From IMG/VR virus record IMGVR_UViG_3300025789_000028, positions 1 through 64,000 of that record: a stretch of 64,000 nucleotides of DNA; one strand, written 5' to 3'. Origin of the DNA: a virus. Made by a program: the position numbers and the translations under genes. How positions within the stretch are numbered: position 1 is the stretch's first letter; every line of letters starts with the position of its first letter. A model generated the notes under the pieces. The model saw only the letters and a list, made by a program, of their open reading frames with translations. It ran no database searches and was not told where the DNA came from. Shown here in pieces: positions 1-64,000 of this stretch.

Positions 1-2
1 AT

Positions 3-119
3 TGGTATGCCGCAATGTGTAGAAAATTTGGTAAAGAAAAAGTGGATGAATGTTATTCTGCTGAAGATTGTTTACAAGATTGGATAGTTGTTCATTGGGC
101 TTGGGAAAGTAAAGAATGA
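3..119 (+). CDS. 3' end of an unknown protein, truncated by the window edge
   Basis: An open frame runs in from the left edge and stops at a TGA overlapping the next start codon (ATGA). The 38 visible residues include several Trp and Cys and end in WESKE. No family is recognisable. The start lies outside the window. The overlap suggests translational coupling to the next gene. Confidence 0.6.
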   Translation, partial: WYAAMCRKFGKEKVDECYSAEDCLQDWIVVHWAWESKE

Positions 120-385
120 ACGAACGATTAAAACAACTTGCTATCGAGTCTAAATTGATTGCTCCAGAATATAATGGTTTTGACCATACACGCTTGTCAA
201 TATCACAACAAAGGTTCGCCGAGTTGATTGTAGGGGAATGTATCAACCGTGAAGAATTGCTGGGTGCTATTGCTCGTGGTTGGTGTAGTGAAAAGAACAG
301 TCATAAAGAAATGGATTCAGATTTGGCTCTTGCTATTTTTGATGAAGTTGAACAACATATTCGGCAACAGTTTGGAATCAAATGA
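116..385 (+). CDS. Small protein of the repeated MNER(I/L)..FAELIV..HFG family, copy 1
   Basis: This 89-residue protein starts MNERLKQLA, carries a central FAELIVGEC block and ends in QQFGIK. The same framework recurs at 625, 12497, 12682 and 13118, so it is one of five paralogues here. The middle segment varies in length and sequence while both ends are conserved. I recall similar small ORFs repeated in environmental phage genomes, but know of no function. It overlaps the neighbours on both sides by ATGA. Confidence 0.8.
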   Translation: MNERLKQLAIESKLIAPEYNGFDHTRLSISQQRFAELIVGECINREELLGAIARGWCSEKNSHKEMDSDLALAIFDEVEQHIRQQFGIK

Positions 386-621
386 GAGTAGAGTTTCATC
401 AAGGTGTGCCCGAAGGCTGTACCGAATGGTTAAACAAACATGTGGGCAAGGGTAATATAACTGGCTTTGTTGATGATGACGATTATGCTTGGTTCTACGA
501 GAGAATAGAACAGGTAATACCAAGTACTGATCCTTCTATGGATTCTAATGTTCGATGTATACCCACTATCACAGTCAAAGATCCAAAGTTGGCTATGTTA
601 TTTGTGTTACGATGGAGTTGA
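382..621 (+). CDS. Unknown 79-residue protein
   Basis: The gene is coupled to the preceding family member through an ATGA overlap. The protein is mixed alpha/beta in composition with an acidic DDDDYAWFYERIEQV stretch near the middle. No known motif is seen. It sits between two copies of the MNER family, so it belongs to the same small-gene operon. Confidence 0.65.
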   Translation: MRVEFHQGVPEGCTEWLNKHVGKGNITGFVDDDDYAWFYERIEQVIPSTDPSMDSNVRCIPTITVKDPKLAMLFVLRWS

Positions 622-624
622 AGA

Positions 625-849
625 ATGAACGAACGAATTAAGGAACTTGCTGTTGAGGCTGAATTTTCTGAAAAAGACCTACACATTCAAGGTGATAATT
701 TTCAAAAGTTTGCCGAGTTGATTGTCAAGGAATGTGCTCAAGCGTTTGAAGCAGAAGTAGATACTTGGAAAGAAATGGTGCCATATCAAGGCAGTATGAA
801 ACGCAAGGGCACACAAGCGATTAAACAACATTTCGGAGTTGGAGAATGA
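625..849 (+). CDS. Small protein of the MNER(I/L)..FAELIV..HFG family, copy 2
   Basis: 74 residues: MNERIKELAVEAEF at the start, KFAELIVKECAQAF in the centre and KQHFGVGE at the end. It is closest in layout to the copy at 13118. It starts three bases after the previous stop and overlaps the next gene by ATGA. Function unknown. Confidence 0.8.
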   Translation: MNERIKELAVEAEFSEKDLHIQGDNFQKFAELIVKECAQAFEAEVDTWKEMVPYQGSMKRKGTQAIKQHFGVGE

Positions 850-1082
850 ACAAAGATATTACACTTACTGGATTGACTGCAAAGCAAGTAATTTTGTTAA
901 ATGAAATGTGGTCTAAGGACACACAAGAAGAGTTTGATGAATGGAAAGAGTCATTGTCTTTGGCTAGTCTTAAACAAGTACTGTTACTAACCGAGTTGGT
1001 CAACTTAGAAATTCTTGACCAACAAGTAACAGATTATTCAGTGGCTAAAAAACTAATTGAGGATATAAATGCAAGAAAGTAA
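846..1082 (+). CDS. Unknown 78-residue helical protein
   Basis: The sequence is rich in Leu, Glu and Lys and looks all-helical. It has no Cys and no recognisable motif. It starts by ATGA overlap and its 3' end overlaps the next gene by 14 bases, as expected for a tightly packed phage operon. Confidence 0.65.
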   Translation: MNKDITLTGLTAKQVILLNEMWSKDTQEEFDEWKESLSLASLKQVLLLTELVNLEILDQQVTDYSVAKKLIEDINARK

Positions 1083-1374
1083 ATTATTGTGCAAAGATTG
1101 TAATCACAGTCTTGTACCTTTGAGTGATAGGATTGCAAACACATTGTTTTTTACTCCTATTCCTAGGCATAGTTACAAATGCAAACTGTCATATAAAGAA
1201 AAATTAATCGAATATGATCCTGTACTTGGGGCTAAAAAGGTAGAGGCTCATTACGAAACATGTGGTGTATATAGGATACGAGAAAGTGACTGTGGACCTG
1301 AAGGCATTCACTGGACACCAAAGCATAAGAAAGATTTATTCTTAGCAATTACAAGAGGAAAAATTAATGAGTGA
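1069..1374 (+). CDS. Unknown 101-residue protein with possible zinc-binding cysteines
   Basis: The N-terminus has a CKDC pair at about residues 8-11, followed by single Cys residues near 38, 65 and 75. That could form a zinc knuckle, though the spacing matches no family I know. The gene overlaps both neighbours. No catalytic motif is visible. Confidence 0.65.
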   Translation: MQESKLLCKDCNHSLVPLSDRIANTLFFTPIPRHSYKCKLSYKEKLIEYDPVLGAKKVEAHYETCGVYRIRESDCGPEGIHWTPKHKKDLFLAITRGKINE

Positions 1375-1822
1375 ACTAATAGCAAAGCCGGTGGTAAAGA
1401 ATCAGTTTTGGATCGTTACTGATGGCGAAAAGAAAGTTGGAAATGTAACTGCAAACAATCAGGGATATGGTGTGCAACTCAATGGCACATTTATTCAGTT
1501 TGATAACACAGATCAGATTAAAAAATCTACCAAGATCAAATTTCAACCTATTAAGTCAAACAACACTAAGGCTGAAATGCCTTATCCAGAGTATCCTACA
1601 ACATCTAAAGTATATAACTCGGTGTTTGATATTAAGCGTGGTTTACATCTATACACGAAGACTAAAAAGAGTAAATGCAATCATGTTGCAGGATGGTTTG
1701 TTATTGATCAAAACGGTGTCAAGCAAACAGTTTTTTGCCCTAAATACATTTTTATTCAACGATATGAGTATAAAGGTCCCTATAAAACTGAATCCGAAGC
1801 AAAAAGTGAGATAAATATCTAG
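1367..1822 (+). CDS. Unknown 151-residue basic protein
   Basis: The protein is Lys-rich and probably beta-rich. It contains FWIVTDGEKKVGNVTANN near the N-terminus, then a motif-free C-terminal half with a few Cys. It overlaps the preceding stop by 8 bases. No homologue is recognised. Confidence 0.65.
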   Translation: MSELIAKPVVKNQFWIVTDGEKKVGNVTANNQGYGVQLNGTFIQFDNTDQIKKSTKIKFQPIKSNNTKAEMPYPEYPTTSKVYNSVFDIKRGLHLYTKTKKSKCNHVAGWFVIDQNGVKQTVFCPKYIFIQRYEYKGPYKTESEAKSEINI

Positions 1823-1827
1823 ATATT

Positions 1828-2037
1828 ATGATTCATATAAAGCGTTTTGTGGACAAAGTATCACTTATTGAAGCAAGGCAAGCAAAGGATGTTGTTTTGC
1901 CAATAAGTGAGGCTAGAGGTCTACGGGACGAAATTGCTAGTATGTTAGCAGATTTAAATTCGTTGAACAAAACAGATAAAGAAAATAAAACAAACGAGAT
2001 TATTGAGGTACAGATTAAAGGCGGATCTTTCAAATGA
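1828..2037 (+). CDS. Unknown 69-residue protein, likely helical
   Basis: The frame starts five bases after the previous stop and ends in an ATGA overlap with the next gene. The middle (EARGLRDEIASMLADLNSLN) reads like an amphipathic helix, so dimerisation is possible. Nothing in the sequence assigns a function. Confidence 0.6.
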   Translation: MIHIKRFVDKVSLIEARQAKDVVLPISEARGLRDEIASMLADLNSLNKTDKENKTNEIIEVQIKGGSFK

Positions 2038-2339
2038 GTAGAACACAACCAAAAGTATTATTAGAGTATGTAGAAAAGAATACATACAAGTGCGACCAGA
2101 TTGTAGAAGCATCTGGCATTTGGGCTGTATTCTATGAGGGCCAGCCAATTAATCTAAAGTCTTCACATTACCTACACAACGATGCTGCTCCTAAATATAA
2201 AAAGACTAGTTTTAGTAATCCAGGTCATGCTAGAAACCTATGTCGTAAGTTGAATGCACAATTCAAATCAGACAAATTTACAGTAGTCTTTATGAATTCG
2301 GGACGCACAGTTTATCCCGATGACTTATCACAAAACTAA
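2034..2339 (+). CDS. Unknown 101-residue protein
   Basis: Translation probably restarts at the ATGA overlap with the upstream gene. The protein has VEASGIWAVFYEGQPINLKS followed by a basic helix near RNLCRKLNAQFKSDKFTVVF. No known family is seen. Its 3' end overlaps the next gene by 20 bases. Confidence 0.6.
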   Translation: MSRTQPKVLLEYVEKNTYKCDQIVEASGIWAVFYEGQPINLKSSHYLHNDAAPKYKKTSFSNPGHARNLCRKLNAQFKSDKFTVVFMNSGRTVYPDDLSQN

Positions 2340-2727
2340 GTACGAAATAACTAACGCTATAATAAAAGAATTACCACATTCTCAATGGCATGAAATGCCC
2401 TTGGATGATGTGGTTTTCCGTTGGTGGGTCACTGGCAGAGGTGGAGAAGGATTGCGTTTATCTGATGAGGGTATGAATGCATTTTTGCAATCTAATATTG
2501 AATACTATGAATTTCCAATTGGTACTCTGTGGAATAAAAAGGATAAGTTTTTAAGACCTGAATTGATCACACATGAACTATCTAAGAAAATTAAGTGCCC
2601 GTTTTATTTGGGTGTAAATAAAAGTGGGGACAACAAAGGCCCCTACGTTAAACTATTTGACAGTAAAATAGCAATGGTTGTAACATTATATGGTAACTTA
2701 AAAGAGTACTTAGATTCCGTAAGATAG
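2320..2727 (+). CDS. Unknown 135-residue protein
   Basis: It starts inside the end of the previous gene. A Trp/Arg-rich segment near residues 25-45 (VVFRWWVTGRGGEGLRLSDEG) is the most distinctive part. The protein appears globular, with no signal peptide or membrane segment. It is the last gene before an SD-led small basic ORF. Confidence 0.65.
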   Translation: MTYHKTKYEITNAIIKELPHSQWHEMPLDDVVFRWWVTGRGGEGLRLSDEGMNAFLQSNIEYYEFPIGTLWNKKDKFLRPELITHELSKKIKCPFYLGVNKSGDNKGPYVKLFDSKIAMVVTLYGNLKEYLDSVR

Positions 2728-2736
2728 GAGAATATC

Positions 2737-2898
2737 ATGGACAAAAAAGAAAACAAACCAAACCCAATGGCAGAAATTTTAGCAAAGAAAAAAGCTAAAC
2801 AAGTATTTCAAGTTAAACAAGCAGGTGGAAAACCCGTACCCAAATCAGGTAAAGGTTTTGGTGGTGCAATGATTCGCAGAACTGGGCGAGGTGGTTGA
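2737..2898 (+). CDS. Small basic protein, 53 residues
   Basis: An AGGAG Shine-Dalgarno lies 6-7 bases before ATG. The protein is MDKKENKPNPMAEILAKKKA onward, ending in a Gly/Arg-rich tail (GGAMIRRTGRGG). High Lys/Arg content and lack of hydrophobic core suggest a nucleic-acid- or protein-binding peptide; this is inference. It is the last gene before the conserved 36-base element at 2906. Confidence 0.6.
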   Translation: MDKKENKPNPMAEILAKKKAKQVFQVKQAGGKPVPKSGKGFGGAMIRRTGRGG

Positions 2899-2905
2899 AA
2901 TTCTT

Positions 2906-2941
2906 GTCAACAGGAATACAGTCTGAGGCGTTGTATATATA
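2906..2941 (+). promoter_or_regulatory. Conserved 36-base element, copy A
   Basis: The element reads GTCAACAGGAAT, four variable bases, TCTGAGGCGTT, then a TATATA-like end. A second copy lies at 63775-63810 on the minus strand with the same spacing. Each copy ends shortly upstream of a small gene with its own Shine-Dalgarno. A phage-specific promoter with a -10-like TATATA and an activator box is the simplest reading (inference). Confidence 0.55.
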
Positions 2942-2960
2942 ACAGAACTTAATTTCTGTT
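2941..2960 (+). promoter_or_regulatory. Stem-loop in the leader of the 2981 gene
   Basis: AACAGAA and TTCTGTT pair perfectly (7 bp) around a 6-base loop. The hairpin lies directly after the conserved element and about 20 bases before the start codon. It could sit at the 5' end of the mRNA. Confidence 0.4.
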
Positions 2961-2980
2961 ATAACTTAAAGGAAACTGAT

Positions 2981-3172
2981 ATGAAAACTCTAGCAACATT
3001 GATCGCAACATTGGTAACTGTAACTGCATTTGCCGCAGAAACTGTACCCGCTCCTGCTCCAGCACAACAAGAAATGAAATTGGCTAAGAAGGTGGATCAC
3101 ACCAAAAGCCAGCCTGCTAAAAGCAAGGCCCCTAGCAAAGATACCAAGAAAGCCGAAGCTACTAAGAAGTAA
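2981..3172 (+). CDS. Small exported Lys/Ala/Pro-rich protein
   Basis: 63 residues. The N-terminus MKTLATLIATLVTVTAFAAE is a clear Sec signal peptide with a likely AFA|AE cleavage site. The mature part is short, Ala/Pro-rich at first and then strongly basic (K-rich, ending KKAEATKK). An AAGGA Shine-Dalgarno supports the start. A role in the periplasm or envelope is implied, but no family is recognised. Confidence 0.7.
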   Translation: MKTLATLIATLVTVTAFAAETVPAPAPAQQEMKLAKKVDHTKSQPAKSKAPSKDTKKAEATKK

Positions 3173-3182
3173 TCCATTAAGG

Positions 3183-3371
3183 TTATCATTACTTAACAAT
3201 GGTGATGAAACTGGTTTTGAATATGATGACGAAGCCATTATAGTAAGACGAGAAAAAATCACCGTTGTTAAAGATAACATTGATGAAATTGAAGTAAGTG
3301 AACATGCTAAATTTAGATTGTTTTTAGCAAGAACACTGGCAATGAAAAAGTATCAGGAGAAATGGGCTTAA
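3183..3371 (+). pseudogene. Open frame without a start codon; possible frameshifted small gene
   Basis: An in-frame stretch reads LSLLNNGDETGFEYDDEAI onward and ends LAMKKYQEKWA at TAA 3369-3371. It looks like real protein, yet no ATG, GTG or TTG lies in frame after the preceding stop. In the neighbouring frame the bases just upstream encode SIKVIIT followed by TAA, which would make a natural beta-strand before NNGDETGF. Either one base has been lost or gained, or a +1 shift occurs at ACT TAA C. No function is assignable. Confidence 0.4.
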
Positions 3372-3387
3372 TGCCCATTTTTCTTTT
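3360..3387 (+). terminator. Rho-independent terminator
   Basis: AAATGGGC and GCCCATTT form an 8-bp stem around the loop TTAAT, followed by a T-rich run. The loop contains the stop codon of the preceding frame. Confidence 0.75.
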
Positions 3388-3397
3388 GTCTATGCAA

Positions 3398-3426
3398 TTG
3401 ACATGGACTAAATATTAATGTAGAAT
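3398..3426 (+). promoter_or_regulatory. Sigma70-type promoter for the phasin-like gene
   Basis: TTGACA and TAGAAT are separated by 17 bases, just after the terminator and about 37 bases before the next start. Confidence 0.65.
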
Positions 3427-3463
3427 AGTTCTACACACAACATATACACACAGAGGAAAAATT

Positions 3464-3736
3464 ATGTTTAACACTTTCGCACATACCGGCGTAGACGCCA
3501 TTCAAACCGCTAAGAAACAAATCGTTGAAACTCTTAGTCCAAACGAGCAAGTAAAAAAAATCGCAACAGATTTTGTTGATGCTCAAACCCAATATACTAA
3601 ATCTGCTATCGATGCTGGATTCAAAGCAATGACAAGCATTGGTGAGTTGGTAACAGACCGTACACCATATGTTAAGTTGATGGAACAAATTCAATCATTT
3701 TTCCCAACAGCAAGTTCAACTAAAAAAGCCAAGTAA
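3464..3736 (+). CDS. Phasin-like small helical protein
   Basis: 90 residues, all-helical in appearance, with a central FVDAQTQYTKSAIDAGFKAM segment and a basic tail (TKKAK). Phasins coat polyhydroxyalkanoate granules and share this amphipathic-helix pattern with Ala/Thr/Phe spacing. Similarity is judged by eye only. An AGGAA Shine-Dalgarno and its own promoter support expression. If correct, the phage would act on host carbon-storage granules. A generic coiled-coil protein is the alternative. Confidence 0.5.
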   Translation: MFNTFAHTGVDAIQTAKKQIVETLSPNEQVKKIATDFVDAQTQYTKSAIDAGFKAMTSIGELVTDRTPYVKLMEQIQSFFPTASSTKKAK

Positions 3737-3738
3737 TC

Positions 3739-3927
3739 ATGTCTAGTATAGTAGCTACCATACTTACAATTGCAGGGTTCGGTACATTTTTTGGTTTGAT
3801 TGCCATGTTTACTGATAAGCGTGAATCAAAACTTGAAAGATATATCAATAGTCGTAATCCAATCAACAATGTTGATGTGGATACATTCACAAGAGAATTT
3901 GAACTAAAGCACAGCCGTTTGCCATGA
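3739..3927 (+). CDS. Small single-pass membrane protein
   Basis: 62 residues. Positions about 3-24 (SIVATILTIAGFGTFFGLIA) are a membrane segment, followed by a charged soluble tail. It lies two bases after the phasin-like gene and overlaps the GNAT gene by ATGA, so the three are probably co-transcribed. No family recognised. Confidence 0.65.
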   Translation: MSSIVATILTIAGFGTFFGLIAMFTDKRESKLERYINSRNPINNVDVDTFTREFELKHSRLP

Positions 3928-4511
3928 TGCAAGTCCACCACACCAATATATACAAGATTGGTGATTATAGTCGTCATTTGAAGGCACTAGAACCTGAGGA
4001 TAAACTCTCACGTTTTGGTTACCCTGCAAATGACCACTCTATTGATCAACTTATACTTAATATGTGCTATCATCCCAAAGACCATGAACTATGGTATGCA
4101 CGTGATGATGGTGAGCGTGTGGGATGGGGACACATGGCAAGAAATAGTGATGATTCTTGGGAACTGGCAGTGTCAGTTAACAAAGACTATCAACGTCAAG
4201 GCATCGGTAACAAATTAATTAGTGAAATGCTTGCATGGGCCAAGTTTCATAAAATCAATGAAGTGTATATGCATTGCATTGAGGATAACAAAGTTATCCA
4301 ACATTTGGCTGGCAAGAATGAACTTAAAACAAGAAGTCGAGGAGATGGTGAGCGTACTGCATCTATTGAAGTACCAGAACCTAGTTTCTTTGAAGTCAAT
4401 ACACAGTTGCTAAAAGAACAAAACGAGATATTAAACCAAATCAACATTTTGCGTAAGAAATTAACCAAACTATGGTTAAATCCAATACATCAATATGTTG
4501 ACAATGATTAA
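3924..4511 (+). CDS. GNAT-family N-acetyltransferase
   Basis: GNAT enzymes transfer acetyl groups from acetyl-CoA. The core motif A is visible at about residues 84-100 (VSVNKDYQRQGIGNKLISEM), where QRQGIG is the pyrophosphate-binding loop. The N-terminal 60 residues hold a YARDDGERVGWGHM strand pair typical of the fold. A C-terminal extension of about 60 residues, partly coiled-coil (LLKEQNEILNQINILRKKL), is unusual for the family. The substrate cannot be predicted. Translation is coupled to the small membrane protein. Confidence 0.75.
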   Translation: MMQVHHTNIYKIGDYSRHLKALEPEDKLSRFGYPANDHSIDQLILNMCYHPKDHELWYARDDGERVGWGHMARNSDDSWELAVSVNKDYQRQGIGNKLISEMLAWAKFHKINEVYMHCIEDNKVIQHLAGKNELKTRSRGDGERTASIEVPEPSFFEVNTQLLKEQNEILNQINILRKKLTKLWLNPIHQYVDND

Positions 4512-4544
4512 AAAACATAATACAATACACACAGGAGAACACAC

Positions 4545-4811
4545 ATGACATTTGAAACACCTAAACTACCCGAAGTAAAATTCAATAAAAACGGCTACGA
4601 AATTCGTAGTGATGTACTTGCAATGGCAAAAGACATTGTTATGCAAGAGTATCAAGTAAAATTTGCAGGATGGGAATTGACTGCCAAAAAAGACGAAAAG
4701 ACAGGGCAACTTGTTAATTCAATAGCAGTTCCAGAGTTTCCGGGACTAGACAAGATCCTAGAAACAGCAGAAAAAATGTATGGTTTTGTGAATCAAAGCA
4801 CTAAAAAATAA
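4545..4811 (+). CDS. Conserved-looking phage protein of unknown function
   Basis: 88 residues with a good AGGAG Shine-Dalgarno. The N-terminal half holds NGYEIRSDVLAMAKDIVMQE, which resembles small proteins I recall from T4-like phages, without a known role. No transmembrane segment. It lies alone between the GNAT gene and a strong promoter. Confidence 0.6.
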   Translation: MTFETPKLPEVKFNKNGYEIRSDVLAMAKDIVMQEYQVKFAGWELTAKKDEKTGQLVNSIAVPEFPGLDKILETAEKMYGFVNQSTKK

Positions 4812-4814
4812 CAC

Positions 4815-4843
4815 TTGACAATAAATCCATAGTGTGTGATAAT
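4815..4843 (+). promoter_or_regulatory. Early-type promoter for the lipoprotein gene
   Basis: TTGACA, a 17-base spacer beginning ATAAAT, then GATAAT. It belongs to the recurrent early promoter family, but its -10 is buried in the inverted repeat 4823-4866. Confidence 0.65.
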
Positions 4844-4866
4844 AATAACATCACAACTATGGATTT
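4823..4866 (+). repeat. Long inverted repeat overlapping the -10 region and leader
   Basis: The left arm 4823-4840 and right arm 4850-4866 pair over 17 bp with a single one-base bulge around the loop AATAATAAC. The left arm covers the spacer and part of the -10. The right arm ends three bases before the ATG at 4870. This could be an operator for a dimeric repressor or a cruciform. Confidence 0.7.
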
Positions 4867-4869
4867 GCC

Positions 4870-6246
4870 ATGCGTACACTACTTTCATTAATTCTTGTTT
4901 CATTCTTAGTTGCCTGCGGTGGAGGGGGAGGTTCGTCTCCTGTCAATCCCACCCCAACTCCCACTCCGGTCCCAACTTGCACAGTTGACTACACGGCAAC
5001 GTATCCAAGTTCATATTTGGGTACTCACACAATGCCCACAGCAAGTGGTGTACTTCCCAGCATTTGGCAAAAGGGTATTGGCTTCAAAGACTATAGCCCA
5101 TATTGGATTTACGGTAATGCATTGAATAAAACGGCAATACACAATTGCACTGCCGATCAATATGCGCAGTTAATGTATACCCAAGCATTGGATAAACTTC
5201 AACAAGACGGTGTTACATTTACGTGGCTTTATAATTCCGGTCCTTGGGATGATGCTAGTGCATCTAATCTAACTATTAGTCCTGCTAATTATAATATTCC
5301 CGAATACATGGTTCAGTTTGTTGTAACTGAGGCAAAGAAACGAAATATTGACATTTATTATATTTGGCAACTTTGGCCCAATGACGTAAATGGTAACACA
5401 GTTGCCGCCTTAGAAAGTGCTCCTGATAATGCAACCATCACACGTATTATGCATGGTTGGGATACTCAAGCAATTGAAATGGCTAAATTTGCACAGACCT
5501 CAGGCATCAAGGGTATGATGGTTGATTGGAATGCATATGGGCTTAGTAATTTGGCTGATCCTATTATTCATGAGACATATGTAACCAATTTAAGTGCAAC
5601 TATTGACCATGTAAAGGCAAATTTTTCTGGTAAATTGTTTTATAGTCAAGGTGGTCGACCATGGAGTGATCCACGAATCGTAGACAAAGTTGATGCTATT
5701 GTTTTTAGTTTCATGAGTCCACACATGAATCAAGCTGACAATGCAAATCTGTCACCAGAACTTATTCAAAATTACATGAATATTCAACTAAATAATTTTT
5801 ATAGTTCATATCATTGTTTGGGTGCTAATACTGGTTCAATTACATGTGGTCCCAACGGTCCTTCAACCAAGCAAGTACCTATGTTATTTGACCTTGCAGT
5901 TCAATCTAACAGTTTGTATTGGTTAGAAGGCTGGCATGAGGATGGGTTCTGTGATTCTGTTGGTCCCAATGTCGTTACTAGTTTGTTGAGTGCAGATTCA
6001 ACACCACAAACATGTGTTGCATTGAATTGGTCTCCTGATTTTTCTAGTCAAGCAATTGGTGTTGAAGGCATTATGAGAACAATTTCTCAACAAACATTGT
6101 TTACTGTATATGGAGTTGGTCTGAGTTGCAGTTATTGGTTGAGTGACACACTTGTTCCAAGTGCACAGGGTTTTTCAGATTTAAGTGAAAGTATTCGTGG
6201 CAAGCCTGCAGAAGGTATTATTAAACATTGGTTTACAGGAAATTGA
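4870..6246 (+). CDS. Lipoprotein with a TIM-barrel, glycosidase-like ectodomain
   Basis: 458 residues. The N-terminus is a signal peptide with lipobox LVAC (Cys16), followed by a Gly/Ser/Pro/Thr linker. A predicted lipid anchor would tether the protein to a host membrane. The ectodomain has alternating strands and helices such as FTWLYNSGPW, IDIYYIWQLW, KGMMVDWNAYG and FYSQGGRPWSDP, a pattern seen in alpha/beta-barrel glycoside hydrolases. I cannot place it in a family or name catalytic acids. Its dedicated promoter sits in a striking inverted repeat. A role in surface-glycan remodelling or superinfection exclusion is inference. Confidence 0.65.
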   Translation: MRTLLSLILVSFLVACGGGGGSSPVNPTPTPTPVPTCTVDYTATYPSSYLGTHTMPTASGVLPSIWQKGIGFKDYSPYWIYGNALNKTAIHNCTADQYAQLMYTQALDKLQQDGVTFTWLYNSGPWDDASASNLTISPANYNIPEYMVQFVVTEAKKRNIDIYYIWQLWPNDVNGNTVAALESAPDNATITRIMHGWDTQAIEMAKFAQTSGIKGMMVDWNAYGLSNLADPIIHETYVTNLSATIDHVKANFSGKLFYSQGGRPWSDPRIVDKVDAIVFSFMSPHMNQADNANLSPELIQNYMNIQLNNFYSSYHCLGANTGSITCGPNGPSTKQVPMLFDLAVQSNSLYWLEGWHEDGFCDSVGPNVVTSLLSADSTPQTCVALNWSPDFSSQAIGVEGIMRTISQQTLFTVYGVGLSCSYWLSDTLVPSAQGFSDLSESIRGKPAEGIIKHWFTGN

Positions 6247-6247
6247 T

Positions 6248-6448
6248 ATGCGTAAAGGTGAAATGATTTTAATTAAAAGTGAGTCGGGTAAAGGTATTGA
6301 TTGCCCAATCATTGACGTAGAAGGCGATAAGATTTGGGTTAGATTCCCAACATCACAGGTAATAGAAATGACCTACAATTCTAAATCTAAAGTTTACGTA
6401 GGTAAATTAGCTAGGATCGAGTTTACGGCAAAACCAAATGACAGTTAA
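6248..6448 (+). CDS. Small beta-rich protein, 66 residues
   Basis: The chosen ATG directly follows the lipoprotein stop; an upstream in-frame start would overlap it by 62 bases. The sequence MRKGEMILIKSESGKGIDCP with later DKIWVRFPTSQVIEM looks like a small SH3- or Tudor-like barrel. No functional motif is visible. Confidence 0.6.
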   Translation: MRKGEMILIKSESGKGIDCPIIDVEGDKIWVRFPTSQVIEMTYNSKSKVYVGKLARIEFTAKPNDS

Positions 6449-6461
6449 ATAGGAGAAAGGA

Positions 6462-6611
6462 ATGTATTTTTTTAGAAGTGAGGTACTAGAGTTAGCACGT
6501 GAAGGATATAACCCATATAGCATTGCATGTATGTTAAGTATGCCAATTGATGATGTTTTCAAAATTCTCAATGAAGAATTTTCTGATGAAGACTATGAGG
6601 AGTTAGCATGA
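6462..6611 (+). CDS. Small helix-turn-helix-like protein, 49 residues
   Basis: An AGGAG-like Shine-Dalgarno precedes the ATG. The segment LELAREGYNPYSIACMLSMP followed by IDDVFKIL fits a helix-turn-helix (Gly/Asn turn between two helices). A similar 41-residue protein is at 63634. DNA binding is plausible but untested. The end overlaps the next start by ATGA. Confidence 0.55.
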   Translation: MYFFRSEVLELAREGYNPYSIACMLSMPIDDVFKILNEEFSDEDYEELA

Positions 6612-6823
6612 AAGTTGAAAGTTCTTTTTACAATTTGCAATTACAGCAACAAATATTGCATTGCAATAAAGTTTTTCAGGAACGTCTAGTAAATGACAGA
6701 GAAGGTGCTCAACGAGTTTTCCAAGATCAACAAGTTGAACAAATTCAATATGAGACTAGAATGCATTATAGTAGCGACAGTATCAAAGGCACCAAAGGCA
6801 CCAAAGTGGATGTAACAGTATGA
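6608..6823 (+). CDS. Unknown Gln-rich 71-residue protein
   Basis: Gln and Asn are abundant (LQLQQQILHC, DQQVEQIQYE), consistent with a coiled coil. A short KGTKGTK repeat lies near the C-terminus. It is coupled by ATGA to both neighbours. No family known. Confidence 0.6.
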   Translation: MKVESSFYNLQLQQQILHCNKVFQERLVNDREGAQRVFQDQQVEQIQYETRMHYSSDSIKGTKGTKVDVTV

Positions 6824-6996
6824 ACAACAATGAACTAAATACACTTATTACTCAAATTAATAATGCAGTTGAACGTATTAGCAATAATGCTACGCCTGAG
6901 GAAATTAGTAAAACGCTTAAGACAGTAGCGGCATTATGTACCCATCAGGCCAAAAAAGTTGATCGATATATCGAAGATACAAAGGAAGAAGATTAA
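6820..6996 (+). CDS. Unknown 58-residue helical protein
   Basis: MNNNELNTLITQINNAVERI onward, ending in an acidic tail. It is wholly helical in appearance. It starts at the ATGA of the previous gene, and the next gene begins at the base after its stop. Confidence 0.6.
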   Translation: MNNNELNTLITQINNAVERISNNATPEEISKTLKTVAALCTHQAKKVDRYIEDTKEED

Positions 6997-7581
6997 ATGG
7001 CAGCAATTTATAACATTTTAGCACGATCAGGGTCTAATGGGGAATTAATTCAAAAATTATTTTGGGAGTTTGGATTAAGTTGTGAATATAACATTCAACC
7101 AAATATTCCTAAAATTAAAAATGCGGTGGTAGTTACATATGGATATGATTTATTACCATATGTTATGACTAGTCATTTACTTGAAGTCGTAGGTGATGCA
7201 TATGCAGAAGGTAATAAAGAAGTATGGGACCAATTTAAAGAGCATTATAGTGGATCGGGTATATATGATAATCCAAACGATATCACACCAGAACATTGGG
7301 CTGAACATGTTAAAAATAGCATGAATTTTATAATTAGTAATTTTAATCTATTCAACGGTAATGCTGACAGCGTATTAGAATTAATAGAGGGTTACACTGG
7401 TCCCAAATATAATATTAAATTAGAAGATATATTAAATAATCCAGAATCCGTGTTAAAACAAATATCTGAGATTACTGATGAACCAATTCCAGACGGCGTA
7501 TTGGATTATTACAAAAAAGAACTGGAAACCCAACAACTTAGACTTGCTCCCTATCTAGAGGCCTATCAAAAAATTAGTTGA
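6997..7581 (+). CDS. Unknown 194-residue protein
   Basis: Mixed alpha/beta protein with AVVVTYGYDLLPYVMTSHLL near residues 43-65 and an acidic helical C-terminus. No catalytic signature is recognised. Its last codons overlap the -35 of the promoter at 7578, so transcription of the next gene is independent. Confidence 0.65.
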   Translation: MAAIYNILARSGSNGELIQKLFWEFGLSCEYNIQPNIPKIKNAVVVTYGYDLLPYVMTSHLLEVVGDAYAEGNKEVWDQFKEHYSGSGIYDNPNDITPEHWAEHVKNSMNFIISNFNLFNGNADSVLELIEGYTGPKYNIKLEDILNNPESVLKQISEITDEPIPDGVLDYYKKELETQQLRLAPYLEAYQKIS

Positions 7582-7606
7582 CAATAAATGGGTTTGGCGA
7601 TATACT
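7578..7606 (+). promoter_or_regulatory. Early-type promoter
   Basis: TTGACA, 17-base spacer beginning ATAAATGGGTTTGG, TATACT. The conserved downstream tract ATTGATTGATTAAAGGAG leads into the Shine-Dalgarno. Confidence 0.8.
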
Positions 7607-7636
7607 ACATGTATTGATTGATTAAAGGAGCGATAC

Positions 7637-7969
7637 ATGTTGACAGAAATTGAAACAAATCACAAACCCGCAGGTCAATTTGCTTGGTTCGCCGAGCGTG
7701 ATGCACGATTGCGTAGTGCAGTCAATAGTTCTCTTTACACCAATGAACAAAAAGTTCGTGCCGAACGTGTTAAGTTGGGTCTTGAATTGGTGTACAATGC
7801 TGAAAAAGTGTATGTTGAGTTTCGCAAAAAGTTCATTAGCGTTAAAGTCAACAAGCCCGTATTGAAGGACCGCAAGGGTCTTGCATTGTTAGAAATGACA
7901 TATAAAAACGAGGGTTTTGTGAAGTGCAAGACTTCACAGGGCTTTACATATCGGTTGTTCATGGCTTGA
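7637..7969 (+). CDS. Unknown basic 110-residue protein
   Basis: AAAGGAG precedes the ATG by 7 bases. The protein is Arg/Lys-rich, with FAWFAERDARLRSAV and EKVYVEFRKKFISVKVNKP segments. Charge suggests nucleic-acid contact, but no domain is recognised. Its own early promoter and short size mark it as an early host-takeover candidate. The stop overlaps the next -35 box. Confidence 0.65.
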   Translation: MLTEIETNHKPAGQFAWFAERDARLRSAVNSSLYTNEQKVRAERVKLGLELVYNAEKVYVEFRKKFISVKVNKPVLKDRKGLALLEMTYKNEGFVKCKTSQGFTYRLFMA

Positions 7970-7994
7970 CAATAAATGGGTTTGGGTATATAAT
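7966..7994 (+). promoter_or_regulatory. Early-type promoter
   Basis: TTGACA, 17-base spacer with TTTGGGTA before a consensus TATAAT. The -35 contains the stop codon of the upstream gene. Confidence 0.8.
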
Positions 7995-8022
7995 AGAATC
8001 TTAATCAGTTGAAAGGTATATT

Positions 8023-8232
8023 ATGTACGACATTGACAAATTTGTGAACACTAACAAAGCGAATGTAAGTTATGATGAAGAATCTGATGAGGTCCAGTGT
8101 GCTACTGAGTTTGAGAAACTAGTAAAGTTTGATGAAATCGATTCTAGCGCATACCCAGTGCTTGTTTATAAAATGAATGATAAAGTGGTAGCTTGGTACG
8201 ACATTGAAATGTTTATGGGCTATGCTCAATAA
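8023..8232 (+). CDS. Small acidic protein, 69 residues
   Basis: Strongly acidic (YDEESDEVQCATEFEKLVKF) with a hydrophobic C-terminus (WYDIEMFMGYAQ). It has its own early promoter and a weak GAAAGG Shine-Dalgarno. Acidic early peptides of phages often bind host enzymes or mimic DNA; for this one that is inference. Confidence 0.65.
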   Translation: MYDIDKFVNTNKANVSYDEESDEVQCATEFEKLVKFDEIDSSAYPVLVYKMNDKVVAWYDIEMFMGYAQ

Positions 8233-8233
8233 G

Positions 8234-8262
8234 TTGACAATAAATCGTTTTGGGCATATAAT
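8234..8262 (+). promoter_or_regulatory. Early-type promoter
   Basis: TTGACA, 17-base spacer with TTTTGGGCA, consensus TATAAT and the conserved ACTTGTATTGATTGATTAAA leader. Confidence 0.85.
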
Positions 8263-8291
8263 ACTTGTATTGATTGATTAAAGGAACAGAA

Positions 8292-8522
8292 ATGTTAAAC
8301 ATCAAAGCAGGCGATACGATTATGTACACTAGCGCAGCCGGCACACGCCCAGCAGTAGTAAACAGTATTACTATTGGTGCTACTGCAAAACCCAATCATT
8401 CTATTGCATGGTTGAATATTACTGTTCCCGCTGATATCAAACTTGGTCGCAGGTTTGATTCTAGTGTTAGCATCCCGGCTGATCCCAATTCACTGAAAAT
8501 GTTCAAGGTTACCAAAATTTGA
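8292..8522 (+). CDS. Small beta-rich protein, 76 residues
   Basis: The ATG at 8292 is chosen because AAAGGA lies 7-8 bases upstream; an in-frame ATG at 8274 precedes that Shine-Dalgarno. The protein MLNIKAGDTIMYTSAAGTRP onward looks like a small beta barrel. No family recognised. The stop codon lies in the next -35. Confidence 0.7.
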   Translation: MLNIKAGDTIMYTSAAGTRPAVVNSITIGATAKPNHSIAWLNITVPADIKLGRRFDSSVSIPADPNSLKMFKVTKI

Positions 8523-8547
8523 CAATAAATCATTTTGGGTATATAAT
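8519..8547 (+). promoter_or_regulatory. Early-type promoter
   Basis: TTGACA, 17-base spacer with TTTTGGGTA, TATAAT, and the conserved leader ending in AAAGGA. Confidence 0.85.
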
Positions 8548-8577
8548 ACTTGTATTGATTGATTAAAGGACTACAAA

Positions 8578-8799
8578 ATGGCTTTCGAAAAAATCGTTCT
8601 CGACAAAGTTGCTAAGGTACTCAAAGATGACAATCGTGCCGCATTTATCTGTGGTACTCTTTTTGTTGAATGTTCGGAAGTTGAGGCACGCAAGGTGTTT
8701 CACAAACTGAGCAAAGACTATGGTCTTGGTAAGGTTCAAGTCAGTGGCCCTATCAATGGTCCTGTAATGCCCGAGTTTGCATACGATTTTGTTGCTTAA
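8578..8799 (+). CDS. Unknown 73-residue alpha/beta protein
   Basis: MAFEKIVLDKVAKVLKDDNR leads into an AAFICGTLFVECSEVEARKV strand-helix unit; the size suggests a ferredoxin-like fold. No catalytic residues stand out. It is expressed from its own early promoter, and a GGAG-led gene follows 12 bases later. Confidence 0.65.
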   Translation: MAFEKIVLDKVAKVLKDDNRAAFICGTLFVECSEVEARKVFHKLSKDYGLGKVQVSGPINGPVMPEFAYDFVA

Positions 8800-8811
8800 G
8801 GAGTATTTGTA

Positions 8812-9585
8812 ATGGCTGGATTTGTTGATGTTAGTGGTATGACATATGAACAGGTTCGCCGCATGGGTCATGCTGACGATTGTGACGAACCTAAAACTTT
8901 CAACCGTAACCCTTACGCATATCGTAAGCCTGTAAAAAAGACGAATACGGTTGTTACCAGCTACAACGCTACTGATGTTTGGGCCGCGGCAGTAGCCAGT
9001 CAACGTATCAATGGTAGTTATGTTAAACTAAGTGTTATTTCTGAATCCGATCCTGATCTGACTAAAAAGTCTAATCGTATGCTTGTACAGGAACTGTTGT
9101 CTGATGCTTCACGTATCACCGATGAGGATCGTGAACAAGGTCTTAAGGTTCGTAGTTTCTTTCAAGGCTATACTTTTAAGGTACTTAAGGGTACCCGGTT
9201 GAGTGAATTTGACAACACAGCAATGTTACTTGCAAACAAGGAAACAATTGATAGTGCATACGATATTGCAGTTATCGCAAGTTTGCCATCAGTATATGAG
9301 CGTGGCATTGTACGCCAAACAGTAGAACAACGTGTTGCGTTTGCTACTGGTGGATTCATTGGCAATGTAAATGATAAGGTATCTACTGCAATTGAAGTAC
9401 TCAAGTCTGTATACTCAATGAAGTGGAACACACATTACATTACTGGTATTAATAGTGATGATCAGGTTGTGTTTTTTGCGTACAAGGAAGAACTGCCTGT
9501 AGGTAAGATGTTTGATATTTACTGTACTGTTAAAGCACATCGTGACAACAGCACCCAACTCAATCGTGTAAAGGTGATTGTATGA
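8812..9585 (+). CDS. Unknown 257-residue protein, possible OB-fold C-terminus
   Basis: The first 50 residues are basic and polar. The last 40 (PVGKMFDIYCTVKAHRDNST followed by QLNRVKV) resemble the closing strands of an OB-like domain seen in some phage DNA-binding proteins; this is a weak visual match. No signal peptide. It shares the transcript of the 8578 gene (GGAG Shine-Dalgarno) and overlaps the next small membrane peptide by ATGA. Confidence 0.6.
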   Translation: MAGFVDVSGMTYEQVRRMGHADDCDEPKTFNRNPYAYRKPVKKTNTVVTSYNATDVWAAAVASQRINGSYVKLSVISESDPDLTKKSNRMLVQELLSDASRITDEDREQGLKVRSFFQGYTFKVLKGTRLSEFDNTAMLLANKETIDSAYDIAVIASLPSVYERGIVRQTVEQRVAFATGGFIGNVNDKVSTAIEVLKSVYSMKWNTHYITGINSDDQVVFFAYKEELPVGKMFDIYCTVKAHRDNSTQLNRVKVIV

Positions 9586-9707
9586 ATTTTTTAACCGGTG
9601 TTATTGTAGGTATTATTGTTGCTACAGTAGGCTTTGGTGGCATCGCTAAAATAGCCGACAAAGGTGTGGACAAACTCAAAGAAGTTACTATTGAACAAAC
9701 ACGGTAA
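9582..9707 (+). CDS. Small membrane peptide, 41 residues
   Basis: MNFLTGVIVGIIVATVGFGG is one transmembrane helix with glycine spacing, followed by a charged tail (DKGVDKLKEVTIEQTR). It is translated by ATGA coupling. Such peptides are common early phage products. Confidence 0.6.
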   Translation: MNFLTGVIVGIIVATVGFGGIAKIADKGVDKLKEVTIEQTR

Positions 9708-9719
9708 TAGGATTATATA

Positions 9720-10079
9720 ATGGCAGGCTATAACGCAGTATTAGAATTTCGTAGGCTTGAAAAAGCCATAGACGACCTTGGCTTTATGCTTTGCGCACCT
9801 AAACATGGAAGTTGGGGGTCAGAGGACACCGGTGATAGAGTTGCAATCAAACCTAAGGATACAGACAGCTTACCTATTTACAGCCGTGATGCAGAAGTGT
9901 TTACAGGTACATTGGAACAACTACAAACATGGATTCGTGGTGTAGCCTGGGCCCGTGAATATGACATGATGCTAAAGTTGAGTGACGATAGAAAGCGACA
10001 ACGTAAAGAGCAGGATGCACGTAATCAGCAATTAGTCAGGATTCTAAAGAACGAAAAAGCGGAATATAAGGGTAATTAG
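9720..10079 (+). CDS. Unknown 119-residue protein with charged C-terminal helix
   Basis: The N-terminal half is globular (LEFRRLEKAIDDLGFMLCAP). The C-terminal third is a long charged helix (LSDDRKRQRKEQDARNQQLV), likely coiled coil. The last 44 bases overlap the minus-strand gene tail to tail. Confidence 0.65.
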   Translation: MAGYNAVLEFRRLEKAIDDLGFMLCAPKHGSWGSEDTGDRVAIKPKDTDSLPIYSRDAEVFTGTLEQLQTWIRGVAWAREYDMMLKLSDDRKRQRKEQDARNQQLVRILKNEKAEYKGN

Positions 10080-10917
10080 GATTTGTTTCATACAATGCTA
10101 AGTCAACATAATATGGATCAAGATTAAATTCATTTACCAATCTGTTATAGATGGTGTCTAAATGTGTTTTATCTAGGTAATGTCTTTTTGATATTACTAA
10201 TGATCCATATACTTTCGGATCAGCATCTTGTAATACATCAATGCAGGTGTCTAAATATTCTCTACGTATGGGTTCCATTCTTTTATAGAAAAATTCATAG
10301 GCAACAAATTCACTAGGCAGTCTATGTTTTACACTTGCTGTCTCTAGGAATATCTCCTCAACATTTACTGATGCTAATAACTGACGCACAGTTTCGGTAT
10401 CTAAAATAAAAGGGGTCGTAGGATATCTACACACCTTAGGAATAGGCAAATTTGTTTTGTTATGAAATATTTCAGCAAATTGTTTCCAAGTGTCCATGTC
10501 TGGATTAGACCAATTGCGATATATCATCATTGGTTCAAAGTTTAAAAAATTGTATATTGATCTAGTTTGTACTAAAAGATTTTTGCTATCAAATATAGTG
10601 TATTTGGGTGTATATATAACTTGAGAAACATATAGTTTTATGATTTGCTGTCTGAGCCAGCCGTTGTCTTTTACAAACTCTACACCATCCAATAGTGTAG
10701 GGAATACATATGGATGTGTTTCTTTGGTCATTAATACCAATTTATGTTTAACATAAATTTTTTGTAAATCAGATTTCCATTTGTTTATATCATGCTTTGT
10801 GGATTCTATGACAACAATATGTTGCACTGGCTCATCCAAATATTTTTCAAAACTATGTGCTTGTAGGTATAATTGATATCTATCTCTATCACAGGTAACG
10901 GTTACGATTGTTTCCAT
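10036..10917 (-). CDS. Probable DUF6492-like glycosyltransferase
   Basis: 293 residues from ATG at 10917. This start is preferred over an upstream in-frame one because METIVTVTCDRDRYQLYLQA is a clean Rossmann-like first strand, and an ATAAATA motif lies four bases upstream. The layout (VTCDRD, then HIVVIEST, YTPKYTIFDSKN and a His/Glu-rich C-terminus) resembles DUF6492 proteins, annotated as GT-A-like glycosyltransferases. The assignment is tentative. It is an isolated minus-strand gene, antisense to its neighbours. Confidence 0.5.
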   Translation of the reverse strand: METIVTVTCDRDRYQLYLQAHSFEKYLDEPVQHIVVIESTKHDINKWKSDLQKIYVKHKLVLMTKETHPYVFPTLLDGVEFVKDNGWLRQQIIKLYVSQVIYTPKYTIFDSKNLLVQTRSIYNFLNFEPMMIYRNWSNPDMDTWKQFAEIFHNKTNLPIPKVCRYPTTPFILDTETVRQLLASVNVEEIFLETASVKHRLPSEFVAYEFFYKRMEPIRREYLDTCIDVLQDADPKVYGSLVISKRHYLDKTHLDTIYNRLVNEFNLDPYYVDLALYETNPNYPYIPLFRSLES

Positions 10918-10921
10918 CACA

Positions 10922-10928
10922 TATTTAT
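10922..10928 (-). promoter_or_regulatory. Late-type ATAAATA motif
   Basis: ATAAATA on the minus strand, 4 bases before the ATG at 10917. A start at the usual late-promoter distance would give an mRNA with almost no leader. Confidence 0.5.
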
Positions 10929-10940
10929 TAGACAAAAGGC

Positions 10941-10969
10941 TTGACTTTAAATAGATTTTGTTGTATACT
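10941..10969 (+). promoter_or_regulatory. Sigma70-type promoter for DNA ligase
   Basis: TTGACT and TATACT are separated by 17 bases. AGGAG at 10988-10992 follows, supporting the ATG at 11000. Confidence 0.7.
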
Positions 10970-10999
10970 GTTATTAATACGGTTAATAGGAGTTGATGA

Positions 11000-12346
11000 A
11001 TGAGTGCAAGTTGGATTAATAAACTAAACGAAAGTGACAGTCGCCTACACAAGGAAGATGTTATTCGTCAGGCGCTTGAGGCAAGTGTCCTTGGTAGTAG
11101 TAATTCTATTAACTTCCTTTCATTTGTGAAGGCATGTTACAATCCTTATCTAACATTTGGGGTGCGTCAAATTCCTGACACCATTGGCATCATCGATGCT
11201 GAGAATCCTTGGGAAGACTTCAATGAACTTATGATTCAACTGGGACAACGTAGGTTGTCAGGTCATGCCGCACGTGATGCAATTGATGAATTAAGCCAGC
11301 GTTTTGATAGTAATGAATGGAACACATTCTTAGCTCCAGTACTGCGCCGTGACTTACGTGCAGGTGTTAGTGAAAAAACTATTAACAAAATCTGCAAAGG
11401 TACTGACTATGAGATTCCAGTGTTCGGTTGCCAACTAGCAACCAATAGCGAAGGTCGTCCTGAAATGAAAGGTGTCAAACGTCTTGAGCCTAAACTAGAC
11501 GGTGTTCGTGCATTGTTTGTTGTTATCCCTAGCGACTTTGGTGTCACTACTATTTGCTATAGCCGTAATGGTAAAGTGTTTGAAAACTTTAGTCACATTG
11601 AAGAACAAATTCAATCTGCATATACAAAGATTTGCCGTTCGGCATCACGTGTTGATCAAGGTCGTAGTCTTGTTGATGGCTTTGTATTTGATGGTGAAGT
11701 AATTGGCAATACATTTCAAGAACTTATGCGTCAGGCTCGCCGTAAAGAAAATGCACAAGCAGAGGATAGCGTGTTCAATGTGTTTGATGTTATCCCGTTG
11801 GCTGACTTCCGTCGAGGTTATTGGAATGCACAATTACATAAGCGTATTAATATCCTTGAATCTATTCGAGGTATTATTGATGAATTGCCTAATGTTGAAT
11901 TGCTACCGCACTTGATGGTTGACTTGGATACATCAGAAGGCAAAGACCAACTTGATCGTTATGCTAAAGATCAGGTTAACGCAGGCTTTGAAGGTATCAT
12001 GATTAAAAACGTTGATGCACCTTACGAGTGCAAACGCAGTACATCATGGATGAAGTTTAAGCCTGTTTATGACTATGACCTGACCGTAATCGGTGTTGAA
12101 GAAGGTACCGGTAAGAATCAAGGTCGCATGGGCGCTTTAGTGTGCGAGGGCATTGATGACGGTAAGCATATCACAGTCAATGTTGGTAGTGGTTATACGG
12201 ATGTAGAACGACAATCATACTGGGATGACAAGGAAAGTGTTATTGGTCAGACTGCGGTGGTGATGGCTGACGCTGTTACTCAGAATCAAGACGGGTCATA
12301 TAGCCTACGATTCCCTAGATTCAAGACTTTCCGTGACGATAAGTGA
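11000..12346 (+). CDS. ATP-dependent DNA ligase
   Basis: Seals nicks in duplex DNA through an enzyme-AMP intermediate, in phage replication and repair. 448 residues. Motif I is EPKLDGVR with the AMP-accepting Lys165; motif III is FVFDGEVI (about 228-235); motif IV is EGIMIK (331-336); motif V is WMKFKP (350-355). An OB-type domain follows. The N-terminal 150 residues match the helical region of T4-type ligases. An alternative ATG at 10996 gives only a 7-codon frame, so 11000 is used. Confidence 0.93.
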   Translation: MSASWINKLNESDSRLHKEDVIRQALEASVLGSSNSINFLSFVKACYNPYLTFGVRQIPDTIGIIDAENPWEDFNELMIQLGQRRLSGHAARDAIDELSQRFDSNEWNTFLAPVLRRDLRAGVSEKTINKICKGTDYEIPVFGCQLATNSEGRPEMKGVKRLEPKLDGVRALFVVIPSDFGVTTICYSRNGKVFENFSHIEEQIQSAYTKICRSASRVDQGRSLVDGFVFDGEVIGNTFQELMRQARRKENAQAEDSVFNVFDVIPLADFRRGYWNAQLHKRINILESIRGIIDELPNVELLPHLMVDLDTSEGKDQLDRYAKDQVNAGFEGIMIKNVDAPYECKRSTSWMKFKPVYDYDLTVIGVEEGTGKNQGRMGALVCEGIDDGKHITVNVGSGYTDVERQSYWDDKESVIGQTAVVMADAVTQNQDGSYSLRFPRFKTFRDDK

Positions 12347-12418
12347 TTTACAGTTATCAAAGTGCCAACGAACCATCGCTGATTTGCCACCAGTAGCATT
12401 ACAATGTGGACATGACAC
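12305..12418 (-). pseudogene. Remnant zinc-finger module, antisense to the ligase end
   Basis: A 37-codon minus-strand frame from GTG encodes VSCPHCNATGGKSAMVRWHF followed by DNCKSL. The pattern CPHC..GG..AM.RWHFDNC is a known zinc-finger module of phage homing endonucleases. Only the module survives, running into the 3' end of the ligase gene antisense. It is best explained as a relic of a decayed mobile endonuclease. No promoter or Shine-Dalgarno is seen. Confidence 0.55.
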
Positions 12419-12437
12419 AATTATTTATGCCAAATAC

Positions 12438-12466
12438 TTGACAATAAATAAATTTGGTGCTATACT
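12438..12466 (+). promoter_or_regulatory. Early-type promoter for the MNER-family cluster
   Basis: TTGACA, 17-base spacer ATAAATAAATTTGGTGC, TATACT, then an AGGAG Shine-Dalgarno before 12497. Confidence 0.8.
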
Positions 12467-12496
12467 ATAGTCATAGTAACAAAACAGGAGTTCAAC

Positions 12497-12685
12497 ATGA
12501 ACGAACGAATCGCAAAACTATATGACCAAGCAACCATTTTAGAAGGCAATGGCGACTACGTGGCAGGTGAGTTGGATCCTGTAAAGTTCGCCGAATTGAT
12601 TGTTCGGGAATGTATTGATACTGCCTTTCATAAAGGTCATCCCGATTTAGAATTTTTGTTGAAACATTTCGGAGTTACAGAATGA
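12497..12685 (+). CDS. Small protein of the MNER(I/L)..FAELIV..HFG family, copy 3
   Basis: 62 residues: MNERIAKLYDQATI, then KFAELIVRECIDTAF, ending KHFGVTE. It is the first gene after an early promoter, so this cluster is probably expressed early. It overlaps the next copy by ATGA. Confidence 0.8.
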   Translation: MNERIAKLYDQATILEGNGDYVAGELDPVKFAELIVRECIDTAFHKGHPDLEFLLKHFGVTE

Positions 12686-12909
12686 ACAAACGAATTGTGA
12701 GACTTATTGACCAAATGGATCAATCGGGTATTCCATATCAGGCTGGCGATAACTTAATGACGATCACAGACAGATACTTGGAAAAGTTCGCCGAGTTGAT
12801 TGTTAGGGAAATGTTAGATATTTTTGATAAACGTGCCGAACCAGGTACAGGTTTTTATGAACCGCAAGAACCTGCTGAGATGATTCGACAACATTTTGGA
12901 GTTGAATGA
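12682..12909 (+). CDS. Small protein of the same family, copy 4
   Basis: 75 residues: MNKRIVRLIDQMDQ, then KFAELIVREMLDIFD, ending RQHFGVE. The usual MNER start is MNKR here and the Cys after REC is replaced by Met, so it is a diverged tandem copy. Confidence 0.8.
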   Translation: MNKRIVRLIDQMDQSGIPYQAGDNLMTITDRYLEKFAELIVREMLDIFDKRAEPGTGFYEPQEPAEMIRQHFGVE

Positions 12910-13121
12910 TGACCAATCAAGAACTTGTTGATACACTGAACACAGCCAGTGAAAGTGCTGGTGGCAATATTGCCCTGTCCATGCTTTTGAAAATTGCCGC
13001 AGACCGTATTCTAGAATTGGATGACCGATGTGATGAATTGGCCGCAGACAAAGGTACTTATTTTAGGTTATATGAAGCATTGTGTATTAAAGTTGAATCA
13101 GACAAGAGGGCAAAAGAATGA
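12906..13121 (+). CDS. Unknown 71-residue helical protein
   Basis: Two adjacent ATGs (12906, 12909) are possible starts. The protein is acidic and helical (LLKIAADRILELDDRCDELA), likely a short coiled coil. It lies between two MNER-family genes but is not a member. Confidence 0.65.
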   Translation: MMTNQELVDTLNTASESAGGNIALSMLLKIAADRILELDDRCDELAADKGTYFRLYEALCIKVESDKRAKE

Positions 13122-13330
13122 ACGAACGAATTAAAGAACTTGCTGAACAGGCTGGTGGAGAATTTTATGAAGGATTTGCTGGAGGTACGAACTTTGTCAA
13201 ATTTGCAGAAGATGATTTTGAAAAGTTCGCCGGGTTGCTTGTTAGGGAATGTGCCGTAATGACTCGCAATCTATCAGCACACGGCGAACTTGCTGAAAAG
13301 GCAGTTAAAGAACATTTCGGAGTTAAATAA
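13118..13330 (+). CDS. Small protein of the MNER(I/L)..FAELIV..HFG family, copy 5
   Basis: 70 residues: MNERIKELAEQAGGEFYEGF, then KFAGLLVRECAVMTR, ending KEHFGVK. It is the last gene before tRNA-Phe. The FAEL block is FAGL here, showing divergence among copies. Confidence 0.8.
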   Translation: MNERIKELAEQAGGEFYEGFAGGTNFVKFAEDDFEKFAGLLVRECAVMTRNLSAHGELAEKAVKEHFGVK

Positions 13331-13335
13331 ATTAT

Positions 13336-13408
13336 ACCCCGGTAGCTCAGATGGTAGAGCAGAGGATTGAAAATCCTTGTGTCGGTGGTTCAACTCCATC
13401 CCGGGTGA
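13336..13408 (+). tRNA. tRNA-Phe (GAA)
   Basis: A cloverleaf can be drawn: D-stem GCTC/GAGC, anticodon loop TTGAAAA, T-stem GGTGG/CCATC with loop TTCAACT. The acceptor pairs well at positions 3-7, but the first two pairs mismatch (A-G and C-T), which is odd. CC rather than full CCA follows. It is the only plus-strand tRNA here. Confidence 0.8.
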
Positions 13409-13427
13409 CCTTTAATAAAGATAAATG

Positions 13428-13529
13428 ATGAGCAATGACCGATTTTTTTATGGATGTATACTAGCATTATTTTTGGTGATGGCTGGTCATCCTATACTGG
13501 CATTTCTCCTATTTCTTTGCGTACTATAA
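13428..13529 (+). CDS. Small hydrophobic peptide, 33 residues
   Basis: MSNDRFFYGCILALFLVMAG followed by HPILAFLLFLCVL is almost entirely membrane-like. There is no clear Shine-Dalgarno, and the frame lies between tRNA-Phe and the next promoter, so expression is uncertain. Confidence 0.4.
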   Translation: MSNDRFFYGCILALFLVMAGHPILAFLLFLCVL

Positions 13530-13545
13530 TATTTTATAGTATAAT
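13517..13545 (+). promoter_or_regulatory. Promoter with a palindromic spacer
   Basis: TTGCGT, 17-base spacer, TATAAT. Positions 13523-13540 form a perfect inverted repeat, ACTATAA and TTATAGT around TATT, nearly filling the spacer. This may be a repressor or activator site. Confidence 0.55.
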
Positions 13546-13564
13546 ATAATTTTAAGGAACAGTT

Positions 13565-14242
13565 ATGGTAACTTTGGTTAAACACGAATGGCATCAAGTA
13601 GATAGCCAGTTTGCTTATGAACTTGATATGGATACTCTTGCGCAGATTTATCCTGACATGAAGAAACGTGAACTCAAGGCGTTGATGAAACAAATTGAAA
13701 AGGGTGAATACGATATTGATGATTTGCTTAATGATGCATACGACAATGATGTAGAAATTGAATGGGAACGTCAGTATGATGATTGGTGGACTGATCGTAA
13801 GGGTGGATATGATGTTACATATGAATTAGGTAATGAAGATAGTTGGCATAATGAATCTCCTCCAACTGAACCAACACACAAATGTACAAAGTGTAAGTGG
13901 ATTGGTCAACGATATCAAACAATTACACAACATTTACGTGAAGATGGCACAGTAATTGAAGATTACTATTCCTCTGAAGAAATTTCAACTAGTACAAAAG
14001 ATGTTTGCCCTATGTGTGATAGTGAACTCAAATTGACTGAAGAGGGTATCAAGGAAGAACAAGAACGACTAGAACGTGAAGCACAATGGGCTAAATGGGA
14101 AGCAGACAATCTTGAAGTTAATGACGATAACGAACAAGAAGTTGTCGATGCCATTGCAGAACTAGAAACTGCATTTGCAGAACTTGACAAAGCCATTGAA
14201 ATAGAAAAGAAAGTCAAGAAAGTTAAAAAGACTAAAAAATGA
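13565..14242 (+). CDS. Zinc-ribbon protein with charged C-terminal coiled coil
   Basis: 225 residues. The N-terminal 95 residues are acidic with many Trp/Asp (YDDWWTDRKGGYD). A CTKCKW..(about 40 residues)..CPMC pair forms a four-Cys zinc ribbon in the middle. The C-terminus is a long Glu-rich coiled coil ending in a Lys tail (KKVKKVKKTKK). AAGGA precedes the start. Function unknown. It overlaps the next gene by ATGA and probably co-expresses with the proteostasis block. Confidence 0.7.
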   Translation: MVTLVKHEWHQVDSQFAYELDMDTLAQIYPDMKKRELKALMKQIEKGEYDIDDLLNDAYDNDVEIEWERQYDDWWTDRKGGYDVTYELGNEDSWHNESPPTEPTHKCTKCKWIGQRYQTITQHLREDGTVIEDYYSSEEISTSTKDVCPMCDSELKLTEEGIKEEQERLEREAQWAKWEADNLEVNDDNEQEVVDAIAELETAFAELDKAIEIEKKVKKVKKTKK

Positions 14243-14508
14243 CAGATGATGAAGAAATGAACTTACTGATCCAGCGTGACAAAGAATATGTTGCTGGTGA
14301 AAGTGCAAAGTATTTAGGTAAAAAATACACGTTTCCTGATGGGAACTATATTGAAGTAATTCAAATCAAAAGTCGTGGCCCTGGACAAAACTATATCACG
14401 TACCACATCAAGCAAGGCCCTGGCATTGATAGAAAATTGATTATACCTTTATCAGAGTTTGGTGGAACGTATGGACATTTGTTTCAGGGAAACGCGGAGA
14501 AAAAGTAA
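14239..14508 (+). CDS. Unknown 89-residue protein
   Basis: Starts at the ATGA overlap. Composition suggests a small beta barrel (KKYTFPDGNYIEVIQIKSRG). No motif recognised. It ends just before the membrane-protein gene. Confidence 0.65.
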   Translation: MTDDEEMNLLIQRDKEYVAGESAKYLGKKYTFPDGNYIEVIQIKSRGPGQNYITYHIKQGPGIDRKLIIPLSEFGGTYGHLFQGNAEKK

Positions 14509-14514
14509 TAAATA
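14508..14514 (+). promoter_or_regulatory. Late-type ATAAATA motif
   Basis: ATAAATA begins at the stop codon of the preceding gene and ends 4 bases before ATG 14519. No Shine-Dalgarno is present. Confidence 0.45.
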
Positions 14515-14518
14515 TAAC

Positions 14519-16165
14519 ATGTCCACTCTAAAAAAGATATTCAGTTTATCAACACTTACACTAGCAGTAGCACTTACATTAAGTGTTATTGCCGCCTGGT
14601 ATAGTATCCAAGGCTTGGTAGCAATTTTCGCCGCGGCGGTTGTTCCCATTATGATCATGGGAGGCTCATTGGAGTTTGCCAAAGTTGTGACTACATTGTG
14701 GCTGCATACCTATTGGAATCGTGCATCAATATTACTACGATTATATCTAGTGCCTGCGGTCGTGTTTTTAGCACTACTAACAAGCATGGGTATCTTTGGA
14801 TTTTTAAGTAAAGCACATAGTGATCAAAGTTTAGTTAGTGGTGATGTCGCTGCCAAACTTGCAATCTACGATGAAAAGATTAAAACTGAAAAAGATAATA
14901 TTGAAACTGCACGTAAAGCCTTGCAACAAATGGATGCACAGGTTGATGCTAGATTAAGTCGTAGTGACGATGATAAGGGCGCCGAACGTGCGGTTGCCAT
15001 TCGTAAGCAACAAGCAAAAGAACGTGCAGACTTACAGAAAACTATCAGCGATTCACAAAATAAGATTTCACAAATAAATGAAGAACGTGCTCCGGTTGCG
15101 GCTGAAAATCGTAAGGTCGAGGCTGAAGTAGGTCCTATCAAATACATTGCCGCATTAATCTATGGTGATAATCCAGACAGTAGTTTACTTGAACGTGCTG
15201 TGCGTTGGGTTATTATATTGATTGTGTTTGTATTTGACCCACTAGCACTTACCCTTGTGTTGGCAAGTACATCAAGTTATGAATGGATGAATGAAGAAGA
15301 AACAAAGGTTGAAGAACCTAAAGTTGAAACTGACCCAGAACTTGAAGAGTTTGAAAAAGCATTTGATGAGGGTTTTGAGGATGAACCCACAGTAGAAGAA
15401 ATAGTGGAAGAAGTAGAAGACGAACCTATTCTTTGCTATAAGTGTAATACACCATTACTTAACGCTCCGGGTATAGGACCATTCTGTCCTAACAAGTCAT
15501 GTGACGTTATCGATGGTCCTTTTATGGAGGAAGAAAATGTTACAGATGTACAAACAACTATTGTTGAACCAAATGGAGTGGTGGGAGAAGAATTACCAGA
15601 ACAAGATACTACCCATGCAGACGAACCTAATGTGGACGATGTTCACAGAGTGGAGCCAATTGAAAACGAAATTACAGAAGTAATTACTACTGATGCAGAA
15701 ATTACAATTGATCAAGTTGAGCCAATTAAAGAATTGCCCCCACAGCCTGAAATTAGAACTGAAGGTGTTACACTAGAAGAAGTACACGAAGGTTATGTGC
15801 AGTTTGAAGGTAAGTCAATTACCAAACATGCATTACAAGAAATGCGTCCTGATTTATTCAGATTGTCATTGACTGATGGACATCCTGTAAGCACAAACTT
15901 TGGAACACAATTCCCTAAGTTTGCTGAAAAAGGAAGTATCTTTGTACGTGTAGATGTTTTACCTAATCGTGTTTACAAGTTTGATGGTAGTAGATGGATA
16001 GAGACAAATAAAGATCAAAGTGATTCATACCTATATGATGAACACTACATACAACATTTAATTCATAAAATTGACACTGGTGAATACGATATTGAATTGC
16101 TTTCTGAAAAAGAAAAAGCACAAATCGAATCATATTTGAGCGAACAAAATTCGCAAGATAAGTAA
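14519..16165 (+). CDS. Multi-pass membrane protein with coiled coil and acidic cytoplasmic tail
   Basis: 548 residues from ATG 14519; an upstream in-frame start would bury the gene in its neighbour. Three membrane segments lie in the first 105 residues (LAVALTLSVIAAWYSIQG, LVAIFAAAVVPIMIMGG, LYLVPAVVFLALLTSMGIFG). A coiled coil of about 110 residues follows, then a fourth segment (WVIILIVFVFDPLALTLVLA). The rest is acidic, contains a CYKC..CPNKSC four-Cys cluster and ends with a globular part. The topology resembles a family I recall from T4-like phages; its role is unknown. It directly precedes ClpX. Confidence 0.7.
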   Translation: MSTLKKIFSLSTLTLAVALTLSVIAAWYSIQGLVAIFAAAVVPIMIMGGSLEFAKVVTTLWLHTYWNRASILLRLYLVPAVVFLALLTSMGIFGFLSKAHSDQSLVSGDVAAKLAIYDEKIKTEKDNIETARKALQQMDAQVDARLSRSDDDKGAERAVAIRKQQAKERADLQKTISDSQNKISQINEERAPVAAENRKVEAEVGPIKYIAALIYGDNPDSSLLERAVRWVIILIVFVFDPLALTLVLASTSSYEWMNEEETKVEEPKVETDPELEEFEKAFDEGFEDEPTVEEIVEEVEDEPILCYKCNTPLLNAPGIGPFCPNKSCDVIDGPFMEEENVTDVQTTIVEPNGVVGEELPEQDTTHADEPNVDDVHRVEPIENEITEVITTDAEITIDQVEPIKELPPQPEIRTEGVTLEEVHEGYVQFEGKSITKHALQEMRPDLFRLSLTDGHPVSTNFGTQFPKFAEKGSIFVRVDVLPNRVYKFDGSRWIETNKDQSDSYLYDEHYIQHLIHKIDTGEYDIELLSEKEKAQIESYLSEQNSQDK

Positions 16166-16169
16166 TAGT

Positions 16170-17369
16170 ATGGCAGAAAAGAAATTAACTCATTGCTCTT
16201 TTTGTGGCAATCATAAAGACCAGGTTTCAAAATTAATTGTCGGAGATGATGTTGCTATTTGTAGCGCATGTATCGACTTGTGCAACAATCTTATTGTTGA
16301 CGAGAAAACCGCAGATGAACCTAAAAAGATTGAATCAAATGATTTTGACGCATACACTATTAAAGATCATTTAGATAGTCTTGTTATTGGACAAGACAAT
16401 GCTAAAATGGTATTAAGCGTTGCTATTGCTAATCACTATAAGCGTATCAATTATCCTCCCAAAGATTTAGAAATTCAAAAAGGTAATGTGTTACTGGTTG
16501 GTCCTACTGGTAGTGGTAAAACATTACTTGCACGTAGCGTTGCCAAATATCTTAACGTTCCTTTTGTAGTTGCTGATGCAACCAGCTTAACAGAAGCAGG
16601 TTATGTTGGTGAAGACGTTGAAAGTATGATTAGCATGTTGCTTGCTATGGCTGACGGTGATGTTAAACTAGCAGAACGTGGCATTATCTTTATTGACGAA
16701 GTTGACAAGATCAGCCGTAAAAGCGAAAGCGCAAGTATCACACGTGACGTAAGCGGCGAAGGTGTTCAACAAGCATTGCTTAAACTAGTAGAAGGTACAA
16801 AGTGTCGTGTAACTGCTAATGGCAAACGCAAGAATCCACAAGGTGATATGATTGAAGTTGATACTAAAAACATACTATTCATTGCCGGTGGCGCATTTGT
16901 TGGATTAAATGAAATCATTAAAAATAGAGTACAAGGTAGTGGCATGGGTTTTGGTGCAACTATCAAACCTAAAGATCAAGCAGTAGATTTATCAAAATCT
17001 ACTCCTGATGACTTGGTTAAATTTGGTATGATTCCTGAATTCATTGGTCGCTTTACTACTACCATTGCACTAGAAGAATTGTCATTAGAACAATTAGTAT
17101 CTGTATTAACCAATGTTAAAAACAGTTTCATTGACCAATACAAATACTTGTTTAGTATTGATAACATTGAATTGTCATTTACTGATGATGCCATCAAACA
17201 ACTTGCTCAAAATTGTATTGATTTAAAGACAGGTGCACGTGGTCTACAAACAGAATTAGAAAAAGTATTGATGCCGCATATGTTCCATATTCACAAATAC
17301 AAGAAAAATAATATCACCGAGATAAATATTACTACAAATTTGGTAAAGGAACCCAAGGCAGGTATATGA
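16170..17369 (+). CDS. clpX: ClpX, AAA+ unfoldase of the Clp protease
   Basis: Unfolds tagged proteins and feeds them to ClpP. 399 residues, near the usual length. The N-terminal zinc domain has C9, C12, C31, C34. Walker A is GPTGSGKT (111-118), Walker B IIFIDE (172-177), and the pore loop GYVG (144-147). Two functional loops differ from E. coli: the ClpP-docking IGF tripeptide is MGF (259-261), and the RKH substrate loop is RKN (220-222). The final ATGA overlaps the bS21 gene. A phage ClpP lies at 22733, so a dedicated phage pair is likely. The RKN change may alter recognition of ssrA-type tags (inference). Confidence 0.95.
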   Translation: MAEKKLTHCSFCGNHKDQVSKLIVGDDVAICSACIDLCNNLIVDEKTADEPKKIESNDFDAYTIKDHLDSLVIGQDNAKMVLSVAIANHYKRINYPPKDLEIQKGNVLLVGPTGSGKTLLARSVAKYLNVPFVVADATSLTEAGYVGEDVESMISMLLAMADGDVKLAERGIIFIDEVDKISRKSESASITRDVSGEGVQQALLKLVEGTKCRVTANGKRKNPQGDMIEVDTKNILFIAGGAFVGLNEIIKNRVQGSGMGFGATIKPKDQAVDLSKSTPDDLVKFGMIPEFIGRFTTTIALEELSLEQLVSVLTNVKNSFIDQYKYLFSIDNIELSFTDDAIKQLAQNCIDLKTGARGLQTELEKVLMPHMFHIHKYKKNNITEINITTNLVKEPKAGI

Positions 17370-17587
17370 AATCATTCGGTAGAAAAGTATTAGTACAAGA
17401 CGGTAATTTTGAAAAAGCACTACGCAAACTAAAGAAAAAAGTTACAGAGTCTAATTTGCTTCAAGAAGTGCGTGACCGTGAAGCATACGTTAAACCAACC
17501 ACAAAAAGAAAAATCGCAAAGAGCCAAGCCAAGAGCCGTTGGCGCAAACATATTCGTTCACAAGAACTTCCACCCAAACTATTTTGA
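17366..17587 (+). CDS. rpsU: Ribosomal protein bS21
   Basis: bS21 sits on the small subunit near the anti-Shine-Dalgarno end of 16S rRNA and takes part in initiation. 73 residues, matching the family: FEKALRKLKKKVTESNLLQE, then VRDREAYVKPTTKRKIAKSQ, and a basic C-terminal tail ending PKLF. The hallmark RDREAYVKPTTKRK is equivalent to the bacterial RRREFYEKPT block. It is translationally coupled to ClpX by ATGA. bS21 genes are known in some large aquatic phages, where they may replace the host copy on ribosomes. Confidence 0.92.
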   Translation: MKSFGRKVLVQDGNFEKALRKLKKKVTESNLLQEVRDREAYVKPTTKRKIAKSQAKSRWRKHIRSQELPPKLF

Positions 17588-17618
17588 CCAAAATAGTTTA
17601 TTTTTTTGCGTAATAGTG

Positions 17619-17624
17619 TATAAT
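17619..17624 (+). promoter_or_regulatory. Promoter -10 of the hsp20 gene
   Basis: TATAAT is followed by AAATA. No good -35 sits 17 bases upstream, only a T tract and TTTGCGTA, which also precedes the promoter at 13540. The overlapping TATAATAAATA could also serve late transcription. Confidence 0.5.
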
Positions 17625-17632
17625 AAATAATG

Positions 17633-17660
17633 TTGTAGATGCCGATAGTCGGGTCTACAA
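17633..17660 (+). promoter_or_regulatory. Stem-loop at the 5' end of the hsp20 leader
   Basis: TTGTAGA (17633-17639) pairs with TCTACAA (17654-17660), and the stem continues with CCGA/TCGG around a TAG loop with one bulged G. It would start within 1-3 bases of the predicted transcription start. The Shine-Dalgarno (AGGAG near 17680) lies outside it. Confidence 0.55.
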
Positions 17661-17689
17661 TAGTCATATTTGCTTATAGGAGAAATAAA

Positions 17690-18145
17690 ATGACAAACAC
17701 ACTAACCCTTCGCTCCCTTGACATTCCGTCAATTCACAAATTTGCAGTTGGTTTCGACAACATGTTTGACGAAATAATGCGAACATCTCAAGCTAACACA
17801 AATTATCCCCCATACAATATCGTTAAACACGATGAAGACAACTTCAGCATTGAACTTGCTGTGGCTGGCTTTGATGAGGGTGAAATTGACGTTCAATTGA
17901 ATAACAATCAATTGGTAATTAATGGTCAAAAGGCTGTGGAATTAACAGAAGACGGTGACGTTAAATCTGTTGAATATCTACACCGCGGGATTAGTTCACG
18001 TGATTTCTCTCGCACGTTCACACTTGCGGATCATGTAGAAGTAGTAACTGCAACGGTTGCTAATGGTATCTTACGTATTGACCTTGAACGCAAAATTCCT
18101 GAGGAAAAGAAACCCAAGAAGATTGCAATCAATTACAATAAATAA
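17690..18145 (+). CDS. Small heat-shock protein, IbpA-like Hsp20
   Basis: Holds unfolded proteins in a refoldable state. 151 residues from the ATG after AGGAGAAATAAA. The N-terminus (FAVGFDNMFDEIM) and YPPYNIV match IbpA/IbpB. The alpha-crystallin domain spans about 40-130 (FSIELAVAGFDEGEIDVQLN and NGILRIDLERKIPEEKKPKK). The GILRIDLER block includes the usual conserved strand. Hsp20 genes are known in T4-like phages. Its place beside ClpX, bS21 and ClpS suggests a shared proteostasis programme. Confidence 0.92.
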   Translation: MTNTLTLRSLDIPSIHKFAVGFDNMFDEIMRTSQANTNYPPYNIVKHDEDNFSIELAVAGFDEGEIDVQLNNNQLVINGQKAVELTEDGDVKSVEYLHRGISSRDFSRTFTLADHVEVVTATVANGILRIDLERKIPEEKKPKKIAINYNK

Positions 18146-18160
18146 TATAATGTAAGAACA

Positions 18161-18190
18161 GTTCGCGGTGTACTACCGCGAACTTATAAC
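18161..18190 (+). terminator. Strong stem-loop after hsp20
   Basis: GTTCGCGGT and ACCGCGAAC pair over 9 bp around GTACT. The following tract is only weakly T-rich (TTATAACTCT), so it may be a partial terminator or an mRNA-stabilising processing hairpin. Confidence 0.55.
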
Positions 18191-18207
18191 TCTAGGAAAT
18201 ATTTAAC

Positions 18208-18522
18208 ATGGCAAACGCAAGCCCAGAAGTTCGTAATCTTATTAAACCTAACTTGGCTCTAAAAGAACCTCCATTGTTTAGAATCATCTACCTTAATGAT
18301 GAACATACAAGCATGGAATTTGTAATTCATACACTAGTTGAATATTTTAATTACAATTCTGATACAGCAAGTCAAATTACTGTTGATATCCATGAAAAGG
18401 GTAGTGCTATTGTTGCTGTTTTGCCCTTTGAAATTGCAGAACAAAAAGGCATCGAAGTTACATTAGATGCTAGGGCACAAGGTTATCCACTACAAGTTAA
18501 AGTGGAAGCAGAATCAAACTGA
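18208..18522 (+). CDS. clpS: ClpS-like N-degron adaptor
   Basis: ClpS delivers proteins with destabilising N-terminal residues to ClpA-ClpP. 104 residues. The core LFRIIYLNDEHTSMEFVIHT aligns with the bacterial NDDYTPMEFV region, with Asn-Asp kept and the second Asp replaced by Glu. The helix after it and VDIHEKGSAIVAVLPFEIAE keep the His and the VA(E) surface of the pocket. The N-terminal extension is short. ClpS normally works with ClpA, which is absent here, so host ClpA may be redirected (inference). Confidence 0.88.
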   Translation: MANASPEVRNLIKPNLALKEPPLFRIIYLNDEHTSMEFVIHTLVEYFNYNSDTASQITVDIHEKGSAIVAVLPFEIAEQKGIEVTLDARAQGYPLQVKVEAESN

Positions 18523-19209
18523 TATATTGATTCGTTTAGCCCAATAGGGGCTTTTATGTAGGTAGGGATTGTTTACATACCCTACATTATTTAAAGTAGT
18601 ATCAACTGATTTTTCATAACTACCAAATACCCAATACTTAATTTTCTTTTCAGTATCATGCTTTAAAGTTTTTTGTAAGGGTATTTGGTTTTTAGTTATT
18701 TCAGGCTTTTCCCCGAAGTATAATTTTTCATCAGGGACTGCGTTAGTGACAACTATAATTTGTTTTACATCTAAATGTCGTTGTAATTTTTCAACGGATT
18801 TATTTAGATAAGTCAAGTCATCAAATCGTGCCGCAGTATAAACCATATCTTGTAATGTATTGGTATCACTATTGTTCCAACCATTGGCTCCAACAATAGC
18901 AACACCATCTACGATTACCACACTATGATGCATCATGTGAACAGTAGGCAAGTGTTTGAGTAAACTCATCAAATGTTCTGTTCTTCCTGGTAAGTCAACT
19001 GTATTAGAATATTCAGATGTTCCTGGCACATAAAAAACACCTTGATAGAATCTACCAAGGTGTGCTAATGTTTGTACTGTAGTGCGAATATCGCTACTAA
19101 CGTTACCTGCTACCAAACAGTATAAACTTGTGCTTTTGCCTTCCCAGTTAAAATTATCCTCAGGGGATAGATTTAAATCGCTGATAACATCAAAGCCAAT
19201 GTCTTGCAT
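18514..19209 (-). CDS. Degenerate calcineurin-like phosphoesterase fold (pseudoenzyme)
   Basis: 231 residues follow the metallophosphoesterase plan, with metal-binding positions replaced. The expected SDLH is VISDLNLS, GD is VAGNVSSD, GNHE is VPGTSEYSN, the HHAP position is VVTNAVPDE, and GHTH is VFGSYEKSVD. Scaffold elements remain, including VVIVDGVAIVGANGW, which parallels DVTFIGATLW in the intact relative at 25855. It is probably non-catalytic. It overlaps the ClpS gene tail to tail by 9 bases and shares one base with the upstream membrane-protein gene. Confidence 0.65.
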   Translation of the reverse strand: MQDIGFDVISDLNLSPEDNFNWEGKSTSLYCLVAGNVSSDIRTTVQTLAHLGRFYQGVFYVPGTSEYSNTVDLPGRTEHLMSLLKHLPTVHMMHHSVVIVDGVAIVGANGWNNSDTNTLQDMVYTAARFDDLTYLNKSVEKLQRHLDVKQIIVVTNAVPDEKLYFGEKPEITKNQIPLQKTLKHDTEKKIKYWVFGSYEKSVDTTLNNVGYVNNPYLHKSPYWAKRINISV

Positions 19210-19583
19210 TATTTTGCAATAGTCATCTTTGGCTTGCGTGGTGCACGTGGTTTCTTTTCAGCAGGAGTGATTGCTGGAGTAGCTGCCTTTTTTGCTCTAG
19301 GAGCACGTGGCTTTTTCTCTTCAACTACCTCTGCTTTTGGTTTTCTTGGGGTGCGAACAGCCTTAGGTTTAATTGCAGGTGCAACTTCTGGTTCAGGTTC
19401 TGCTTGTTCCAATTTAACTAAGGGCAACTCAACTTCACTAGCGATAGGTGTTTCAACCTTATAAGGTGCTTGTGCATCTGATTCTGTTTCTGCCTTAGCC
19501 TTTTTAGCTTTGCTATCATTGTAAAAATATACACCGGCTGCAATAATAACTACGGTTACGGCAATAATTGTAAAAAACTCCAT
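19209..19583 (-). CDS. Membrane-anchored protein with Lys/Pro/Arg repeats
   Basis: 124 residues. One N-terminal membrane helix (FFTIIAVTVVIIAAGVYFY) is followed by a Lys/Ala/Pro/Glu-rich tail with PRKPK, KKPRAPRAKKA and KKPRAPRKPK repeats. These resemble histone H1-like or AT-hook-like DNA-binding tails, so membrane tethering of nucleic acid is possible (inference). AGGAG precedes the start and a TATAAATA motif lies upstream. Confidence 0.65.
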   Translation of the reverse strand: MEFFTIIAVTVVIIAAGVYFYNDSKAKKAKAETESDAQAPYKVETPIASEVELPLVKLEQAEPEPEVAPAIKPKAVRTPRKPKAEVVEEKKPRAPRAKKAATPAITPAEKKPRAPRKPKMTIAK

Positions 19584-19602
19584 TTTTTATCTCCTAAAAA
19601 TA

Positions 19603-19610
19603 TATTTATA
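19603..19610 (-). promoter_or_regulatory. Late-type TATAAATA promoter
   Basis: A perfect T4-type late motif on the minus strand, with a leader carrying AGGAG before ATG 19583. Confidence 0.6.
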
Positions 19611-19621
19611 TCCAAAAGTAA

Positions 19622-19651
19622 TTGACACAATAATTTAATAACCTATATACT
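19622..19651 (+). promoter_or_regulatory. Sigma70-type promoter for SprT
   Basis: TTGACA, 18-base spacer, TATACT, followed by AAGGAAGGG before the start at 19676. Confidence 0.6.
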
Positions 19652-19675
19652 AAATACACTAAGGAAGGGCTATTT

Positions 19676-20170
19676 ATGAGTTCCAAAAAGATCCTAGCAT
19701 ACATGAGCGAAGAATTACCCACAATTCCTGCTCAAAAACGTTTAGTATATAGAACAGACGAAAAAGAAATTCGAAAACTGTTTAAGGTATTAAATGCGAC
19801 TATATTCAATGGAGAACTTCCCACTCCTAGATTTAGGATCATTAAGCGAACAACTGATTACTGGGGTCAATGCGAAGCAGATGACTTTAATCCAAATCCC
19901 AACACTAAAAGATCAAACTGTATCATACATTTGTCAAACAAATGGTATTGCAAACAATGGTTGATTGACTCCTTAGCCCACGAGATGTGTCACCAATATC
20001 AATGGGATGTTCTTAGTAAAGAACGTGCTAAACAAGGGTTACCACCTATCATGAGTCATGGTCCTAGTTTTTATATATTCAGAGATAAATTAAGAGAGCA
20101 TGGAATCCCACTTAAAAGATATCATAGAATACACAAATGGTGGAAACATCAAAATCTCTTTAAGTGCTAA
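19676..20170 (+). CDS. SprT-like zinc metalloprotease
   Basis: 164 residues. The signature is SLAHEMCHQYQWD, an HExxH metal site with catalytic Glu, plus a later SHGPSFYIFRDKL supplying the third His. The N-terminal helix-strand (IRKLFKVLNATIFNGELPTP) is typical of SprT/Spartan proteins. Eukaryotic Spartan degrades DNA-protein crosslinks. The bacterial and phage relatives are less understood. No C-terminal zinc ribbon is seen. Confidence 0.85.
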   Translation: MSSKKILAYMSEELPTIPAQKRLVYRTDEKEIRKLFKVLNATIFNGELPTPRFRIIKRTTDYWGQCEADDFNPNPNTKRSNCIIHLSNKWYCKQWLIDSLAHEMCHQYQWDVLSKERAKQGLPPIMSHGPSFYIFRDKLREHGIPLKRYHRIHKWWKHQNLFKC

Positions 20171-20175
20171 AATGC

Positions 20176-20182
20176 ATAAATA
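20176..20182 (+). promoter_or_regulatory. Late-type ATAAATA motif
   Basis: ATAAATA, 6 bases before ATG 20189, with no Shine-Dalgarno. Confidence 0.55.
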
Positions 20183-20188
20183 CATACT

Positions 20189-21742
20189 ATGCGAGACCTC
20201 ATTAACCAAATCAACTTCTTATTAGAAGACCGTACACTTAGCGCCGGTGTAATTAAAAAATATCCTGAACGTTTTGATAAATTTATCCAAATGATTCGTG
20301 ACGGTGTTCCTTTCTATAATACAGATCAAGAACAAGTCATTGCGGATCCAAGCGAAGCAGACAGATTCCAAGACATGTTTGACAACGATATGTTTAAAGG
20401 TTCATTGTCAATGAAATTAGATGACGGAAGCCTGATTCCATTAAGCAAGTTATTAAAGACTAGCGATTTGGGTGGCCAAGCAAGTACAGGCGAAGAAGGT
20501 GAAGAGACAGGTAAGGAAGCAGCATTATTGAAACCAAGTCAAATTGGCATCTGTGACCGTGACATTCCTGCTAGTGAATTAGGTGATGAAATTATTAACA
20601 ATCAAGTATTGCAATCAACTGATTATGGTCGTGTTGTAATCGCTATGGCTGAAGAAATTGTTGGTGGGGCAAATCCAGTTATCCCCAAAGAAGTTCCTAC
20701 AAAGATTAAAGACAGTATCATTGACTATGCCGGTGAATATTTAGGTGTATTAGCATTGGTATCAGGTACATCACGTTTCCCTAGACAGAAGGGCTTTACT
20801 GAATGGCTTGGTGCTGATGTTAGTGACTTAACATTAAACTTCCCACTAAAAGCAAATACTCCACTTGCTGATAGTTTTGCGACAATCGGTAATCAAAAAA
20901 CTCAACACAAAGTACATATCTCAAGTAAAGGTAAAGGGGGTGGTGCTCCACCTAGTATAAGTAGTTTGGTTGTTCCGCAAGAAATTCGTGACAACCCTGC
21001 ATATGAAGCTGTTGTTGCTTTTATTGATTTGTGCAATGCAGAAGGTGGGGGAAGATACAATTTACCTTCTCCCAAAACAGTATCACAGGTATTTCAAGCA
21101 ATGAACTTATTATATCAATATGCACCAGAGTCAATACCAGAAAAGTTCAATGAATTTTTACCATGGCCAAGTGATGTTGTTAACCAAGTAACAACTAGCA
21201 TGGATGCATTTAAAAAGAAAAAGAATGTTCCACTTCCAGAATATCAATCATTGTGGAGTGATATTAACTTTAAGAAACCAAGTAGCGACGGTGGCAAATT
21301 AACACATGCTGTTAAGTTAGCAGTTATGCAAGCAGTTAACGAAGGTAGTGCATTGCCTGAATTCCAAAACGTTGTTTTAGCTGTATTGGATATGAACTTT
21401 GTTCAACAATATGCTGACTTTGACCCTAAGAGTAGAGTTATGAGTTTTGCTACACAATGGCCTGCTAAACTAGACGGTAACATCACACTTGAAAGTAAGA
21501 GTGGTGCAACTGATCCTACTAAAGGTGGATTTAGTTTCAAACTAAGTCCTGTTGCACCTAAAACTGTTTTGGCTGAACCAAATGAGTTGGGTGTTCAAGA
21601 ACCAGATTCAATTAGTGTTGGCAAAAAAGACTTTGCTAAAAACGCACAAAAGATTGCAACTGGACATCGTGACACTCCAAAACACGGTCTAGGTGCTGGT
21701 TCTAAAATGGGTGATGTAGGAAGAAAATTGCGCAAAGTTTAA
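20189..21742 (+). CDS. 517-residue probable virion protein with a capsid-targeting-like N-terminus
   Basis: The first residues MRDLINQINFLLEDR resemble a T4 capsid-targeting peptide, with LLE|D at the expected prohead-protease site. The body has VHISSKGKGGGAPPSISSL near residue 245 and a basic C-terminus (GAGSKMGDVGRKLRKV). No enzyme family is recognised. A late-type motif lies just upstream and no Shine-Dalgarno is seen. Packaging into the head is inferred from the leader peptide. Confidence 0.6.
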   Translation: MRDLINQINFLLEDRTLSAGVIKKYPERFDKFIQMIRDGVPFYNTDQEQVIADPSEADRFQDMFDNDMFKGSLSMKLDDGSLIPLSKLLKTSDLGGQASTGEEGEETGKEAALLKPSQIGICDRDIPASELGDEIINNQVLQSTDYGRVVIAMAEEIVGGANPVIPKEVPTKIKDSIIDYAGEYLGVLALVSGTSRFPRQKGFTEWLGADVSDLTLNFPLKANTPLADSFATIGNQKTQHKVHISSKGKGGGAPPSISSLVVPQEIRDNPAYEAVVAFIDLCNAEGGGRYNLPSPKTVSQVFQAMNLLYQYAPESIPEKFNEFLPWPSDVVNQVTTSMDAFKKKKNVPLPEYQSLWSDINFKKPSSDGGKLTHAVKLAVMQAVNEGSALPEFQNVVLAVLDMNFVQQYADFDPKSRVMSFATQWPAKLDGNITLESKSGATDPTKGGFSFKLSPVAPKTVLAEPNELGVQEPDSISVGKKDFAKNAQKIATGHRDTPKHGLGAGSKMGDVGRKLRKV

Positions 21743-21760
21743 GCATAGATATATATTTCT

Positions 21761-22669
21761 ATGTATAGTGAACTGCACATTGAATACTCTGATCCCACAT
21801 CCCTTTTAGATCCCCTAACCGTTCGTTACAAACTATACGATTATCCCATTGTGCAGAAATGGGCCTCACGATTAGCTGAGGCATTAGCCAAACAATACAA
21901 CATTGACGACCCAAAAAGATTCGTGGGGTTTAGTGATTACACCACAGATAAAACTAATGCCGTAAATGCTATTAACAAGTGCTGTGAAATCATAGATAAG
22001 TATAGCCCTGGATTTGTTAATAGAAGAATAGATGCAAATAATATCGATCAAGATACATTAAACTATCTACACAACATCTTTGAAACATATCACGGTACAT
22101 TAAACACACCTCATCAATTTTTTACTGATGCGCCTGATGAAGTCAAATATGCATTGGCTCAACTTAACATAGAAGTACACCGTTGTGAATCATTTGTTGA
22201 AGGTAATAGAAAACCATTGCCCAGACATACTGTAACTTATTTTGCAATGGAAAAATCTCAAGAATACACTTACGCCATAGAAGACTACCAATACTTTAAT
22301 GACATGATTGAGTTTGGAACTGTGTATTTGTTGTATACTGAGATTGGGAAAACATTGCAGGATATGGCAATAGACAATGACCAACACATGCAACCAACAG
22401 CATACAAACCTTATAGACATTACAGTGCCGATTTTGTAGTTAGATTTTATAATACATCACATGAAACTTGGATTAATAATCGTAAAAAATATAAAAAGTA
22501 TTATGATACTAACTCTATTTACTTTTTGAATCACGGGTATGATTACAGTCATCCATACAATCGTCCCGGTGATATCCCATTAGCAAAAATTATTCCAAAC
22601 CCACAAATACCAAACATAGTTGATATGATTGCCAAACGACAACATGTAAGTTCGGTGAAATTAGTTTAA
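21761..22669 (+). CDS. Unknown 302-residue protein, probably late
   Basis: Tyr- and Asp-rich alpha/beta protein beginning MYSELHIEYSDPTSLLDPLT, with many aromatic residues in the C-terminal half (WINNRKKYKKYYDTNSIYFL). No motif recognised. It follows the 517-residue gene by 18 bases, so the two probably work together. No Shine-Dalgarno is evident. Confidence 0.65.
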   Translation: MYSELHIEYSDPTSLLDPLTVRYKLYDYPIVQKWASRLAEALAKQYNIDDPKRFVGFSDYTTDKTNAVNAINKCCEIIDKYSPGFVNRRIDANNIDQDTLNYLHNIFETYHGTLNTPHQFFTDAPDEVKYALAQLNIEVHRCESFVEGNRKPLPRHTVTYFAMEKSQEYTYAIEDYQYFNDMIEFGTVYLLYTEIGKTLQDMAIDNDQHMQPTAYKPYRHYSADFVVRFYNTSHETWINNRKKYKKYYDTNSIYFLNHGYDYSHPYNRPGDIPLAKIIPNPQIPNIVDMIAKRQHVSSVKLV

Positions 22670-22678
22670 CCATATCTG

Positions 22679-22707
22679 TTGTATTTTTTATACATTTAGT
22701 GTATCAT
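22679..22707 (+). promoter_or_regulatory. Promoter for clpP
   Basis: TTGTAT, 17-base spacer, TATCAT, then AAAGGA before ATG 22733. Confidence 0.6.
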
Positions 22708-22732
22708 TAGTTTTTACATAAAAGGATTTTAT

Positions 22733-23329
22733 ATGAGCCTAGTTCCAATGGTACTTGAACAAACTTCCCGCGGTGAGCGTAGTTATGATATCTATAGCCG
22801 ATTATTGCGTGACCGTGTTATTTTGCTTGAAGGTGAAGTACATGACCAAATGGCAAACTTGATTGCCGCACAATTATTGTATCTTGAATCAGAAGATCCA
22901 GAAAAGGACATCAGTCTTTACATTAACAGTCCCGGCGGTAGTGTAACTGCTGGTATGGCTATCTATGATACCATGCAATTTATTCGCCCCGATGTTCAAA
23001 CAATCGTTATGGGTCAAGCATGTAGTATGGGTAGTTTACTTGCTCAAGCAGGTGCAAAGGGTAAGCGTATGATTCTTCCCAATGCACGACACATGATTCA
23101 TCAACCTTCAGGTGGTGCACGTGGTCAGGCAACTGATATGTTGATTCAAGTCAACGAAATCATTGAAATGAAAAAAAACCTCACACAAATTTATGTTAAA
23201 CATAATAGTGCAGGCAAGACTTTTGAACAGTTGGCCGCAGATATGGAACGTGACTTTTTCATGAGTGCAGAGGATGCAGTAATGTATGGGTTGGCAGACA
23301 AAGTGTTAGACAAGCGTCCTACTACTTGA
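22733..23329 (+). CDS. clpP: ClpP, serine protease subunit of the Clp complex
   Basis: Forms the tetradecameric proteolytic barrel that degrades proteins unfolded by ClpX or ClpA. 198 residues. Catalytic Ser98 lies in [10 protein letters not shown], His123 in MIHQPSGG and Asp near 170 in [15 protein letters not shown] replaces the usual AASMG. There is little or no propeptide: the protein begins at [20 protein letters not shown], close to the mature bacterial start. It is separated from clpX by 5.4 kb and has its own promoter, so the ClpX:ClpP ratio may be set separately. Confidence 0.95.
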
Positions 23330-23354
23330 CATTTAATCCAATACTTGATATAAT
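23326..23354 (+). promoter_or_regulatory. Early-type promoter
   Basis: TTGACA (overlapping the clpP stop), 17-base spacer, TATAAT, and a TAAAGGAA Shine-Dalgarno downstream. Confidence 0.8.
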
Positions 23355-23383
23355 ACAAGTTCTTAAACAGTAAAGGAATCATT

Positions 23384-23482
23384 ATGGAATGTACTCATTG
23401 CCGCAAGTGGCACTTTCAAGGTATTTTGAATTGCCCAACTGCACCCAAAACTCTTGCCCCATTGCCCCTTAAGCAATCTTGA
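23384..23482 (+). CDS. Small Cys-rich peptide, 32 residues
   Basis: MECTHCRKWHFQGILNCPTA followed by a Pro/Leu-rich tail. A CxxC pair and a third Cys with a nearby His could bind zinc. Early promoter and Shine-Dalgarno support expression. No family known. Confidence 0.6.
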   Translation: MECTHCRKWHFQGILNCPTAPKTLAPLPLKQS

Positions 23483-23495
23483 TTAGGAAATAATA

Positions 23496-23714
23496 ATGGA
23501 AAAAATTCTTGTAATCGTTGGTGCAATTGTATTGGGTCTTGCAGGACTTGTACTACTTAGTTTTTTACTGAGTTGGCCAGTCTATATGCTATGGAACGGT
23601 TGTTTGGTTGGTGCTGTTGATGGTGTACATCAAATTGACTGGATGACTGCTTGGGGTATCAATATTTTGTTTGGCATTTTGTTTAAAACTACAGTATCAA
23701 AAGAATCAAAGTAA
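23496..23714 (+). CDS. Small membrane protein, 72 residues
   Basis: Two or three hydrophobic stretches: ILVIVGAIVLGLAGLVLLSF, WPVYMLWNGCLVGAV and WGINILFGILFK. The WPVYMLWN..W...GI.ILFGILFK plan is one I recall from many phages without a known function. GGAAA precedes the ATG. The next gene starts at the base after its stop. Confidence 0.7.
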   Translation: MEKILVIVGAIVLGLAGLVLLSFLLSWPVYMLWNGCLVGAVDGVHQIDWMTAWGINILFGILFKTTVSKESK

Positions 23715-24023
23715 ATGGATCGAGTTGTTCGAGGTAAAAATGTTGCAGTAGTTATTAGTCCAGAGTACGGTGCAGGCTGGTACTCTTGGAGTAATGATAT
23801 TACTATGCTATTTGATCCGGGCCTAGTTGGATTGGTTGAAGAGGGTGATGAAGGAAAAATTCATACCTATGTCAGTCTTAAATGGGCCGGAGAATACCTC
23901 GAAGGTTCCGAACGAGGACTAGAAGTATGGTGGGTTCCCCTAGGCAAAAAGTTTCGTATACATGATTACGATGGTGCCGAAACTATAGAAATGATGGATC
24001 AAATCGATTGGATAACTGCTTGA
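23715..24023 (+). CDS. Unknown conserved phage protein, 102 residues
   Basis: MDRVVRGKNVAVVISPEYGA then GWYSWSND; later strands around VWWVPLGKKFRIHDYDGAE. Small beta-rich protein. Similar short proteins occur in environmental phages as far as I recall. A strong terminator follows. Confidence 0.65.
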   Translation: MDRVVRGKNVAVVISPEYGAGWYSWSNDITMLFDPGLVGLVEEGDEGKIHTYVSLKWAGEYLEGSERGLEVWWVPLGKKFRIHDYDGAETIEMMDQIDWITA

Positions 24024-24030
24024 AGTTTTA

Positions 24031-24060
24031 AAGTGTTGTATTTTTACAACACTTTTTTTT
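24031..24060 (+). terminator. Rho-independent terminator
   Basis: AAGTGTTGTA and TACAACACTT form a perfect 10-bp stem with a TTTT loop, followed by eight consecutive T including the last stem bases. Confidence 0.85.
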
Positions 24061-24071
24061 GGATAAAAAAT

Positions 24072-24100
24072 TTGACAATAAATGGGCGATCTGATATACT
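24072..24100 (+). promoter_or_regulatory. Early-type promoter
   Basis: TTGACA, 17-base spacer starting ATAAATGGGCG, TATACT. Confidence 0.8.
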
Positions 24101-24129
24101 ATGGGTAAGTTAAAGAAAAGGAGTCCAAA

Positions 24130-24276
24130 ATGAAAGTAAAAGAATTGATAGAGTTGTTGTCCAAGTATGATGGAAACTTGGAATTGATGATGGAACAAAA
24201 CGGTGGAGAATACGAATCCGATTTAGAATTCATGGTGGTCGACCAAATAGACGGAAAAGTTTGGTTGTTAGACTAA
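24130..24276 (+). CDS. Small acidic protein, 48 residues
   Basis: MKVKELIELLSKYDGNLELM onward. AGGAG lies 6-7 bases upstream. The LIELLSKYDGNLELMME pattern occurs in many short phage proteins. Acidic and mixed alpha/beta; function unknown. Confidence 0.65.
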   Translation: MKVKELIELLSKYDGNLELMMEQNGGEYESDLEFMVVDQIDGKVWLLD

Positions 24277-24280
24277 AAGG

Positions 24281-24309
24281 TTGACAATAAATCGTTTTGG
24301 GTGTACAAT
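24281..24309 (+). promoter_or_regulatory. Early-type promoter
   Basis: TTGACA, 17-base spacer with TTTTGGG, TACAAT and the conserved ACTTGTATTGA leader. Confidence 0.8.
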
Positions 24310-24342
24310 ACTTGTATTGAATGATTAATTAAAGGAGTCGAT

Positions 24343-24585
24343 ATGGTTATCAAGCGTTTCAAACAGAACCAAAAGTTTCGTATTTGCATTGGTTCTACTG
24401 TTTCATTCTATGCTACTGCCAAGCAAATCCGTGCAGGGGTAGGTGACTTTTCTACTTGTAATGCGGCTACGCAAAAAGCCCTTGAGGTATTGGAAGTATA
24501 TCGTTCCGGTGACGGTGTTGAAATGTGTTCAACTGGTCTCGGTGGTACTTGGGAAGGCCTGCAAGTTCAACTCAACATGGCATAA
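24343..24585 (+). CDS. Unknown 80-residue protein
   Basis: MVIKRFKQNQKFRICIGSTV then SFYATAKQIR; a Cys/Thr-rich middle. Own early promoter and AAAGGAG Shine-Dalgarno. No homologue recognised. It ends six bases before the next -35. Confidence 0.65.
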   Translation: MVIKRFKQNQKFRICIGSTVSFYATAKQIRAGVGDFSTCNAATQKALEVLEVYRSGDGVEMCSTGLGGTWEGLQVQLNMA

Positions 24586-24590
24586 AAAGG

Positions 24591-24619
24591 TTGACAATAA
24601 ATCGGTTTGGGTATATAAT
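24591..24619 (+). promoter_or_regulatory. Early-type promoter
   Basis: TTGACA, 17-base spacer with GTTTGGGTA, TATAAT. Confidence 0.85.
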
Positions 24620-24653
24620 ATATCTTATCAACAGTTAATTAAAGGACTAAAAA

Positions 24654-25121
24654 ATGGCAACACGTTCTACAATCGCAATCGAATTCGCTGACGGTACTGT
24701 TCAACAAGTTTACTGTCACTGGGATGGTTACTTGGAAAACAACGGTCGTATCCTGCAAGAATCTTACATGGATCCTTTCAAGGTTCGTGAGTTGATCGAT
24801 TTGGGCGATATTTCAGGTTTGCGTGAAGAAATCGGTGTCAAACATCCCTTTAGTTCTTATGAGATTGAAGGTCTGTCTTATGATGAATATAAGGCTAATT
24901 ACGGTAACATGACTACATTCTACGGTCGTGATCGTGGTGAAGATGGTGTAAGTGCCCGTAAGTTTGCTGATTTTGCAGACTACAAAGACAATCACAGTTA
25001 TGAAGAATTTGAATACATTCTCCGTCAAGTTGATGGTAAGGCAGTTTGGTTTGTCAATGATCACGGTGATGGTTATGTTGAATTGACAAAGGCATTGGAA
25101 CAGGTAAAGGAAGCTGCCTAA
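24654..25121 (+). CDS. Conserved phage protein ([11 protein letters not shown] family), 155 residues
   Basis: Begins [20 protein letters not shown] then [18 protein letters not shown], a block I recall as conserved in many phage and plasmid proteins of unknown function. The C-terminus is alpha/beta ([20 protein letters not shown]). Expressed from a strong early promoter; the next gene begins one base after its stop. Confidence 0.75.
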
Positions 25122-25122
25122 T

Positions 25123-25449
25123 ATGATCGCCTTGCAAGAAGTTACAGTTTGGGAAGATAGTATTTCCTGCAATCACACATACCTTATGGATGGTGAAAGT
25201 GCTGTTGCATATATCAAGCAGGGCGATACTGAGCCTTTTTACTTTAAACGTCCCTTGCGTATTGACAAACGTGGTCGCAAGTTTGTGACACTTAAAGTAA
25301 ACCCATTCAAAATAAAAATTGTAAGTAGTTTGATTGAAGTTATTGGTAGCAAGGGTGACAAATACTATGTTGACCCTGATGCTAAAACTTGCACATGTTC
25401 AGGATTCACATACCGCGGTACTTGCAAACATTTAACAAAGGTGTTATAA
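25123..25449 (+). CDS. SWIM zinc-finger protein
   Basis: 108 residues. The C-terminal [15 protein letters not shown] fits the SWIM pattern CxC..C.H, a zinc-binding fold used for DNA or protein contacts. The N-terminal 75 residues are beta-rich with no enzyme motif. It follows the MATRS gene on the same early transcript. The -10 of the next promoter overlaps its end. Confidence 0.75.
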
Positions 25450-25450
25450 T
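25422..25450 (+). promoter_or_regulatory. Promoter inside the SWIM gene
   Basis: TTGCAA, 17-base spacer, TATAAT. Transcription would begin about at the ATG 25457, giving a leaderless mRNA. Confidence 0.5.
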
Positions 25451-25456
25451 ACTACT

Positions 25457-25852
25457 ATGACAATGCATTTACATCATCCTGCTCTTAGTCTTTCTGGCAA
25501 AAAGAAAGGCAAAGTTAAATTCCGTAATGCTGATGAGGCACGTAAGGCACGTGAACTTGATGCCAGTTGGAAAGAATTGCAAAAGCGTTGGGATGTAGAG
25601 GCAGAAGATAAAAAGCGTAAACGTGCATTAAGTGCAGAGCCATTAAAGTATTCATTGGCAACCCCTGTTGGTCGTACTAACACACATCATATTCCCAGTC
25701 GAGGCGACACTGGTGGTATTGCTAGTCTTGCTCCAGCTAAGGTGTACACAGGTACTAAGGTCAAGGGTATTGGTACTATGCACAAAAGTAATGCTGTGCC
25801 TATCTTTAGTGATGAAGAGGCACATGATATCGCAACCATGCGTAGAGGATAA
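25457..25852 (+). CDS. Unknown basic phage protein, 131 residues
   Basis: ATG 25457 or 25463 may be the start; the predicted transcript begins at about the first. The N-terminal half is a Lys/Arg-rich helix (FRNADEARKARELDASWKEL). The C-terminal half has HHIPSRGDTGGIASLAPAKV and KSNAVPIFSDEEAHDIATMR. This layout occurs in other phages as far as I recall. No known activity. Confidence 0.65.
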   Translation: MTMHLHHPALSLSGKKKGKVKFRNADEARKARELDASWKELQKRWDVEAEDKKRKRALSAEPLKYSLATPVGRTNTHHIPSRGDTGGIASLAPAKVYTGTKVKGIGTMHKSNAVPIFSDEEAHDIATMRRG

Positions 25853-25854
25853 TA

Positions 25855-26697
25855 ATGAAGGTAGCATTAGCAAGTGACTTACACTTAGAGTTTGAGGATA
25901 TTAATTTAAAGAACACAGAAAATGCTGAGGTTCTATTGTTGTCCGGCGACATTTTAGTTGCTCAGGATCTACATGATCATCCTGAACTGAATCCTATGGA
26001 TCCAGTTAATATTATTAACTTGGGTCGTAGGCAGGCTACTGCCCTTCGTTTCCGTGACTTTCTCAAGCGTTGCAGTTTTCAATTTCCTCATGTTATCTAC
26101 ATTGCAGGCAATCATGAGTTTTATCATGGCAAGTGGAAAGCATCATTGCAATACTTACGTGACGAATGTGCTAAATTCAATAATGTTTACTTCCTTGAAA
26201 AAGATGTAAAAGTAATTGATGATGTTACCTTTATCGGTGCAACATTGTGGACTGATTGCAACAAAGGTGATCCATTGACACTTCATGCACTAGCCGATAT
26301 GATGAATGATTACAAAATCATTCGTAATGACGAGCATGGATATACTAAGTTGCGTCCTGCGCACACAATGTATCGTCATCAACAAACACTTAGTTATCTT
26401 AAAGCGTTAATGCCTGATATGAAGGATAAAAAGGTTGTGTTTGTAGGGCACCATGCACCAACAAAACAAAGCACACATCCTAAATACGTAAATGATTATT
26501 TGATGAACGGTGGTTATAGTAGTGATTTAAGTGAATTCATACTAGATAATCCACAAATCAGATTATGGACTCATGGTCATACCCATGATCCTTTTGATTA
26601 CATGGTTGGTGAAACCCGTGTGGTATGTAATCCTCGTGGTTATGCTGGTTGGGATGAACACGCTGATGTGTTTGAATTAAAGTTTTTGGACATCTAA
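25855..26697 (+). CDS. Metallophosphoesterase, intact active site
   Basis: 280 residues. All calcineurin-like motifs are present: ALASDLHL, LLSGDIL, IAGNHEFYHG, VGHHAPT and WTHGHTHDP. They bind two metal ions and cleave phosphoester bonds; the substrate is not evident. It is the intact relative of the degenerate proteins at 18514 and 56344. Gene spacing suggests the same transcript as the 131-residue protein. Confidence 0.85.
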   Translation: MKVALASDLHLEFEDINLKNTENAEVLLLSGDILVAQDLHDHPELNPMDPVNIINLGRRQATALRFRDFLKRCSFQFPHVIYIAGNHEFYHGKWKASLQYLRDECAKFNNVYFLEKDVKVIDDVTFIGATLWTDCNKGDPLTLHALADMMNDYKIIRNDEHGYTKLRPAHTMYRHQQTLSYLKALMPDMKDKKVVFVGHHAPTKQSTHPKYVNDYLMNGGYSSDLSEFILDNPQIRLWTHGHTHDPFDYMVGETRVVCNPRGYAGWDEHADVFELKFLDI

Positions 26698-26720
26698 GTT
26701 AATCTAGGTAGCCAATATAT

Positions 26721-26749
26721 TTGTATTCAAACTCAACTTGTAATATAAT
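26721..26749 (+). promoter_or_regulatory. Promoter for the winged-helix gene
   Basis: TTGTAT, 17-base spacer, TATAAT. An imperfect hairpin (CGTT..GAG with CTCAACG) follows in the leader. Confidence 0.6.
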
Positions 26750-26795
26750 GTTTATACGTTGTGAGAGATACTCAACGAACATTAAAGGAAATTTT

Positions 26796-27053
26796 ATGAT
26801 GACAACTAAAACTGATCGCCTCTTAGAGGCACTACAACAAGGTGAGCAACTCACCGCAAAGCAAATTGCCGCACGTTTCGGCATTGCTAATCCAACTGCA
26901 ACTATTAGCAACATTCGTTTTGCTGGCTACGCAGTTTATGCTAACGAGCATACTGATACTAAGGGTCGTGTTACCACTAAGTATCGTTTGGGCAAGCCTA
27001 GCCGCGCAATCGTTGCCGCAGGCTATCGTGCAATGTCAATTGGTCTAGTTTAA
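26796..27053 (+). CDS. Winged-helix DNA-binding protein
   Basis: 85 residues from the ATG after AAAGGAAATTTT; ATG 26799 is equally possible. LLEALQQGEQLTAKQIAARF followed by GIANPTATISNIRFAG is a helix-turn-helix, and YAVYANEHTDTKGRVTTKYR forms the wing. It is probably a transcription regulator. It has its own promoter and terminator, so it is a single-gene unit. Confidence 0.75.
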   Translation: MMTTKTDRLLEALQQGEQLTAKQIAARFGIANPTATISNIRFAGYAVYANEHTDTKGRVTTKYRLGKPSRAIVAAGYRAMSIGLV

Positions 27054-27063
27054 GACTATAGGT

Positions 27064-27096
27064 TTGCGGATCCTTAAAATCCGCAATTTTGAATTT
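27064..27096 (+). terminator. Rho-independent terminator
   Basis: TTGCGGAT and ATCCGCAA pair over 8 bp around CCTTAAA, followed by TTTTGAATTTT. Confidence 0.8.
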
Positions 27097-27113
27097 TCTA
27101 CGAAAGGTACAGT

Positions 27114-27632
27114 ATGGGTTTGTTACACAATTTAATGAATAAATTAGGTAGATACCGACTGATTCCTGATCGTAGAACCGGTGCTGACTACATGCATCGG
27201 TATTACCTTTTCTTAAAGGATCGTAAATGGTTCCCATTTAATGTCACTCTACATAAGATTGTACGTAGTGATGATCCTATCTTTCACGACCACCCGTGGC
27301 CTTATATGACGGTTATTTTAAAGGGCGGTTACTATGAGCATACATTAGTATGCAATAGCAAAGGAGAAAAGATTGGAGAATTCAAAGAGTGGAAGGGTCC
27401 CGGAAGTATTATCATGCGTGGTGCGGGTGAGTTTCATTGGCTAGAATTAGATGATGAACAACCTGTCACTACACTATTTTTTATGGGTCCACAACAACGT
27501 GAGTGGGGTTTCTTAACTGAAACTAAAACTGGTAAAAGTCGTTGGGTCAAGCATAATCATTATCTTGAACACTGGAAACCATATCACGAAAAGAATGTAG
27601 CTCCTAAGATGGCAAATAGGAAAGTAAAATGA
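27114..27632 (+). CDS. Cupin-fold protein
   Basis: 172 residues. The two cupin motifs are visible: DDPIFHDHPWPYMTVILKGG (HxH with downstream Gly) and GPGSIIMRGAGEFHWLEL (late His). TTLFFMGPQQREWGF completes the barrel. These His residues could bind a metal. The substrate is unknown. Similar proteins are frequent in large phages. GAAAGG precedes the start. Confidence 0.75.
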   Translation: MGLLHNLMNKLGRYRLIPDRRTGADYMHRYYLFLKDRKWFPFNVTLHKIVRSDDPIFHDHPWPYMTVILKGGYYEHTLVCNSKGEKIGEFKEWKGPGSIIMRGAGEFHWLELDDEQPVTTLFFMGPQQREWGFLTETKTGKSRWVKHNHYLEHWKPYHEKNVAPKMANRKVK

Positions 27633-27656
27633 TCAACAACATGCCAAAACAATAAA

Positions 27657-27959
27657 ATGGTACATCAGATAGTCAATAATATTAGTCCTGAAACTATTGA
27701 AACACTAGTCATTCTACAAGAAGAATGTGCTGAGGTTATCGTAGAAATCAGTAAAGTCTTTAGATTTGGTCCTGACCAAATGATGGAAGGCAGTAATGAA
27801 ACTAATATGCAACGTTTAGAAAAAGAACTTGGTGATGTGTTAGCAATGTTAAAGTTGTTAACCGAACAAGAAGTCGGAGTAACTATGGAAGGCATGCAAA
27901 CAGGTGCTGAAAATAAGTTAGAAAAGTTGAAACGTTTTAGCAATATCAGGGTTAAATAA
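27657..27959 (+). CDS. MazG-like nucleotide pyrophosphohydrolase
   Basis: 100 residues. LQEECAEVIVEISKVFRFG supplies the ExxE magnesium site and EKELGDVLAMLKLL the second acidic pair (E..D), as in all-alpha NTP pyrophosphatases. MazG enzymes hydrolyse (d)NTPs and may influence (p)ppGpp. MazG is frequent in T4-like phages of aquatic bacteria. No clear Shine-Dalgarno is seen. Confidence 0.85.
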   Translation: MVHQIVNNISPETIETLVILQEECAEVIVEISKVFRFGPDQMMEGSNETNMQRLEKELGDVLAMLKLLTEQEVGVTMEGMQTGAENKLEKLKRFSNIRVK

Positions 27960-27963
27960 TTAT

Positions 27964-28338
27964 ATGGAATTGTATCTAGATTTATTCATTATGTTTTGTT
28001 TTGGCTTTTATATAGGTCAAAAAGTCTTTATCTACCAATTGCGTAACACTCTTAAACAAGAGGCTGCTAAATTGGGCATCGATTTAGAACAAGAAACCAC
28101 TGAAGAAGAATTAGAATCGTTGCCTCCCCGTTGCGTAATTGAAAAGCACGGTGATCAACTATATCTATACGACAAAGACACAAACGATTTTTATTGCCAA
28201 GCACGTAATCTAGAATCATTAGCAGAAGCATTATATAACAACCGCAAGATCGACCTTGCTCATGTGGTTAACAATAACGATAAGATGTGGTTTGTTAAAG
28301 GTAAGATTAGTCAATCGGTAGTAATCAATGAAGGTTAA
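27964..28338 (+). CDS. Membrane-anchored unknown protein, 124 residues
   Basis: MELYLDLFIMFCFGFYIGQK is a membrane helix at the N-terminus. The remaining soluble part is acidic and then beta-rich (CVIEKHGDQLYLYDKDTNDF). The 3' end overlaps the next gene by 11 bases. No family known. Confidence 0.65.
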   Translation: MELYLDLFIMFCFGFYIGQKVFIYQLRNTLKQEAAKLGIDLEQETTEEELESLPPRCVIEKHGDQLYLYDKDTNDFYCQARNLESLAEALYNNRKIDLAHVVNNNDKMWFVKGKISQSVVINEG

Positions 28339-28864
28339 TTTAGGCAAATTCCCTAAAACACAAGGGGCAAGAAAAATTGATATTGAGATTGAAAGTCATG
28401 ACACATGGAGTCTTGACCACAGTTTAGCATACATTATTCTTCCTGCACTTATTCAATTAAAAGAAACTAAACATGGAATCCCCGGCGAGTTTGCTGACGT
28501 AGGTGGAGAAGATTGGACTGACCAACAACCTCTTGACTTTTATAAAGAATCATATGCAGAAGCATTTGAAGAAGGATGTAAGCGTTGGGATGAAGTGTTA
28601 GATAAAATGATCTGGAGCTTTCAACAACTTGCATTGGAAGACTATGATCAACTTTATCATCATGGCAAGGTTGAACTTGATTGGGAAAAAACTGATAAAA
28701 CATTTCCTAATCCCGTAACAGGAGTTGATGAAGCTACGTATAGAATGGTAGATAAGAATCCCGATGAACATTGGTATGATAGTGTGGGTCATAAATTACA
28801 TGAAGAACGCATCCAAGAAGGCATTGATTTGTTTGCAAAATATTACCGCAGTCTTTGGGATTGA
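28328..28864 (+). CDS. Conserved phage protein of unknown function, 178 residues
   Basis: The core IEIESHDTWSLDHSLAYIIL then PALIQLKETKHGIPGEFADV is a pattern I recall in many phage hypothetical proteins. Later RWDEVLDKMIWSFQQLA is also typical. Largely helical and acidic. No activity is known. Confidence 0.75.
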   Translation: MKVNLGKFPKTQGARKIDIEIESHDTWSLDHSLAYIILPALIQLKETKHGIPGEFADVGGEDWTDQQPLDFYKESYAEAFEEGCKRWDEVLDKMIWSFQQLALEDYDQLYHHGKVELDWEKTDKTFPNPVTGVDEATYRMVDKNPDEHWYDSVGHKLHEERIQEGIDLFAKYYRSLWD

Positions 28865-28865
28865 T

Positions 28866-29138
28866 ATGTTTAATACCATTGCTAAACAATTAGAATTACA
28901 GTCATTGGGTAAACATACTATTGATCAATCTGTTTCTACAGAAGAGTACGACCAATTTTGCAAAGAATACATCTTTGATATGCTTAAAGACAACGAAGAA
29001 ACGTTTGGTGAAGCGTTTTGTAAAAGATTTAATATACATAATTATGTACTAAGTACATTGCAAAGCAGAGAATCCGCAGATAAACACATAAAGAAATTTT
29101 ATATAAATGACACACGTAGTAACAGAAAATTGCATTAA
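28866..29138 (+). CDS. Unknown 90-residue helical protein
   Basis: Start chosen at ATG 28866, one base after the previous stop; an earlier in-frame ATG would overlap that gene by 101 bases. The protein [20 protein letters not shown] onward is acidic-helical with a basic end ([10 protein letters not shown]). Its last 32 bases overlap the ferredoxin gene. Confidence 0.6.
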
Positions 29139-29433
29139 ATGTAAGCACACTGATTGTGTTAAGGTTTGCCCTGTAGATTGTTTCTACGAGGGCCCCAACT
29201 TTTTAGCAATCAATCCAGACGAATGTATTGACTGTGGGGTGTGTATTCCCGAATGCCCCATTGATGCTATTGTAGTAGATAATGACAAGACTGTACCTAA
29301 TCTACAGTTTTGGATTGACTTGAATGGTGAATTAGCAAGTAAGTGGCCCAATATCACTAAGCAAAAGCCTCCATTGCCCGATGCGGCTGAGTGGAAAAAC
29401 AAGCCAAACAAAATTGATTTGCTAGAACGATGA
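29107..29433 (+). CDS. 7Fe ferredoxin, FdxA type
   Basis: Low-potential electron carrier with [3Fe-4S] and [4Fe-4S] clusters. 108 residues. Cys 9, 12, 17, 21, 25 and 40, 43, 46, 50 follow the spacing of Azotobacter ferredoxin I, shifted by one. The C-terminal region ([20 protein letters not shown]) is also characteristic of this type. Phage ferredoxins known to me are mostly plant-type 2Fe-2S, so this class is unusual. It lies between a small unknown gene and dCMP deaminase, coupled by overlaps. The redox partner is unknown. Confidence 0.9.
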
Positions 29434-29918
29434 AACAAAAGTTTATTGACTACTTCATGAAGGTCGCAACTTTAACTAGTAATCTTAGTTATGCAAAGCG
29501 ACTTCAAGTAGGTGCTGTTATTGTTAAGGGTGATAAAATCTTGGCAACGGGCTACAATGGTATGCCTACTGGTTGGGAAAACAATTGCGAAGATACTCAA
29601 ACTACTTTTGATGAACGTGATACTTATAATTCCACAGACTGGAAGTATGATGAGATAAAGAAACAATACTATAGGTTAAAGACTAAACCAGAAGTATTGC
29701 ACGCCGAAAGTAACGCAATCGCTAAAGTGTCCAGGTCTACTGAAAGTAGCGAAGGAGCCACACTATTTTGCACTCATGCACCTTGTAGAGACTGTGCCAA
29801 ACTGATTTATCAAGCAGGCATATCCAAAGTCTATTACAAAGAAAAATACAGGGACGACAGAGGTCTAAACTTTTTGCGTTTAGGTGAGGTCGAAGTAATT
29901 GAGTACGACAAGTTATAA
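29430..29918 (+). CDS. dCMP deaminase
   Basis: Converts dCMP to dUMP for thymidylate synthesis. 162 residues. The zinc site is HAE (91-93, Glu as proton shuttle) with PCRDC (Cys119, Cys122). [20 protein letters not shown] is the conserved substrate region. A middle insertion of about 30 residues is typical of phage forms. ATGA overlap with the ferredoxin gene. Confidence 0.92.
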
Positions 29919-30096
29919 TACTTCAATTGAAATTCCTTGGGGGCACTTGCGTGAAATCATTGACTGGTGCGAAACCAATTGTGAATTAGATTGGCATTTT
30001 CAAGTAATCAATGCTGCAGGAACAACCCCGGGTAGATATTCTTTTATGTTTGATTCGGAAAAAGATTATGTTAATTTTTTGATTTGGAAGAAATAA
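29899..30096 (+). CDS. Unknown 65-residue protein
   Basis: [20 protein letters not shown] then IDWCETNCELDWHFQV; aromatic-rich and probably a small alpha/beta fold. It overlaps the deaminase by 20 bases. No family known. Confidence 0.6.
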   Translation: MSTTSYNTSIEIPWGHLREIIDWCETNCELDWHFQVINAAGTTPGRYSFMFDSEKDYVNFLIWKK

Positions 30097-30363
30097 ATGA
30101 AAACATTCATGTTTAAAAGAGAGTCAGACGACTTCAAGGATATATTGAATGACAAGAATGTTAAAAAGTACATAAAGACTAAGATATCTTTTTACCAACA
30201 TCTTATTATTCAAGTAGAAGAAAAAGATGTTACTAAGGTTGAAGCATATATCTTGTTAATGTACGGGGACGAGTTGCAAAACTTTAACAAACTCATCCCT
30301 GATCGTAGTCCAGTAATGTACAAAGATTACTGGCCTAATAAGCCTAAAAAGATTGTGCATTAA
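30097..30363 (+). CDS. Unknown basic 88-residue protein
   Basis: Starts at the base after the previous stop. Lys-rich, with KKYIKTKISFYQHLIIQVEE and a C-terminal DYWPNKPKKIVH. It overlaps the convergent minus-strand gene by four bases. Confidence 0.6.
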   Translation: MKTFMFKRESDDFKDILNDKNVKKYIKTKISFYQHLIIQVEEKDVTKVEAYILLMYGDELQNFNKLIPDRSPVMYKDYWPNKPKKIVH

Positions 30364-30950
30364 AACCAGAGGAACAATCCTTGGCTTGCTAGTAATACGC
30401 CAATAGCCGCAACTACAAAACTACCCCAGAACATACTCATGCTAACTGCCAAGATACTAGCAGACAATATTACAATGCTTAATTGGAATGCTGTGCTTGC
30501 ATAACTAATCCATGGGCTACGAGTTTTGGCATCATTACGTGCATCTTCTAATTTATGAGCCTTAGCCAATAATTCTTTTTTACCTTCACCAGTTGCAGGA
30601 TCGCTTTCATAACGTTGAATCTTTGCTTGCAACTTTTCAATCTTTGCTGTATCTTTACGTAGAACTGCATCATCCAAACTTTGTTCTGCTAGTGTTTGCT
30701 TGATTGATTTTGCTTGATAGAAACTATAAGTGTCGCTGGCTTGAATAGTATTAGTCAATACAGTACCGCTTAATTTACCAGCATACCATGAATTTAGTGC
30801 AAGCAACAATGCAAATACGTTAATTACCATACCAGCTTTGTCTTTAATCTTTGCTTCACGTTCACTACGACTGCCCGGTGCAGGTTTAGGTGCGCTAGGG
30901 TCTTTAGGTTGTTTTGTAATTAAGTTTAGTACTGAGTCTAATAACGCCAT
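30360..30950 (-). CDS. DUF4337-like membrane protein
   Basis: 196 residues with three membrane segments: VINVFALLLALNSWYAGKL near 42-60, then ASTAFQLSIVILSASILAVS and FWGSFVVAAIGVLLASQGLF at the C-terminus. Between them, ASDTYSFYQAKSIKQTLAEQ and a coiled coil match the DUF4337 plan. Function unknown. AGGAG precedes the start, and a late-type ATAAATA lies upstream on the same strand. Confidence 0.75.
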   Translation of the reverse strand: MALLDSVLNLITKQPKDPSAPKPAPGSRSEREAKIKDKAGMVINVFALLLALNSWYAGKLSGTVLTNTIQASDTYSFYQAKSIKQTLAEQSLDDAVLRKDTAKIEKLQAKIQRYESDPATGEGKKELLAKAHKLEDARNDAKTRSPWISYASTAFQLSIVILSASILAVSMSMFWGSFVVAAIGVLLASQGLFLWF

Positions 30951-30979
30951 GATGTTCTCCTAATATTGTTGTTATTTTG

Positions 30980-30986
30980 TATTTAT
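30980..30986 (-). promoter_or_regulatory. Late-type ATAAATA motif
   Basis: Minus-strand ATAAATA about 30 bases before the DUF4337 start, leaving room for the AGGAG Shine-Dalgarno. Confidence 0.5.
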
Positions 30987-30988
30987 GC

Positions 30989-31017
30989 TTGACACCGTCA
31001 TTAACATCTGCTATAAT
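30989..31017 (+). promoter_or_regulatory. Sigma70-type promoter for the HAD nucleotidase
   Basis: TTGACA, 17-base spacer, TATAAT, directly followed by the late-type motif at 31019. The gene may be transcribed in two phases. Confidence 0.6.
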
Positions 31018-31018
31018 G

Positions 31019-31025
31019 ATAAATA
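31019..31025 (+). promoter_or_regulatory. Late-type ATAAATA motif
   Basis: ATAAATA, 6 bases before ATG 31032, no Shine-Dalgarno. Confidence 0.55.
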
Positions 31026-31031
31026 TAAACT

Positions 31032-31586
31032 ATGAAGATAACTGAAGTATTAATGGAAGAAACTACCAACAAAAAGCCACACTTGTACCTAGACATGGAT
31101 GGTGTGCAAGCCGATTTTTTTGGGCGTTGGGCTGAGATTGAGGGTGTGCCTCATTACTCACATATCAATGACCACGAAGCAGCCATTGGTAGACTTGCCA
31201 AAGCAGGGCCCGAAAAAGTATATGACTTCTTTAAAAACTTAGAACCACTACAAGGTGGACTAAAAATCATTAGCTGGTTGCATCAACATCATATTCCTTT
31301 TACTGTGTTAAGCGCACCATTAAGAATGGAAGGTGCAGCAAGCATCAAGGGCAAACGTGAATGGTTGGACAAATACAATCCGGGCACTAGTGGAAATGCA
31401 ATTTTTACATCAGCCAAATACAAATATGCTACTGACAAAGACGGAAACCCCAATGTGTTAGTAGACGATTACGGCAAATATCTTAATGCCTGGCGTGATC
31501 ATGGTGGTATTGCTATCAAGCATGAAGATGGTAATACCGAACATACTATCCGTGAATTAGAAAAGATTTACCTAAAAGATAAATAA
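31032..31586 (+). CDS. HAD-family 5'-nucleotidase-like enzyme with capsid-targeting-like leader
   Basis: 184 residues. LYLDMDGVQADFFGRW is HAD motif I with the nucleophile Asp and the Dx Asp. TVLSAP is motif II, KYKYA supplies motif III Lys, and VLVDDYGKYLNAW is motif IV. It resembles bacterial 5'(3')-deoxyribonucleotidases. The leader MKITEVLMEE looks like a T4 capsid-targeting peptide cleaved after LME. If so, the enzyme would be delivered in the virion (inference). Confidence 0.75.
   Translation: MKITEVLMEETTNKKPHLYLDMDGVQADFFGRWAEIEGVPHYSHINDHEAAIGRLAKAGPEKVYDFFKNLEPLQGGLKIISWLHQHHIPFTVLSAPLRMEGAASIKGKREWLDKYNPGTSGNAIFTSAKYKYATDKDGNPNVLVDDYGKYLNAWRDHGGIAIKHEDGNTEHTIRELEKIYLKDK
31579..31585 (+). 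promoter_or_regulatory. Late-type ATAAATA motif
   Basis: ATAAATA overlapping the preceding stop codon and 5 bases before ATG 31591. Confidence 0.5.
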
Positions 31587-31590
31587 TAGT

Positions 31591-32037
31591 ATGAGTAATA
31601 TACAACAATTAATGGAAAGTTTGGATCGTCTTAGTGACGAAGCCACATTGGCTATTCAACTACACGACAGTTTTGATATTGAACTGGGCGAACATTTTGT
31701 TATTGAAACAGGTGTTGTAGGATTTACTGATGACGGTATCATCTTAGAATCTGACGATGATATGCTAGAATACTTGTCATTGCATGACATGCTCACAGAA
31801 GCAGAATATCAGGGACGCAAAGTTCCATTAGGCAAGCCTATGCAAGGCGATGTCAAAAAGAGCAAAGTATATGTGCGCAAGCCAAATGGCAAAGTAGTCA
31901 AAGTTAACTTTGGCGACAAGAACATGCGTATCAAAAAGAACAGTCCGGGCCATCGTAAATCATTTCGTGCCCGTCATCACTGTGAAAATCCCGGGCCACG
32001 TTGGAAGGCACGTTATTGGTCATGCCGCGCTTGGTGA
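31591..32037 (+). CDS. Prohead-associated-like protein with two candidate protease sites
   Basis: 148 residues. The leader MSNIQQLMES has an LME|S site. An acidic stretch follows, with a second candidate, LTE|A, at about residue 71. The C-terminal 75 residues (VYVRKPNGKVVKVNFGDKNM then SPGHRKSFRARHHCENPGPR and KARYWSCRAW) form a motif I recall at the ends of head-associated proteins in T4-like phages. Its Cys/His residues may bind metal. A role in prohead core or maturation is likely. Confidence 0.7.
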   Translation: MSNIQQLMESLDRLSDEATLAIQLHDSFDIELGEHFVIETGVVGFTDDGIILESDDDMLEYLSLHDMLTEAEYQGRKVPLGKPMQGDVKKSKVYVRKPNGKVVKVNFGDKNMRIKKNSPGHRKSFRARHHCENPGPRWKARYWSCRAW

Positions 32038-32090
32038 TCAGTTTACCCGTTATCATTGACCTTAGTCACCACACTCTATAAAATATAAGC

Positions 32091-32273
32091 ATGGCAACTA
32101 AACCAGGTCAAGATCAAACACGCTACGAAGTTATTACCCAAGAAGATAATGAATCGGGGGATATGATTATCCCTCTTCCCATGGTCCTATTAGAACAATT
32201 AGGCTGGAAAGAAGGCGATAACTTAGAGATCGGTTTTGACAAAGACGGCCAAATTTTCTTAAAAAAGGGATAA
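32091..32273 (+). CDS. AbrB/SpoVT-like small protein
   Basis: 60 residues. MIIPLPMVLLEQLGWKEGDN followed by LEIGFDKDGQIFLKK matches the swapped-hairpin AbrB domain used by antitoxins and transition regulators. The same module starts the 152-residue protein at 52436. It lies among late genes, so it may be structural rather than regulatory. Confidence 0.65.
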   Translation: MATKPGQDQTRYEVITQEDNESGDMIIPLPMVLLEQLGWKEGDNLEIGFDKDGQIFLKKG

Positions 32274-32277
32274 CAAA

Positions 32278-32880
32278 ATGAACGACAACGATACAATTAC
32301 AATTACCTCGGCCTTATCAGCGGATGACCTATATGGATCAACAGGCGCTATGGGTGCTACTGTTAGTGTGACAGATCACTGGGGTTATGGTAACTTAACA
32401 AGTCTTACTCCTGCAAGTATTCCTCCCCTTACTACACAATCAATTGCAAGTTTGTCTACTACATTAGGAAATGTGTCCAATGTTACCGGTGGGTTAACTG
32501 CTAGTACAACTGTAACCGGGGCATCACCCTATTATTATGGTAATTTGTCTAACGTAGGTCAATCAGGACAAGTTCTTACGACAAATGGTACTGGTAACTA
32601 TGGTTGGAACTATGCTAATGTAACATTAAACCCAAACACATACTTAAACGGACATTCACTAAAGGTAGCTGGCAATGCTGACTTTGATGGTGATGTAACT
32701 GTCAAGGGTAAAAGTTTAATGCAGACATTAGAAAAGATTGAACAAAAATTAGCAATCTTTAAACAGAATCCTGAACTTGAAGAAAAGTGGGATGAATTGC
32801 GTGAACTTGCAGAAAAATACAAGGCACTAGAAAAAGACATCATTGAAAAGGAAAAGATGTGGGATATACTAAAGAAATGA
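32278..32880 (+). CDS. Virion-type protein with beta-rich N-half and helical C-half
   Basis: 200 residues. The first 130 are Ser/Thr/Gly/Asn-rich, as in fibre and decoration proteins. The C-terminal part (LKVAGNADFDGDVTVKGKSL then MQTLEKIEQKLAIFKQNPEL) ends in a charged coiled coil (ALEKDIIEKEKMWDILKK). This tail resembles a module repeated in T4-like phage structural proteins. A head or neck location is plausible. Confidence 0.65.
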   Translation: MNDNDTITITSALSADDLYGSTGAMGATVSVTDHWGYGNLTSLTPASIPPLTTQSIASLSTTLGNVSNVTGGLTASTTVTGASPYYYGNLSNVGQSGQVLTTNGTGNYGWNYANVTLNPNTYLNGHSLKVAGNADFDGDVTVKGKSLMQTLEKIEQKLAIFKQNPELEEKWDELRELAEKYKALEKDIIEKEKMWDILKK

Positions 32881-32896
32881 TTGAGCAATAAGTTAT

Positions 32897-33112
32897 ATGG
32901 CTAAAGAAACAGGTATTAAAATAGAAGGGCAGGTAGTTGACGTTCAAAGGAACGCCGTCTTTACTGTGAAACTAGATACAGGGCATACTGTGATAGGACA
33001 TGTTTCTGGCAAAATGCGTCAGCACGAAATTCGCATATTGTTAGGCGACAAAGTAGAAATGGAAATGAGTCCTTACGACATGAGTAAGGGCAGAATCGTA
33101 AGAAGAAAATAA
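32897..33112 (+). CDS. infA: Translation initiation factor IF-1
   Basis: IF-1 binds the A site of the 30S subunit and stabilises the initiation complex. 71 residues, one less than E. coli, OB fold. [20 protein letters not shown], then [20 protein letters not shown] and [20 protein letters not shown] are collinear with bacterial InfA; the HVSGKMR..IRIL and [10 protein letters not shown] blocks are nearly identical to the family consensus. It starts 16 bases after the virion gene and ends one base into the next gene, so it is late-transcribed. Together with bS21 and the initiator-like tRNA it points to control of initiation. Confidence 0.92.
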
Positions 33113-33762
33113 TGGAATTAATTAAACCATTTGGTCCTGAAATAGGACATACTCAAATTAGTGACGAAGACAACAATACTCTACTAGAGATAATTGAAAA
33201 AAATAAAGATGACCCGACGAAAAGGACCACCAATCTAGTATCAGGGTACATTGATTGGGTATTCACAATTAGAGATTCACTACCCCCTAAATTTGTAAAC
33301 ACTATTGCAAAATTAGTCGCAGAATATGCTAATAATGCTACATCATTGTATTCGCCGGATATACGAATAAATTCTCAAGAATTAACTTGTGTCTCCGCTT
33401 GGTGCAACATACAAGAATCAAGTGAATTTCACCTCATACATACTCATCCCATTAATGATTTAGTTTGTGTTATATACCCCAAAGTAGATATCCCTCACAA
33501 AAAATCAATATATGATGAGGCTCTTGGGTCTGATGTTCTTAAGCCTGGCAGCATTGTGTTTCAACACGGTGCGACAGTAAACAATTTTGGTTCTAGTATG
33601 CATACTGTTTTTCCTAAAACAAAGGATGTTTACATATTCCCTTCTGACATGCCACATTATACTATTCCGGTATGGGATGAAAATTATTCTAGACTTTCTG
33701 TGAGTTTTAATTTTGTATTCAATGACCTATTTTATCAAAGAAGAAAACTTCACGGGTATTGA
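33112..33762 (+). CDS. 2OG-Fe(II) oxygenase-like protein
   Basis: 216 residues. AWCNIQESSEFHLIHTHPIN provides a strand with HLIHTH near the expected HxD/HxH position. YIFPSDMPHYTIPVWDENYS followed by RLSVSFNF gives the distal His and the Arg that binds 2-oxoglutarate. The layout matches the putative 2OG-Fe(II) oxygenase group (2OG-FeII_Oxy_5) seen near phage tail genes. The substrate may be a virion protein or nucleic acid. Confidence 0.7.
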   Translation: MELIKPFGPEIGHTQISDEDNNTLLEIIEKNKDDPTKRTTNLVSGYIDWVFTIRDSLPPKFVNTIAKLVAEYANNATSLYSPDIRINSQELTCVSAWCNIQESSEFHLIHTHPINDLVCVIYPKVDIPHKKSIYDEALGSDVLKPGSIVFQHGATVNNFGSSMHTVFPKTKDVYIFPSDMPHYTIPVWDENYSRLSVSFNFVFNDLFYQRRKLHGY

Positions 33763-34388
33763 TAATGCAATTTGTTGATGGCTTAATGGGCAACGATCCT
33801 GACACGGGTCTATATAATTCTAATGGACATAGATGCAAAGAGTTGTCAGAATTAAACCTACAAAATTATATATTGTTTGTAGGTGATAACGCTAATCTTG
33901 CACTAGACTTACCCATTGAAAAAACATATCCATATCTGATAGCAAATGAACTAAAATCTGACTATTACAATCTCAGCGTATTCAATGGTGGCATGGACAG
34001 TATACGATATAACTTAGTATCTTGGTATTTTAAGTTTAAACAACGACCCAAAGCAATTATTGCAGGATGTGAATTTTTAAATTCAATAATAGTTAGTGAT
34101 ACTGATAACACCTATTTTAAATCAGCAGACTACAATGATGATGCAATCCAAGAACTATCTCATAACGGAAATATATGTGGATTTTTTAACGGAAGAAACG
34201 AACTAGCAAACAATATCTTTTATCACTTGATATACACACCGATTTATCAAATTAGGTTTAAAGAAAAACTACCAATTTTTACCTCTGAAAAAGTTATTGA
34301 TATTAAATGTGAATTTAATGATCAAGTTGGCATAGCAACATCTATTTCAAACGAAATAAAAAAACGTTCAACACAAGCAAGACCATAA
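33759..34388 (+). CDS. SGNH-hydrolase-like paralogue lacking catalytic residues
   Basis: 209 residues, collinear with the next gene: GHRCKELSELNLQNYILFVG then EKTYPYLIANELKSDYYNLS. Where the neighbour has GCSHTEG (catalytic Ser), this protein has GDNANLA. The C-terminal D..H block is also missing, and the protein is about 40 residues shorter. It therefore looks like a non-catalytic duplicate. ATGA overlap upstream and a 1-base overlap downstream suggest co-translation with the active partner. Confidence 0.65.
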   Translation: MIMQFVDGLMGNDPDTGLYNSNGHRCKELSELNLQNYILFVGDNANLALDLPIEKTYPYLIANELKSDYYNLSVFNGGMDSIRYNLVSWYFKFKQRPKAIIAGCEFLNSIIVSDTDNTYFKSADYNDDAIQELSHNGNICGFFNGRNELANNIFYHLIYTPIYQIRFKEKLPIFTSEKVIDIKCEFNDQVGIATSISNEIKKRSTQARP

Positions 34389-35131
34389 TGCAATTTAATA
34401 AAAATTTTATAGGTAATCCTTGGCCCAATAAAATTATGAATTTTTTGTGGGGTACTGATAGTCAAGAACTGTATTTAAAAAATGCAGAGACTCAACCAAC
34501 CGACTGGTATTACAGGGATCGTGAACTTATATATTCTTATAATGAATATGGACATCGAAGTAAAAACATAAGTGATATAGATTTAGACAATTACATATTA
34601 TTTACCGGATGTAGTCATACCGAAGGTGTAGGTTTAGAATTAGAAAAAACTTACCCCTATCAAGTGGCACAAAAGTTAGGGTGCGATTATTATAATCTTG
34701 GATTAGGTGGCACTGGCATAGATGTAGTTGAGCATAATTTAATACAATGGTTTTTAACTGTGCAAAAGAAACCTAAACACTTGTTTATTCAATGGCCTGA
34801 TCATAGTAGATTTATATCTCAAAATAACAATCCTAGATATACCAATCTAGTAGAAGAAGGAACTTGGGCCAAACCTAATAGTGAAACTTTTAGATTTATC
34901 GTCGGTGCTGAGGAATCTGGATTTAATTTTGCTAGAAAAGAATTATACAAACGTCTTATATTAGAAATAGCTAACTGCCCTGTAACAACAGTGGGGGCAT
35001 CATCCAACATGCCATATGATTCGTCTAGTATCTACTTATTTCAAAAAGATTTAGCCAGAGACTTATCACATTTTGGTAATATATCTCATCGTGCATTAGC
35101 AGATGATATTTTGAGTTCTATTATTGTATAA
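34388..35131 (+). CDS. SGNH/GDSL-like hydrolase
   Basis: 247 residues. Block I is YILFTGCSHTEGVGLELEKT with Ser in the nucleophile position. Block II Gly is in GLGGTGIDVVEHNL, and block V DLSHFGNISH supplies Asp and His. Block III Asn is less clear. SGNH enzymes de-esterify sugars or lipids, so a role on glycans is plausible. It forms a tandem pair with the degenerate paralogue. Confidence 0.65.
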   Translation: MQFNKNFIGNPWPNKIMNFLWGTDSQELYLKNAETQPTDWYYRDRELIYSYNEYGHRSKNISDIDLDNYILFTGCSHTEGVGLELEKTYPYQVAQKLGCDYYNLGLGGTGIDVVEHNLIQWFLTVQKKPKHLFIQWPDHSRFISQNNNPRYTNLVEEGTWAKPNSETFRFIVGAEESGFNFARKELYKRLILEIANCPVTTVGASSNMPYDSSSIYLFQKDLARDLSHFGNISHRALADDILSSIIV

Positions 35132-35134
35132 ATA
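35128..35134 (+). promoter_or_regulatory. Late-type TATAAATA motif
   Basis: TATAAATA (T at 35127) ends 4 bases before ATG 35139. No Shine-Dalgarno. Confidence 0.6.
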
Positions 35135-35138
35135 CAAT

Positions 35139-35693
35139 ATGCGTGATATTATTACATTACTTGAGGAAAAAGCTAAGCCTCAAGACATAGAAATCATCCC
35201 ACTCAATTTCACACCCAATGAAGTTGAACCCATAATGGGCAAGGATACCCTTGAATTGCACTATGACAAACTTGCTAAGGGCTACGCAAAACGATTTAAC
35301 GACAAAGAGGGTGATCCTACATTCAACTATGCAGGAGCATTTTTACATAACATGTGGTTCCCACAGTTCCGTGAAGTTCGTACTAATAATAAACCAAACG
35401 GCCCTATGTTAGGTTTTATCAACAAACATTTCAAGAGTTACGACCAATTCAAAAATGAGTTTGAAACTCTAGCAATGACAATTCAAGGCTCAGGTTGGGT
35501 CTATCTAGCATATGATGGTAAACTAAAAACTATCAAAAACCATGAAGTACGTGATGACATACTATTGCTTGTAGACTGGTGGGAACATGCCTGGATATTA
35601 GACTACGGCAGTGATAAGAAAAAGTATCTAAAAGAACTTTGGAAGATTATTAATTGGAACGTTATTAACACACGATGGGGTAAAAGTTTATGA
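35139..35693 (+). CDS. Fe/Mn superoxide dismutase with capsid-targeting-like leader
   Basis: Converts superoxide to oxygen and peroxide. 184 residues from ATG 35139, preferred over an ATG 15 bases upstream because of the late motif between them. Metal ligands are His41 (LELHYDKLAKGY), His70 (GAFLHNMWF), Asp146 and His150 (VDWWEHAWILDY). The C-terminal YLKELWKIINWNVINTRW is also typical. The N-terminal MRDIITLLEE precedes the enzyme domain and fits a capsid-targeting peptide cleaved after LLE. Packaging in the virion is inference. Phage SODs are uncommon. Confidence 0.88.
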   Translation: MRDIITLLEEKAKPQDIEIIPLNFTPNEVEPIMGKDTLELHYDKLAKGYAKRFNDKEGDPTFNYAGAFLHNMWFPQFREVRTNNKPNGPMLGFINKHFKSYDQFKNEFETLAMTIQGSGWVYLAYDGKLKTIKNHEVRDDILLLVDWWEHAWILDYGSDKKKYLKELWKIINWNVINTRWGKSL

Positions 35694-36013
35694 TTACAGT
35701 AACCGAATCAGCACAAGAAAAAATTAAACAAGTTTTGTCAGAGGAAGGCCCTACAGCCAAACTACGAATGTTCATTCAAGGTGGCGGATGCGCTGGCTTT
35801 AGTTATGGATTTGCAATTGAAGACGATCAAAACGATGATGATTTTGTAGTTCCTGCAGGCCCGTCAACTATTTTAATAGATGCAATGTCTATTGAATATC
35901 TAAGAGGTGCAACCGTAGACTTTAAAGATGACCTAGAAGGTTCACGTTTCGCAATTGTTAATCCTCAGGCGACAAGCACATGCGGATGTGGCTCAAGTTT
36001 CTCAGCTGGATAA
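35690..36013 (+). CDS. A-type iron-sulfur carrier, ErpA/IscA-like
   Basis: Delivers Fe-S clusters to target proteins. 107 residues. Ligand Cys34 is in GGGCAGFSYGF, and Cys98 and Cys100 in STCGCGSSF. VDFKDDLEGSRFAIVNPQAT matches the ErpA subgroup closely. The ATGA overlap with SOD couples the two. A possible client in this window is the 7Fe ferredoxin at 29107. HesB/ErpA genes occur in some marine phages. Confidence 0.9.
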   Translation: MITVTESAQEKIKQVLSEEGPTAKLRMFIQGGGCAGFSYGFAIEDDQNDDDFVVPAGPSTILIDAMSIEYLRGATVDFKDDLEGSRFAIVNPQATSTCGCGSSFSAG

Positions 36014-36381
36014 TACTTGTATTGGCATTTAATAGTGCCTATGCTCAGTCACGTTCTTGGACTGATGAAGAAATATTATGGGGCGCGGCTGCAGGTTCTG
36101 CTCTAGTAATTGATTATAGCCAAACAACATGGGCTGCAAAACATAATTGGGGTCCAACTGCGCAACACCATAATGGTATTCATGAAAATAACTTTTTATT
36201 AGGAAAAAGTCCGTCAACTGCCAAAGTTAATAATTATTTTGCAACAGTTACTCCATTATTATTCTTTGCGGCAGACCGTTGTCCAGAGTATCGTAAGCCA
36301 ATTTTAATAGCAATAACTGTGCTAGAAAGCGTAGTTATTGTTAACAACAACATAAATGTGGGAATGCAATTTAGTTTCTGA
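35980..36381 (+). CDS. Exported or membrane protein, 133 residues
   Basis: ATG 35980 (or 35986) lies inside the end of the ErpA gene. MRMWLKFLSWIILVLAFNSA with YAQ|S is a signal peptide. The rest has ENNFLLGKSPSTAKVNNYFA and a second hydrophobic stretch near LIAITVLESVVIVNNNINVG. A similar envelope protein occurs in other phages as I recall, without a role. It might contribute to lysis or envelope modification. Confidence 0.65.
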   Translation: MRMWLKFLSWIILVLAFNSAYAQSRSWTDEEILWGAAAGSALVIDYSQTTWAAKHNWGPTAQHHNGIHENNFLLGKSPSTAKVNNYFATVTPLLFFAADRCPEYRKPILIAITVLESVVIVNNNINVGMQFSF

Positions 36382-36384
36382 CTG

Positions 36385-36391
36385 ATAAATA
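36385..36391 (+). promoter_or_regulatory. Late-type ATAAATA promoter
   Basis: ATAAATA, 17 bases before ATG 36409, with AAGGG between. Confidence 0.6.
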
Positions 36392-36408
36392 CAGTATAAG
36401 GGCTAAAA

Positions 36409-37515
36409 ATGAGCATACCAAATCAACAGAACATTAATATTGGGCTTCCAAACGAATCTATCGGAAGCGATTCATTATTCACGGCATTTACAAAAACACA
36501 AGACAACTTCAGTCAGTTATTTTCTTGTGCTAGTCCATACGTATCATTCATAGGTAACACCGGCATCAATACCAGTGCTAATGTTAGCAACGGATCAATT
36601 ACTATTACTAACACCGGTGTCACAGAATTAGTTGCTGGTACAGGGGTTACATTGTCAGGAAACACCGGGGTCGTTACTATTTCTAGTAGCGGTGGTGGTA
36701 ATGGCGGCGGCGGAACCGTAACAAGCATAGCTGTAATTCCAGTGTCAAACACACGACTAACTGTGTCAGGAAGTCCTATCGTATCAGAAGGCAATATATA
36801 TGTAGATTTAGCGACAAGCAATGTTAGTGCTGGTACATATACAAATCCAACAGTTACAGTAGATGCATATGGAAGAATCACTAGTGCTTCAAACAACACA
36901 GTATCAGGTACTGTTACGAGCATTGGATTGACTCCTGGACCGGGCATACAAATCAACGGTGGACCAATCACAAGCAATGGTAACATTACTGTTACTAACA
37001 CAGGTGTTACAAGATTAAATCAAGGTCCTGGTATTGCATTGTCAGGTGGCAACGGTAACGTTACTATTAGTGCAACTACATTAGGTGGAACAGTAACAGG
37101 TGTAAGCGTAGCAAGTAACGCATTAGTGGTTACAGGAAGTCCAGTAACTACATCAGGTACTATCACAGTTGATTTGCCAGCAAATGTTCCTGTGACAGGA
37201 CAACTATTACTAAGTGGTAGTGATAATTTAGGTAACGGTGCTGCCGCAAACTTAAATGTAACAGCAAGTTATTTCTCAACATCAGGTGGTCCTTATACAG
37301 CAACATTAGCCGCAGGTACAACAGGACAAATCAAAACATTTATGTGTGCAAGTCATGCGTTGGGATATGACATGGTAATCACAGTTACTAACGCAGGATG
37401 GAAATCAAGCGGTACCGGAACAATCACATTTACTGCTACAGGACAAGGATGCACTCTTCAATATATTAATAGTAAGTGGTTCTGTATTGGCAACAACGGC
37501 ACAACATTCGCATAA
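36409..37515 (+). CDS. Fibre-like structural protein, 368 residues
   Basis: N-terminus INIGLPNESIGSDSLFTAFT then KTQDNFSQLF is a module I recall in T4-like phage structural proteins. The middle is repeats of about 50 residues with TGVTLSGNTGVVTISS and GTVTSIGLTPGPGIQINGGP, typical of trimeric beta fibres. The C-terminal 100 residues are a separate domain (FMCASHALGYDMVITVTNAG). It is the first gene of the fibre block. Confidence 0.75.
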   Translation: MSIPNQQNINIGLPNESIGSDSLFTAFTKTQDNFSQLFSCASPYVSFIGNTGINTSANVSNGSITITNTGVTELVAGTGVTLSGNTGVVTISSSGGGNGGGGTVTSIAVIPVSNTRLTVSGSPIVSEGNIYVDLATSNVSAGTYTNPTVTVDAYGRITSASNNTVSGTVTSIGLTPGPGIQINGGPITSNGNITVTNTGVTRLNQGPGIALSGGNGNVTISATTLGGTVTGVSVASNALVVTGSPVTTSGTITVDLPANVPVTGQLLLSGSDNLGNGAAANLNVTASYFSTSGGPYTATLAAGTTGQIKTFMCASHALGYDMVITVTNAGWKSSGTGTITFTATGQGCTLQYINSKWFCIGNNGTTFA

Positions 37516-37539
37516 TAAGAATAATAGGAATTATAGACC

Positions 37540-38088
37540 ATGGCAAATATTGGAAACATAGACAGTATTAAAATCACACAGTTAACGAGTATAGGAGCTA
37601 ATATTGCTGCCAATACACTAATCCCTGTGGTTAACATGGCTAACTTGAGCAATCCTATTACTCAGAAAAGCACATTACAAAATGCTGCCAATTATATATT
37701 AAACAATGCAGGTACTGCTACATTTCCCCCTGCATTGCAATCAAATCTTGCACTATCTGTTGCAAACGCTGCACAACCAAACATTACTAGTGTAGGTACA
37801 TTACAATCATTAACTGTTGCAGGTAATACAGTATTACCTGATGTTAGTTTAGTAAAAATTCAAGGTGGCAACAACGGACAGTTCTTACAGACAAACGGCA
37901 ATGGCGTATTAGATTGGGCTATTCCACCTAGTGGTAATGTTACTAACTATCCAGGTGGTGCCAATACTCAGATACAATTTAACACTAGTGGCACATTTGC
38001 AGGTAGTGATGCATTTACGTTTGACGGTAATAATGTTGCTATCACAGGTGCTAATTTTATAGCCAATCCAGGTGCATATATATTATAA
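37540..38088 (+). CDS. N-terminal part of a giant fibre protein, ended by an in-frame TAA
   Basis: 182 residues: MANIGNIDSIKITQLTSIGA onward, a fibre-type N-terminus, ending PGAYIL-stop. The stop (38086-38088) is in the same frame as the next ORF. The repeat unit at about 38640-38720 has GAA where this copy has TAA (PGAYILEVYGANAFMGS versus PGAYIL*VYGDSAYMGS). One GAA-to-TAA change therefore splits a single ORF of about 1,470 codons. Confidence 0.75.
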   Translation: MANIGNIDSIKITQLTSIGANIAANTLIPVVNMANLSNPITQKSTLQNAANYILNNAGTATFPPALQSNLALSVANAAQPNITSVGTLQSLTVAGNTVLPDVSLVKIQGGNNGQFLQTNGNGVLDWAIPPSGNVTNYPGGANTQIQFNTSGTFAGSDAFTFDGNNVAITGANFIANPGAYIL

Positions 38089-38109
38089 GTATACGGTGAC
38101 AGTGCATAC

Positions 38110-41100
38110 ATGGGTTCACTAACAGACGGTGGTGTTTTAGTACAAACTGCTAACACAACTATTAATACTGATAACACAACAATTGGTTCTAGTAATGTAT
38201 GGAATTTCAATAGTACTACAGGCAATTTAACATTACCAGGTAACACATTTGCAGTTAACTATGCCAATGGTGATCAAGTATCATTAGGTGGCACTTCAAA
38301 CACTATTCAAGAGGGCCCGTCACTAGCATACATTGATGGCGTTGGTGGTAATTTTGTTGTTAGTATTAGCGACTCTGATTCAGTATGGACATTTGGTGTA
38401 GGTGGTGACATTACATTCCCTGGCGGAGGTGTTCAACATGGTGCATACGGTGGTCCTGACTTCCCATCAGTAACTGGTAACAGTAGCAAATACTTATATA
38501 CTGACGGCACTCAACTACTTTGGGAAACTGTGTCAGGCGGCAATGGTTCACCTGGTGGCAACACAACAGAGATTCAATACAACAGTAATGGTGCATTTGC
38601 AGGCAGTGATGCATTTACTTTTGATGGTGGTAATATTACAATCACCGGTGCAAACTTTGTAGCCAATCCTGGTGCATACATATTAGAAGTCTATGGTGCT
38701 AATGCATTCATGGGTTCATTTACTGATGGTGGTGTTTTGGTCGAAAATGCCACTACAACAATCAATACAGGCAACACAGTTATTGGTAGTACAGGAAGTA
38801 CTTGGACATTTGATAACACCGGTAATTTAACATTGCCCGGAAATACATTTACTATTAATTATGCCAATGGTGCGCAAGCACAATTAGGTGGTTATATTGC
38901 TAACTTTATATTCCCTACACCAAGTAGTAACACAAGCACAATAGGTGTCAATGACGGTAGTGATATTGTTATTAATCCAACATATGGTGGTAGTAGCCCA
39001 GCATATATCAATGTTCCCGGTAGCATCAATGGACCAACCACTGAAGCACTTCAAATTTATAATGGCTATTCTTTAGGTAATGGTAGTGCCGCCGCAGTAT
39101 CAATTGGTGCTAGTGCAATTGATGGTATCACTATATTTGGTGATGGTAGCGTTGTAACATCAAACACATTAACTGTGCCAGCTAGTGACAATGGTAGTAT
39201 CATATTCAGCGACAACGGCACAGACAATAACGGTAGTTTAAAGGTAGACGGCGGTCTTAACATGACATTAAGTGCTAATAGCAACTTCTATGTTAAACAA
39301 GCAGGACAAGACAGACTTGCTATAACAGATGGCAATACTGATTTAATGGGAAGTACCAATGTTGTTATTCATTCAAACAAGGCAGGTACTGAATATAACT
39401 GGGTATTTAGTAATACAGGTAGTTTAGCAGTTCCTGGCAATATTACCAATGCTAATGTTATTTCTGCAAACGTAGTTAATACTGCAAATGTGAATACTGA
39501 TTTTATATATGCAAATAATGGGTTGCAATTATCAGGAGTAAGTGCAAACATATTAATGAACGGTGGTTACATCCTTGGTGCTAGTGAAATTCAAATTGGC
39601 AATACAGATGCGTTACTGCTAGGTCAAAATGCAGTATTACTTATGACTGGTAATAGTGCAAATTATGTCGAAGCCGCATTAATTAATCAAAATTCAAACT
39701 CATCAGGAGACTTTACTGTATACGCTGACAACGGCAACGCTGATGCAGGTTATGTCGATATGGGTATTACAGGATCTGCATACAATGTACCTAACACAGG
39801 ATTGACACAACCCGGTGATGGATATTTCATTGTTTCTGGCGTACCAACTTCAGGTGGTAATTTAATTATCGCAACTGCAGGTACAGGCTCAAACAATGAC
39901 ATTGTATTTGGTAACGGATATGACACCGGTAATGAAGTAATGCGTTTTGAAAACACATTGCAAACATTCCAAATTAAACCTAATACAGTTTCAAGTAATA
40001 CAACAACTGGTGCATTAACAGTAGCAGGTGGTGTAGGTATCGGTGGTGATCTAAACATAGGTGGCAACTTAACACTTCCAAACAATAGTGTTATCAATGA
40101 AACTACTATAGTAGTTAGTGGCGCCAACACAACTGCAATCACATTAACCCCGGCGACTGGATCGAATGCAGATCAAAAATTATTAGTCTATCCTACAATA
40201 TTAAGTGACAACAATCATCTACACTTAACATCAGGCAACTTATATAACACTGAGTTATATTTTGGTAATGATGACTTGTATGTGAAATTAGCAAATACAG
40301 GTAACATCATTATCAACAGTAACAATGGTAATGGAAATAGCGGTCAATGGGAATTCGGAGTTGATGCTACATATGGTTTTGGATTGTTGAAGGGAACCGG
40401 TAATGGCGGTGGTTTGTATACAGATGGAGATTTTGTAGGCGTATATGCTGAGGATCTAAATCACAATGGTATTGAGATGTTTGCAAACTCTCATACAACC
40501 ATTCAAGGTGTTAGTAATGTAGCCATCCACACAAACACCGGTACATCTCCATTACAATCTTGGATTTTTGATGACACAGGTAATCTAACATTACCGGGTA
40601 ACACGTTTGCTATCAACTATGCTAATGGACAACAAGTACCAATCAGTGGCGGTGGTGGTAGTTATGGTGATAGTAATGTTGTAACACTATTAGCAAGTTA
40701 TGGTAGCAATACTATTACTACAACAGGTAATGTTACAACCGGTAATGCTAACATCGGTGGTAATTTAATATTAGCAAGTTCATCAGTTATTACATCAGTT
40801 TCAGGCAGTAACGCTAACATAAATATTGACCCAGATGGTACCGGTGCAGTAGTTATTAATGGCAACATTGTTGCAAACGGTGTTTACGCTAATATCACCA
40901 ATCCAACTTCTGGTGGAACATTAACAATAGCATCTAACGCAGGACCAACTTCAACCACAAGAATTTATAGTAGTGCGTCAACTGTAATCTATAATAATGT
41001 CAGCGGTGTTCCTGTACAGGCATTGGCTATTACAGCGGCCGGTATCGGAACATATGCTAACATATCACCAGGCGGTAATATTGTAATGGCTGCTGGTAAA

Positions 41101-41958
41101 AATATTAGTTCTACAAACGGTAGTAACGCTAACATTAATATTGATCCAGATGGTACAGGTAATGTTAATATTGTAGGCAATGCCAATGTAAGTGCTAATA
41201 TCAGTGCTAACTACTTTATAGGTAACGGTAGTCAGTTAACAGGTGTCAATGTAAGTTTGATTGGCAATGTAACAGGTACGACTCCTAATGTAACATTAGT
41301 TGCAGGTAGTTATAACTATGTGTTTGACAATACCGGTAACTTCACATTACCTACAAACGGTGACTTAATATTCTCTGCTAATACTACATTAGGTAGTGTT
41401 GCTGGTTCAAACGGTAACATCACAATTAATCCTGATGGTACAGGTCAACTTATAGTTACAAGCACGACACCTGCTGTTTTTGGTAATACGTTGAATGTCA
41501 GCGGTAATATAACCGCTAGCGGTTCTGCAGGTGTCATTACTCCTAATCGTCCGGCGTTTAGAGTATACGGCAGTAGTGGAACAATTTGGAGCACTACAAC
41601 CAATACTAATGGTATATTAAATGCTAACAATTGGACTGTTGATTACAATCAAGGTGGATACTTAAATTCAAGTACAGGGGTTTTCACTGCGCCTGTTGCA
41701 GGATTATATCAATTAAATCTTGTTTGTCGTGTGGCAAATAATACTTCACTTAGTGCACAGGCAATCGTTATCAAAAACTATGGTTCAGGTAATGTAAATC
41801 AAGTTATGTGGGAATCGGCTAATAACCCTACTATTAATCACTTTGGTGTAAGTACAGTATCAAAACTTGCGGCTGGAGACACGCTTACACTTAAAGTAAC
41901 TGTTGGTTCACTTATTTTTGATGGTAATGACAACTGGTCAGTAGCGTACTTAGGATAA
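38110..41958 (+). CDS. C-terminal part of the giant fibre protein, with a C1q-like tip
   Basis: 1282 residues from the first ATG after the stop; no Shine-Dalgarno is present, so independent initiation is doubtful. Repeats of TWTFDNTGNLTLPGNTFTIN and ANINIDPDGTG type fill most of the length. The last 140 residues (GGYLNSSTGVFTAPVAGLYQ and later AAGDTLTLKV) resemble a C1q/TNF-like trimeric head, a common receptor-binding tip. With the upstream frame it forms one fibre. Confidence 0.75.
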   Translation: MGSLTDGGVLVQTANTTINTDNTTIGSSNVWNFNSTTGNLTLPGNTFAVNYANGDQVSLGGTSNTIQEGPSLAYIDGVGGNFVVSISDSDSVWTFGVGGDITFPGGGVQHGAYGGPDFPSVTGNSSKYLYTDGTQLLWETVSGGNGSPGGNTTEIQYNSNGAFAGSDAFTFDGGNITITGANFVANPGAYILEVYGANAFMGSFTDGGVLVENATTTINTGNTVIGSTGSTWTFDNTGNLTLPGNTFTINYANGAQAQLGGYIANFIFPTPSSNTSTIGVNDGSDIVINPTYGGSSPAYINVPGSINGPTTEALQIYNGYSLGNGSAAAVSIGASAIDGITIFGDGSVVTSNTLTVPASDNGSIIFSDNGTDNNGSLKVDGGLNMTLSANSNFYVKQAGQDRLAITDGNTDLMGSTNVVIHSNKAGTEYNWVFSNTGSLAVPGNITNANVISANVVNTANVNTDFIYANNGLQLSGVSANILMNGGYILGASEIQIGNTDALLLGQNAVLLMTGNSANYVEAALINQNSNSSGDFTVYADNGNADAGYVDMGITGSAYNVPNTGLTQPGDGYFIVSGVPTSGGNLIIATAGTGSNNDIVFGNGYDTGNEVMRFENTLQTFQIKPNTVSSNTTTGALTVAGGVGIGGDLNIGGNLTLPNNSVINETTIVVSGANTTAITLTPATGSNADQKLLVYPTILSDNNHLHLTSGNLYNTELYFGNDDLYVKLANTGNIIINSNNGNGNSGQWEFGVDATYGFGLLKGTGNGGGLYTDGDFVGVYAEDLNHNGIEMFANSHTTIQGVSNVAIHTNTGTSPLQSWIFDDTGNLTLPGNTFAINYANGQQVPISGGGGSYGDSNVVTLLASYGSNTITTTGNVTTGNANIGGNLILASSSVITSVSGSNANINIDPDGTGAVVINGNIVANGVYANITNPTSGGTLTIASNAGPTSTTRIYSSASTVIYNNVSGVPVQALAITAAGIGTYANISPGGNIVMAAGKNISSTNGSNANINIDPDGTGNVNIVGNANVSANISANYFIGNGSQLTGVNVSLIGNVTGTTPNVTLVAGSYNYVFDNTGNFTLPTNGDLIFSANTTLGSVAGSNGNITINPDGTGQLIVTSTTPAVFGNTLNVSGNITASGSAGVITPNRPAFRVYGSSGTIWSTTTNTNGILNANNWTVDYNQGGYLNSSTGVFTAPVAGLYQLNLVCRVANNTSLSAQAIVIKNYGSGNVNQVMWESANNPTINHFGVSTVSKLAAGDTLTLKVTVGSLIFDGNDNWSVAYLG

Positions 41959-41960
41959 TC

Positions 41961-42677
41961 ATGATTGTACAGGGTATCACATTAAACGGCGGAACTGTAA
42001 TTGATGCAGGTATCCCAACATCAAATAGCATGTTACTATATCTTGATGCGGGTAATTCAAGTAGTTATCCCGGCAGTGGCACAACATGGTATGACATAAG
42101 CGGTAACAATAATAATACTACAGGCACATCAAATACTGTATACAACAGTGGCAATGGTGGTTATTTTAATTTTACTGATCCAGGATATTTTACTACTGCT
42201 AGTTCAAAATACAATATAACATACACTGGTAAAAGTATGTTCATGGCCGGTAAGTTAACTGGTGCTATGGCTAATTATACATATCGCTGTTTGTTTGGAA
42301 GTAACAACGGTAATAGAAATTTTAACTTATATTTCTATTACAATGGTAGTTCATATCAATTACACTTTGCAAATGGCCCCGCCGGCGGTAGCGGTGGTAT
42401 AAGTAACAATTTAACTTATACATTTGGTAATTGGTTTACTTGCGGAGTCACAATGACTACTGGTGGCGCAATGATTTATTACTTCAACGGACAACCCGTT
42501 GGCACATCAACAGGTACATTCTATCAATACCTATCAAATACTACAGAAAATGTGGGGGCCGCTGATAACTATTGGAGTGGCCCAATTTCAATTGCTTGTA
42601 TCTATGGTTCTGTATTGACAGGACAACAGATGCTACAAGCACATAATTCAGTTAGAACAAGATATGGCTTATCATGA
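41961..42677 (+). CDS. LamG/concanavalin-like domain protein
   Basis: 238 residues, two bases after the fibre gene. LLYLDAGNSSSYPGSGTTWY then DISGNNNNTTG is the start of a LamG-like jelly roll, and GNWFTCGVTMTTGGAMIYYF then NGQPVG is its second half. Such domains bind carbohydrate in phage fibres. A tail-tip or accessory adhesin role is likely. Confidence 0.75.
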   Translation: MIVQGITLNGGTVIDAGIPTSNSMLLYLDAGNSSSYPGSGTTWYDISGNNNNTTGTSNTVYNSGNGGYFNFTDPGYFTTASSKYNITYTGKSMFMAGKLTGAMANYTYRCLFGSNNGNRNFNLYFYYNGSSYQLHFANGPAGGSGGISNNLTYTFGNWFTCGVTMTTGGAMIYYFNGQPVGTSTGTFYQYLSNTTENVGAADNYWSGPISIACIYGSVLTGQQMLQAHNSVRTRYGLS

Positions 42678-42692
42678 TAGTGGTGGGTAAGC

Positions 42693-42699
42693 ATAAATA
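42693..42699 (+). promoter_or_regulatory. Late-type ATAAATA promoter
   Basis: ATAAATA, 21 bases before ATG 42721, with AAAGGAT between. Confidence 0.6.
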
Positions 42700-42720
42700 C
42701 TATATAAAAGGATATTAATC

Positions 42721-45700
42721 ATGATTATAGGACCAGGTGTAGTAATTGGCTCAGGAGCAACAATGGGTGCAGGTAATGCAGGCCCAACCGGAAACATTAT
42801 TTTTGAGTATGCAATGGGCAATAGCGCAAGTTATAACGGCCAAGGACTTGATTTAAGTCGTAATGGATTTCTTGGTCCAGTTGGCAGTACAGTAGGCACT
42901 AATTTTATGTTCGATATTTCAGCAGATTATGCAAATGGCGCTGTTGGTAATATTGGACAATATTTTAACGGTTACGGTGGCAATAGTGGCAGCGGTAATG
43001 CTTTTATTACTCACGGCCCAATGAGTTATCTAAGTTTTGATGGCAATGCCGCTGATCAATATGTTGATAGCAACTATGTCAATGGTTATAACATTCCATC
43101 AGGTAGCAGTTACTCAATTTTTGCTGTTGTAAGATTGAAGGGTTTTACTGGTTCCGGTGGTACATTTAACGGTGGCGGTATAGTAGGTGGAGATAATATG
43201 TATTTTCAATTTGTTCCACCGGGACTCCTTGGAAATCCTTATCCAGTGTTATGTGCAAACAATACCAACACCTATCCAGCAGTTGCTGATTTTGACACAC
43301 AATATCAACTCAATACATGGTATGCTGTAGCACTTACATATGATTCTGTATCTCAAACAATGAGACTGTATGTTAACGGACAAGCAATCGGTGGTAGTGG
43401 TGTTTCAACAAGTGTTATGCCTATCAGTGGCAATGAACCATTATATTGGGGTACACTAGAAGGTCAAAATTATTTGAACGGTGACCTTGGTGTTATGACA
43501 GCATGGAACTATGCATTAAGTCCTAGCGAGATTGCTAGTTATACTACTGATTATGGATATCAATATGGTATTCAAATAGCTAAACAAGACAACGATATGC
43601 CTGCACAATCATATAGTCAATTGTTCTCAGTACCAGGTCAATATACATTCCAAGTGCCACAAGGTGTAAGTAATGTTAGTATGGTGGCAGTTGGTGCAGG
43701 TGGCGGTGGTACTTATGCTGGTTACAGCCCTCCAGGTGGTGACAGTTATGTTTATTCTCAGTGGTCTCATTTCAATGTAAACATGAACACAAATGCTGGC
43801 TATAGTGGCGCGCCATTCATTACATTTGATTGTACTACTGGTAATAATAATGCGTTATTGGGTAATGTTGCCCCAGGTTGGTTGTTTACTAGTATTGACT
43901 TAAACAATTATTATCCCAACAGAGCATTAATTGAAGGCAATGTATACGGTATTGTCTTAGCAGTAGATAGTACTGATACAGCAAACGTTGTATTGACTAT
44001 TTCTCCTAGTGTAGATTCGGTCAGTGGTAACGTTTATAATTTCTTGGGTCAAACTATTGTTGGTGCACAAGGTGCACTTGAAATAAATAATAGCCAATAT
44101 TATACTAACAACAATGGTACTCCTGGACCACGTGCTAAACCATTATGGGGTGACAGCGGAGGTAAGGGTGGTGTAGTTGATTCACTAGGTTCTTGGCCAA
44201 TCGGTGGCGCTGGGGCTGGTGGTTATGGTACGAATGATGCTGTTGTAGCATTCGATCCTACACAAACTTATGTATATGATGGCGGTGGTAACTATGGTAC
44301 TGGTGAACCAAATATTATATTAGGTCTATCTAACTATAACTTGTCAGTTGAAGCAACAGCAAACAACAGTAGTTATCCTGGTATCGCTACTGGTACATAC
44401 GATATTACATTTGGTCAAAAAGTAATGTTCAGTTTAACTGTAGATACATCTGCTAGTTCAGGCAGTCAATGCATTGGATTTGGTGGTAGTGGTGCTGAAT
44501 TACAAAGTTATGTGGGCGGTACTACAGATAGTGGTGGATTCTATAATGATGGTGGTTTTTATTCAAACGGCGCGCCAGCTTATTCAGGTTATCCAACATT
44601 TACTACAGGTGATGTAGTTGATATTGCTATTGATAACTCCAATGCATTAGGTCAATTAACATGGGTTAGAGTTAACGGCGGTGATTGGATGGGAGATCCA
44701 GTGGCTAATCCAGCAACAGGTACTAATGGTATAACAATTTCTGTGAACACAGAAGATGGATCAATTTACTTGATGACTACACAAGGAGATGCCGGTGATA
44801 TCGGTAAGTGGAGTATCAATACAAGCAATACATATTCAACTCCAAGCGGATATACATTTGTTGCTGGACTAGCTAATGCAGGATCAAATGGTGGCGGTGG
44901 TTCTAATCAAGAATTACCAACTTATACAGATGGTCAAGGTACCGGTAGTATCGGTGGTTCAGGTGGCGGAGGCGGCGGACTATATAGTGACATAGGCTCC
45001 GGTGGTGGTGGAGTAGGTGTTTATGGTGTAGGTAATCCAGGCACTCATGGTGGCTGGGTAGACAGCGACACATATGGTGGCAATAATCCTTATTCAGAGT
45101 GGCAAGCTCAAGCGGTTGGCGGTCGCGGCGGTAGTCGAATAGGCAGCTCAGGTACACAAGGCGGCATGGCAAGTGCATGGGCAGGTGGTGCAGGTGGTTG
45201 GCCAGGTGGTGGTGGCGGTAGCGCACCAAGTCTATGGGACGGTGGTAACGGTGGTGCATTAGCATACAAGAATAACGTAACTACTGATCCAGGTACACCG
45301 GGCAATGCAGGTACTGTACTACAAGTTATTGTAGGTCAAGGTGGCTGGGGCGGTGGATTTACTGGTGAAAATTATTATGGTGGTGGTAAGGGCGGTGACG
45401 GTGCAGTACGTATTGTTTGGCCCGGTGATACTAGACAATTCCCTGACACAAGCGTAGGAATAGATGCACTAGTAACTTCACTTACTATTAATCCGGGTGA
45501 TTTTGTATTTGGCGGTGGCTCACCTGCTAACTCAATCACAGTAGGTTCAGGATCGATAGGAAATAATTATGTAACTATATATTCAGCAAATGATGTTGTA
45601 GCACAAAATATTTTTGCTTTCTTTAGATCAGTTGGTGTTTATACTCAGAATTCACTGAACAGCAATAATTCATATGATCCAAATAATTTCAATGCATACA

Positions 45701-45942
45701 TCTTTGAAGTAACATGGGGCGCAGGTAGTACTGTACCAAATGGCTTAGTAAGAATGGGTTATAACGGTACCACTGGTCAACTAAATATTACTACAGTAGA
45801 TCCAACTAATACAGCATACGAAACTGCAAATCCTGCTAATCAAGATCCAGGTGGCGCAACAATACCGGGAACATTCAATTTCTCTGCAACATTTACATTA
45901 CGCACTCCTGCAATTCAATCAGGTGGATTATACTGGTGCTAA
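42721..45942 (+). CDS. Large adhesin with LamG-like and glycine-rich domains
   Basis: 1073 residues. A LamG-like domain occupies about 20-290 (YLSFDGNAADQYVDSNYVNG, WYAVALTYDSVSQTMRLYVN). A glycine-rich part follows (SMVAVGAGGGGTYAG) and wraps a possible SPRY-like insert (ITFGQKVMFSLTVDTSASSG). A second Gly-rich stretch lies near 740-900 (GGSGGGGGGLYSDIGSGGGG), as in gp38-type distal adhesins. The last 130 residues form a beta domain ending in YWC, shared with the proteins at 46852 and 47497. Likely receptor binding. Confidence 0.75.
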   Translation: MIIGPGVVIGSGATMGAGNAGPTGNIIFEYAMGNSASYNGQGLDLSRNGFLGPVGSTVGTNFMFDISADYANGAVGNIGQYFNGYGGNSGSGNAFITHGPMSYLSFDGNAADQYVDSNYVNGYNIPSGSSYSIFAVVRLKGFTGSGGTFNGGGIVGGDNMYFQFVPPGLLGNPYPVLCANNTNTYPAVADFDTQYQLNTWYAVALTYDSVSQTMRLYVNGQAIGGSGVSTSVMPISGNEPLYWGTLEGQNYLNGDLGVMTAWNYALSPSEIASYTTDYGYQYGIQIAKQDNDMPAQSYSQLFSVPGQYTFQVPQGVSNVSMVAVGAGGGGTYAGYSPPGGDSYVYSQWSHFNVNMNTNAGYSGAPFITFDCTTGNNNALLGNVAPGWLFTSIDLNNYYPNRALIEGNVYGIVLAVDSTDTANVVLTISPSVDSVSGNVYNFLGQTIVGAQGALEINNSQYYTNNNGTPGPRAKPLWGDSGGKGGVVDSLGSWPIGGAGAGGYGTNDAVVAFDPTQTYVYDGGGNYGTGEPNIILGLSNYNLSVEATANNSSYPGIATGTYDITFGQKVMFSLTVDTSASSGSQCIGFGGSGAELQSYVGGTTDSGGFYNDGGFYSNGAPAYSGYPTFTTGDVVDIAIDNSNALGQLTWVRVNGGDWMGDPVANPATGTNGITISVNTEDGSIYLMTTQGDAGDIGKWSINTSNTYSTPSGYTFVAGLANAGSNGGGGSNQELPTYTDGQGTGSIGGSGGGGGGLYSDIGSGGGGVGVYGVGNPGTHGGWVDSDTYGGNNPYSEWQAQAVGGRGGSRIGSSGTQGGMASAWAGGAGGWPGGGGGSAPSLWDGGNGGALAYKNNVTTDPGTPGNAGTVLQVIVGQGGWGGGFTGENYYGGGKGGDGAVRIVWPGDTRQFPDTSVGIDALVTSLTINPGDFVFGGGSPANSITVGSGSIGNNYVTIYSANDVVAQNIFAFFRSVGVYTQNSLNSNNSYDPNNFNAYIFEVTWGAGSTVPNGLVRMGYNGTTGQLNITTVDPTNTAYETANPANQDPGGATIPGTFNFSATFTLRTPAIQSGGLYWC

Positions 45943-45965
45943 AAATTAATTATAAGGAACATACT

Positions 45966-46832
45966 ATGGCAAAGCAACCTAGCATTAACGAAACAAACGA
46001 TCCAGGAGTATCACGTATTCCTGTACAACAAAAAATTGTTAAGTCTGTTAGTAACTCATTACCTAAATATCATTGGGTAAGAGACCCTTCATATGCTCTT
46101 GCTGAACAATTTGTTCCACAATTGTCAGAAAGCAGTATTGCCGCAACTGTTGATTTACGTCAATATTGCAGTCCAATCGATGATCAAGGAAACTTAGGTA
46201 GTTGTACTGGTAATGCTATTGCAGGTGCAATTGATTTGTTAGATAGAAAAACACATAACTTGCAAACACGTGTTAGCAGATTATTCATTTACTACTATGA
46301 ACGTGTTCTTGAGAATGATGTAAATTATGATAACGGTGCATATATTAGTGACGGTATCAGAGCAACATCTACATACGGTGCACCGCAAGAAACATTATGG
46401 CCATACAACATTAATATGTTTAGAACCAGACCTAGTTCTGCCGCAATCGCTGATGCAGTAAAACGCAAAGTTACATCAAGCCAAGCGGCAGCAAATTTCA
46501 CAGCAGTACAAAGTGCATTAGCAAGTGGTTATCCTGTTATTGTAGGCTTTGATGTATATTCAAGTTTCGAAGGTGCATGGGGTAATATACCTCATGGTCA
46601 AACAGGATCAGGTATGATGCCTTATCCTAACACAAGAACAGAATCATTGTTGGGCGGACATGCTGTTTGTCTAGTGGGATATAACAACAATACAAATCGT
46701 TTTATTGCAAGAAATAGTTGGGGGACAAGTTGGGGTGACAATGGTTACTTCTATATGCCATATCAAGTGATTCAGAATTCTAGCATGAGCAGTGACTTTT
46801 GGGTTATTAAAACAGTAAATGACCCCGCATAA
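45966..46832 (+). CDS. Papain-like (C1) cysteine protease
   Basis: 288 residues from ATG 45966, which has an AAGGA Shine-Dalgarno; an in-frame ATG at 45936 overlaps the previous gene. Gln74 and Cys80 lie in IDDQGNLGSCTGNAIAGAID, His232 in LLGGHAVCLVGYN and Asn250 in RNSWGTSWGDNGYFY, so the catalytic set is complete. There is no long propeptide and no signal peptide. Its place among fibre genes suggests a virion-borne or maturation protease. Confidence 0.88.
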   Translation: MAKQPSINETNDPGVSRIPVQQKIVKSVSNSLPKYHWVRDPSYALAEQFVPQLSESSIAATVDLRQYCSPIDDQGNLGSCTGNAIAGAIDLLDRKTHNLQTRVSRLFIYYYERVLENDVNYDNGAYISDGIRATSTYGAPQETLWPYNINMFRTRPSSAAIADAVKRKVTSSQAAANFTAVQSALASGYPVIVGFDVYSSFEGAWGNIPHGQTGSGMMPYPNTRTESLLGGHAVCLVGYNNNTNRFIARNSWGTSWGDNGYFYMPYQVIQNSSMSSDFWVIKTVNDPA

Positions 46833-46835
46833 ATA
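46829..46835 (+). promoter_or_regulatory. Late-type ATAAATA promoter
   Basis: ATAAATA overlapping the protease stop and 16 bases before ATG 46852, with AAAGGAA between. Confidence 0.5.
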
Positions 46836-46851
46836 AATCAAAGGAAATACA

Positions 46852-47394
46852 ATGTCATTATCAGGAATACAAATTACAGGCGGTTCAGGTGGAATAACAA
46901 TTTCAGGTGGTGGAGTTGTTTTTGGTGACGGTGGTTCTCCTCCCCCTCCACCTCCCCCAGGAACATTAACATTTACATATGGTCAAATCATTGCAAGTCA
47001 AGACCAATCACCTGGAGCAGGTGGTAATGGTACAGGGGTTGTAATTATTAATCCGGTACCGGGGGGAAGTCCTACTCCTGGTGGTCCAGGTATTGCACTT
47101 TCAACTACGTCAAGTCAAGAAACTTATATAGCAGGATTAACCCCTGTTCCAGGATATAGCACTGGTTTTGGCACTTATAATGGTACTCCATTACAATATA
47201 CCGCAACATGGAGTGCAGGTAGTACGTACACAACAACGCCGGTAGAAGTACAATACTATCCAACTTTTGCAGGTACACCTGATGCTTGGGTAATTTATGT
47301 TTTAAATCCTAGTGCTACTGCAGGACAAGCAGGAACATTTAACTTCCCGGTTACTTTTACAGCAACACCTAATACACCAATTACATTATTCTAA
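46852..47394 (+). CDS. Fibre-associated protein with a proline run and shared C-terminal domain
   Basis: 180 residues. A Gly-rich start, then eight Pro residues in a row (about 30-37), then a beta domain: TATWSAGSTYTTTPVEVQYY and AGTFNFPVTFTATP. This domain parallels the ends of the 1073- and 167-residue proteins, although the final WC is replaced by ITLF. Probably a small tail component. Confidence 0.65.
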   Translation: MSLSGIQITGGSGGITISGGGVVFGDGGSPPPPPPPGTLTFTYGQIIASQDQSPGAGGNGTGVVIINPVPGGSPTPGGPGIALSTTSSQETYIAGLTPVPGYSTGFGTYNGTPLQYTATWSAGSTYTTTPVEVQYYPTFAGTPDAWVIYVLNPSATAGQAGTFNFPVTFTATPNTPITLF

Positions 47395-47404
47395 GGAAAT
47401 AAAC

Positions 47405-47494
47405 ATGTCACAACAAACACCACAACCAATCGGCGATAAAGATTTTTTTAAGAATCTACAAAATAGAACTCCACAACCAACACCAGGGAAATAA
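47405..47494 (+). CDS. Very small Pro/Gln-rich peptide, 29 residues
   Basis: MSQQTPQPIGDKDFFKNLQN then RTPQPTPGK, after AAGGAAATAAAC. The internal TPQP repeat and the tight fit between two structural genes support translation. It could be a linker-like virion peptide. Confidence 0.55.
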   Translation: MSQQTPQPIGDKDFFKNLQNRTPQPTPGK

Positions 47495-47496
47495 TT

Positions 47497-48000
47497 ATGT
47501 CATCAATAGGAATAACAATCGAAGGTGGGATTAACGTAGGCGGTGGAATTAATGTTGGTAGTCTACCAACAATTACTATTACTTCAAGTGATTTTACTTA
47601 CGGTGGCGGGGCTGGAGGAACTACTGAATATATAACAAATAGCGGTGGGGATTTGATTTGCCCATTCTATTATCTGAATACCCCCACTGGTTCCATAGGG
47701 ACACAAATCGTGAACTTCTTTGCCGCATGTGGATACGATATCAATACTTCATATGTGTTTCGTGCAACTTTTGCAAGTGCTACACCATTGGGAGGTAGTT
47801 TAACTACTCCATATAATTGTTTAGTTCGTGCAAGTTGGGGTAGCGGACAACTTAATTTGGTTGTAATTGACCAAAGCAATCCAAATTGGAATACTGGAAA
47901 TCCAAATCAAGGTACTCAATTACAAGGAACATTTACTTTACCATTAACACTTACGCCGTACTCTCCTACTGTAAGTATGGGTGCAATCAACTGGTGTTAA
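47497..48000 (+). CDS. Fibre-associated protein with shared C-terminal domain, 167 residues
   Basis: MSSIGITIEGGINVGGGINV, then a beta domain with FRATFASATP, CLVRASWGSGQLNLVVIDQS and LQGTFTLPLTLTP, ending INWC. It is a diverged copy of the last domain of the 1073-residue adhesin, which ends LYWC. The next gene starts at the base after its stop. Confidence 0.65.
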   Translation: MSSIGITIEGGINVGGGINVGSLPTITITSSDFTYGGGAGGTTEYITNSGGDLICPFYYLNTPTGSIGTQIVNFFAACGYDINTSYVFRATFASATPLGGSLTTPYNCLVRASWGSGQLNLVVIDQSNPNWNTGNPNQGTQLQGTFTLPLTLTPYSPTVSMGAINWC

Positions 48001-48672
48001 ATGATAATACATAGACCTGCAAGTACTAGGGGAAACCCCAGAGCAGATTTTATAAACAGTTATAGAACTTTTAGTTTCCCTAGTTACTATGATAGTCGCT
48101 ATATGAATTTTAGCGACCTTCAAACAATTAATGATGACCGTGTGCAGTATGCTTGGCAAGTGCCATGGCATGAACATAAAAATATGGAAATCTTTGGTTA
48201 TGTAGTTGAAGGTTCTAGTCATCATGTAGACAGTTTAGGTAATGATGTAGAAGTACCTGCAGGGGCAGTTCAGCGTATGAGTAGTGGACGTGGCATAAGT
48301 CACACAGAGGGTAACACAGCAGATACACCCAATCGTTATCTACAGTTATGGATTAGACCTAATGAGTTTGATACTGAACCTAGACATGATTGGCATCAAT
48401 TTACACGTGAAGATAAACTAAACAAGTTTTGCAACATCACAGAGAAGTTACCAATCAAACAAGATGCACGACTACTAGCAGGTATCTTTACAAGTGATTT
48501 TACACACAACCTGGACACTTTGCGAAAATACTATTTGTATGTAGTAACTGGTACACTATCAGTTAACAACATAGATTTGATTGAAGGTGATGGATTAAGT
48601 TTTGTTGATGAATCAGTTATCAACATAACCAATGCAACTGACTCAGAAATAATTTTGTTTGATTTACGATAA
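48001..48672 (+). CDS. Pirin-family cupin protein
   Basis: 223 residues. PWHEHKNMEIFGYVVEG carries the two His of the pirin metal site. SHHVDSLGNDVEVPAGAVQRM then SSGRGISHTEGN holds the distal His and Glu. This is the YhhW/pirin consensus, whose bacterial members can act as quercetinases or redox-sensing regulators. Pirin is unusual in phages, and its role here is unknown. It follows directly after a tail gene and overlaps the methyltransferase by one base. Confidence 0.85.
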   Translation: MIIHRPASTRGNPRADFINSYRTFSFPSYYDSRYMNFSDLQTINDDRVQYAWQVPWHEHKNMEIFGYVVEGSSHHVDSLGNDVEVPAGAVQRMSSGRGISHTEGNTADTPNRYLQLWIRPNEFDTEPRHDWHQFTREDKLNKFCNITEKLPIKQDARLLAGIFTSDFTHNLDTLRKYYLYVVTGTLSVNNIDLIEGDGLSFVDESVINITNATDSEIILFDLR

Positions 48673-49376
48673 TGAATTTTAAATACCCGTCAAATTTAAA
48701 TGCTGATGCTTTGATTGATAAAAGCAATGCATCATCGATGCAAGATTTATTTGTTGTAGCAATGTTTAACGGCAAGCATAACGGCACTTTCTTAGAAATT
48801 GGCGCAAACCATCCTGTTGTTGATAGTAACTGTTATTTGTTAGAATCAGAATTCAATTACTCGGGTACCAGCATAGACTTATATGATACATTTGAAAGAT
48901 TTACAGAACCTTTTTCTTGGAAAGAACTAAGACCTAACACTAACTTTGTGAAGTCTGATGCCAGTACATTTGATTATACATCAATACCCAACTATGTTGA
49001 TTACTTACAAATTGACTTAGATCAACCTAAAATAACCTTTGATGTACTAGAAAGAATTACTAACTCAATAACGTTCGGAGTACTGACACTTGAACACAAT
49101 CTATGGAGGGGTAACTACCTTAACCAAGTGTTACCAAAGAACAAAAATTTATGCGCCGACATTTATAATTACAAGAACAAATGTGCTAGTTTATTAAAAA
49201 AATTAGGTTACACAGTGTTGGTAAACAATGTAGGTTTTGATCAAGATGGGATTTTTCATAGTTATGAAGATTGGTATATAAATCTAAACATTGTTTCTAA
49301 AGAAATTATTGATGCTTACAAATGGATTACATGTGATCATAACGCTAAAGATTTTAAAAAAGTACTGTTTAACTAA
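48672..49376 (+). CDS. FkbM-like SAM methyltransferase
   Basis: 234 residues. GTFLEIGANHPVVDSNCYLL is motif I of FkbM-type methyltransferases (E-I-G-A), with LLESEFNYSG downstream. YVDYLQIDLDQPKITFDVL gives motif IV, and FGVLTLEHNLW the next strand. FkbM enzymes commonly methylate sugar hydroxyls, so it may modify glycans or virion-linked sugars. Overlap with pirin suggests co-translation. Confidence 0.7.
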   Translation: MNFKYPSNLNADALIDKSNASSMQDLFVVAMFNGKHNGTFLEIGANHPVVDSNCYLLESEFNYSGTSIDLYDTFERFTEPFSWKELRPNTNFVKSDASTFDYTSIPNYVDYLQIDLDQPKITFDVLERITNSITFGVLTLEHNLWRGNYLNQVLPKNKNLCADIYNYKNKCASLLKKLGYTVLVNNVGFDQDGIFHSYEDWYINLNIVSKEIIDAYKWITCDHNAKDFKKVLFN

Positions 49377-49386
49377 CGTTGCAAAC

Positions 49387-49393
49387 ATAAATA
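49387..49393 (+). promoter_or_regulatory. Late-type ATAAATA promoter
   Basis: ATAAATA, 20 bases before ATG 49414, with TAGGAA between. Confidence 0.6.
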
Positions 49394-49413
49394 TATAATA
49401 TAGGAATAAAATC

Positions 49414-49590
49414 ATGCAAACTTTTCATTTAAACACACCCGAGTCTCAGGCAGTAAGACATACATTCAAGGTAGCTGCACAAGAAAAAAGAATGGCTCTT
49501 AAAAATGCTCCTAAAGTTGCTAGACTGTCAAAGCCTGCAGGAGTAAGTAACAGTACTCCTAGAACGCCTTTTAAGGGTGCAGGCAAATAA
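49414..49590 (+). CDS. Small basic protein, 58 residues
   Basis: MQTFHLNTPESQAVRHTFKV then AAQEKRMALKNAPKVARLSK, Pro/Lys-rich end. TAGGAA Shine-Dalgarno and an upstream late motif make it a likely late product. Charge suggests DNA or capsid-interior binding. Confidence 0.6.
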   Translation: MQTFHLNTPESQAVRHTFKVAAQEKRMALKNAPKVARLSKPAGVSNSTPRTPFKGAGK

Positions 49591-49603
49591 GTAAAAACCT
49601 ACT

Positions 49604-50239
49604 GTGAGATTAAACGAATTTGACTGTACTGGTGAAAAGCCAATAACTGTTTTTTATACGGATGACTCAAACGGCGGAGGTATGACTTTTGCTCAAGACT
49701 TCATACCCACTATAAAAAGATTGTACCCGAACAGAAAATTTGGTAAAGCATTTGACTGGTGTTCTGGAGCAGGATTCATAGGTTTTTCTTTACTATCGCA
49801 CGGGCTATGTGATAGTTTATGTTTAAATGATTTGTTTAGTCCCGATATATATGCAATAAAACAAACCATTGAACACCCAAGTAATAAATTTACAGATAAT
49901 GTTTCTGTTTATTTGTTGAATGATATAGCAAATTTACCAATCAAAGAAATGTTTGATTTAGTGGTGGCAAATCCTCCTCACTATAAATCTTATATTAGTA
50001 CCGGGCATAATTGGAATAGAATAGGTACTGATTTAGATTGGAAAGCGCATAAAAGTTTTTTTAAAAGTATCAAGTCGCACCTAAATCCCAATGCAGTTAT
50101 ATTATTATTGGAAAGCATAGATGATTCTTCAATAAAAGAATTTGAACCTATGATCAATGATGCGGGATTAAGAATAGTAAATATCCATGATAGCACAGGT
50201 GGGTTGTGTTTCATTGAGATACAGGAAAGCCCCAATTAA
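49604..50239 (+). CDS. Class I SAM methyltransferase with NPPH motif
   Basis: 211 residues from a GTG start 14 bases after the previous stop. FDWCSGAGFIGFSLLSHGLC is the SAM-binding motif I. FDLVVANPPHYKSY is the NPPY-type catalytic loop with His in place of Tyr. NPPY enzymes methylate exocyclic amines of bases or glutamine side chains, so DNA, RNA or protein could be the target. No target-recognition domain is present. Confidence 0.7.
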   Translation: MRLNEFDCTGEKPITVFYTDDSNGGGMTFAQDFIPTIKRLYPNRKFGKAFDWCSGAGFIGFSLLSHGLCDSLCLNDLFSPDIYAIKQTIEHPSNKFTDNVSVYLLNDIANLPIKEMFDLVVANPPHYKSYISTGHNWNRIGTDLDWKAHKSFFKSIKSHLNPNAVILLLESIDDSSIKEFEPMINDAGLRIVNIHDSTGGLCFIEIQESPN

Positions 50240-50265
50240 GGGGCCTTACTATTTGCAACATTAAT

Positions 50266-50646
50266 TTAGAATGGTGCGGGTTCGGTAGCTTTAAGAATAT
50301 CTTCAACTGTAGTTGTTGCCTTCTTAGCACGAGCCTTGATAGCTTCCATGCTGGGCTTAGCCTTAGACTTAACTTTAACAGTACCTTTGTTTGCTTCTTT
50401 GACACGATCCTCAATAGCATCGTTAATGGTTGCTTGATCTTCGGCTGAAGCAAATTCAGCACATGTCAACATGTGTTTAAGAGCCTCGATCTTAGTCATC
50501 TCACTGGGCAATTCAATAAATTCACAACGAGTAGCCCCGCCCTTTGTGAATTGCTTAACACGTCGGACCATGTCATCAGTAAAACGAACCTTCGCATTAC
50601 CATTGTGAACAGTGATACCAACAACCTTAAACGTCTGTGCAGTCAT
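50266..50646 (-). CDS. Unknown 126-residue basic protein
   Basis: First of the minus-strand early block by map order. MTAQTFKVVGITVHNGNAKV then RFTDDMVRRVKQFTKGGATR looks like a small beta barrel followed by a Lys/Ala-rich helical tail. GGAG precedes the ATG and an early promoter lies upstream. DNA binding is possible. Confidence 0.65.
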   Translation of the reverse strand: MTAQTFKVVGITVHNGNAKVRFTDDMVRRVKQFTKGGATRCEFIELPSEMTKIEALKHMLTCAEFASAEDQATINDAIEDRVKEANKGTVKVKSKAKPSMEAIKARAKKATTTVEDILKATEPAPF

Positions 50647-50697
50647 AAAATAAAATCTCCAAGAGAGTTAAACAAATGTGCGATATTGCACGATATA

Positions 50698-50726
50698 ATG
50701 ATAACAGAAACGGAATTTATTGTCAA
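50698..50726 (-). promoter_or_regulatory. Early-type promoter
   Basis: Minus-strand TTGACA, 17-base spacer starting ATAAATTCCG, TATCAT. A GTGC/GCAC inverted repeat lies just downstream. Confidence 0.75.
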
Positions 50727-50746
50727 CCACTTCTGTTACCAAAATC

Positions 50747-50893
50747 TTAAATAAGATTAGCCGATTCGCTAATCATGCTTGAGCCGTACATAGCACGGGC
50801 CATTTGATATGCTTGATGGGGGTTGGGAGCCTGAATAGTGATTCGCATGGTACCACCGGCATCATTTCGAACAAGCATCCAATAAGTATACAT
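50747..50893 (-). CDS. Small protein, 48 residues
   Basis: MYTYWMLVRNDAGGTMRITI then QAPNPHQAYQMARAMYGSSM. GAGGAA lies 7 bases before the ATG. The AYQMARAMYG helix and preceding strand suggest a compact alpha/beta fold. A promoter is present at 50981-51009. Confidence 0.65.
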   Translation of the reverse strand: MYTYWMLVRNDAGGTMRITIQAPNPHQAYQMARAMYGSSMISESANLI

Positions 50894-50902
50894 GATATTT
50901 CC

Positions 50903-51013
50903 TCAAGCAGTCAAATAAATTACGTAGATACCAAACAGAAAAAGAATAACAAATGTCAACAATTCTAATTCTGAAATATGAGTATACACCCAAACTTTTA
51001 ATTTGTCAAGCAT
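50903..51013 (-). CDS. Possible small membrane peptide, 36 residues
   Basis: MLDKLKVWVYTHISELELLT then FVILFLFGIYVIYLTA, one membrane helix. AAGG precedes the ATG. A perfect early promoter lies inside the reading frame, so the start codon is absent from transcripts made there; expression would need read-through from upstream. Confidence 0.45.
   Translation of the reverse strand: MLDKLKVWVYTHISELELLTFVILFLFGIYVIYLTA
50981..51009 (-). promoter_or_regulatory. Early-type promoter
   Basis: Minus-strand TTGACA, 17-base spacer with GTTTGGGTG, TATACT. Confidence 0.75.
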
Positions 51014-51024
51014 TTTTTTACCTT

Positions 51025-51450
51025 TTATGCAACAATGTAGGGCTTGTTCCAAGAACCAATGTTGATGTCAACATAGTATGCGGTGTGAAAATAATCCACT
51101 TGTGCATCAGATTCATCGAACCAGTCGGCCGACTTCAATGCCTTCATAGCTTCAGTCAAGAATTCTTTAGCAACACCCGAATAATGTTCATGGAACCAGT
51201 AAGGGTTAATATCCATCGATTGATTCTTGCGAATGTATTCAATTTGATCGGCACGCAACTTGTTGCCATAAATTGTGTTCTTATCGGTTTCGATATAGTT
51301 TTCAATGAAATCAATTGCACCGCTCTTGATGTTCAATGAAATTGTAGAATGATTGCGAACACTAAGGGTACCTTTAACCTTGTACTTTGCAAGAATGGGT
51401 TTCAATGCGATTGCAATCTTAGCCTTTTTGTCTTGATTCATATAAGCCAT
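51025..51450 (-). CDS. Conserved phage protein (MAYMNQ family), 141 residues
   Basis: MAYMNQDKKAKIAIALKPIL then KVKGTLSVRNHSTISLNIKS is a pattern I recall in many phages and plasmids, function unknown. The C-terminal part is aromatic-rich (YFHTAYYVDINIGSWNKPYI). AAAAGGAG and an early promoter support expression. Confidence 0.75.
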   Translation of the reverse strand: MAYMNQDKKAKIAIALKPILAKYKVKGTLSVRNHSTISLNIKSGAIDFIENYIETDKNTIYGNKLRADQIEYIRKNQSMDINPYWFHEHYSGVAKEFLTEAMKALKSADWFDESDAQVDYFHTAYYVDINIGSWNKPYIVA

Positions 51451-51482
51451 TTGTTAACTCCTTTTAATCATTCAATACAAGT

Positions 51483-51511
51483 ATTATATCGCCAAACCGA
51501 TTTATTGTCAA
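51483..51511 (-). promoter_or_regulatory. Early-type promoter
   Basis: TTGACA, 17-base spacer with GTTTGGCGA, TATAAT, then the conserved ACTTGTATTGAATGATTAAA leader. Confidence 0.85.
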
Positions 51512-51516
51512 CCTTT

Positions 51517-51681
51517 TTACTTATTCTTTTCCGATTCTTCAGCCATTTTGCTGATGCCGAGGATCATGACAATAATACCAATAAAACTGAACAGCAAAAT
51601 TTGTGTAACGGTGAGACCTGCATTGTCACTGCCACTAGCAGTAACAAAAAGAATAAAAAATCCAACTAGAAATAACGGCAT
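51517..51681 (-). CDS. Small membrane protein, 54 residues
   Basis: Start at ATG 51681, seven bases after AAAGG; an upstream ATG precedes that Shine-Dalgarno. Two membrane helices (LFLVGFFILFVTASG, ILLFSFIGIIVMILGI) and a charged tail. Early promoter upstream. Confidence 0.65.
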   Translation of the reverse strand: MPLFLVGFFILFVTASGSDNAGLTVTQILLFSFIGIIVMILGISKMAEESEKNK

Positions 51682-51711
51682 AGTATACCTTTCAATCAAT
51701 TTATAAGATAT

Positions 51712-51740
51712 ATTATATAGCCAAATTGATTTATTGTCAA
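51712..51740 (-). promoter_or_regulatory. Early-type promoter
   Basis: TTGACA (containing the stop of the upstream gene), 17-base spacer, TATAAT. Confidence 0.85.
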
Positions 51741-51889
51741 GCCAAATCTATTGGTTTTTTGTGCTTGGGCTTGCGTTTGTAAGCAAGTTTGTTTTCAACA
51801 ATTTTGGGCTTAAAGGGGCTGTTGTTGTCAAACAACATTTTATGTGCCCTATGTTTGGGGCGTTCTATCTTAAATGATAAAGTTTTCAT
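51737..51889 (-). CDS. Small very basic protein, 50 residues
   Basis: MKTLSFKIERPKHRAHKMLF then DNNSPFKPKIVENKLAYKRK, ending PKHKKPIDLA. The KIERPKHR..LFD...PFKPK..AYKRKPKH pattern recurs in phages as I recall. AAGGG and an early promoter precede it. Likely nucleic-acid binding by charge. Confidence 0.7.
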   Translation of the reverse strand: MKTLSFKIERPKHRAHKMLFDNNSPFKPKIVENKLAYKRKPKHKKPIDLA

Positions 51890-51898
51890 AATACCCTT

Positions 51899-51927
51899 AT
51901 TGTATACCCAAATTTATTTTTTGTCAA
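51899..51927 (-). promoter_or_regulatory. Early-type promoter
   Basis: TTGACA, 17-base spacer with ATTTGGGTA, TACAAT. Confidence 0.8.
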
Positions 51928-52135
51928 CCTTTTTAAATTCTTTGTTGACGTAATATTTAATCAATTCACGTTGCATCATGGTGATCAAGTCGCCATGATC
52001 GTTGTCAATGACAAACCGTACAGGGCAATCACCCCATGACCTAGATTCATTAAAACGTGCGAACCACTGCCGATGGTCTTTGTTAGATGGATTGAACACT
52101 ACGTAGGGTCGACCATAAAGAGCAAGTTTAGACAT
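51914..52135 (-). CDS. Conserved phage protein, 73 residues
   Basis: MSKLALYGRPYVVFNPSNKD then HRQWFARFNESRSWGDCPVR and IDNDHGDLITMMQRELIKYY. The RSWG.CPVRF..D.DHGDLI pattern is one I recall as conserved in phages. Function unknown. Its 3' end overlaps the early promoter of the 50-residue protein. Confidence 0.75.
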   Translation of the reverse strand: MSKLALYGRPYVVFNPSNKDHRQWFARFNESRSWGDCPVRFVIDNDHGDLITMMQRELIKYYVNKEFKKVDKK

Positions 52136-52143
52136 ATGTATCC

Positions 52144-52449
52144 TTAAATTTTAAATGAAACGTTTTTGACAGATTTAATTGTAAAACTACGCCACTCATT
52201 CTTTTCCAAGTCAAACACACGCATACTGGTAGTACTTTCCTTGCGAGGTGTTGCATCTTCTTTTAGTTCTACTTTTGGTAGTTTGCTTTCTTCAAGTGTG
52301 CATTCCATAACACGTTCAGTACCATCCTTCTTAGTAAAGGTTACCGTTGCTGGGCCTACCTTTAACATTGACTTAAGCCATGGACCAAACTGTTCCCAAT
52401 CACTATCAGTCATGTTTGGTTTTAGTTGAGGATTTTCACTTACTTTCAT
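52144..52449 (-). CDS. WYL_2 (DUF2693-like) Sm-like protein
   Basis: 101 residues. ATG 52449 is chosen because it lies inside the end of the upstream gene. KVGPATVTFTKKDGTERVME then CTLEES and STTSMRVFDLEKNEWRSFTI fit the SH3/Sm-like barrel called WYL_2 in Pfam. Members are frequent in T4-like phages and may bind nucleic acid or ligands. The role is unknown. Confidence 0.7.
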   Translation of the reverse strand: MKVSENPQLKPNMTDSDWEQFGPWLKSMLKVGPATVTFTKKDGTERVMECTLEESKLPKVELKEDATPRKESTTSMRVFDLEKNEWRSFTIKSVKNVSFKI

Positions 52450-52894
52450 TTTGCTCACTCCATGTTGTAAAAAAGTTTTTGATTTTTGTTTCTTCATCCC
52501 ACTCACTACCATATTCATTGCGTTCATCACACAATTTCAATGCCTCTTCTTTAGACACCGTACGGTGATTGAGGATAATATCAGTTGGGCGCAAATGCTC
52601 TTGACTGAATTCTTTTGCTTGTTCCATTGTTACTGTGTCTAATGCATACTCAGTTTTACCTGCAGGCACTTCAACCATGTATGTAACTTTGAATTGACTT
52701 AGTGCTTCAACCAATACCCATTCTGTTTTTTCTTTTTTAGTCAAACTATAACTCCCATCACCGAGGTCTGTCCAAACAATATCGTCTCCTTCAGCCCATC
52801 CTGTTTCTTTTAAAAGATCATCAGGAAATTGAATGATTGCATCTCCTGTTTTAGGATCTTCCTCTACATCTAGTGTCCAAGATTTTTTACTCAT
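52436..52894 (-). CDS. AbrB-like N-terminal domain protein, 152 residues
   Basis: The first 55 residues (WTLDVEEDPKTGDAIIQFPD then DLLKETGWAEGDDIVW) are an AbrB/MazE-like hairpin, also present at 32091. The rest is a second alpha/beta domain (FKVTYMVEVPAGKTEYALDT). Such fusions occur in T4-like phages as I recall. It could be a regulator. It overlaps both neighbours. Confidence 0.65.
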   Translation of the reverse strand: MSKKSWTLDVEEDPKTGDAIIQFPDDLLKETGWAEGDDIVWTDLGDGSYSLTKKEKTEWVLVEALSQFKVTYMVEVPAGKTEYALDTVTMEQAKEFSQEHLRPTDIILNHRTVSKEEALKLCDERNEYGSEWDEETKIKNFFTTWSEQNESK

Positions 52895-53190
52895 TGTGTT
52901 AGCATCCTAAATAAACCAATGCTGTCAATAGTTACTAAAAGGCCGTAGTTAGCCAACATGCCAAACGATTTCCTGCTATAAGCGCACCAACCGTACATAG
53001 CACAACCAGTAATCCACACAGGATAAAGAATAATGAGAGGGGGATTGGGTGCAGTGGCGGCCATCGTAATACTACAGCCAACGCTGATACCCCAAGCCAA
53101 TACTTCGACAAAAAACCTAAACGGATGCGTTTTGTAATCATCTTTAATCCAGCTAAAAATTCCATATAATAAATCATTCATGTTTGTCAA
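52891..53190 (-). CDS. Conserved membrane protein, 99 residues
   Basis: IKDDYKTHPFRFFVEVLAWG then ISVGCSITMAATAPNPPLII and LYPVWITGCAMYGWCAYSRK. Three hydrophobic segments. Resembles a small membrane protein I recall from T4-like phages. ATGA overlap with the next gene and 17-base overlap with the previous one. Confidence 0.7.
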   Translation of the reverse strand: MTNMNDLLYGIFSWIKDDYKTHPFRFFVEVLAWGISVGCSITMAATAPNPPLIILYPVWITGCAMYGWCAYSRKSFGMLANYGLLVTIDSIGLFRMLTQ

Positions 53191-53680
53191 TCATTGTTTG
53201 TAGAATATCTTCTACAAGTTGGTTTACTGTGATATCACGTTTGTGAGCCTCTTTAAACAAATCCAACAATAAATCATCTTCAAGGTCTAATTCAATTTGA
53301 ACACGGTTGTCAAATGTTTTGCCGTTCATAATAGCCCTAGCCTTTTCAAAAAAATCTTGTTTAACTTCAAGGTCTACAAACTCAACATCATCATAGGCAA
53401 CACGATATTTGTGATTGCGTTCTACAGCTTCCTTTAAATATGCGTCAAAGTATTCAACATTGAACCAACGATAGGGTCTAGATTTAGAATCACCTAACTC
53501 TCTTACCCACACTTCTGCCTCATATACTGTTTGATCCAATGTGTCAAAAACAATACTACCGCTACCGTATTCAGTTTCAAATTCTAAAAAACGTGCGTGA
53601 TCACCATAGCAGTGCCATAGATAATCTGCGCCACCGGTAATCTTGTATTCAAATGCTTCAATAACTTCTTGTAGGGTCAT
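53174..53680 (-). CDS. Protein with a ribbon-helix-helix-like C-terminus, 168 residues
   Basis: ATG 53680 is chosen because GGAG lies 7-10 bases before it; the upstream ATG includes that GGAG. The N-terminal 80 residues hold KITGGADYLWHCYGDHARFL. The last 40 (VQIELDLEDDLLLDLFKEAH then KRDITVNQLVEDIL) match a ribbon-helix-helix fold, suggesting a dimeric DNA-binding regulator. It has its own promoter. Confidence 0.65.
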   Translation of the reverse strand: MTLQEVIEAFEYKITGGADYLWHCYGDHARFLEFETEYGSGSIVFDTLDQTVYEAEVWVRELGDSKSRPYRWFNVEYFDAYLKEAVERNHKYRVAYDDVEFVDLEVKQDFFEKARAIMNGKTFDNRVQIELDLEDDLLLDLFKEAHKRDITVNQLVEDILQTMIDKHE

Positions 53681-53703
53681 GCTATGCTCCAATTAATATG
53701 TAC

Positions 53704-53732
53704 AGTATACTATGGGTTTGATTTTAGCACAA
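53704..53732 (-). promoter_or_regulatory. Promoter for the RHH-like gene
   Basis: Minus-strand TTGTGC, 17-base spacer, TATACT. Confidence 0.5.
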
Positions 53733-53734
53733 TA

Positions 53735-53761
53735 GAAACGGTCACATTGTAGGACCGTTTC
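53735..53761 (-). terminator. Stem-loop at the end of the phosphoesterase gene
   Basis: GAAACGGTC and GACCGTTTC pair over 9 bp around a 9-base loop. The T-run is weak in both directions. It overlaps the last codons of the minus-strand gene. Confidence 0.55.
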
Positions 53762-54344
53762 CATTCTTAAAGCCCACAGTTCCACCTTCTGCCTCGATGC
53801 GCTTGATCACATCCTCAAATAAGATGGGCGTAAAGTCGGTTTGTTCCACGCATACGCAATGATAACGTGTGTCAATTTCATCACTATATAAGATAGAACC
53901 AGTTTTAGCATCTACACCACGTGCCTTCTTTACACGACCACTGTGTAAGTGACCATGGATGTTGACACCAAAACGCCCTAAACTTGCCTCATGTAATGGG
54001 ATATGACTTAAAATCATACCGTTCATGACATGATAGGCACGTAATTCACGGAAGTGTTCACGATATTCCTCATCACGGAAGATATCATGGTTACCGCGGA
54101 TTAAGACCTTGTCACCGTTTAATCTGTGCAAGATGCTTAATGACTTGCGGTTGATAACAACATCGCCTAAGTGATAAACTTTATCGTTAGGCCTAACTCG
54201 GTCGTTCCAACGCTTGACCATTTCTTCATCCATTTCATCTGGATCAGTCCATGGCCTAATCTTAGTGACTCCGTCACTTTCTGTGAATTTACACACTCCG
54301 GCATGACCGAAATGTGTGTCACTTGTTAAAAATACACTTGGCAT
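53742..54344 (-). CDS. Metallophosphoesterase, intact active site
   Basis: 200 residues. SDTHFGHAGV, YHLGDVV, IRGNHDIFR, LSHIPLHE and NIHGHLHSGR are the complete metal motifs. This subtype is common in phages and resembles YfcE-like phosphodiesterases. A shared transcript with the GIY-YIG gene (3-base gap) is likely. Confidence 0.85.
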   Translation of the reverse strand: MPSVFLTSDTHFGHAGVCKFTESDGVTKIRPWTDPDEMDEEMVKRWNDRVRPNDKVYHLGDVVINRKSLSILHRLNGDKVLIRGNHDIFRDEEYREHFRELRAYHVMNGMILSHIPLHEASLGRFGVNIHGHLHSGRVKKARGVDAKTGSILYSDEIDTRYHCVCVEQTDFTPILFEDVIKRIEAEGGTVGFKNGNGPTM

Positions 54345-54347
54345 ATT

Positions 54348-54689
54348 TTATCCTTTCTTGCAAAATGTGTTAAGTGCAGGCTTCAATGTGTTGATTAAAT
54401 ACGTTTCACGCTGATGAGCCTCAGCCTTACCACGTACAACTTCAACGATACTATAGGTAAACGATTCAACGCCATGCTCTCTAATAGAACGGCTCAAGCC
54501 CCAATCCTTATCCTCAGCATACGCACGTTGAATGTGCTTTTGAACTCTACGGTGTGCTGTACGACGGGCATTACCTCCGTAACTCAATACAGTTAATCCA
54601 ATGTACTCTTGACCGGTCACGATATTACGCAACAAGTAAATTACTTGATTACGATCTGACCTACGTTTACGTGTACTTTTCGAATTCAT
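54348..54689 (-). CDS. GIY-YIG endonuclease
   Basis: 113 residues. VIYLLRNIVTGQEYIGLT is the GIY-YIG core, AHRRVQKHIQRA provides Arg, and AEAHQRETYLINTLKPALN the catalytic Glu and closing helix. There is no separate DNA-binding module, so it is either a minimal homing endonuclease or a repair/restriction nuclease. The predicted promoter starts transcription at the ATG, giving a leaderless mRNA. Confidence 0.85.
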   Translation of the reverse strand: MNSKSTRKRRSDRNQVIYLLRNIVTGQEYIGLTVLSYGGNARRTAHRRVQKHIQRAYAEDKDWGLSRSIREHGVESFTYSIVEVVRGKAEAHQRETYLINTLKPALNTFCKKG

Positions 54690-54695
54690 ACATGT

Positions 54696-54724
54696 ATTAT
54701 ATGCCCAAAACCATTTAAAGTCAA
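54696..54724 (-). promoter_or_regulatory. Early-type promoter
   Basis: TTGACT, 17-base spacer with TTTTGGGCA, TATAAT ending 7 bases before ATG 54689. Confidence 0.8.
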
Positions 54725-54760
54725 CCTACTTTTGTTGTTTTTTTGCAACAATTTTCTCGC

Positions 54761-54768
54761 TATAAATA
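54761..54768 (+). promoter_or_regulatory. Late-type TATAAATA promoter
   Basis: Perfect TATAAATA, 5 bases before ATG 54774. Confidence 0.65.
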
Positions 54769-54773
54769 TCAGT

Positions 54774-55409
54774 ATGGCATCATTAACCGATTTTATCACG
54801 CATTGGGGAGAAATAGTTGAACTAGATTTTCCTAAAATGGATTTGAATAAAGTAAAAGACATACTAGACAAGCATCCAGGTTGGAAATATTATCAGCCAC
54901 ATAAACCGGGATATAATCGTTATGGATTAAGTGTTACCAGTTTAGATGGCAATTTCTCAGGGGAACCTGATTTATTTAGTTTACGTGAATATCAAAAGAT
55001 GACAGGTAAATCATATAATGAAATTGATTTTAAAAACAGAACTAACTTAGTACAGTTTATTCCTGAATTAAATGATTTTCTAGATTTTTGGGAACCCAAT
55101 TTAGGTCGTACACATTTCTTAAGATTAGATAAAGGTGGATTCTTTCCACCGCATCGTGATAATGGTGCAATAGTTAATGTACCTACATTTAGAATATTAG
55201 TACCTATATATAATTTTGGTATTAATGATATGAAATGGATTCAGGAAGAGAAAGTAATTCGGTTTGATTTAGGTGCTACTTACTTTGTTAATACTAGTAG
55301 ACTACATAGTCTATTCAGTTTTGTTGACAATTGTTTAATGCTCGTATTAAATGTAAATGTCAATGATTATATTTTAGATAAAATGGTTAAGAAAATTGTC
55401 GCACTTTAA
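54774..55409 (+). CDS. 2OG-Fe(II) oxygenase-like protein
   Basis: 211 residues from ATG 54774; an in-frame ATG further upstream lies before the late motif. GRTHFLRLDKGGFFPPHRDN gives the HxD iron ligands, VPTFRILVPIYNFG the following strand, and ATYFVNTSRLHSLFSFVDNC the distal His. The layout suits an aspartyl/asparaginyl-hydroxylase-type dioxygenase. Its end overlaps the PP-loop gene by 14 bases, suggesting joint action. Confidence 0.7.
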   Translation: MASLTDFITHWGEIVELDFPKMDLNKVKDILDKHPGWKYYQPHKPGYNRYGLSVTSLDGNFSGEPDLFSLREYQKMTGKSYNEIDFKNRTNLVQFIPELNDFLDFWEPNLGRTHFLRLDKGGFFPPHRDNGAIVNVPTFRILVPIYNFGINDMKWIQEEKVIRFDLGATYFVNTSRLHSLFSFVDNCLMLVLNVNVNDYILDKMVKKIVAL

Positions 55410-56376
55410 AGCATTTTATAATGACTGGTTAGATTGTTCAGGCTTAATCAATGGCACCGACGTAGATCATATAGTCAATCTTGATCCTGAGTTTTTTACT
55501 AACTTAAAATTTGATAATGAATCATTAAGACAATATCGCATAGATGCGGCTATTAAATGTAGTGAAACACTAGGAGATAATCCTGCATTATGTTTAAGTG
55601 GGGGCATAGATAGTCAAGCAATGGTACAAGCATGGCATGAGGCTAACTTAAAATTTACAACTGTTATAATGGTGTTCAAAGATGGATTAAACAAACAAGA
55701 TAGTGACCATGCTAAAATGTTTTGCGAAAAAAATAACTATCCTTATATAGAATTACCATTTGATATAGTAAACTTTTTATCCAGAGACAATTATTCAACC
55801 AGTGAAAAATACAAATCGATAAGTCCGCATTTCAATACACACTATCGCATGGCAGAATTATTACGTAATATGGGATATACCGGTGTCTGTTGCGGTGGAT
55901 GTACTCCTTATAATGACAAAGGCGGATATGGTTATAATTTTGAAAAGGCTTCGTTTGATTTTATAAGAATACAAGATATTTTAGGTATAGCCTTTCAGGG
56001 TAGTTTTTTAAGTTTTTACCCTGAACTATCTTGGTCAATAGCTTTTCTAACAGACCCCATTGATGCGAATACTGAATTGAATGATACATGGGAAGATTAC
56101 TTATTTTCCAATCATGAACGATATTTAAAAAAAGTAAAATCATATCAACGTGCAGGTTTTGAAATTATCCCTCAGGAAACTAAGTATACTGGTTTTGAAT
56201 TAGTTAAAAAATATTTTGAGAATTTAACGGGCGATGGATGGACATTCGAACGCAAATTTAGAGTCCCCATCGCAGCTAAATTTGATAAAAATCCTCACGT
56301 ATATAAATTTAATCTTAGTGAAAAACAATTAAAAGCAATTCAACTAAGTTATCTCAATGCATTCGGCACGAACTGA
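55396..56376 (+). CDS. PP-loop (N-type) ATP pyrophosphatase
   Basis: 326 residues from a TTG start inside the previous gene; no in-frame ATG fits. ALCLSGGIDSQAMVQAWHEA is the SGGxDS PP-loop (68-73), which adenylates a substrate carboxyl or carbonyl as in asparagine synthetase, NAD synthetase and tRNA-modifying enzymes. VCCGGCTPYNDKGGYGYNF is a Cys/Gly-rich block. No glutaminase domain is present. The substrate is unknown. It meets a minus-strand gene tail to tail. Confidence 0.75.
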   Translation: MSHFKAFYNDWLDCSGLINGTDVDHIVNLDPEFFTNLKFDNESLRQYRIDAAIKCSETLGDNPALCLSGGIDSQAMVQAWHEANLKFTTVIMVFKDGLNKQDSDHAKMFCEKNNYPYIELPFDIVNFLSRDNYSTSEKYKSISPHFNTHYRMAELLRNMGYTGVCCGGCTPYNDKGGYGYNFEKASFDFIRIQDILGIAFQGSFLSFYPELSWSIAFLTDPIDANTELNDTWEDYLFSNHERYLKKVKSYQRAGFEIIPQETKYTGFELVKKYFENLTGDGWTFERKFRVPIAAKFDKNPHVYKFNLSEKQLKAIQLSYLNAFGTN

Positions 56377-57168
56377 TTCTCCCCTTCCAGGATTAGAATA
56401 CAACCTACCACCTAAATAGTTTATATTTTTAACACGTGTGTTTGATGTTATCCAAGTACCATTATTTAAGTGAAATAAGTAGGGTGATACAGTGCAATTA
56501 ACAAATCTAGTATCATTAAAGGGATTTAAATGCGTAACTAGTATAGGACAGTGTTTTAAACTTAATTCCCAATTTTTAACCATGGCTGCTTCGTCTGAAT
56601 GTTTCTTATTTATCCAATCTTGTGTAGCCCAAACAGGTACCAAACCGTGAGACACATCGGATGTGTCATTGGGTTTTTCTTTGAATTCGTTAATGTTTTC
56701 TTTATGCACTTGTAAAGTAGACATTGGATAGTTTTGAAACCAATATGTGTCTTCCCAATCACCGGTGTATCTATGTATTTTAGGAAATCCATAAGTAGTA
56801 AACACACTAACTGTATAACCATTACGCAATTGAATCGGCATTCCGTTTGGATCGGTAGAGTGCTTCCAATGTAGATTTTTAGGCCAATTAACATCATTTT
56901 TCATTCGTAGTAAAATGTTGTCTTCTAGTTCGTTTTCATATTTGCTTATTTCAAAATAGTACATTTCTTCACCCAAATTATACACAAATTGTACGTCAGG
57001 ATGACTTTCTGCTAATGCATAAGCATACATAAAACCTCGTTTTAACCATGCTGTAGAAATGTTACCATTCAGAACTACAATATCGGCTTCAGTCGGTATT
57101 GTGTAAGGTTCATAGGGCTCATTGGGATGATAATTTGTATCACTTATAACATGTAATTTGAAGGGCAT
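56344..57168 (-). CDS. Degenerate metallophosphoesterase fold (pseudoenzyme)
   Basis: 274 residues from ATG 57168, four bases after a late motif. The fold order is kept: FKLHVISDTNYHP replaces SDxH, VVLNGNISTA replaces GD, VYNLGEEMYYF replaces GNHE, ILVTHLNPFND retains one His, and WITSNTRVKNINY replaces GHTH. Most metal ligands are lost, so catalysis is unlikely. It is a second independent case beside the protein at 18514. Confidence 0.65.
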   Translation of the reverse strand: MPFKLHVISDTNYHPNEPYEPYTIPTEADIVVLNGNISTAWLKRGFMYAYALAESHPDVQFVYNLGEEMYYFEISKYENELEDNILLRMKNDVNWPKNLHWKHSTDPNGMPIQLRNGYTVSVFTTYGFPKIHRYTGDWEDTYWFQNYPMSTLQVHKENINEFKEKPNDTSDVSHGLVPVWATQDWINKKHSDEAAMVKNWELSLKHCPILVTHLNPFNDTRFVNCTVSPYLFHLNNGTWITSNTRVKNINYLGGRLYSNPGRGESVRAECIEIT

Positions 57169-57172
57169 TTGA

Positions 57173-57180
57173 TATTTATA
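57173..57180 (-). promoter_or_regulatory. Late-type TATAAATA promoter
   Basis: Perfect TATAAATA on the minus strand, 4 bases before ATG 57168. Confidence 0.65.
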
Positions 57181-57218
57181 TACCGGATGATTCAATTTTT
57201 TAATTATTTCTGAAAAAG

Positions 57219-57225
57219 ATAAATA
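57219..57225 (+). promoter_or_regulatory. Late-type ATAAATA promoter
   Basis: ATAAATA, 25 bases before ATG 57251, with CGGAG as Shine-Dalgarno. Confidence 0.6.
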
Positions 57226-57250
57226 CTACATACAACGGAGCATTCATACC

Positions 57251-59014
57251 ATGGATATTAGAGTTAAATTTAACACACTTGACAGTCAGGCAGCATTTGC
57301 AAAAAAATGGGCGGTAGACGTTACACCGGATATGGTCGATCATTTGGACATTTCTTGGCACCTATTGCAACATGCACTTAGTGCTGAAAGTAATGTTACA
57401 GATTTTGTCCAATTAGACACTACCACCGAGCATGAATTTTTAGTATCTAGTGCTGATGGAAACTTTGGTGATTTAGCAATAAGTTCTACACCGATGAAAA
57501 ATATGGCTGGATGGTATCATGTTGTTAGTACCCAAGGTCTTGCATTAGGTAAAATTGTAAAGTCAATTGACATTACTAGTATCCCAATGACATTCTTAGA
57601 TAATGTCAGTACTATTAATAGTATTAATGTAACACCTGCTACTGTTGATCCTACTAGCAGTGCTGGTCAGTGGGCAAGAATTCGTGTTGCTAGTCAATAT
57701 CGTCCATTGCTAACTTCGTTTGCTACACATGACGTTAATTACTTGAGCAAGCCTGAACTATACATTTTAGACTCTGGTATTAATTTTGAGCACCAAGAAC
57801 TTAATTATGACGGCCTTGACAAAGTAAATTTCTACACATTACCCCAATTCAGTGGTAATTTTGCCGACGACATTGGTCACGGCACTGGTGTTGCAAGTAT
57901 GGCGGTAGGTAAGAATTTAGGTATATGTTCTTATGTTAAGTTAATGAATGTTAAAATTGGTGGCATGGTTAACGGAGAACAATATAATGCAAACTTGTTA
58001 GATGTTGGTCAAGCAATCGATGCTATCATGAATGCCATTGTAGCAGATCCTACAGTTACTAGAGTTATTAACATGTCTTGGGGTATTCCTCGTAGTGCAT
58101 GGCTAGATGCTAAAGTGCAATCATTAATAGATGCCGGTGCATTTGTTGTATGTGCGGCTGGTAACGGACATATTGACGTTGATCAAATTTCACCTGCCGG
58201 AATGAACACAGTAATGACAGTTGGTGCAATCGATCAATACGACATTCCAGCCGGTTTCAATAATATTGCACCAAGTGATTCAGGTTTAACAACCAGTATT
58301 GGTTTGGGATTAGATATTTTTGCTCCTGGTGATAACGTAATGGTTGCAGACGGCATTTCAGGTACTACAAGTTATCATGTAACATCTGGTACATCTTTCT
58401 CAGCTCCTTTAGTGTCAGGTGTTGCGTGTGTAATTGCATCAATGAATTCAAATCCATTGTTTTATTCTGACTTAGTTAAATTAATTGTTAACACTGCCAC
58501 TGAACATGCATTACTATTTGAAGATTCATCGTTCTCAGAAAATCAAAATAGACTAGTTTATTTGGCTACCGCAGATATGGCAGCATCATACAAAGAAACT
58601 AATGCTGTTAGTTATTTGGGTGTCCACGATAAAGAAGATGTTATTGTTGCTGACATTAACTCAAACTTAGACACATCACAAATTGAAAAATTAGCTCCTA
58701 CTGATCCTGTAGTTTTTTCTGTAGAAATGGCTGATGATTCTAAAGACTATGCACAATTTTTAGTTTGCGATCCTGTTACAGGTGTTATTACTATTACAAA
58801 ACCTAATCTTCAATTGCCAGAAGAAACCCGTTTAAAAATGGTAAACTTTATCGGAGTTGCAAAGAATTCATCTATTACTATGAAAACAAATATCTTGTTC
58901 TTCTTTGTTAATAATCCATTATACAAAGACACATTAGAATCTGATATTACATTGGCACTTACTGACGTTAACAGTATCAGTTTCTTCGCTACTTGGAAAC
59001 AAAGTATCAAGTAA
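57251..59014 (+). CDS. Subtilisin-like (S8) serine protease
   Basis: 587 residues. Catalytic Asp174 (YILDSGINFEHQEL), His210 (DIGHGTGVASMAVG) and Ser382 (SGTSFSAPLVSGVA) are all present, with the oxyanion Asn305 (CAAGNGHID). The first 160 residues are a non-catalytic domain (VKFNTLDSQAAFAKKWAVDV) without a signal peptide, probably a virion-anchoring part. A C-terminal region of about 150 residues is beta-rich. Late promoter and context point to a structural or maturation protease, or a virion-borne degrader of surface proteins. Confidence 0.88.
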   Translation: MDIRVKFNTLDSQAAFAKKWAVDVTPDMVDHLDISWHLLQHALSAESNVTDFVQLDTTTEHEFLVSSADGNFGDLAISSTPMKNMAGWYHVVSTQGLALGKIVKSIDITSIPMTFLDNVSTINSINVTPATVDPTSSAGQWARIRVASQYRPLLTSFATHDVNYLSKPELYILDSGINFEHQELNYDGLDKVNFYTLPQFSGNFADDIGHGTGVASMAVGKNLGICSYVKLMNVKIGGMVNGEQYNANLLDVGQAIDAIMNAIVADPTVTRVINMSWGIPRSAWLDAKVQSLIDAGAFVVCAAGNGHIDVDQISPAGMNTVMTVGAIDQYDIPAGFNNIAPSDSGLTTSIGLGLDIFAPGDNVMVADGISGTTSYHVTSGTSFSAPLVSGVACVIASMNSNPLFYSDLVKLIVNTATEHALLFEDSSFSENQNRLVYLATADMAASYKETNAVSYLGVHDKEDVIVADINSNLDTSQIEKLAPTDPVVFSVEMADDSKDYAQFLVCDPVTGVITITKPNLQLPEETRLKMVNFIGVAKNSSITMKTNILFFFVNNPLYKDTLESDITLALTDVNSISFFATWKQSIK

Positions 59015-59017
59015 TAT

Positions 59018-59782
59018 TTGATGTCATATCAATCATTAGATTTCAATGTTCCATCAAAACATTGGGGTAAGCAAACGTTAAATGGTTGGATTTACAATGA
59101 TGTGTTTGAAGACAGATTTTTTGAACAATTAAAATCTACATCCGAACACATCATACACAAAAGAAATCATTCGACCTACGCCACACATAGAACTAATTTT
59201 AATTTTGGTGGAAAAAATCATAAAATTGTTTCTCATAAACAAAACGATAGAGAACAAGAAGTAATATTTGATTTGACGTTTGAAAAAGATTGGTGGTATC
59301 AAACATCTGATACTATAAAATCTTGGGCAGATACTCAAATAATGACTACACAAAGCCCGATATTATACAAGGCTATCAAAACAATAGAAAAATATCCACC
59401 GTTCTGTGATGAGCCTAATAGTTGGATATGCTATCGTTGGCATATGAATTTTTTGGCGTATAATAAATTTCTAGCATTACATCTTGATGCAAACCACCAA
59501 TATTACAATGTATCAGTGTTTGATGCTAGAATGAGAAGCGTTACCTTTTATTTTGATGATCATATTGAAGGCAACGGTGGAGAGTTTTGGACTGATACAG
59601 GATTTGTATATAAACCAAAAAGAAACTCAGCAATCAACATCAACGGTGGACAAGTAGTACACGGAGTTACTACTAATATGAATCCAGAACCAAGACTGGC
59701 ATTTACACTACGCTTTGCACACAAAGACGATTTGTATTTACCCGGTAGCCCTGATAAGTCAATATATAAATTAGAGTTTTAA
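59018..59782 (+). CDS. 2OG-Fe(II) oxygenase, prolyl-hydroxylase-like
   Basis: 254 residues; ATG 59018 or 59021. LALHLDANHQYYNV supplies HxD, and NGGQVVHGVTTNMNPEPRLA then FTLRFA the distal His and Arg. GGEFWTDTGFVYKPKRNSAI is the intermediate strand, where prolyl hydroxylases also have a GG(E/A). It follows the subtilase by three bases. A modified virion protein is one possible substrate. Confidence 0.75.
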   Translation: MMSYQSLDFNVPSKHWGKQTLNGWIYNDVFEDRFFEQLKSTSEHIIHKRNHSTYATHRTNFNFGGKNHKIVSHKQNDREQEVIFDLTFEKDWWYQTSDTIKSWADTQIMTTQSPILYKAIKTIEKYPPFCDEPNSWICYRWHMNFLAYNKFLALHLDANHQYYNVSVFDARMRSVTFYFDDHIEGNGGEFWTDTGFVYKPKRNSAININGGQVVHGVTTNMNPEPRLAFTLRFAHKDDLYLPGSPDKSIYKLEF

Positions 59783-60229
59783 ATGAATCATAGAATTACA
59801 ACTATAGAATTTGATGAGATTTTTCCGATATGGAAACGGCTATGGCCCGATAGAACAAGTCCTATCGAGCCAAATAGTGCAATGTGTTATCTAAACGGAT
59901 ATGATATGTATAACATGAACACTAATCCTACATTTTTTGTATACATAGTTAATGATGAAATTGTAGGTGTTAACAGTGGTCACATGTGTAAAGACAATCA
60001 ATATCGTTCACGTGGATTATATGTTGATCCTAAGTTCAGAGGATTAAACATAGCAAAAAAACTATTGATTAAAACCATAGAACAAGGTAAAAAAGAGAAT
60101 GCAGTAATGTGTTGGAGTTACCCTAGAAAAGACAGTTGGATGACATACAACAGTGTAGGGTTTTATTTAGATAGCGATTTCCACCAAAGTGAGACTGGTA
60201 AAAATGCTTATTGTAGTATGAAGATATAG
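59783..60229 (+). CDS. GNAT-family N-acetyltransferase
   Basis: 148 residues. RSRGLYVDPKFRGLNIAKKL then LIKTIEQGKK is motif A, with RGLNIA as the acetyl-CoA loop. Later AVMCWSYPRKDSWMTYNSVG then FYLDSDFH is motif B. It begins at the base after the oxygenase stop. The substrate is unknown; modification of virion proteins or a host target are options. Confidence 0.8.
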   Translation: MNHRITTIEFDEIFPIWKRLWPDRTSPIEPNSAMCYLNGYDMYNMNTNPTFFVYIVNDEIVGVNSGHMCKDNQYRSRGLYVDPKFRGLNIAKKLLIKTIEQGKKENAVMCWSYPRKDSWMTYNSVGFYLDSDFHQSETGKNAYCSMKI

Positions 60230-60241
60230 TGATATAGTTGG

Positions 60242-60312
60242 AGCGGGATACCAGAATCGAACTGGTCACTAAACCTTGGCAAGGTTTCGTTTTACCGATA
60301 AACTAATCCCGC
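60242..60312 (-). tRNA. tRNA-Gly (GCC)
   Basis: Acceptor GCGGGAT/ATCCCGC, anticodon stem AAACC/GGTTT with loop TTGCCAA, T-stem ACCAG/CTGGT with loop TTCGATT. Discriminator U, CCA encoded. Confidence 0.9.
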
Positions 60313-60321
60313 ATTATTTTC

Positions 60322-60711
60322 TCAATATAGAGGTAAGCCTTGCGCTTTTCTTCCTCTACCTTTATTTGCACCGCCTAAAAATTCAGTTTGACTATGACAA
60401 TTAGGACATATCAATCTTAAATTATCAGGACTATCATTTCCCGGATCACCGTTTACATGATCTACATGAAGTACTAGCTTTTTGTTTTGCCATTCACTTA
60501 CACCGCATACTTCACATTTATAACCTCTGTCTTCTGCTAAATATCTCCTAGCAGTTGACCTTTCAATTCTTTTCAAATTACCGTTATACCATTCTTTTTT
60601 ATGTAAAAAAGATTTATGCAATCCGTTACATACATTAGAACAATATTTTCCTGTTTTATGATGAGGATTAAATTCAAAATCCTTATTACAATTTACACAA
60701 TTTGCTTTCAT
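60322..60711 (-). CDS. HNH endonuclease with zinc motifs
   Basis: 129 residues. CEVCGVSEWQNKKLVLHVDH then VNGDPGNDSPDNLRLICPNC is the HNH/beta-beta-alpha-metal core with its CxxC pairs. An N-terminal CVNCNKDF..CSNVC zinc finger probably binds DNA. It sits between tRNA genes, a common location for homing endonucleases. AAAGGAG and a palindromic late motif lie upstream. Confidence 0.88.
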   Translation of the reverse strand: MKANCVNCNKDFEFNPHHKTGKYCSNVCNGLHKSFLHKKEWYNGNLKRIERSTARRYLAEDRGYKCEVCGVSEWQNKKLVLHVDHVNGDPGNDSPDNLRLICPNCHSQTEFLGGANKGRGRKAQGLPLY

Positions 60712-60726
60712 AGTAGAGTTCTCCTT

Positions 60727-60744
60727 TAGAGTATTTATACTCTA
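60727..60744 (-). promoter_or_regulatory. Palindromic late-type promoter of the HNH gene
   Basis: The minus strand reads TAGAGTATAAATACTCTA, a perfect 8-bp inverted repeat around AA with TATAAATA inside (60732-60739). AAAGGAG follows before ATG 60711. Confidence 0.6.
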
Positions 60745-60767
60745 CCGCTAAAAACGCATAATTTTAT

Positions 60768-60950
60768 TTAGCTTCCTGTTAAGCTATATAAAATAATTGT
60801 GTTAAACGTTTCACCCTCAAGATTCAAATTAAGTGTGATTTGATCATTGTTAATTCCATACATATCAGGTTCAATAGCATATGACAATGTAAGATTGTCT
60901 TTTAAATACTGCTTAATTTGTGCTTGTAGTGTCGGGTCTAATGGATCCAT
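60768..60950 (-). CDS. Unknown acidic 60-residue protein
   Basis: MDPLDPTLQAQIKQYLKDNL then TLSYAIEPDMYGINNDQITL. GGAAA precedes the ATG. Small alpha/beta protein, possibly ligand binding; no family recognised. Flanked by the HNH gene and the initiator-like tRNA. Confidence 0.6.
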   Translation of the reverse strand: MDPLDPTLQAQIKQYLKDNLTLSYAIEPDMYGINNDQITLNLNLEGETFNTIILYSLTGS

Positions 60951-60970
60951 GATATTTCCTATGTAATTGG

Positions 60971-61041
60971 ATGCGGGTGACAGATTCGAACTGCCGATGC
61001 ACCTGGCTTATGAGACCGGTGTGGTGACCACCCTACCCGCG
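60971..61041 (-). tRNA. tRNA-Met (CAU), initiator-like
   Basis: Acceptor CGCGGGT/ACCCGCA has a C1:A72 mismatch, the hallmark of bacterial initiator tRNA. The D-stem GGTG/CACC gives a purine11:pyrimidine24 pair, also initiator-type. The anticodon loop is CTCATAA; two of the three stem G:C pairs near the loop are kept (the third is U:G). T-stem GGCAG/CTGTC with loop TTCGAAT, CCA encoded. The D-loop lacks GG and the anticodon stem needs a bulge in my fold, so the structure is irregular. Confidence 0.7.
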
Positions 61042-61049
61042 TAATTTAT

Positions 61050-61232
61050 TTATTCATCTTTGACAGTATCTTTAACTGCCCGAACGTTTTCTTTTTCTTC
61101 TACGACCTCTTCCGGTAACGGTGGAGGTACGTATCTTGGTTTAGGTTCTTTCTTTCCAAAGATAGCATCCATTCTATCATCGAATTCAGACAGAGGAATG
61201 CTCATTGGTCTTGGCCTATCACCCTTACTCAT
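61050..61232 (-). CDS. Unknown Pro/Glu-rich 60-residue protein
   Basis: MSKGDRPRPMSIPLSEFDDR then MDAIFGKKEPKPRYVPPPLP and an acidic end. Likely disordered. It starts with a one-base overlap at the stop of the parvulin gene, so the two are coupled. Confidence 0.6.
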   Translation of the reverse strand: MSKGDRPRPMSIPLSEFDDRMDAIFGKKEPKPRYVPPPLPEEVVEEKENVRAVKDTVKDE

Positions 61233-61501
61233 TATGCAGTCCTCTTGACCAAATGATAACCAAACTGTGTTTGAACCGGTCCAACAACAACACCTACCGG
61301 GTTATTGAATGCTGCCTCTTCAAAAGGTTTTACCATTTGTCCTCGACCAAATAATCCTAAATCGCCACCTTGACGACCACTTGGGCACTTGCTATGTTGA
61401 CTTGCTAATATAGCAAAATCAGCGCCGGACTTGATTTGCTCTTGTAAGTTAACTGCTTCTGCTAAAGAAGGTACTAAAATGTGACTTGCTCTTACCTGCA
61501 T
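61232..61501 (-). CDS. Parvulin-type peptidyl-prolyl cis-trans isomerase
   Basis: 89 residues, the size of E. coli PpiC. RASHILVPSLAEAVNLQEQI, SGADFAILASQHSKCPSGRQ then GGDLGLFGRGQMVKPFEEAA, and VQTQFGYHLVKR are the parvulin core, with the His pair and Cys of the active site. It catalyses proline isomerisation during folding. It adds to the phage chaperone set (Hsp20, Clp). It is a stand-alone catalytic domain without a signal peptide. Confidence 0.92.
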   Translation of the reverse strand: MQVRASHILVPSLAEAVNLQEQIKSGADFAILASQHSKCPSGRQGGDLGLFGRGQMVKPFEEAAFNNPVGVVVGPVQTQFGYHLVKRTA

Positions 61502-61510
61502 AAATTTCCT

Positions 61511-61654
61511 TTATTCTGCTTCTACGTTAGTTGTATTGCCTGCACGTCCGCCGCCTGTTTGTTGCTCTGGTTGTGCTGTTGGGCTTTTTTTGTTTTGTGT
61601 GTATAAGAAAGCGCCGATGATAATTGCTACGATTAATGCTCCAATGATAAACAT
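61511..61654 (-). CDS. Small membrane protein, 47 residues
   Basis: MFIIGALIVAIIIGAFLYTQ is one membrane helix, then a polar Gly/Gln/Thr-rich tail ending NTTNVEAE. AAAGGAG lies upstream and a late motif is at 61681. It is 9 bases before the parvulin start, so the genes are likely co-transcribed. Confidence 0.7.
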   Translation of the reverse strand: MFIIGALIVAIIIGAFLYTQNKKSPTAQPEQQTGGGRAGNTTNVEAE

Positions 61655-61680
61655 AATAATCTCCTTTGTGTTGAGACTAA

Positions 61681-61687
61681 TATTTAT
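61681..61687 (-). promoter_or_regulatory. Late-type ATAAATA promoter
   Basis: Minus-strand ATAAATA about 26 bases before ATG 61654, with AAAGGAG between. Confidence 0.55.
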
Positions 61688-61718
61688 CATAATTCTATAG
61701 CATAAAAAATATGAATGG

Positions 61719-61791
61719 TAGAAGTGGTGAGACTCGAACTCACGATAAACACCGTATGAAGGTGGCGCATTAGCCGCTATGCTACACTTCT
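61719..61791 (-). tRNA. tRNA with CAU anticodon, elongator type (Met or Ile2)
   Basis: Acceptor AGAAGTG/CACTTCT, D-stem GCAT/ATGC with GG in the loop, anticodon loop TTCATAC, T-stem GTGAG/CTCAC. Discriminator A, CCA encoded. C11:G24 marks it as an elongator. A lysidine-modified Ile tRNA or Met elongator cannot be separated by eye. Confidence 0.85.
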
Positions 61792-61800
61792 ATTGTTTGG

Positions 61801-61872
61801 TGCGACCTACTGGATTCGAACCAGTCCCGTAAGAATTATGAGTTCTCGGCACTACCTCTATGCTAAAGTCGC
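61801..61872 (-). tRNA. tRNA with CAU anticodon, elongator type (Met or Ile2)
   Basis: Acceptor GCGACTT/AGGTCGC, D-stem GCAT/GTGC, anticodon stem GAGAA/TTCTT with loop CTCATAA, T-stem ACTGG/CCAGT with loop TTCGAAT. Discriminator A, CCA encoded. Third CAU tRNA of the window. Confidence 0.87.
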
Positions 61873-61895
61873 ATAATATTTGGTGGACTGTGTAG

Positions 61896-61917
61896 AAACC
61901 TATGAATTCATAGGTTT
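61896..61917. terminator. Perfect palindrome with T-run
   Basis: AAACCTAT and ATAGGTTT flank GAATTC, so the 22 bases form a perfect palindrome. A T-run follows on the plus strand; on the minus strand the tract is weaker. It separates the tRNA pair from the gene at 61934. Confidence 0.55.
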
Positions 61918-61933
61918 TTATGTATAATACAGA

Positions 61934-62125
61934 TTAAGCGTAAGATTCTTGGCCAGCAATCTGCAAAACACAAAGTAATGTGGTAGCCTCATTAAAGATT
62001 TTAGATTGTAAACCTAAAGCCTGTTGTTCTGACGCATATTCATGCGCCTGCGCTAGTGTTTCAAATTCAGTATAATTTACTGAAAGAACATCATCGATCC
62101 AATTTTGTACTGATACTGTAAACAT
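61934..62125 (-). CDS. Unknown 63-residue protein, paralogue of the next gene
   Basis: MFTVSVQNWIDDVLSVNYTE then FETLAQAHEYASEQQALGLQ and SKIFNEATTLLCVLQI. The middle aligns with FDSRDEAVAHATEHHGRGFS and TKVYDEYYHLLYEFFV of the 62128 protein. An alpha/beta fold is likely. Function unknown. Confidence 0.65.
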   Translation of the reverse strand: MFTVSVQNWIDDVLSVNYTEFETLAQAHEYASEQQALGLQSKIFNEATTLLCVLQIAGQESYA

Positions 62126-62127
62126 GA

Positions 62128-62337
62128 TTATGCGTATGTGTTAATTTCTGCGTCAACAAAGAATTCATATAACAAGTGATAATACTCATCATATACCTTT
62201 GTACTGAACCCACGTCCGTGATGTTCTGTTGCGTGTGCAACTGCTTCATCTCTTGAATCAAATTCAAAAGCCTGTACATTCAATGCGCCATCGTCTCCGT
62301 AACTATGAATGTGTGAAATGTGTTTTCTACCGTGCAT
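62128..62337 (-). CDS. Unknown 69-residue protein, paralogue of 61934
   Basis: MHGRKHISHIHSYGDDGALN then VQAFEFDSRDEAVAHATEHH. His-rich N-terminus. Shares the F.(S/T)..(E/Q)A..HA/YA...G pattern with the downstream gene. CGGAG precedes the ATG; the two genes are two bases apart. Confidence 0.65.
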   Translation of the reverse strand: MHGRKHISHIHSYGDDGALNVQAFEFDSRDEAVAHATEHHGRGFSTKVYDEYYHLLYEFFVDAEINTYA

Positions 62338-62348
62338 GTTATTCTCCG

Positions 62349-63398
62349 TTATTTAAATCTTTTGTACCATATCTCGGCACTCTTATTAGTATATTTAGTC
62401 AAACTAAACTGATTTAGTCTAACATTGATAGCAGGAAAGTTATATGCACGATTCAATGCTTTAGTAATATCTGCGCTATCAGTAGGGTCAGAACACCCTG
62501 TTGCTAACCACGGAATTTCTGTTGTGCCAACTAAAGGGATACCCTCACTAATCAAATCTGCACCAACAATATTAAATGTTTCACTGAAATTACATTGCAT
62601 GCCTATGTCCATATCAGAACACAAATGCAAAAATTCTTCATGGGGTGCCCAATCATGTCTAATTAATCTATGCCCTGCACTATAAAGATGTGCAAAGAAG
62701 CCCTCTAGATTATGTAGTACAGGTTGACCTTTCATTTCAACACGACCTGCATTGATATGAAAATGCAATTTTTTACCTTGTTGAGTAGCAAAGTCAAGTG
62801 CGGCTACTGCTTGAACCATGTGATTCTTTAATGGTCTAACAGCACCAAAACATCCTACATCAATATGGTCCTTAGTCTTATAAATTTTTCTTGGTGGACT
62901 AAATTTCTGTGGATAGTAATTGGGTAGATAAAAGACTTTCTTCAATGTTTCACTATCACTCCAACGATTAACAGTTTGTAAGTAAGTTCTAATTTCACGC
63001 AACATTCTAGGTGCGTTTACACCAATACTAATGTTTTCAAAATGACTATAGTCACCGATCCAATTCATTGCCATGCCTTCGCCAGCCATGAAAGGCATCT
63101 CACTATGAATGCGAACAATCCACTTTACATTAGGATGTAATTTACAAAGTGATGTGAACTTACTGGGAACAACCCATAATGCTTCAATAATAACATAGTC
63201 TGGATTGTGTTTAGTAACTAGTCTGTCAATACAATTATTATCGATTGCAACTTCCATGACTGATTTAATACCAACTTTATTCAGCATTCTATTAACAAAT
63301 GATGCAGAATTGTATAGACCTGTAGTCAATCCAATTTTAGTATCTACTTTTTCACTATAATTTTCTCTGCGTTTGAGAATGAATAAAATTTTCGACAT
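62349..63398 (-). CDS. GT-B (GT4-like) glycosyltransferase
   Basis: 349 residues from ATG 63398 (MSKILFILKRRENYSEKVDT); a TTG at 63425 would add nine residues. The C-terminal Rossmann domain has VGCFGAVRPLKNHMVQAVAA and the donor-site motif CNFSETFNIVGADLISEGIP (E..7..E). The N-terminal domain includes WIVRIHSEMPFMAGEG. Members transfer sugars from nucleotide donors. The target may be DNA, virion or host surface glycan. A late motif lies upstream. Confidence 0.82.
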   Translation of the reverse strand: MSKILFILKRRENYSEKVDTKIGLTTGLYNSASFVNRMLNKVGIKSVMEVAIDNNCIDRLVTKHNPDYVIIEALWVVPSKFTSLCKLHPNVKWIVRIHSEMPFMAGEGMAMNWIGDYSHFENISIGVNAPRMLREIRTYLQTVNRWSDSETLKKVFYLPNYYPQKFSPPRKIYKTKDHIDVGCFGAVRPLKNHMVQAVAALDFATQQGKKLHFHINAGRVEMKGQPVLHNLEGFFAHLYSAGHRLIRHDWAPHEEFLHLCSDMDIGMQCNFSETFNIVGADLISEGIPLVGTTEIPWLATGCSDPTDSADITKALNRAYNFPAINVRLNQFSLTKYTNKSAEIWYKRFK

Positions 63399-63426
63399 GT
63401 ATGGTGTATTGCTTTCGTTAGTCAAA

Positions 63427-63433
63427 TATTTAT
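63427..63433 (-). promoter_or_regulatory. Late-type ATAAATA motif
   Basis: Minus-strand ATAAATA, 28 bases before ATG 63398. Confidence 0.5.
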
Positions 63434-63475
63434 CGGAATAAACTACGACTGTATATTAAGTTAATGTGACAATGG

Positions 63476-63546
63476 TACCCAGTAGAGGTAACGCTCCTCT
63501 GTCGCACGATTATCAGTCGTGTGCTCTACTTTTGAGCTAACCGGGT
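63476..63546 (-). tRNA. tRNA-Ile (GAU) with atypical T-loop
   Basis: Acceptor ACCCGGT/ACTGGGT, D-stem GCTC/GAGC, anticodon stem CACGA/TCGTG with loop CTGATAA, T-stem AGAGG/CCTCT. The T-loop is AGCGTTA in place of the near-universal TTC-containing loop. Discriminator A, CCA encoded. Confidence 0.8.
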
Positions 63547-63555
63547 AAATTTTGG

Positions 63556-63630
63556 AGGTGCGAGTCAGATTTGAACTGACGGTTTTACGGATTTGCAATC
63601 CGTTGCATTGGACCACTCTGCCACCGCACC
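63556..63630 (-). tRNA. tRNA-Cys (GCA)
   Basis: Acceptor GGTGCGG/TCGCACC, anticodon stem ACGGA/TCCGT with loop TTGCAAA, T-stem GTCAG/CTGAC with loop TTCAAAT. Discriminator U, as expected for Cys; CCA encoded. Confidence 0.9.
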
Positions 63631-63633
63631 GTG

Positions 63634-63759
63634 TTAATGATTTAGTTTTGCTATTGCGCCCAAAACACAATGAATGTCTAAATGCAGTCTATGAGCAATT
63701 TCAGTTGCGTCTAGATGCCTATCTAATAACTCTTTAACTTGCATTACGATGTATGACAT
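63634..63759 (-). CDS. Small helix-turn-helix-like protein, 41 residues
   Basis: MSYIVMQVKELLDRHLDATE then IAHRLHLDIHCVLGAIAKLN. LLDRHLDATEIAHRLHLDIH fits a helix-turn-helix. GGGAG lies upstream and the conserved 36-base element (copy B) precedes it. It resembles the 49-residue protein at 6462 in plan. Confidence 0.6.
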   Translation of the reverse strand: MSYIVMQVKELLDRHLDATEIAHRLHLDIHCVLGAIAKLNH

Positions 63760-63774
63760 AGAATCTCCCGTCTA

Positions 63775-63810
63775 TACATATATAACGCCTCAGAAGTCAT
63801 TCCTGTTGAC
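63775..63810 (-). promoter_or_regulatory. Conserved 36-base element, copy B
   Basis: Minus-strand GTCAACAGGAAT, four variable bases, TCTGAGGCGTT, then ATATATG. It matches copy A at 2906 in both blocks and in spacing, 16 bases before the small HTH gene. Confidence 0.55.
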
Positions 63811-63828
63811 ATGTTTTGGGTATCTTGG

Positions 63829-63915
63829 TGGAGAGCCAGGGAGTCGAACCCTGTGACCGTATTACTACGGTCTACGGATTAGCAATCCGCTGCATTACCA
63901 TCCTGCCCGCTCTCC
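63829..63915 (-). tRNA. tRNA-Ser (GCU)
   Basis: Acceptor GGAGAGC/GCTCTCC, anticodon stem GCGGA/TCCGT with loop TTGCTAA, long variable arm with GACCGTA/TACGGTC pairing, T-stem CAGGG/CCCTG. Class II structure, CCA encoded. Confidence 0.9.
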
Positions 63916-63925
63916 ATTATCTTGG

Positions 63926-64000
63926 AGGAAGATGTGAGATTCGAACTCACGGGACCTTTCGGACCTCTAGTTTTCAAGACTAGTGCAATCGACCACTCTG
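63926..64000 (-). tRNA. tRNA-Ser (UGA), 5' end outside the window
   Basis: Anticodon stem CTAGT/ACTAG with loop CTTGAAA (anticodon TGA), a variable arm with GGTCC..GGTCC, T-stem GTGAG/CTCAC, acceptor 3' strand ATCTTCC, CCA encoded. The first part of the gene is cut off by the window. Confidence 0.85.

Follow-up and report, generated by a model that had tools for sequence, protein, structure and literature searches.

What would a phage do with a phosphoesterase that has lost its metal site, and why would it keep one beside its Clp genes? The question is posed by a gene on the minus strand (18514..19209) of a 64,000-nt stretch of DNA, hereafter the window, taken from a 92,059-base virus record of a large uncultured phage. 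Its reading frame, complete from the ATG start and free of internal stops and frameshifts, encodes 231 aa and converges with that of ClpS, the two sharing the last 9 nt of ClpS; the ORF list and this overlap agree with the coordinates and the antisense placement originally assigned to the gene. The original prediction saw in it a metallophosphoesterase (MPE) fold with its metal ligands lost at every site, under selection for a non-catalytic role such as sensing or decoy binding. We followed this up by computation, and refer to the protein, a calcineurin-like fold without a di-metal site, as pseudo-metallophosphoesterase (pMPE).

A metallophosphoesterase fold without its metal site

The pMPE is a divergent relative of the intact phage MPE encoded further along the window (25855..26697, plus strand; PF00149, phrog_1649), which serves here as the comparison enzyme. 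Two-sequence BLASTP between them is weak (E 0.003, 21% over 100 aa), yet the similarity is not due to chance. An HMM of the pMPE family, run against the translated frames of the window, picks out the 25855 protein (E 4.9e-8) and nothing else, and profile-profile comparison with the 25855 family by HHalign gives E 3.4e-8 over essentially the full length, or 6.6e-9 over 216 columns when a larger pMPE family is set against the MPE family. A PHROG search likewise matches the pMPE to phrog_1649 ('metallo-phosphoesterase') at 2.2e-7, and this is the best family match for 14 of the 15 aligned family members. Neither Pfam nor NCBIfam identifies the pMPE of the window as an MPE: it has no Pfam match at E <= 10, and PF00149 is matched by none of the 15 aligned members.

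The modelled structure tells the same story as the profiles. An AF2 model built on the alignment of 15 family members (pLDDT 84.8, pTM 0.86) has as its top Foldseek match in the PDB the phosphopantetheinyl hydrolase PptH (E 9.4e-8), followed by Dbr1, MPPED2, Mre11 and other MPEs; superposition on PptH 6unc_D (VIA) gives Z 21.2 and rmsd 3.0 with 216 aligned, with further MPEs at Z 15-17, and the closest viral structures are annotated metallophosphatases. The model of the intact 25855 enzyme (pLDDT 69.4) also has PptH as its best match (6unc_A, Z 18.3). Sequence searches of solved structures returned chance-level matches only for one query (A1) and none for another (A2). Fold and sequence homology, from model and profiles respectively, thus both place the pMPE in the calcineurin-like MPE superfamily, and the predicted fold is borne out; superposition could have revealed an unrelated structure and did not.

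Set against the 25855 enzyme by HHalign, all five motifs of the pMPE are altered. DLH reads DLN in motif 1 (D8 kept as D11, H10 to N13) and GD reads GN in motif 2 (D32 to N36); GNHE reads GTSE in motif 3 (N86 to T64, H87 to S65, E88 kept as E66), GHHAP reads TNAVP in motif 4 (H199 to N156, H200 to A157, the proline kept) and GHTH reads GSYE in motif 5 (H242 to S197, H244 to E199, the glycine kept). The ligand pattern of active MPEs (D-x-H / GD / GNH / GH / GHxH, PF00149) is absent, and the first Asp, D11, is the sole canonical ligand left in the window's copy.

Relatives were gathered in four IMG/VR scans with pMPE or ClpS queries, three of which each contributed their best 80, out of 186, 211 and 228 confirmed stretches respectively, with distant members under-sampled; the family set holds 96 distinct full-length members among the matches listed, down to 45% identity. 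Among these listed matches the bridging Asp is Asn (N36) in 96/96, D11 and E66 are each kept in 95/96, and position 65, the histidine of GNH, is Leu in 87/96. Counted over eight ligand positions, one member carries no ligand-type residue, 71 carry one, 22 carry two and two carry three, compared with a reference family of 72 MPE sequences, of which 71 or all 72 carry any given one of these ligand residues. No intermediate with intact ligands occurs among the 96 listed, the fullest (L020 and L253) having three of the eight. As the loss is common to all sampled members, it predates the radiation of the sampled family. The claim that everything was altered therefore stands at the level of the motifs but not of the ligands, the first Asp being kept, and loss at every site was a slight overstatement: most ligands are gone, and D11 and E66 remain.

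Upkeep and the placing of conservation

Is this, then, a gene on its way out? The reading frame is open in all 96 of the full-length members collected, and some 50 columns are invariant across 15 diverse members. Invariant residues use both synonymous codons (at N36, AAT in 58 and AAC in 38), so conservation acts at the protein level. Pairwise Nei-Gojobori dN/dS has a median of 0.23 and a maximum of 0.42 in the pMPE (174 pairs, dS 0.05-1.5) and a median of 0.12 and a maximum of 0.28 in the MPE family (299 pairs), figures to be taken as indications, since many pairs have a high dS and the pairs are not independent of one another. The proposed selection for a non-catalytic role gains from each of these: N36 is fixed family-wide, both synonymous codons are in use, and dN/dS across related phages is purifying throughout, with no frameshift of the kind that would mark a dead gene. 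Judged by its sequences, the pMPE is an old, maintained pseudoenzyme and not a dying gene.

What has been conserved has also moved. With loop faces assigned from strand topology without coordinates (hence not a surface map), and with percentile ranks averaged over loop groups, the loops after strands, on the former active-site side, have a mean rank of 0.65 in the pMPE vs 0.82 in the MPE, and the loops before strands plus the C-terminus, on the opposite side, 0.71 vs 0.48; one of the seven opposite-side groups, before strand 8, breaks the trend (0.59 vs 0.73). The pMPE family is uniform at seven positions of the old active site (D11, N36, G63, E66, P159, G196, N214), and ligand positions 13, 64, 156, 197 and 199 vary. 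Also invariant are D7, H145, D147, D185, K189 and R226; four of these (H145, D147, D185, K189) precede strands 7 and 8 and are, by topology, away from the phosphoesterase centre.

A possibly comparable arrangement is described, in excerpts of PMC3101248, for VPS29 of retromer, an inactive MPE fold with a conserved partner surface opposite the metal pocket. By analogy, the conservation shift of the pMPE may resemble this opposite-face surface. VPS29 is likewise a non-catalytic MPE fold and appears in the Foldseek list of the pMPE model (E 6e-3); it still binds metal in vitro, is eukaryotic and has no close sequence relation to the pMPE, and it has protein partners, whereas the partner of the pMPE would be read from a coupled gene. 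Eukaryotic DNA polymerase B subunits also keep an inactivated MPE domain as a scaffold, and differ from the pMPE in partners and domain make-up.

The coupled upstream gene and a proposed membrane-held scaffold

The gene in question lies immediately upstream (19209..19583, minus strand), its stop codon sharing 1 nt with the start codon of the pMPE (TAATG), and encodes a protein of 124 aa with a hydrophobic N-terminal segment, followed by a basic Lys/Pro/Ala-rich tail that ends ...RKPKMTIAK. We call this candidate membrane partner, whose copy in the window has no Pfam or PADLOC family match, the tether. Of 65 distinct loci among the matches listed, 64 have a same-strand ORF that ends near the start of the pMPE (the 65th has too little flank and no tether ORF); three of the 64 are cut or misread at contig edges, which leaves 61. 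The tether ends within 12 nt of the pMPE start in 60 of these and 38 nt from it in the other, and the proteins span 64-147 aa. A hydrophobic N-terminal segment is present in 45/61, the rest having mostly short basic-hydrophobic helices, of which the untruncated ones are marginally amphipathic per sequence (shuffle p 0.011-0.14). On the tree, the transmembrane and amphipathic types change nine times vs 16.4 when shuffled (three tips are edge-truncated), and the type is therefore partly inherited.

The opposite end of the tether is the conserved one. Its last three residues are [V/I/A][A/V]K in 48/61, written in 27 different nine-base spellings, the final residue is Lys in 55/61, and the C-terminal peptide is mostly [M/L/I]-x-[V/I]-[A/V]-K. 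When the 1770 ORFs of the loci were scanned for the C-terminal pattern, 31 of the 32 matches were the tether gene. Taken together, the conservation shift of the pMPE and its co-encoded, tether-like partner point to protein-protein scaffolding instead of sensing or decoy binding.

The two genes also appear to share a promoter. TATAAATA, which is the T4 late promoter consensus, occurs at 19603..19610 (minus strand), 27 nt ahead of the start codon (ATG) of the tether gene, with an AGGAGA ribosome site between them (19590-19595, minus strand). Of the 61 loci with a Shine-Dalgarno start and enough flank, 59 have TAAATA in the 55 nt ahead of the tether, usually between -24 and -40. The same holds for 210 of the 1095 other ORFs, and random 55-mers contain the motif in 2.7% of cases; the exact 8-mer is present in only 3 of 64 tether upstream regions. 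TAAATA in this position fits a putative T4 late promoter, and a scan for sigma-70-type promoters found no excess over shuffles (10 vs 10.5). Elsewhere in the window, [C/G/T]ATAAATA stands 22-31 nt upstream of the ORFs starting at 36409, 42721, 46852 and 57251 (plus strand) and 60711 (minus strand), which suggests that T4-type late promoters may be in use in this phage lineage. Neither T4 Gp23 (PF07068) nor Terminase_6N (PF03237) had a match in the virus's own record, but the Gp23 control was equally silent, which makes this negative uninformative.

We propose, giving it an even chance, that the pMPE acts late in infection as a non-catalytic scaffold, which its co-encoded tether holds at the membrane. 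The protein would derive from the phage MPE (phrog_1649) family, would have lost its di-metal catalytic centre before the present pMPE family radiated, and would since have been retained as a rigid scaffold for protein binding. Its gene, second in the operon that it forms with the coupled tether gene, would be expressed late, from a T4-type promoter of the operon's own. By prediction, the N-terminus of the tether either inserts into the membrane or rests on its surface, and would attach the protein there; most plausibly, its conserved tail end would dock on the pMPE and hold it there, and the membrane-held pMPE could then gather further phage or host proteins. Such a scaffold, working with its tether, would explain the loss of the metal site, the upkeep, the conservation shift, the conserved end of the partner and the promoter. 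Median net charges would suit the docking, at -7 for the pMPE and +11 for the last 40 aa of the tether, but the comparison MPE is itself acidic (median -10), so the complementarity counts for little. Other points tell against the proposal: the opposite-face trend has its one exception, the C-terminal triplet is absent from 13/61 tethers, membrane association of the non-transmembrane tethers would depend on marginal amphipathicity, and a new active or ligand site could be built from the invariant D7, H145, D147, D185, K189 and R226.

The Clp genes, other readings and the wider record

Could the proteins gathered be those encoded next door? Ahead of ClpS (18208..18522; PF02617, E 7e-24) the plus strand of the window carries, in order, ClpX (16170..17369; zinc finger PF06689 and AAA domain), ribosomal protein bS21 (17366..17587; PF01165) and the small heat-shock protein Hsp20 (17639..18145; PF00011); ClpP follows at 22733..23329 (plus strand; PF00574), and a DUF4407-like protein, weakly matched (E 6e-4), lies near ClpX at 14459-16165 (plus strand). 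In all 80 loci in which ClpS was found, among the matches listed, the pMPE lies directly downstream of it on the opposite strand, 75 of the pairs overlapping or abutting and five having gaps of 73 to 681 nt. Neighbour counts, drawn from a mixed set of 95 distinct pMPE cores, some of them found via ClpS queries, and restricted to loci with enough flank, are ClpS 94/94, Hsp20 92/92, ClpP 61/61, ClpX 81/87, SprT-like 57/84 and bS21 49/91 among the matches listed. The DUF4407-like neighbour is linked as tightly as ClpS (52/52 loci, among the matches listed). Gene order is largely conserved among these phage relatives, and the linkage may be core synteny. The 80 kept ClpX matches (at 48-53%) are spread over many phyla and gave no host call.

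The main rival to the scaffold reading is that the pMPE regulates or adapts the phage's own Clp system, binding ClpS, ClpX or ClpP late in infection, perhaps recruiting them to the membrane through the tether, so that substrates are selected or spared. We regard this as rather unlikely, in spite of the constant place behind ClpS, the near-constant company of ClpS, Hsp20, ClpX and ClpP and a phage ClpS that aligns over its whole fold with solved ClpS adaptors. A role of this kind has a phage precedent in SPO1 Gp53, an adaptor-like protein that redirects host ClpC according to excerpts of PMC6873191. However, such a role would be read from gene position alone, linkage is no proof of interaction, the pMPE is read from the opposite strand, under a putative promoter of its own, and DUF4407 and Hsp20 are linked equally tightly. 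Moreover, Pseudomonas phage PA5oct (MK797984) carries its ClpX-bS21-Hsp20-ClpS genes in this order too, two extra small genes lying between bS21 and Hsp20, and has neither a pMPE nor any convergent gene after ClpS; the Clp cassette thus manages without it. A search of viral contigs for PA5oct-like ClpS gave one match only.

A bolder combination, which we consider unlikely, would make the tether-anchored pMPE a membrane proteolysis hub that recruits phage ClpS, Hsp20 and ClpXP to the inner membrane late in infection. If it were true, chosen membrane-proximal host proteins could be degraded there, or phage assembly intermediates processed. To our knowledge there is no earlier case of a dead phosphoesterase turned protease adaptor, and we know of no MPE fold in SPO1 Gp53.

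The sensing or decoy binding originally suggested fares less well than the selection invoked for it. The metal-free old pocket could hold a nucleotide or other phosphorylated ligand uncleaved, for instance a defence signal; the seven uniform active-site positions allow that a pocket persists, and a jumbo-phage survey, in the excerpts at hand, puts phage calcineurin-like phosphodiesterases in counter-nucleotide defence (PMC7824862). Yet most of the retained residues are of structural kinds (Gly, Pro, Asn), the five variable positions are ligand positions, conservation has moved off the former active-site loops relative to the enzyme, and PADLOC gives the pMPE no defence-system family match; we judge such a role quite improbable. 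Residual or new catalysis is unlikely too. An enzyme with a changed mono-metal or metal-free mechanism might draw on D11 and E66, kept in nearly every member, and on the invariant D7, H145, D147, K189 and R226, but Asn has replaced the bridging Asp throughout the family, neither Gx-His motif is left, and H145, D147, D185 and K189 sit topologically away from the phosphoesterase centre, which leaves this mechanism very doubtful. Least probable by far, and excluded in practice, is a dead gene or a decaying duplicate of the MPE heading for loss: dN/dS runs at roughly double the value for the intact family (0.23 vs 0.12), but it is purifying and never above 0.42, no frame among the 96 has a stop or frameshift, about 50 columns are invariant in 15 members, and the coupled partner gene has a conserved end of its own.

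How far does the pMPE reach beyond this phage? The phrog_1649 MPE (25855-26697 in the window; e.g. Synechococcus phage B23 gp92) has the fold and the best structure, PptH 6unc, in common with it; the MPE has its di-metal site, whereas that of the pMPE is destroyed, and the pMPE is ~50 aa shorter and stands in another gene context. None of 50,697 phage records matched the pMPE at E <= 1, which leaves it with no cultured-phage homologue there, while the MPE is matched in 155 records; the pMPE family is common among metagenome phages, and tblastn of the scanned genome contigs gave no bacterial or prophage homologue. A paper on bS21-encoding phages (PMC9723584) places Hsp20 and Clp proteases in the vicinity of bS21, and PMC7824862 reports ClpS, ClpX, ClpP and SprT-like proteins in jumbo phages; a phosphoesterase is not mentioned in PMC9723584 or PMC12619734, nor Clp or Hsp20 in PMC7029224, and PMC7162821 had no match to the terms sought. 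Our searches of PubMed Central (open licences) found no published dead-MPE scaffold in phages and no such gene combination. The pMPE is another pseudoenzyme on the MPE fold, and the tether gene is newly described here. Dead-MPE scaffolds are known in eukaryotes (VPS29), and the pMPE offers a concrete, testable phage candidate for the change from enzyme to scaffold; fixed beside a phage Clp system and a candidate tether, it is also an entry point to the roles of phage ClpX, ClpP and ClpS.

Co-occurrence with MPEs was dropped as a line of support, PF00149 being found in 15 of 19 long records and thus too general. The intact MPE of the window matches the PADLOC candidate defence family PDC-S10 (E 9e-9). 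A third MPE, over the PF00149 cut-off, lies near 73.5-76 kb of the virus's own record (L001 489-2837), adjoining a RimK-type ATP-grasp ligase and a NifU N-terminal-domain protein, an unusual cargo for a phage. The window further encodes a papain-family cysteine protease (45936-46832, plus strand), a subtilisin-family protease (57251-59014, plus strand) with a TAAATA late-type motif upstream, and, beside a dCMP-deaminase-like gene, a phage ferredoxin (Fer4 and DUF3470; 29107-29433, plus strand).
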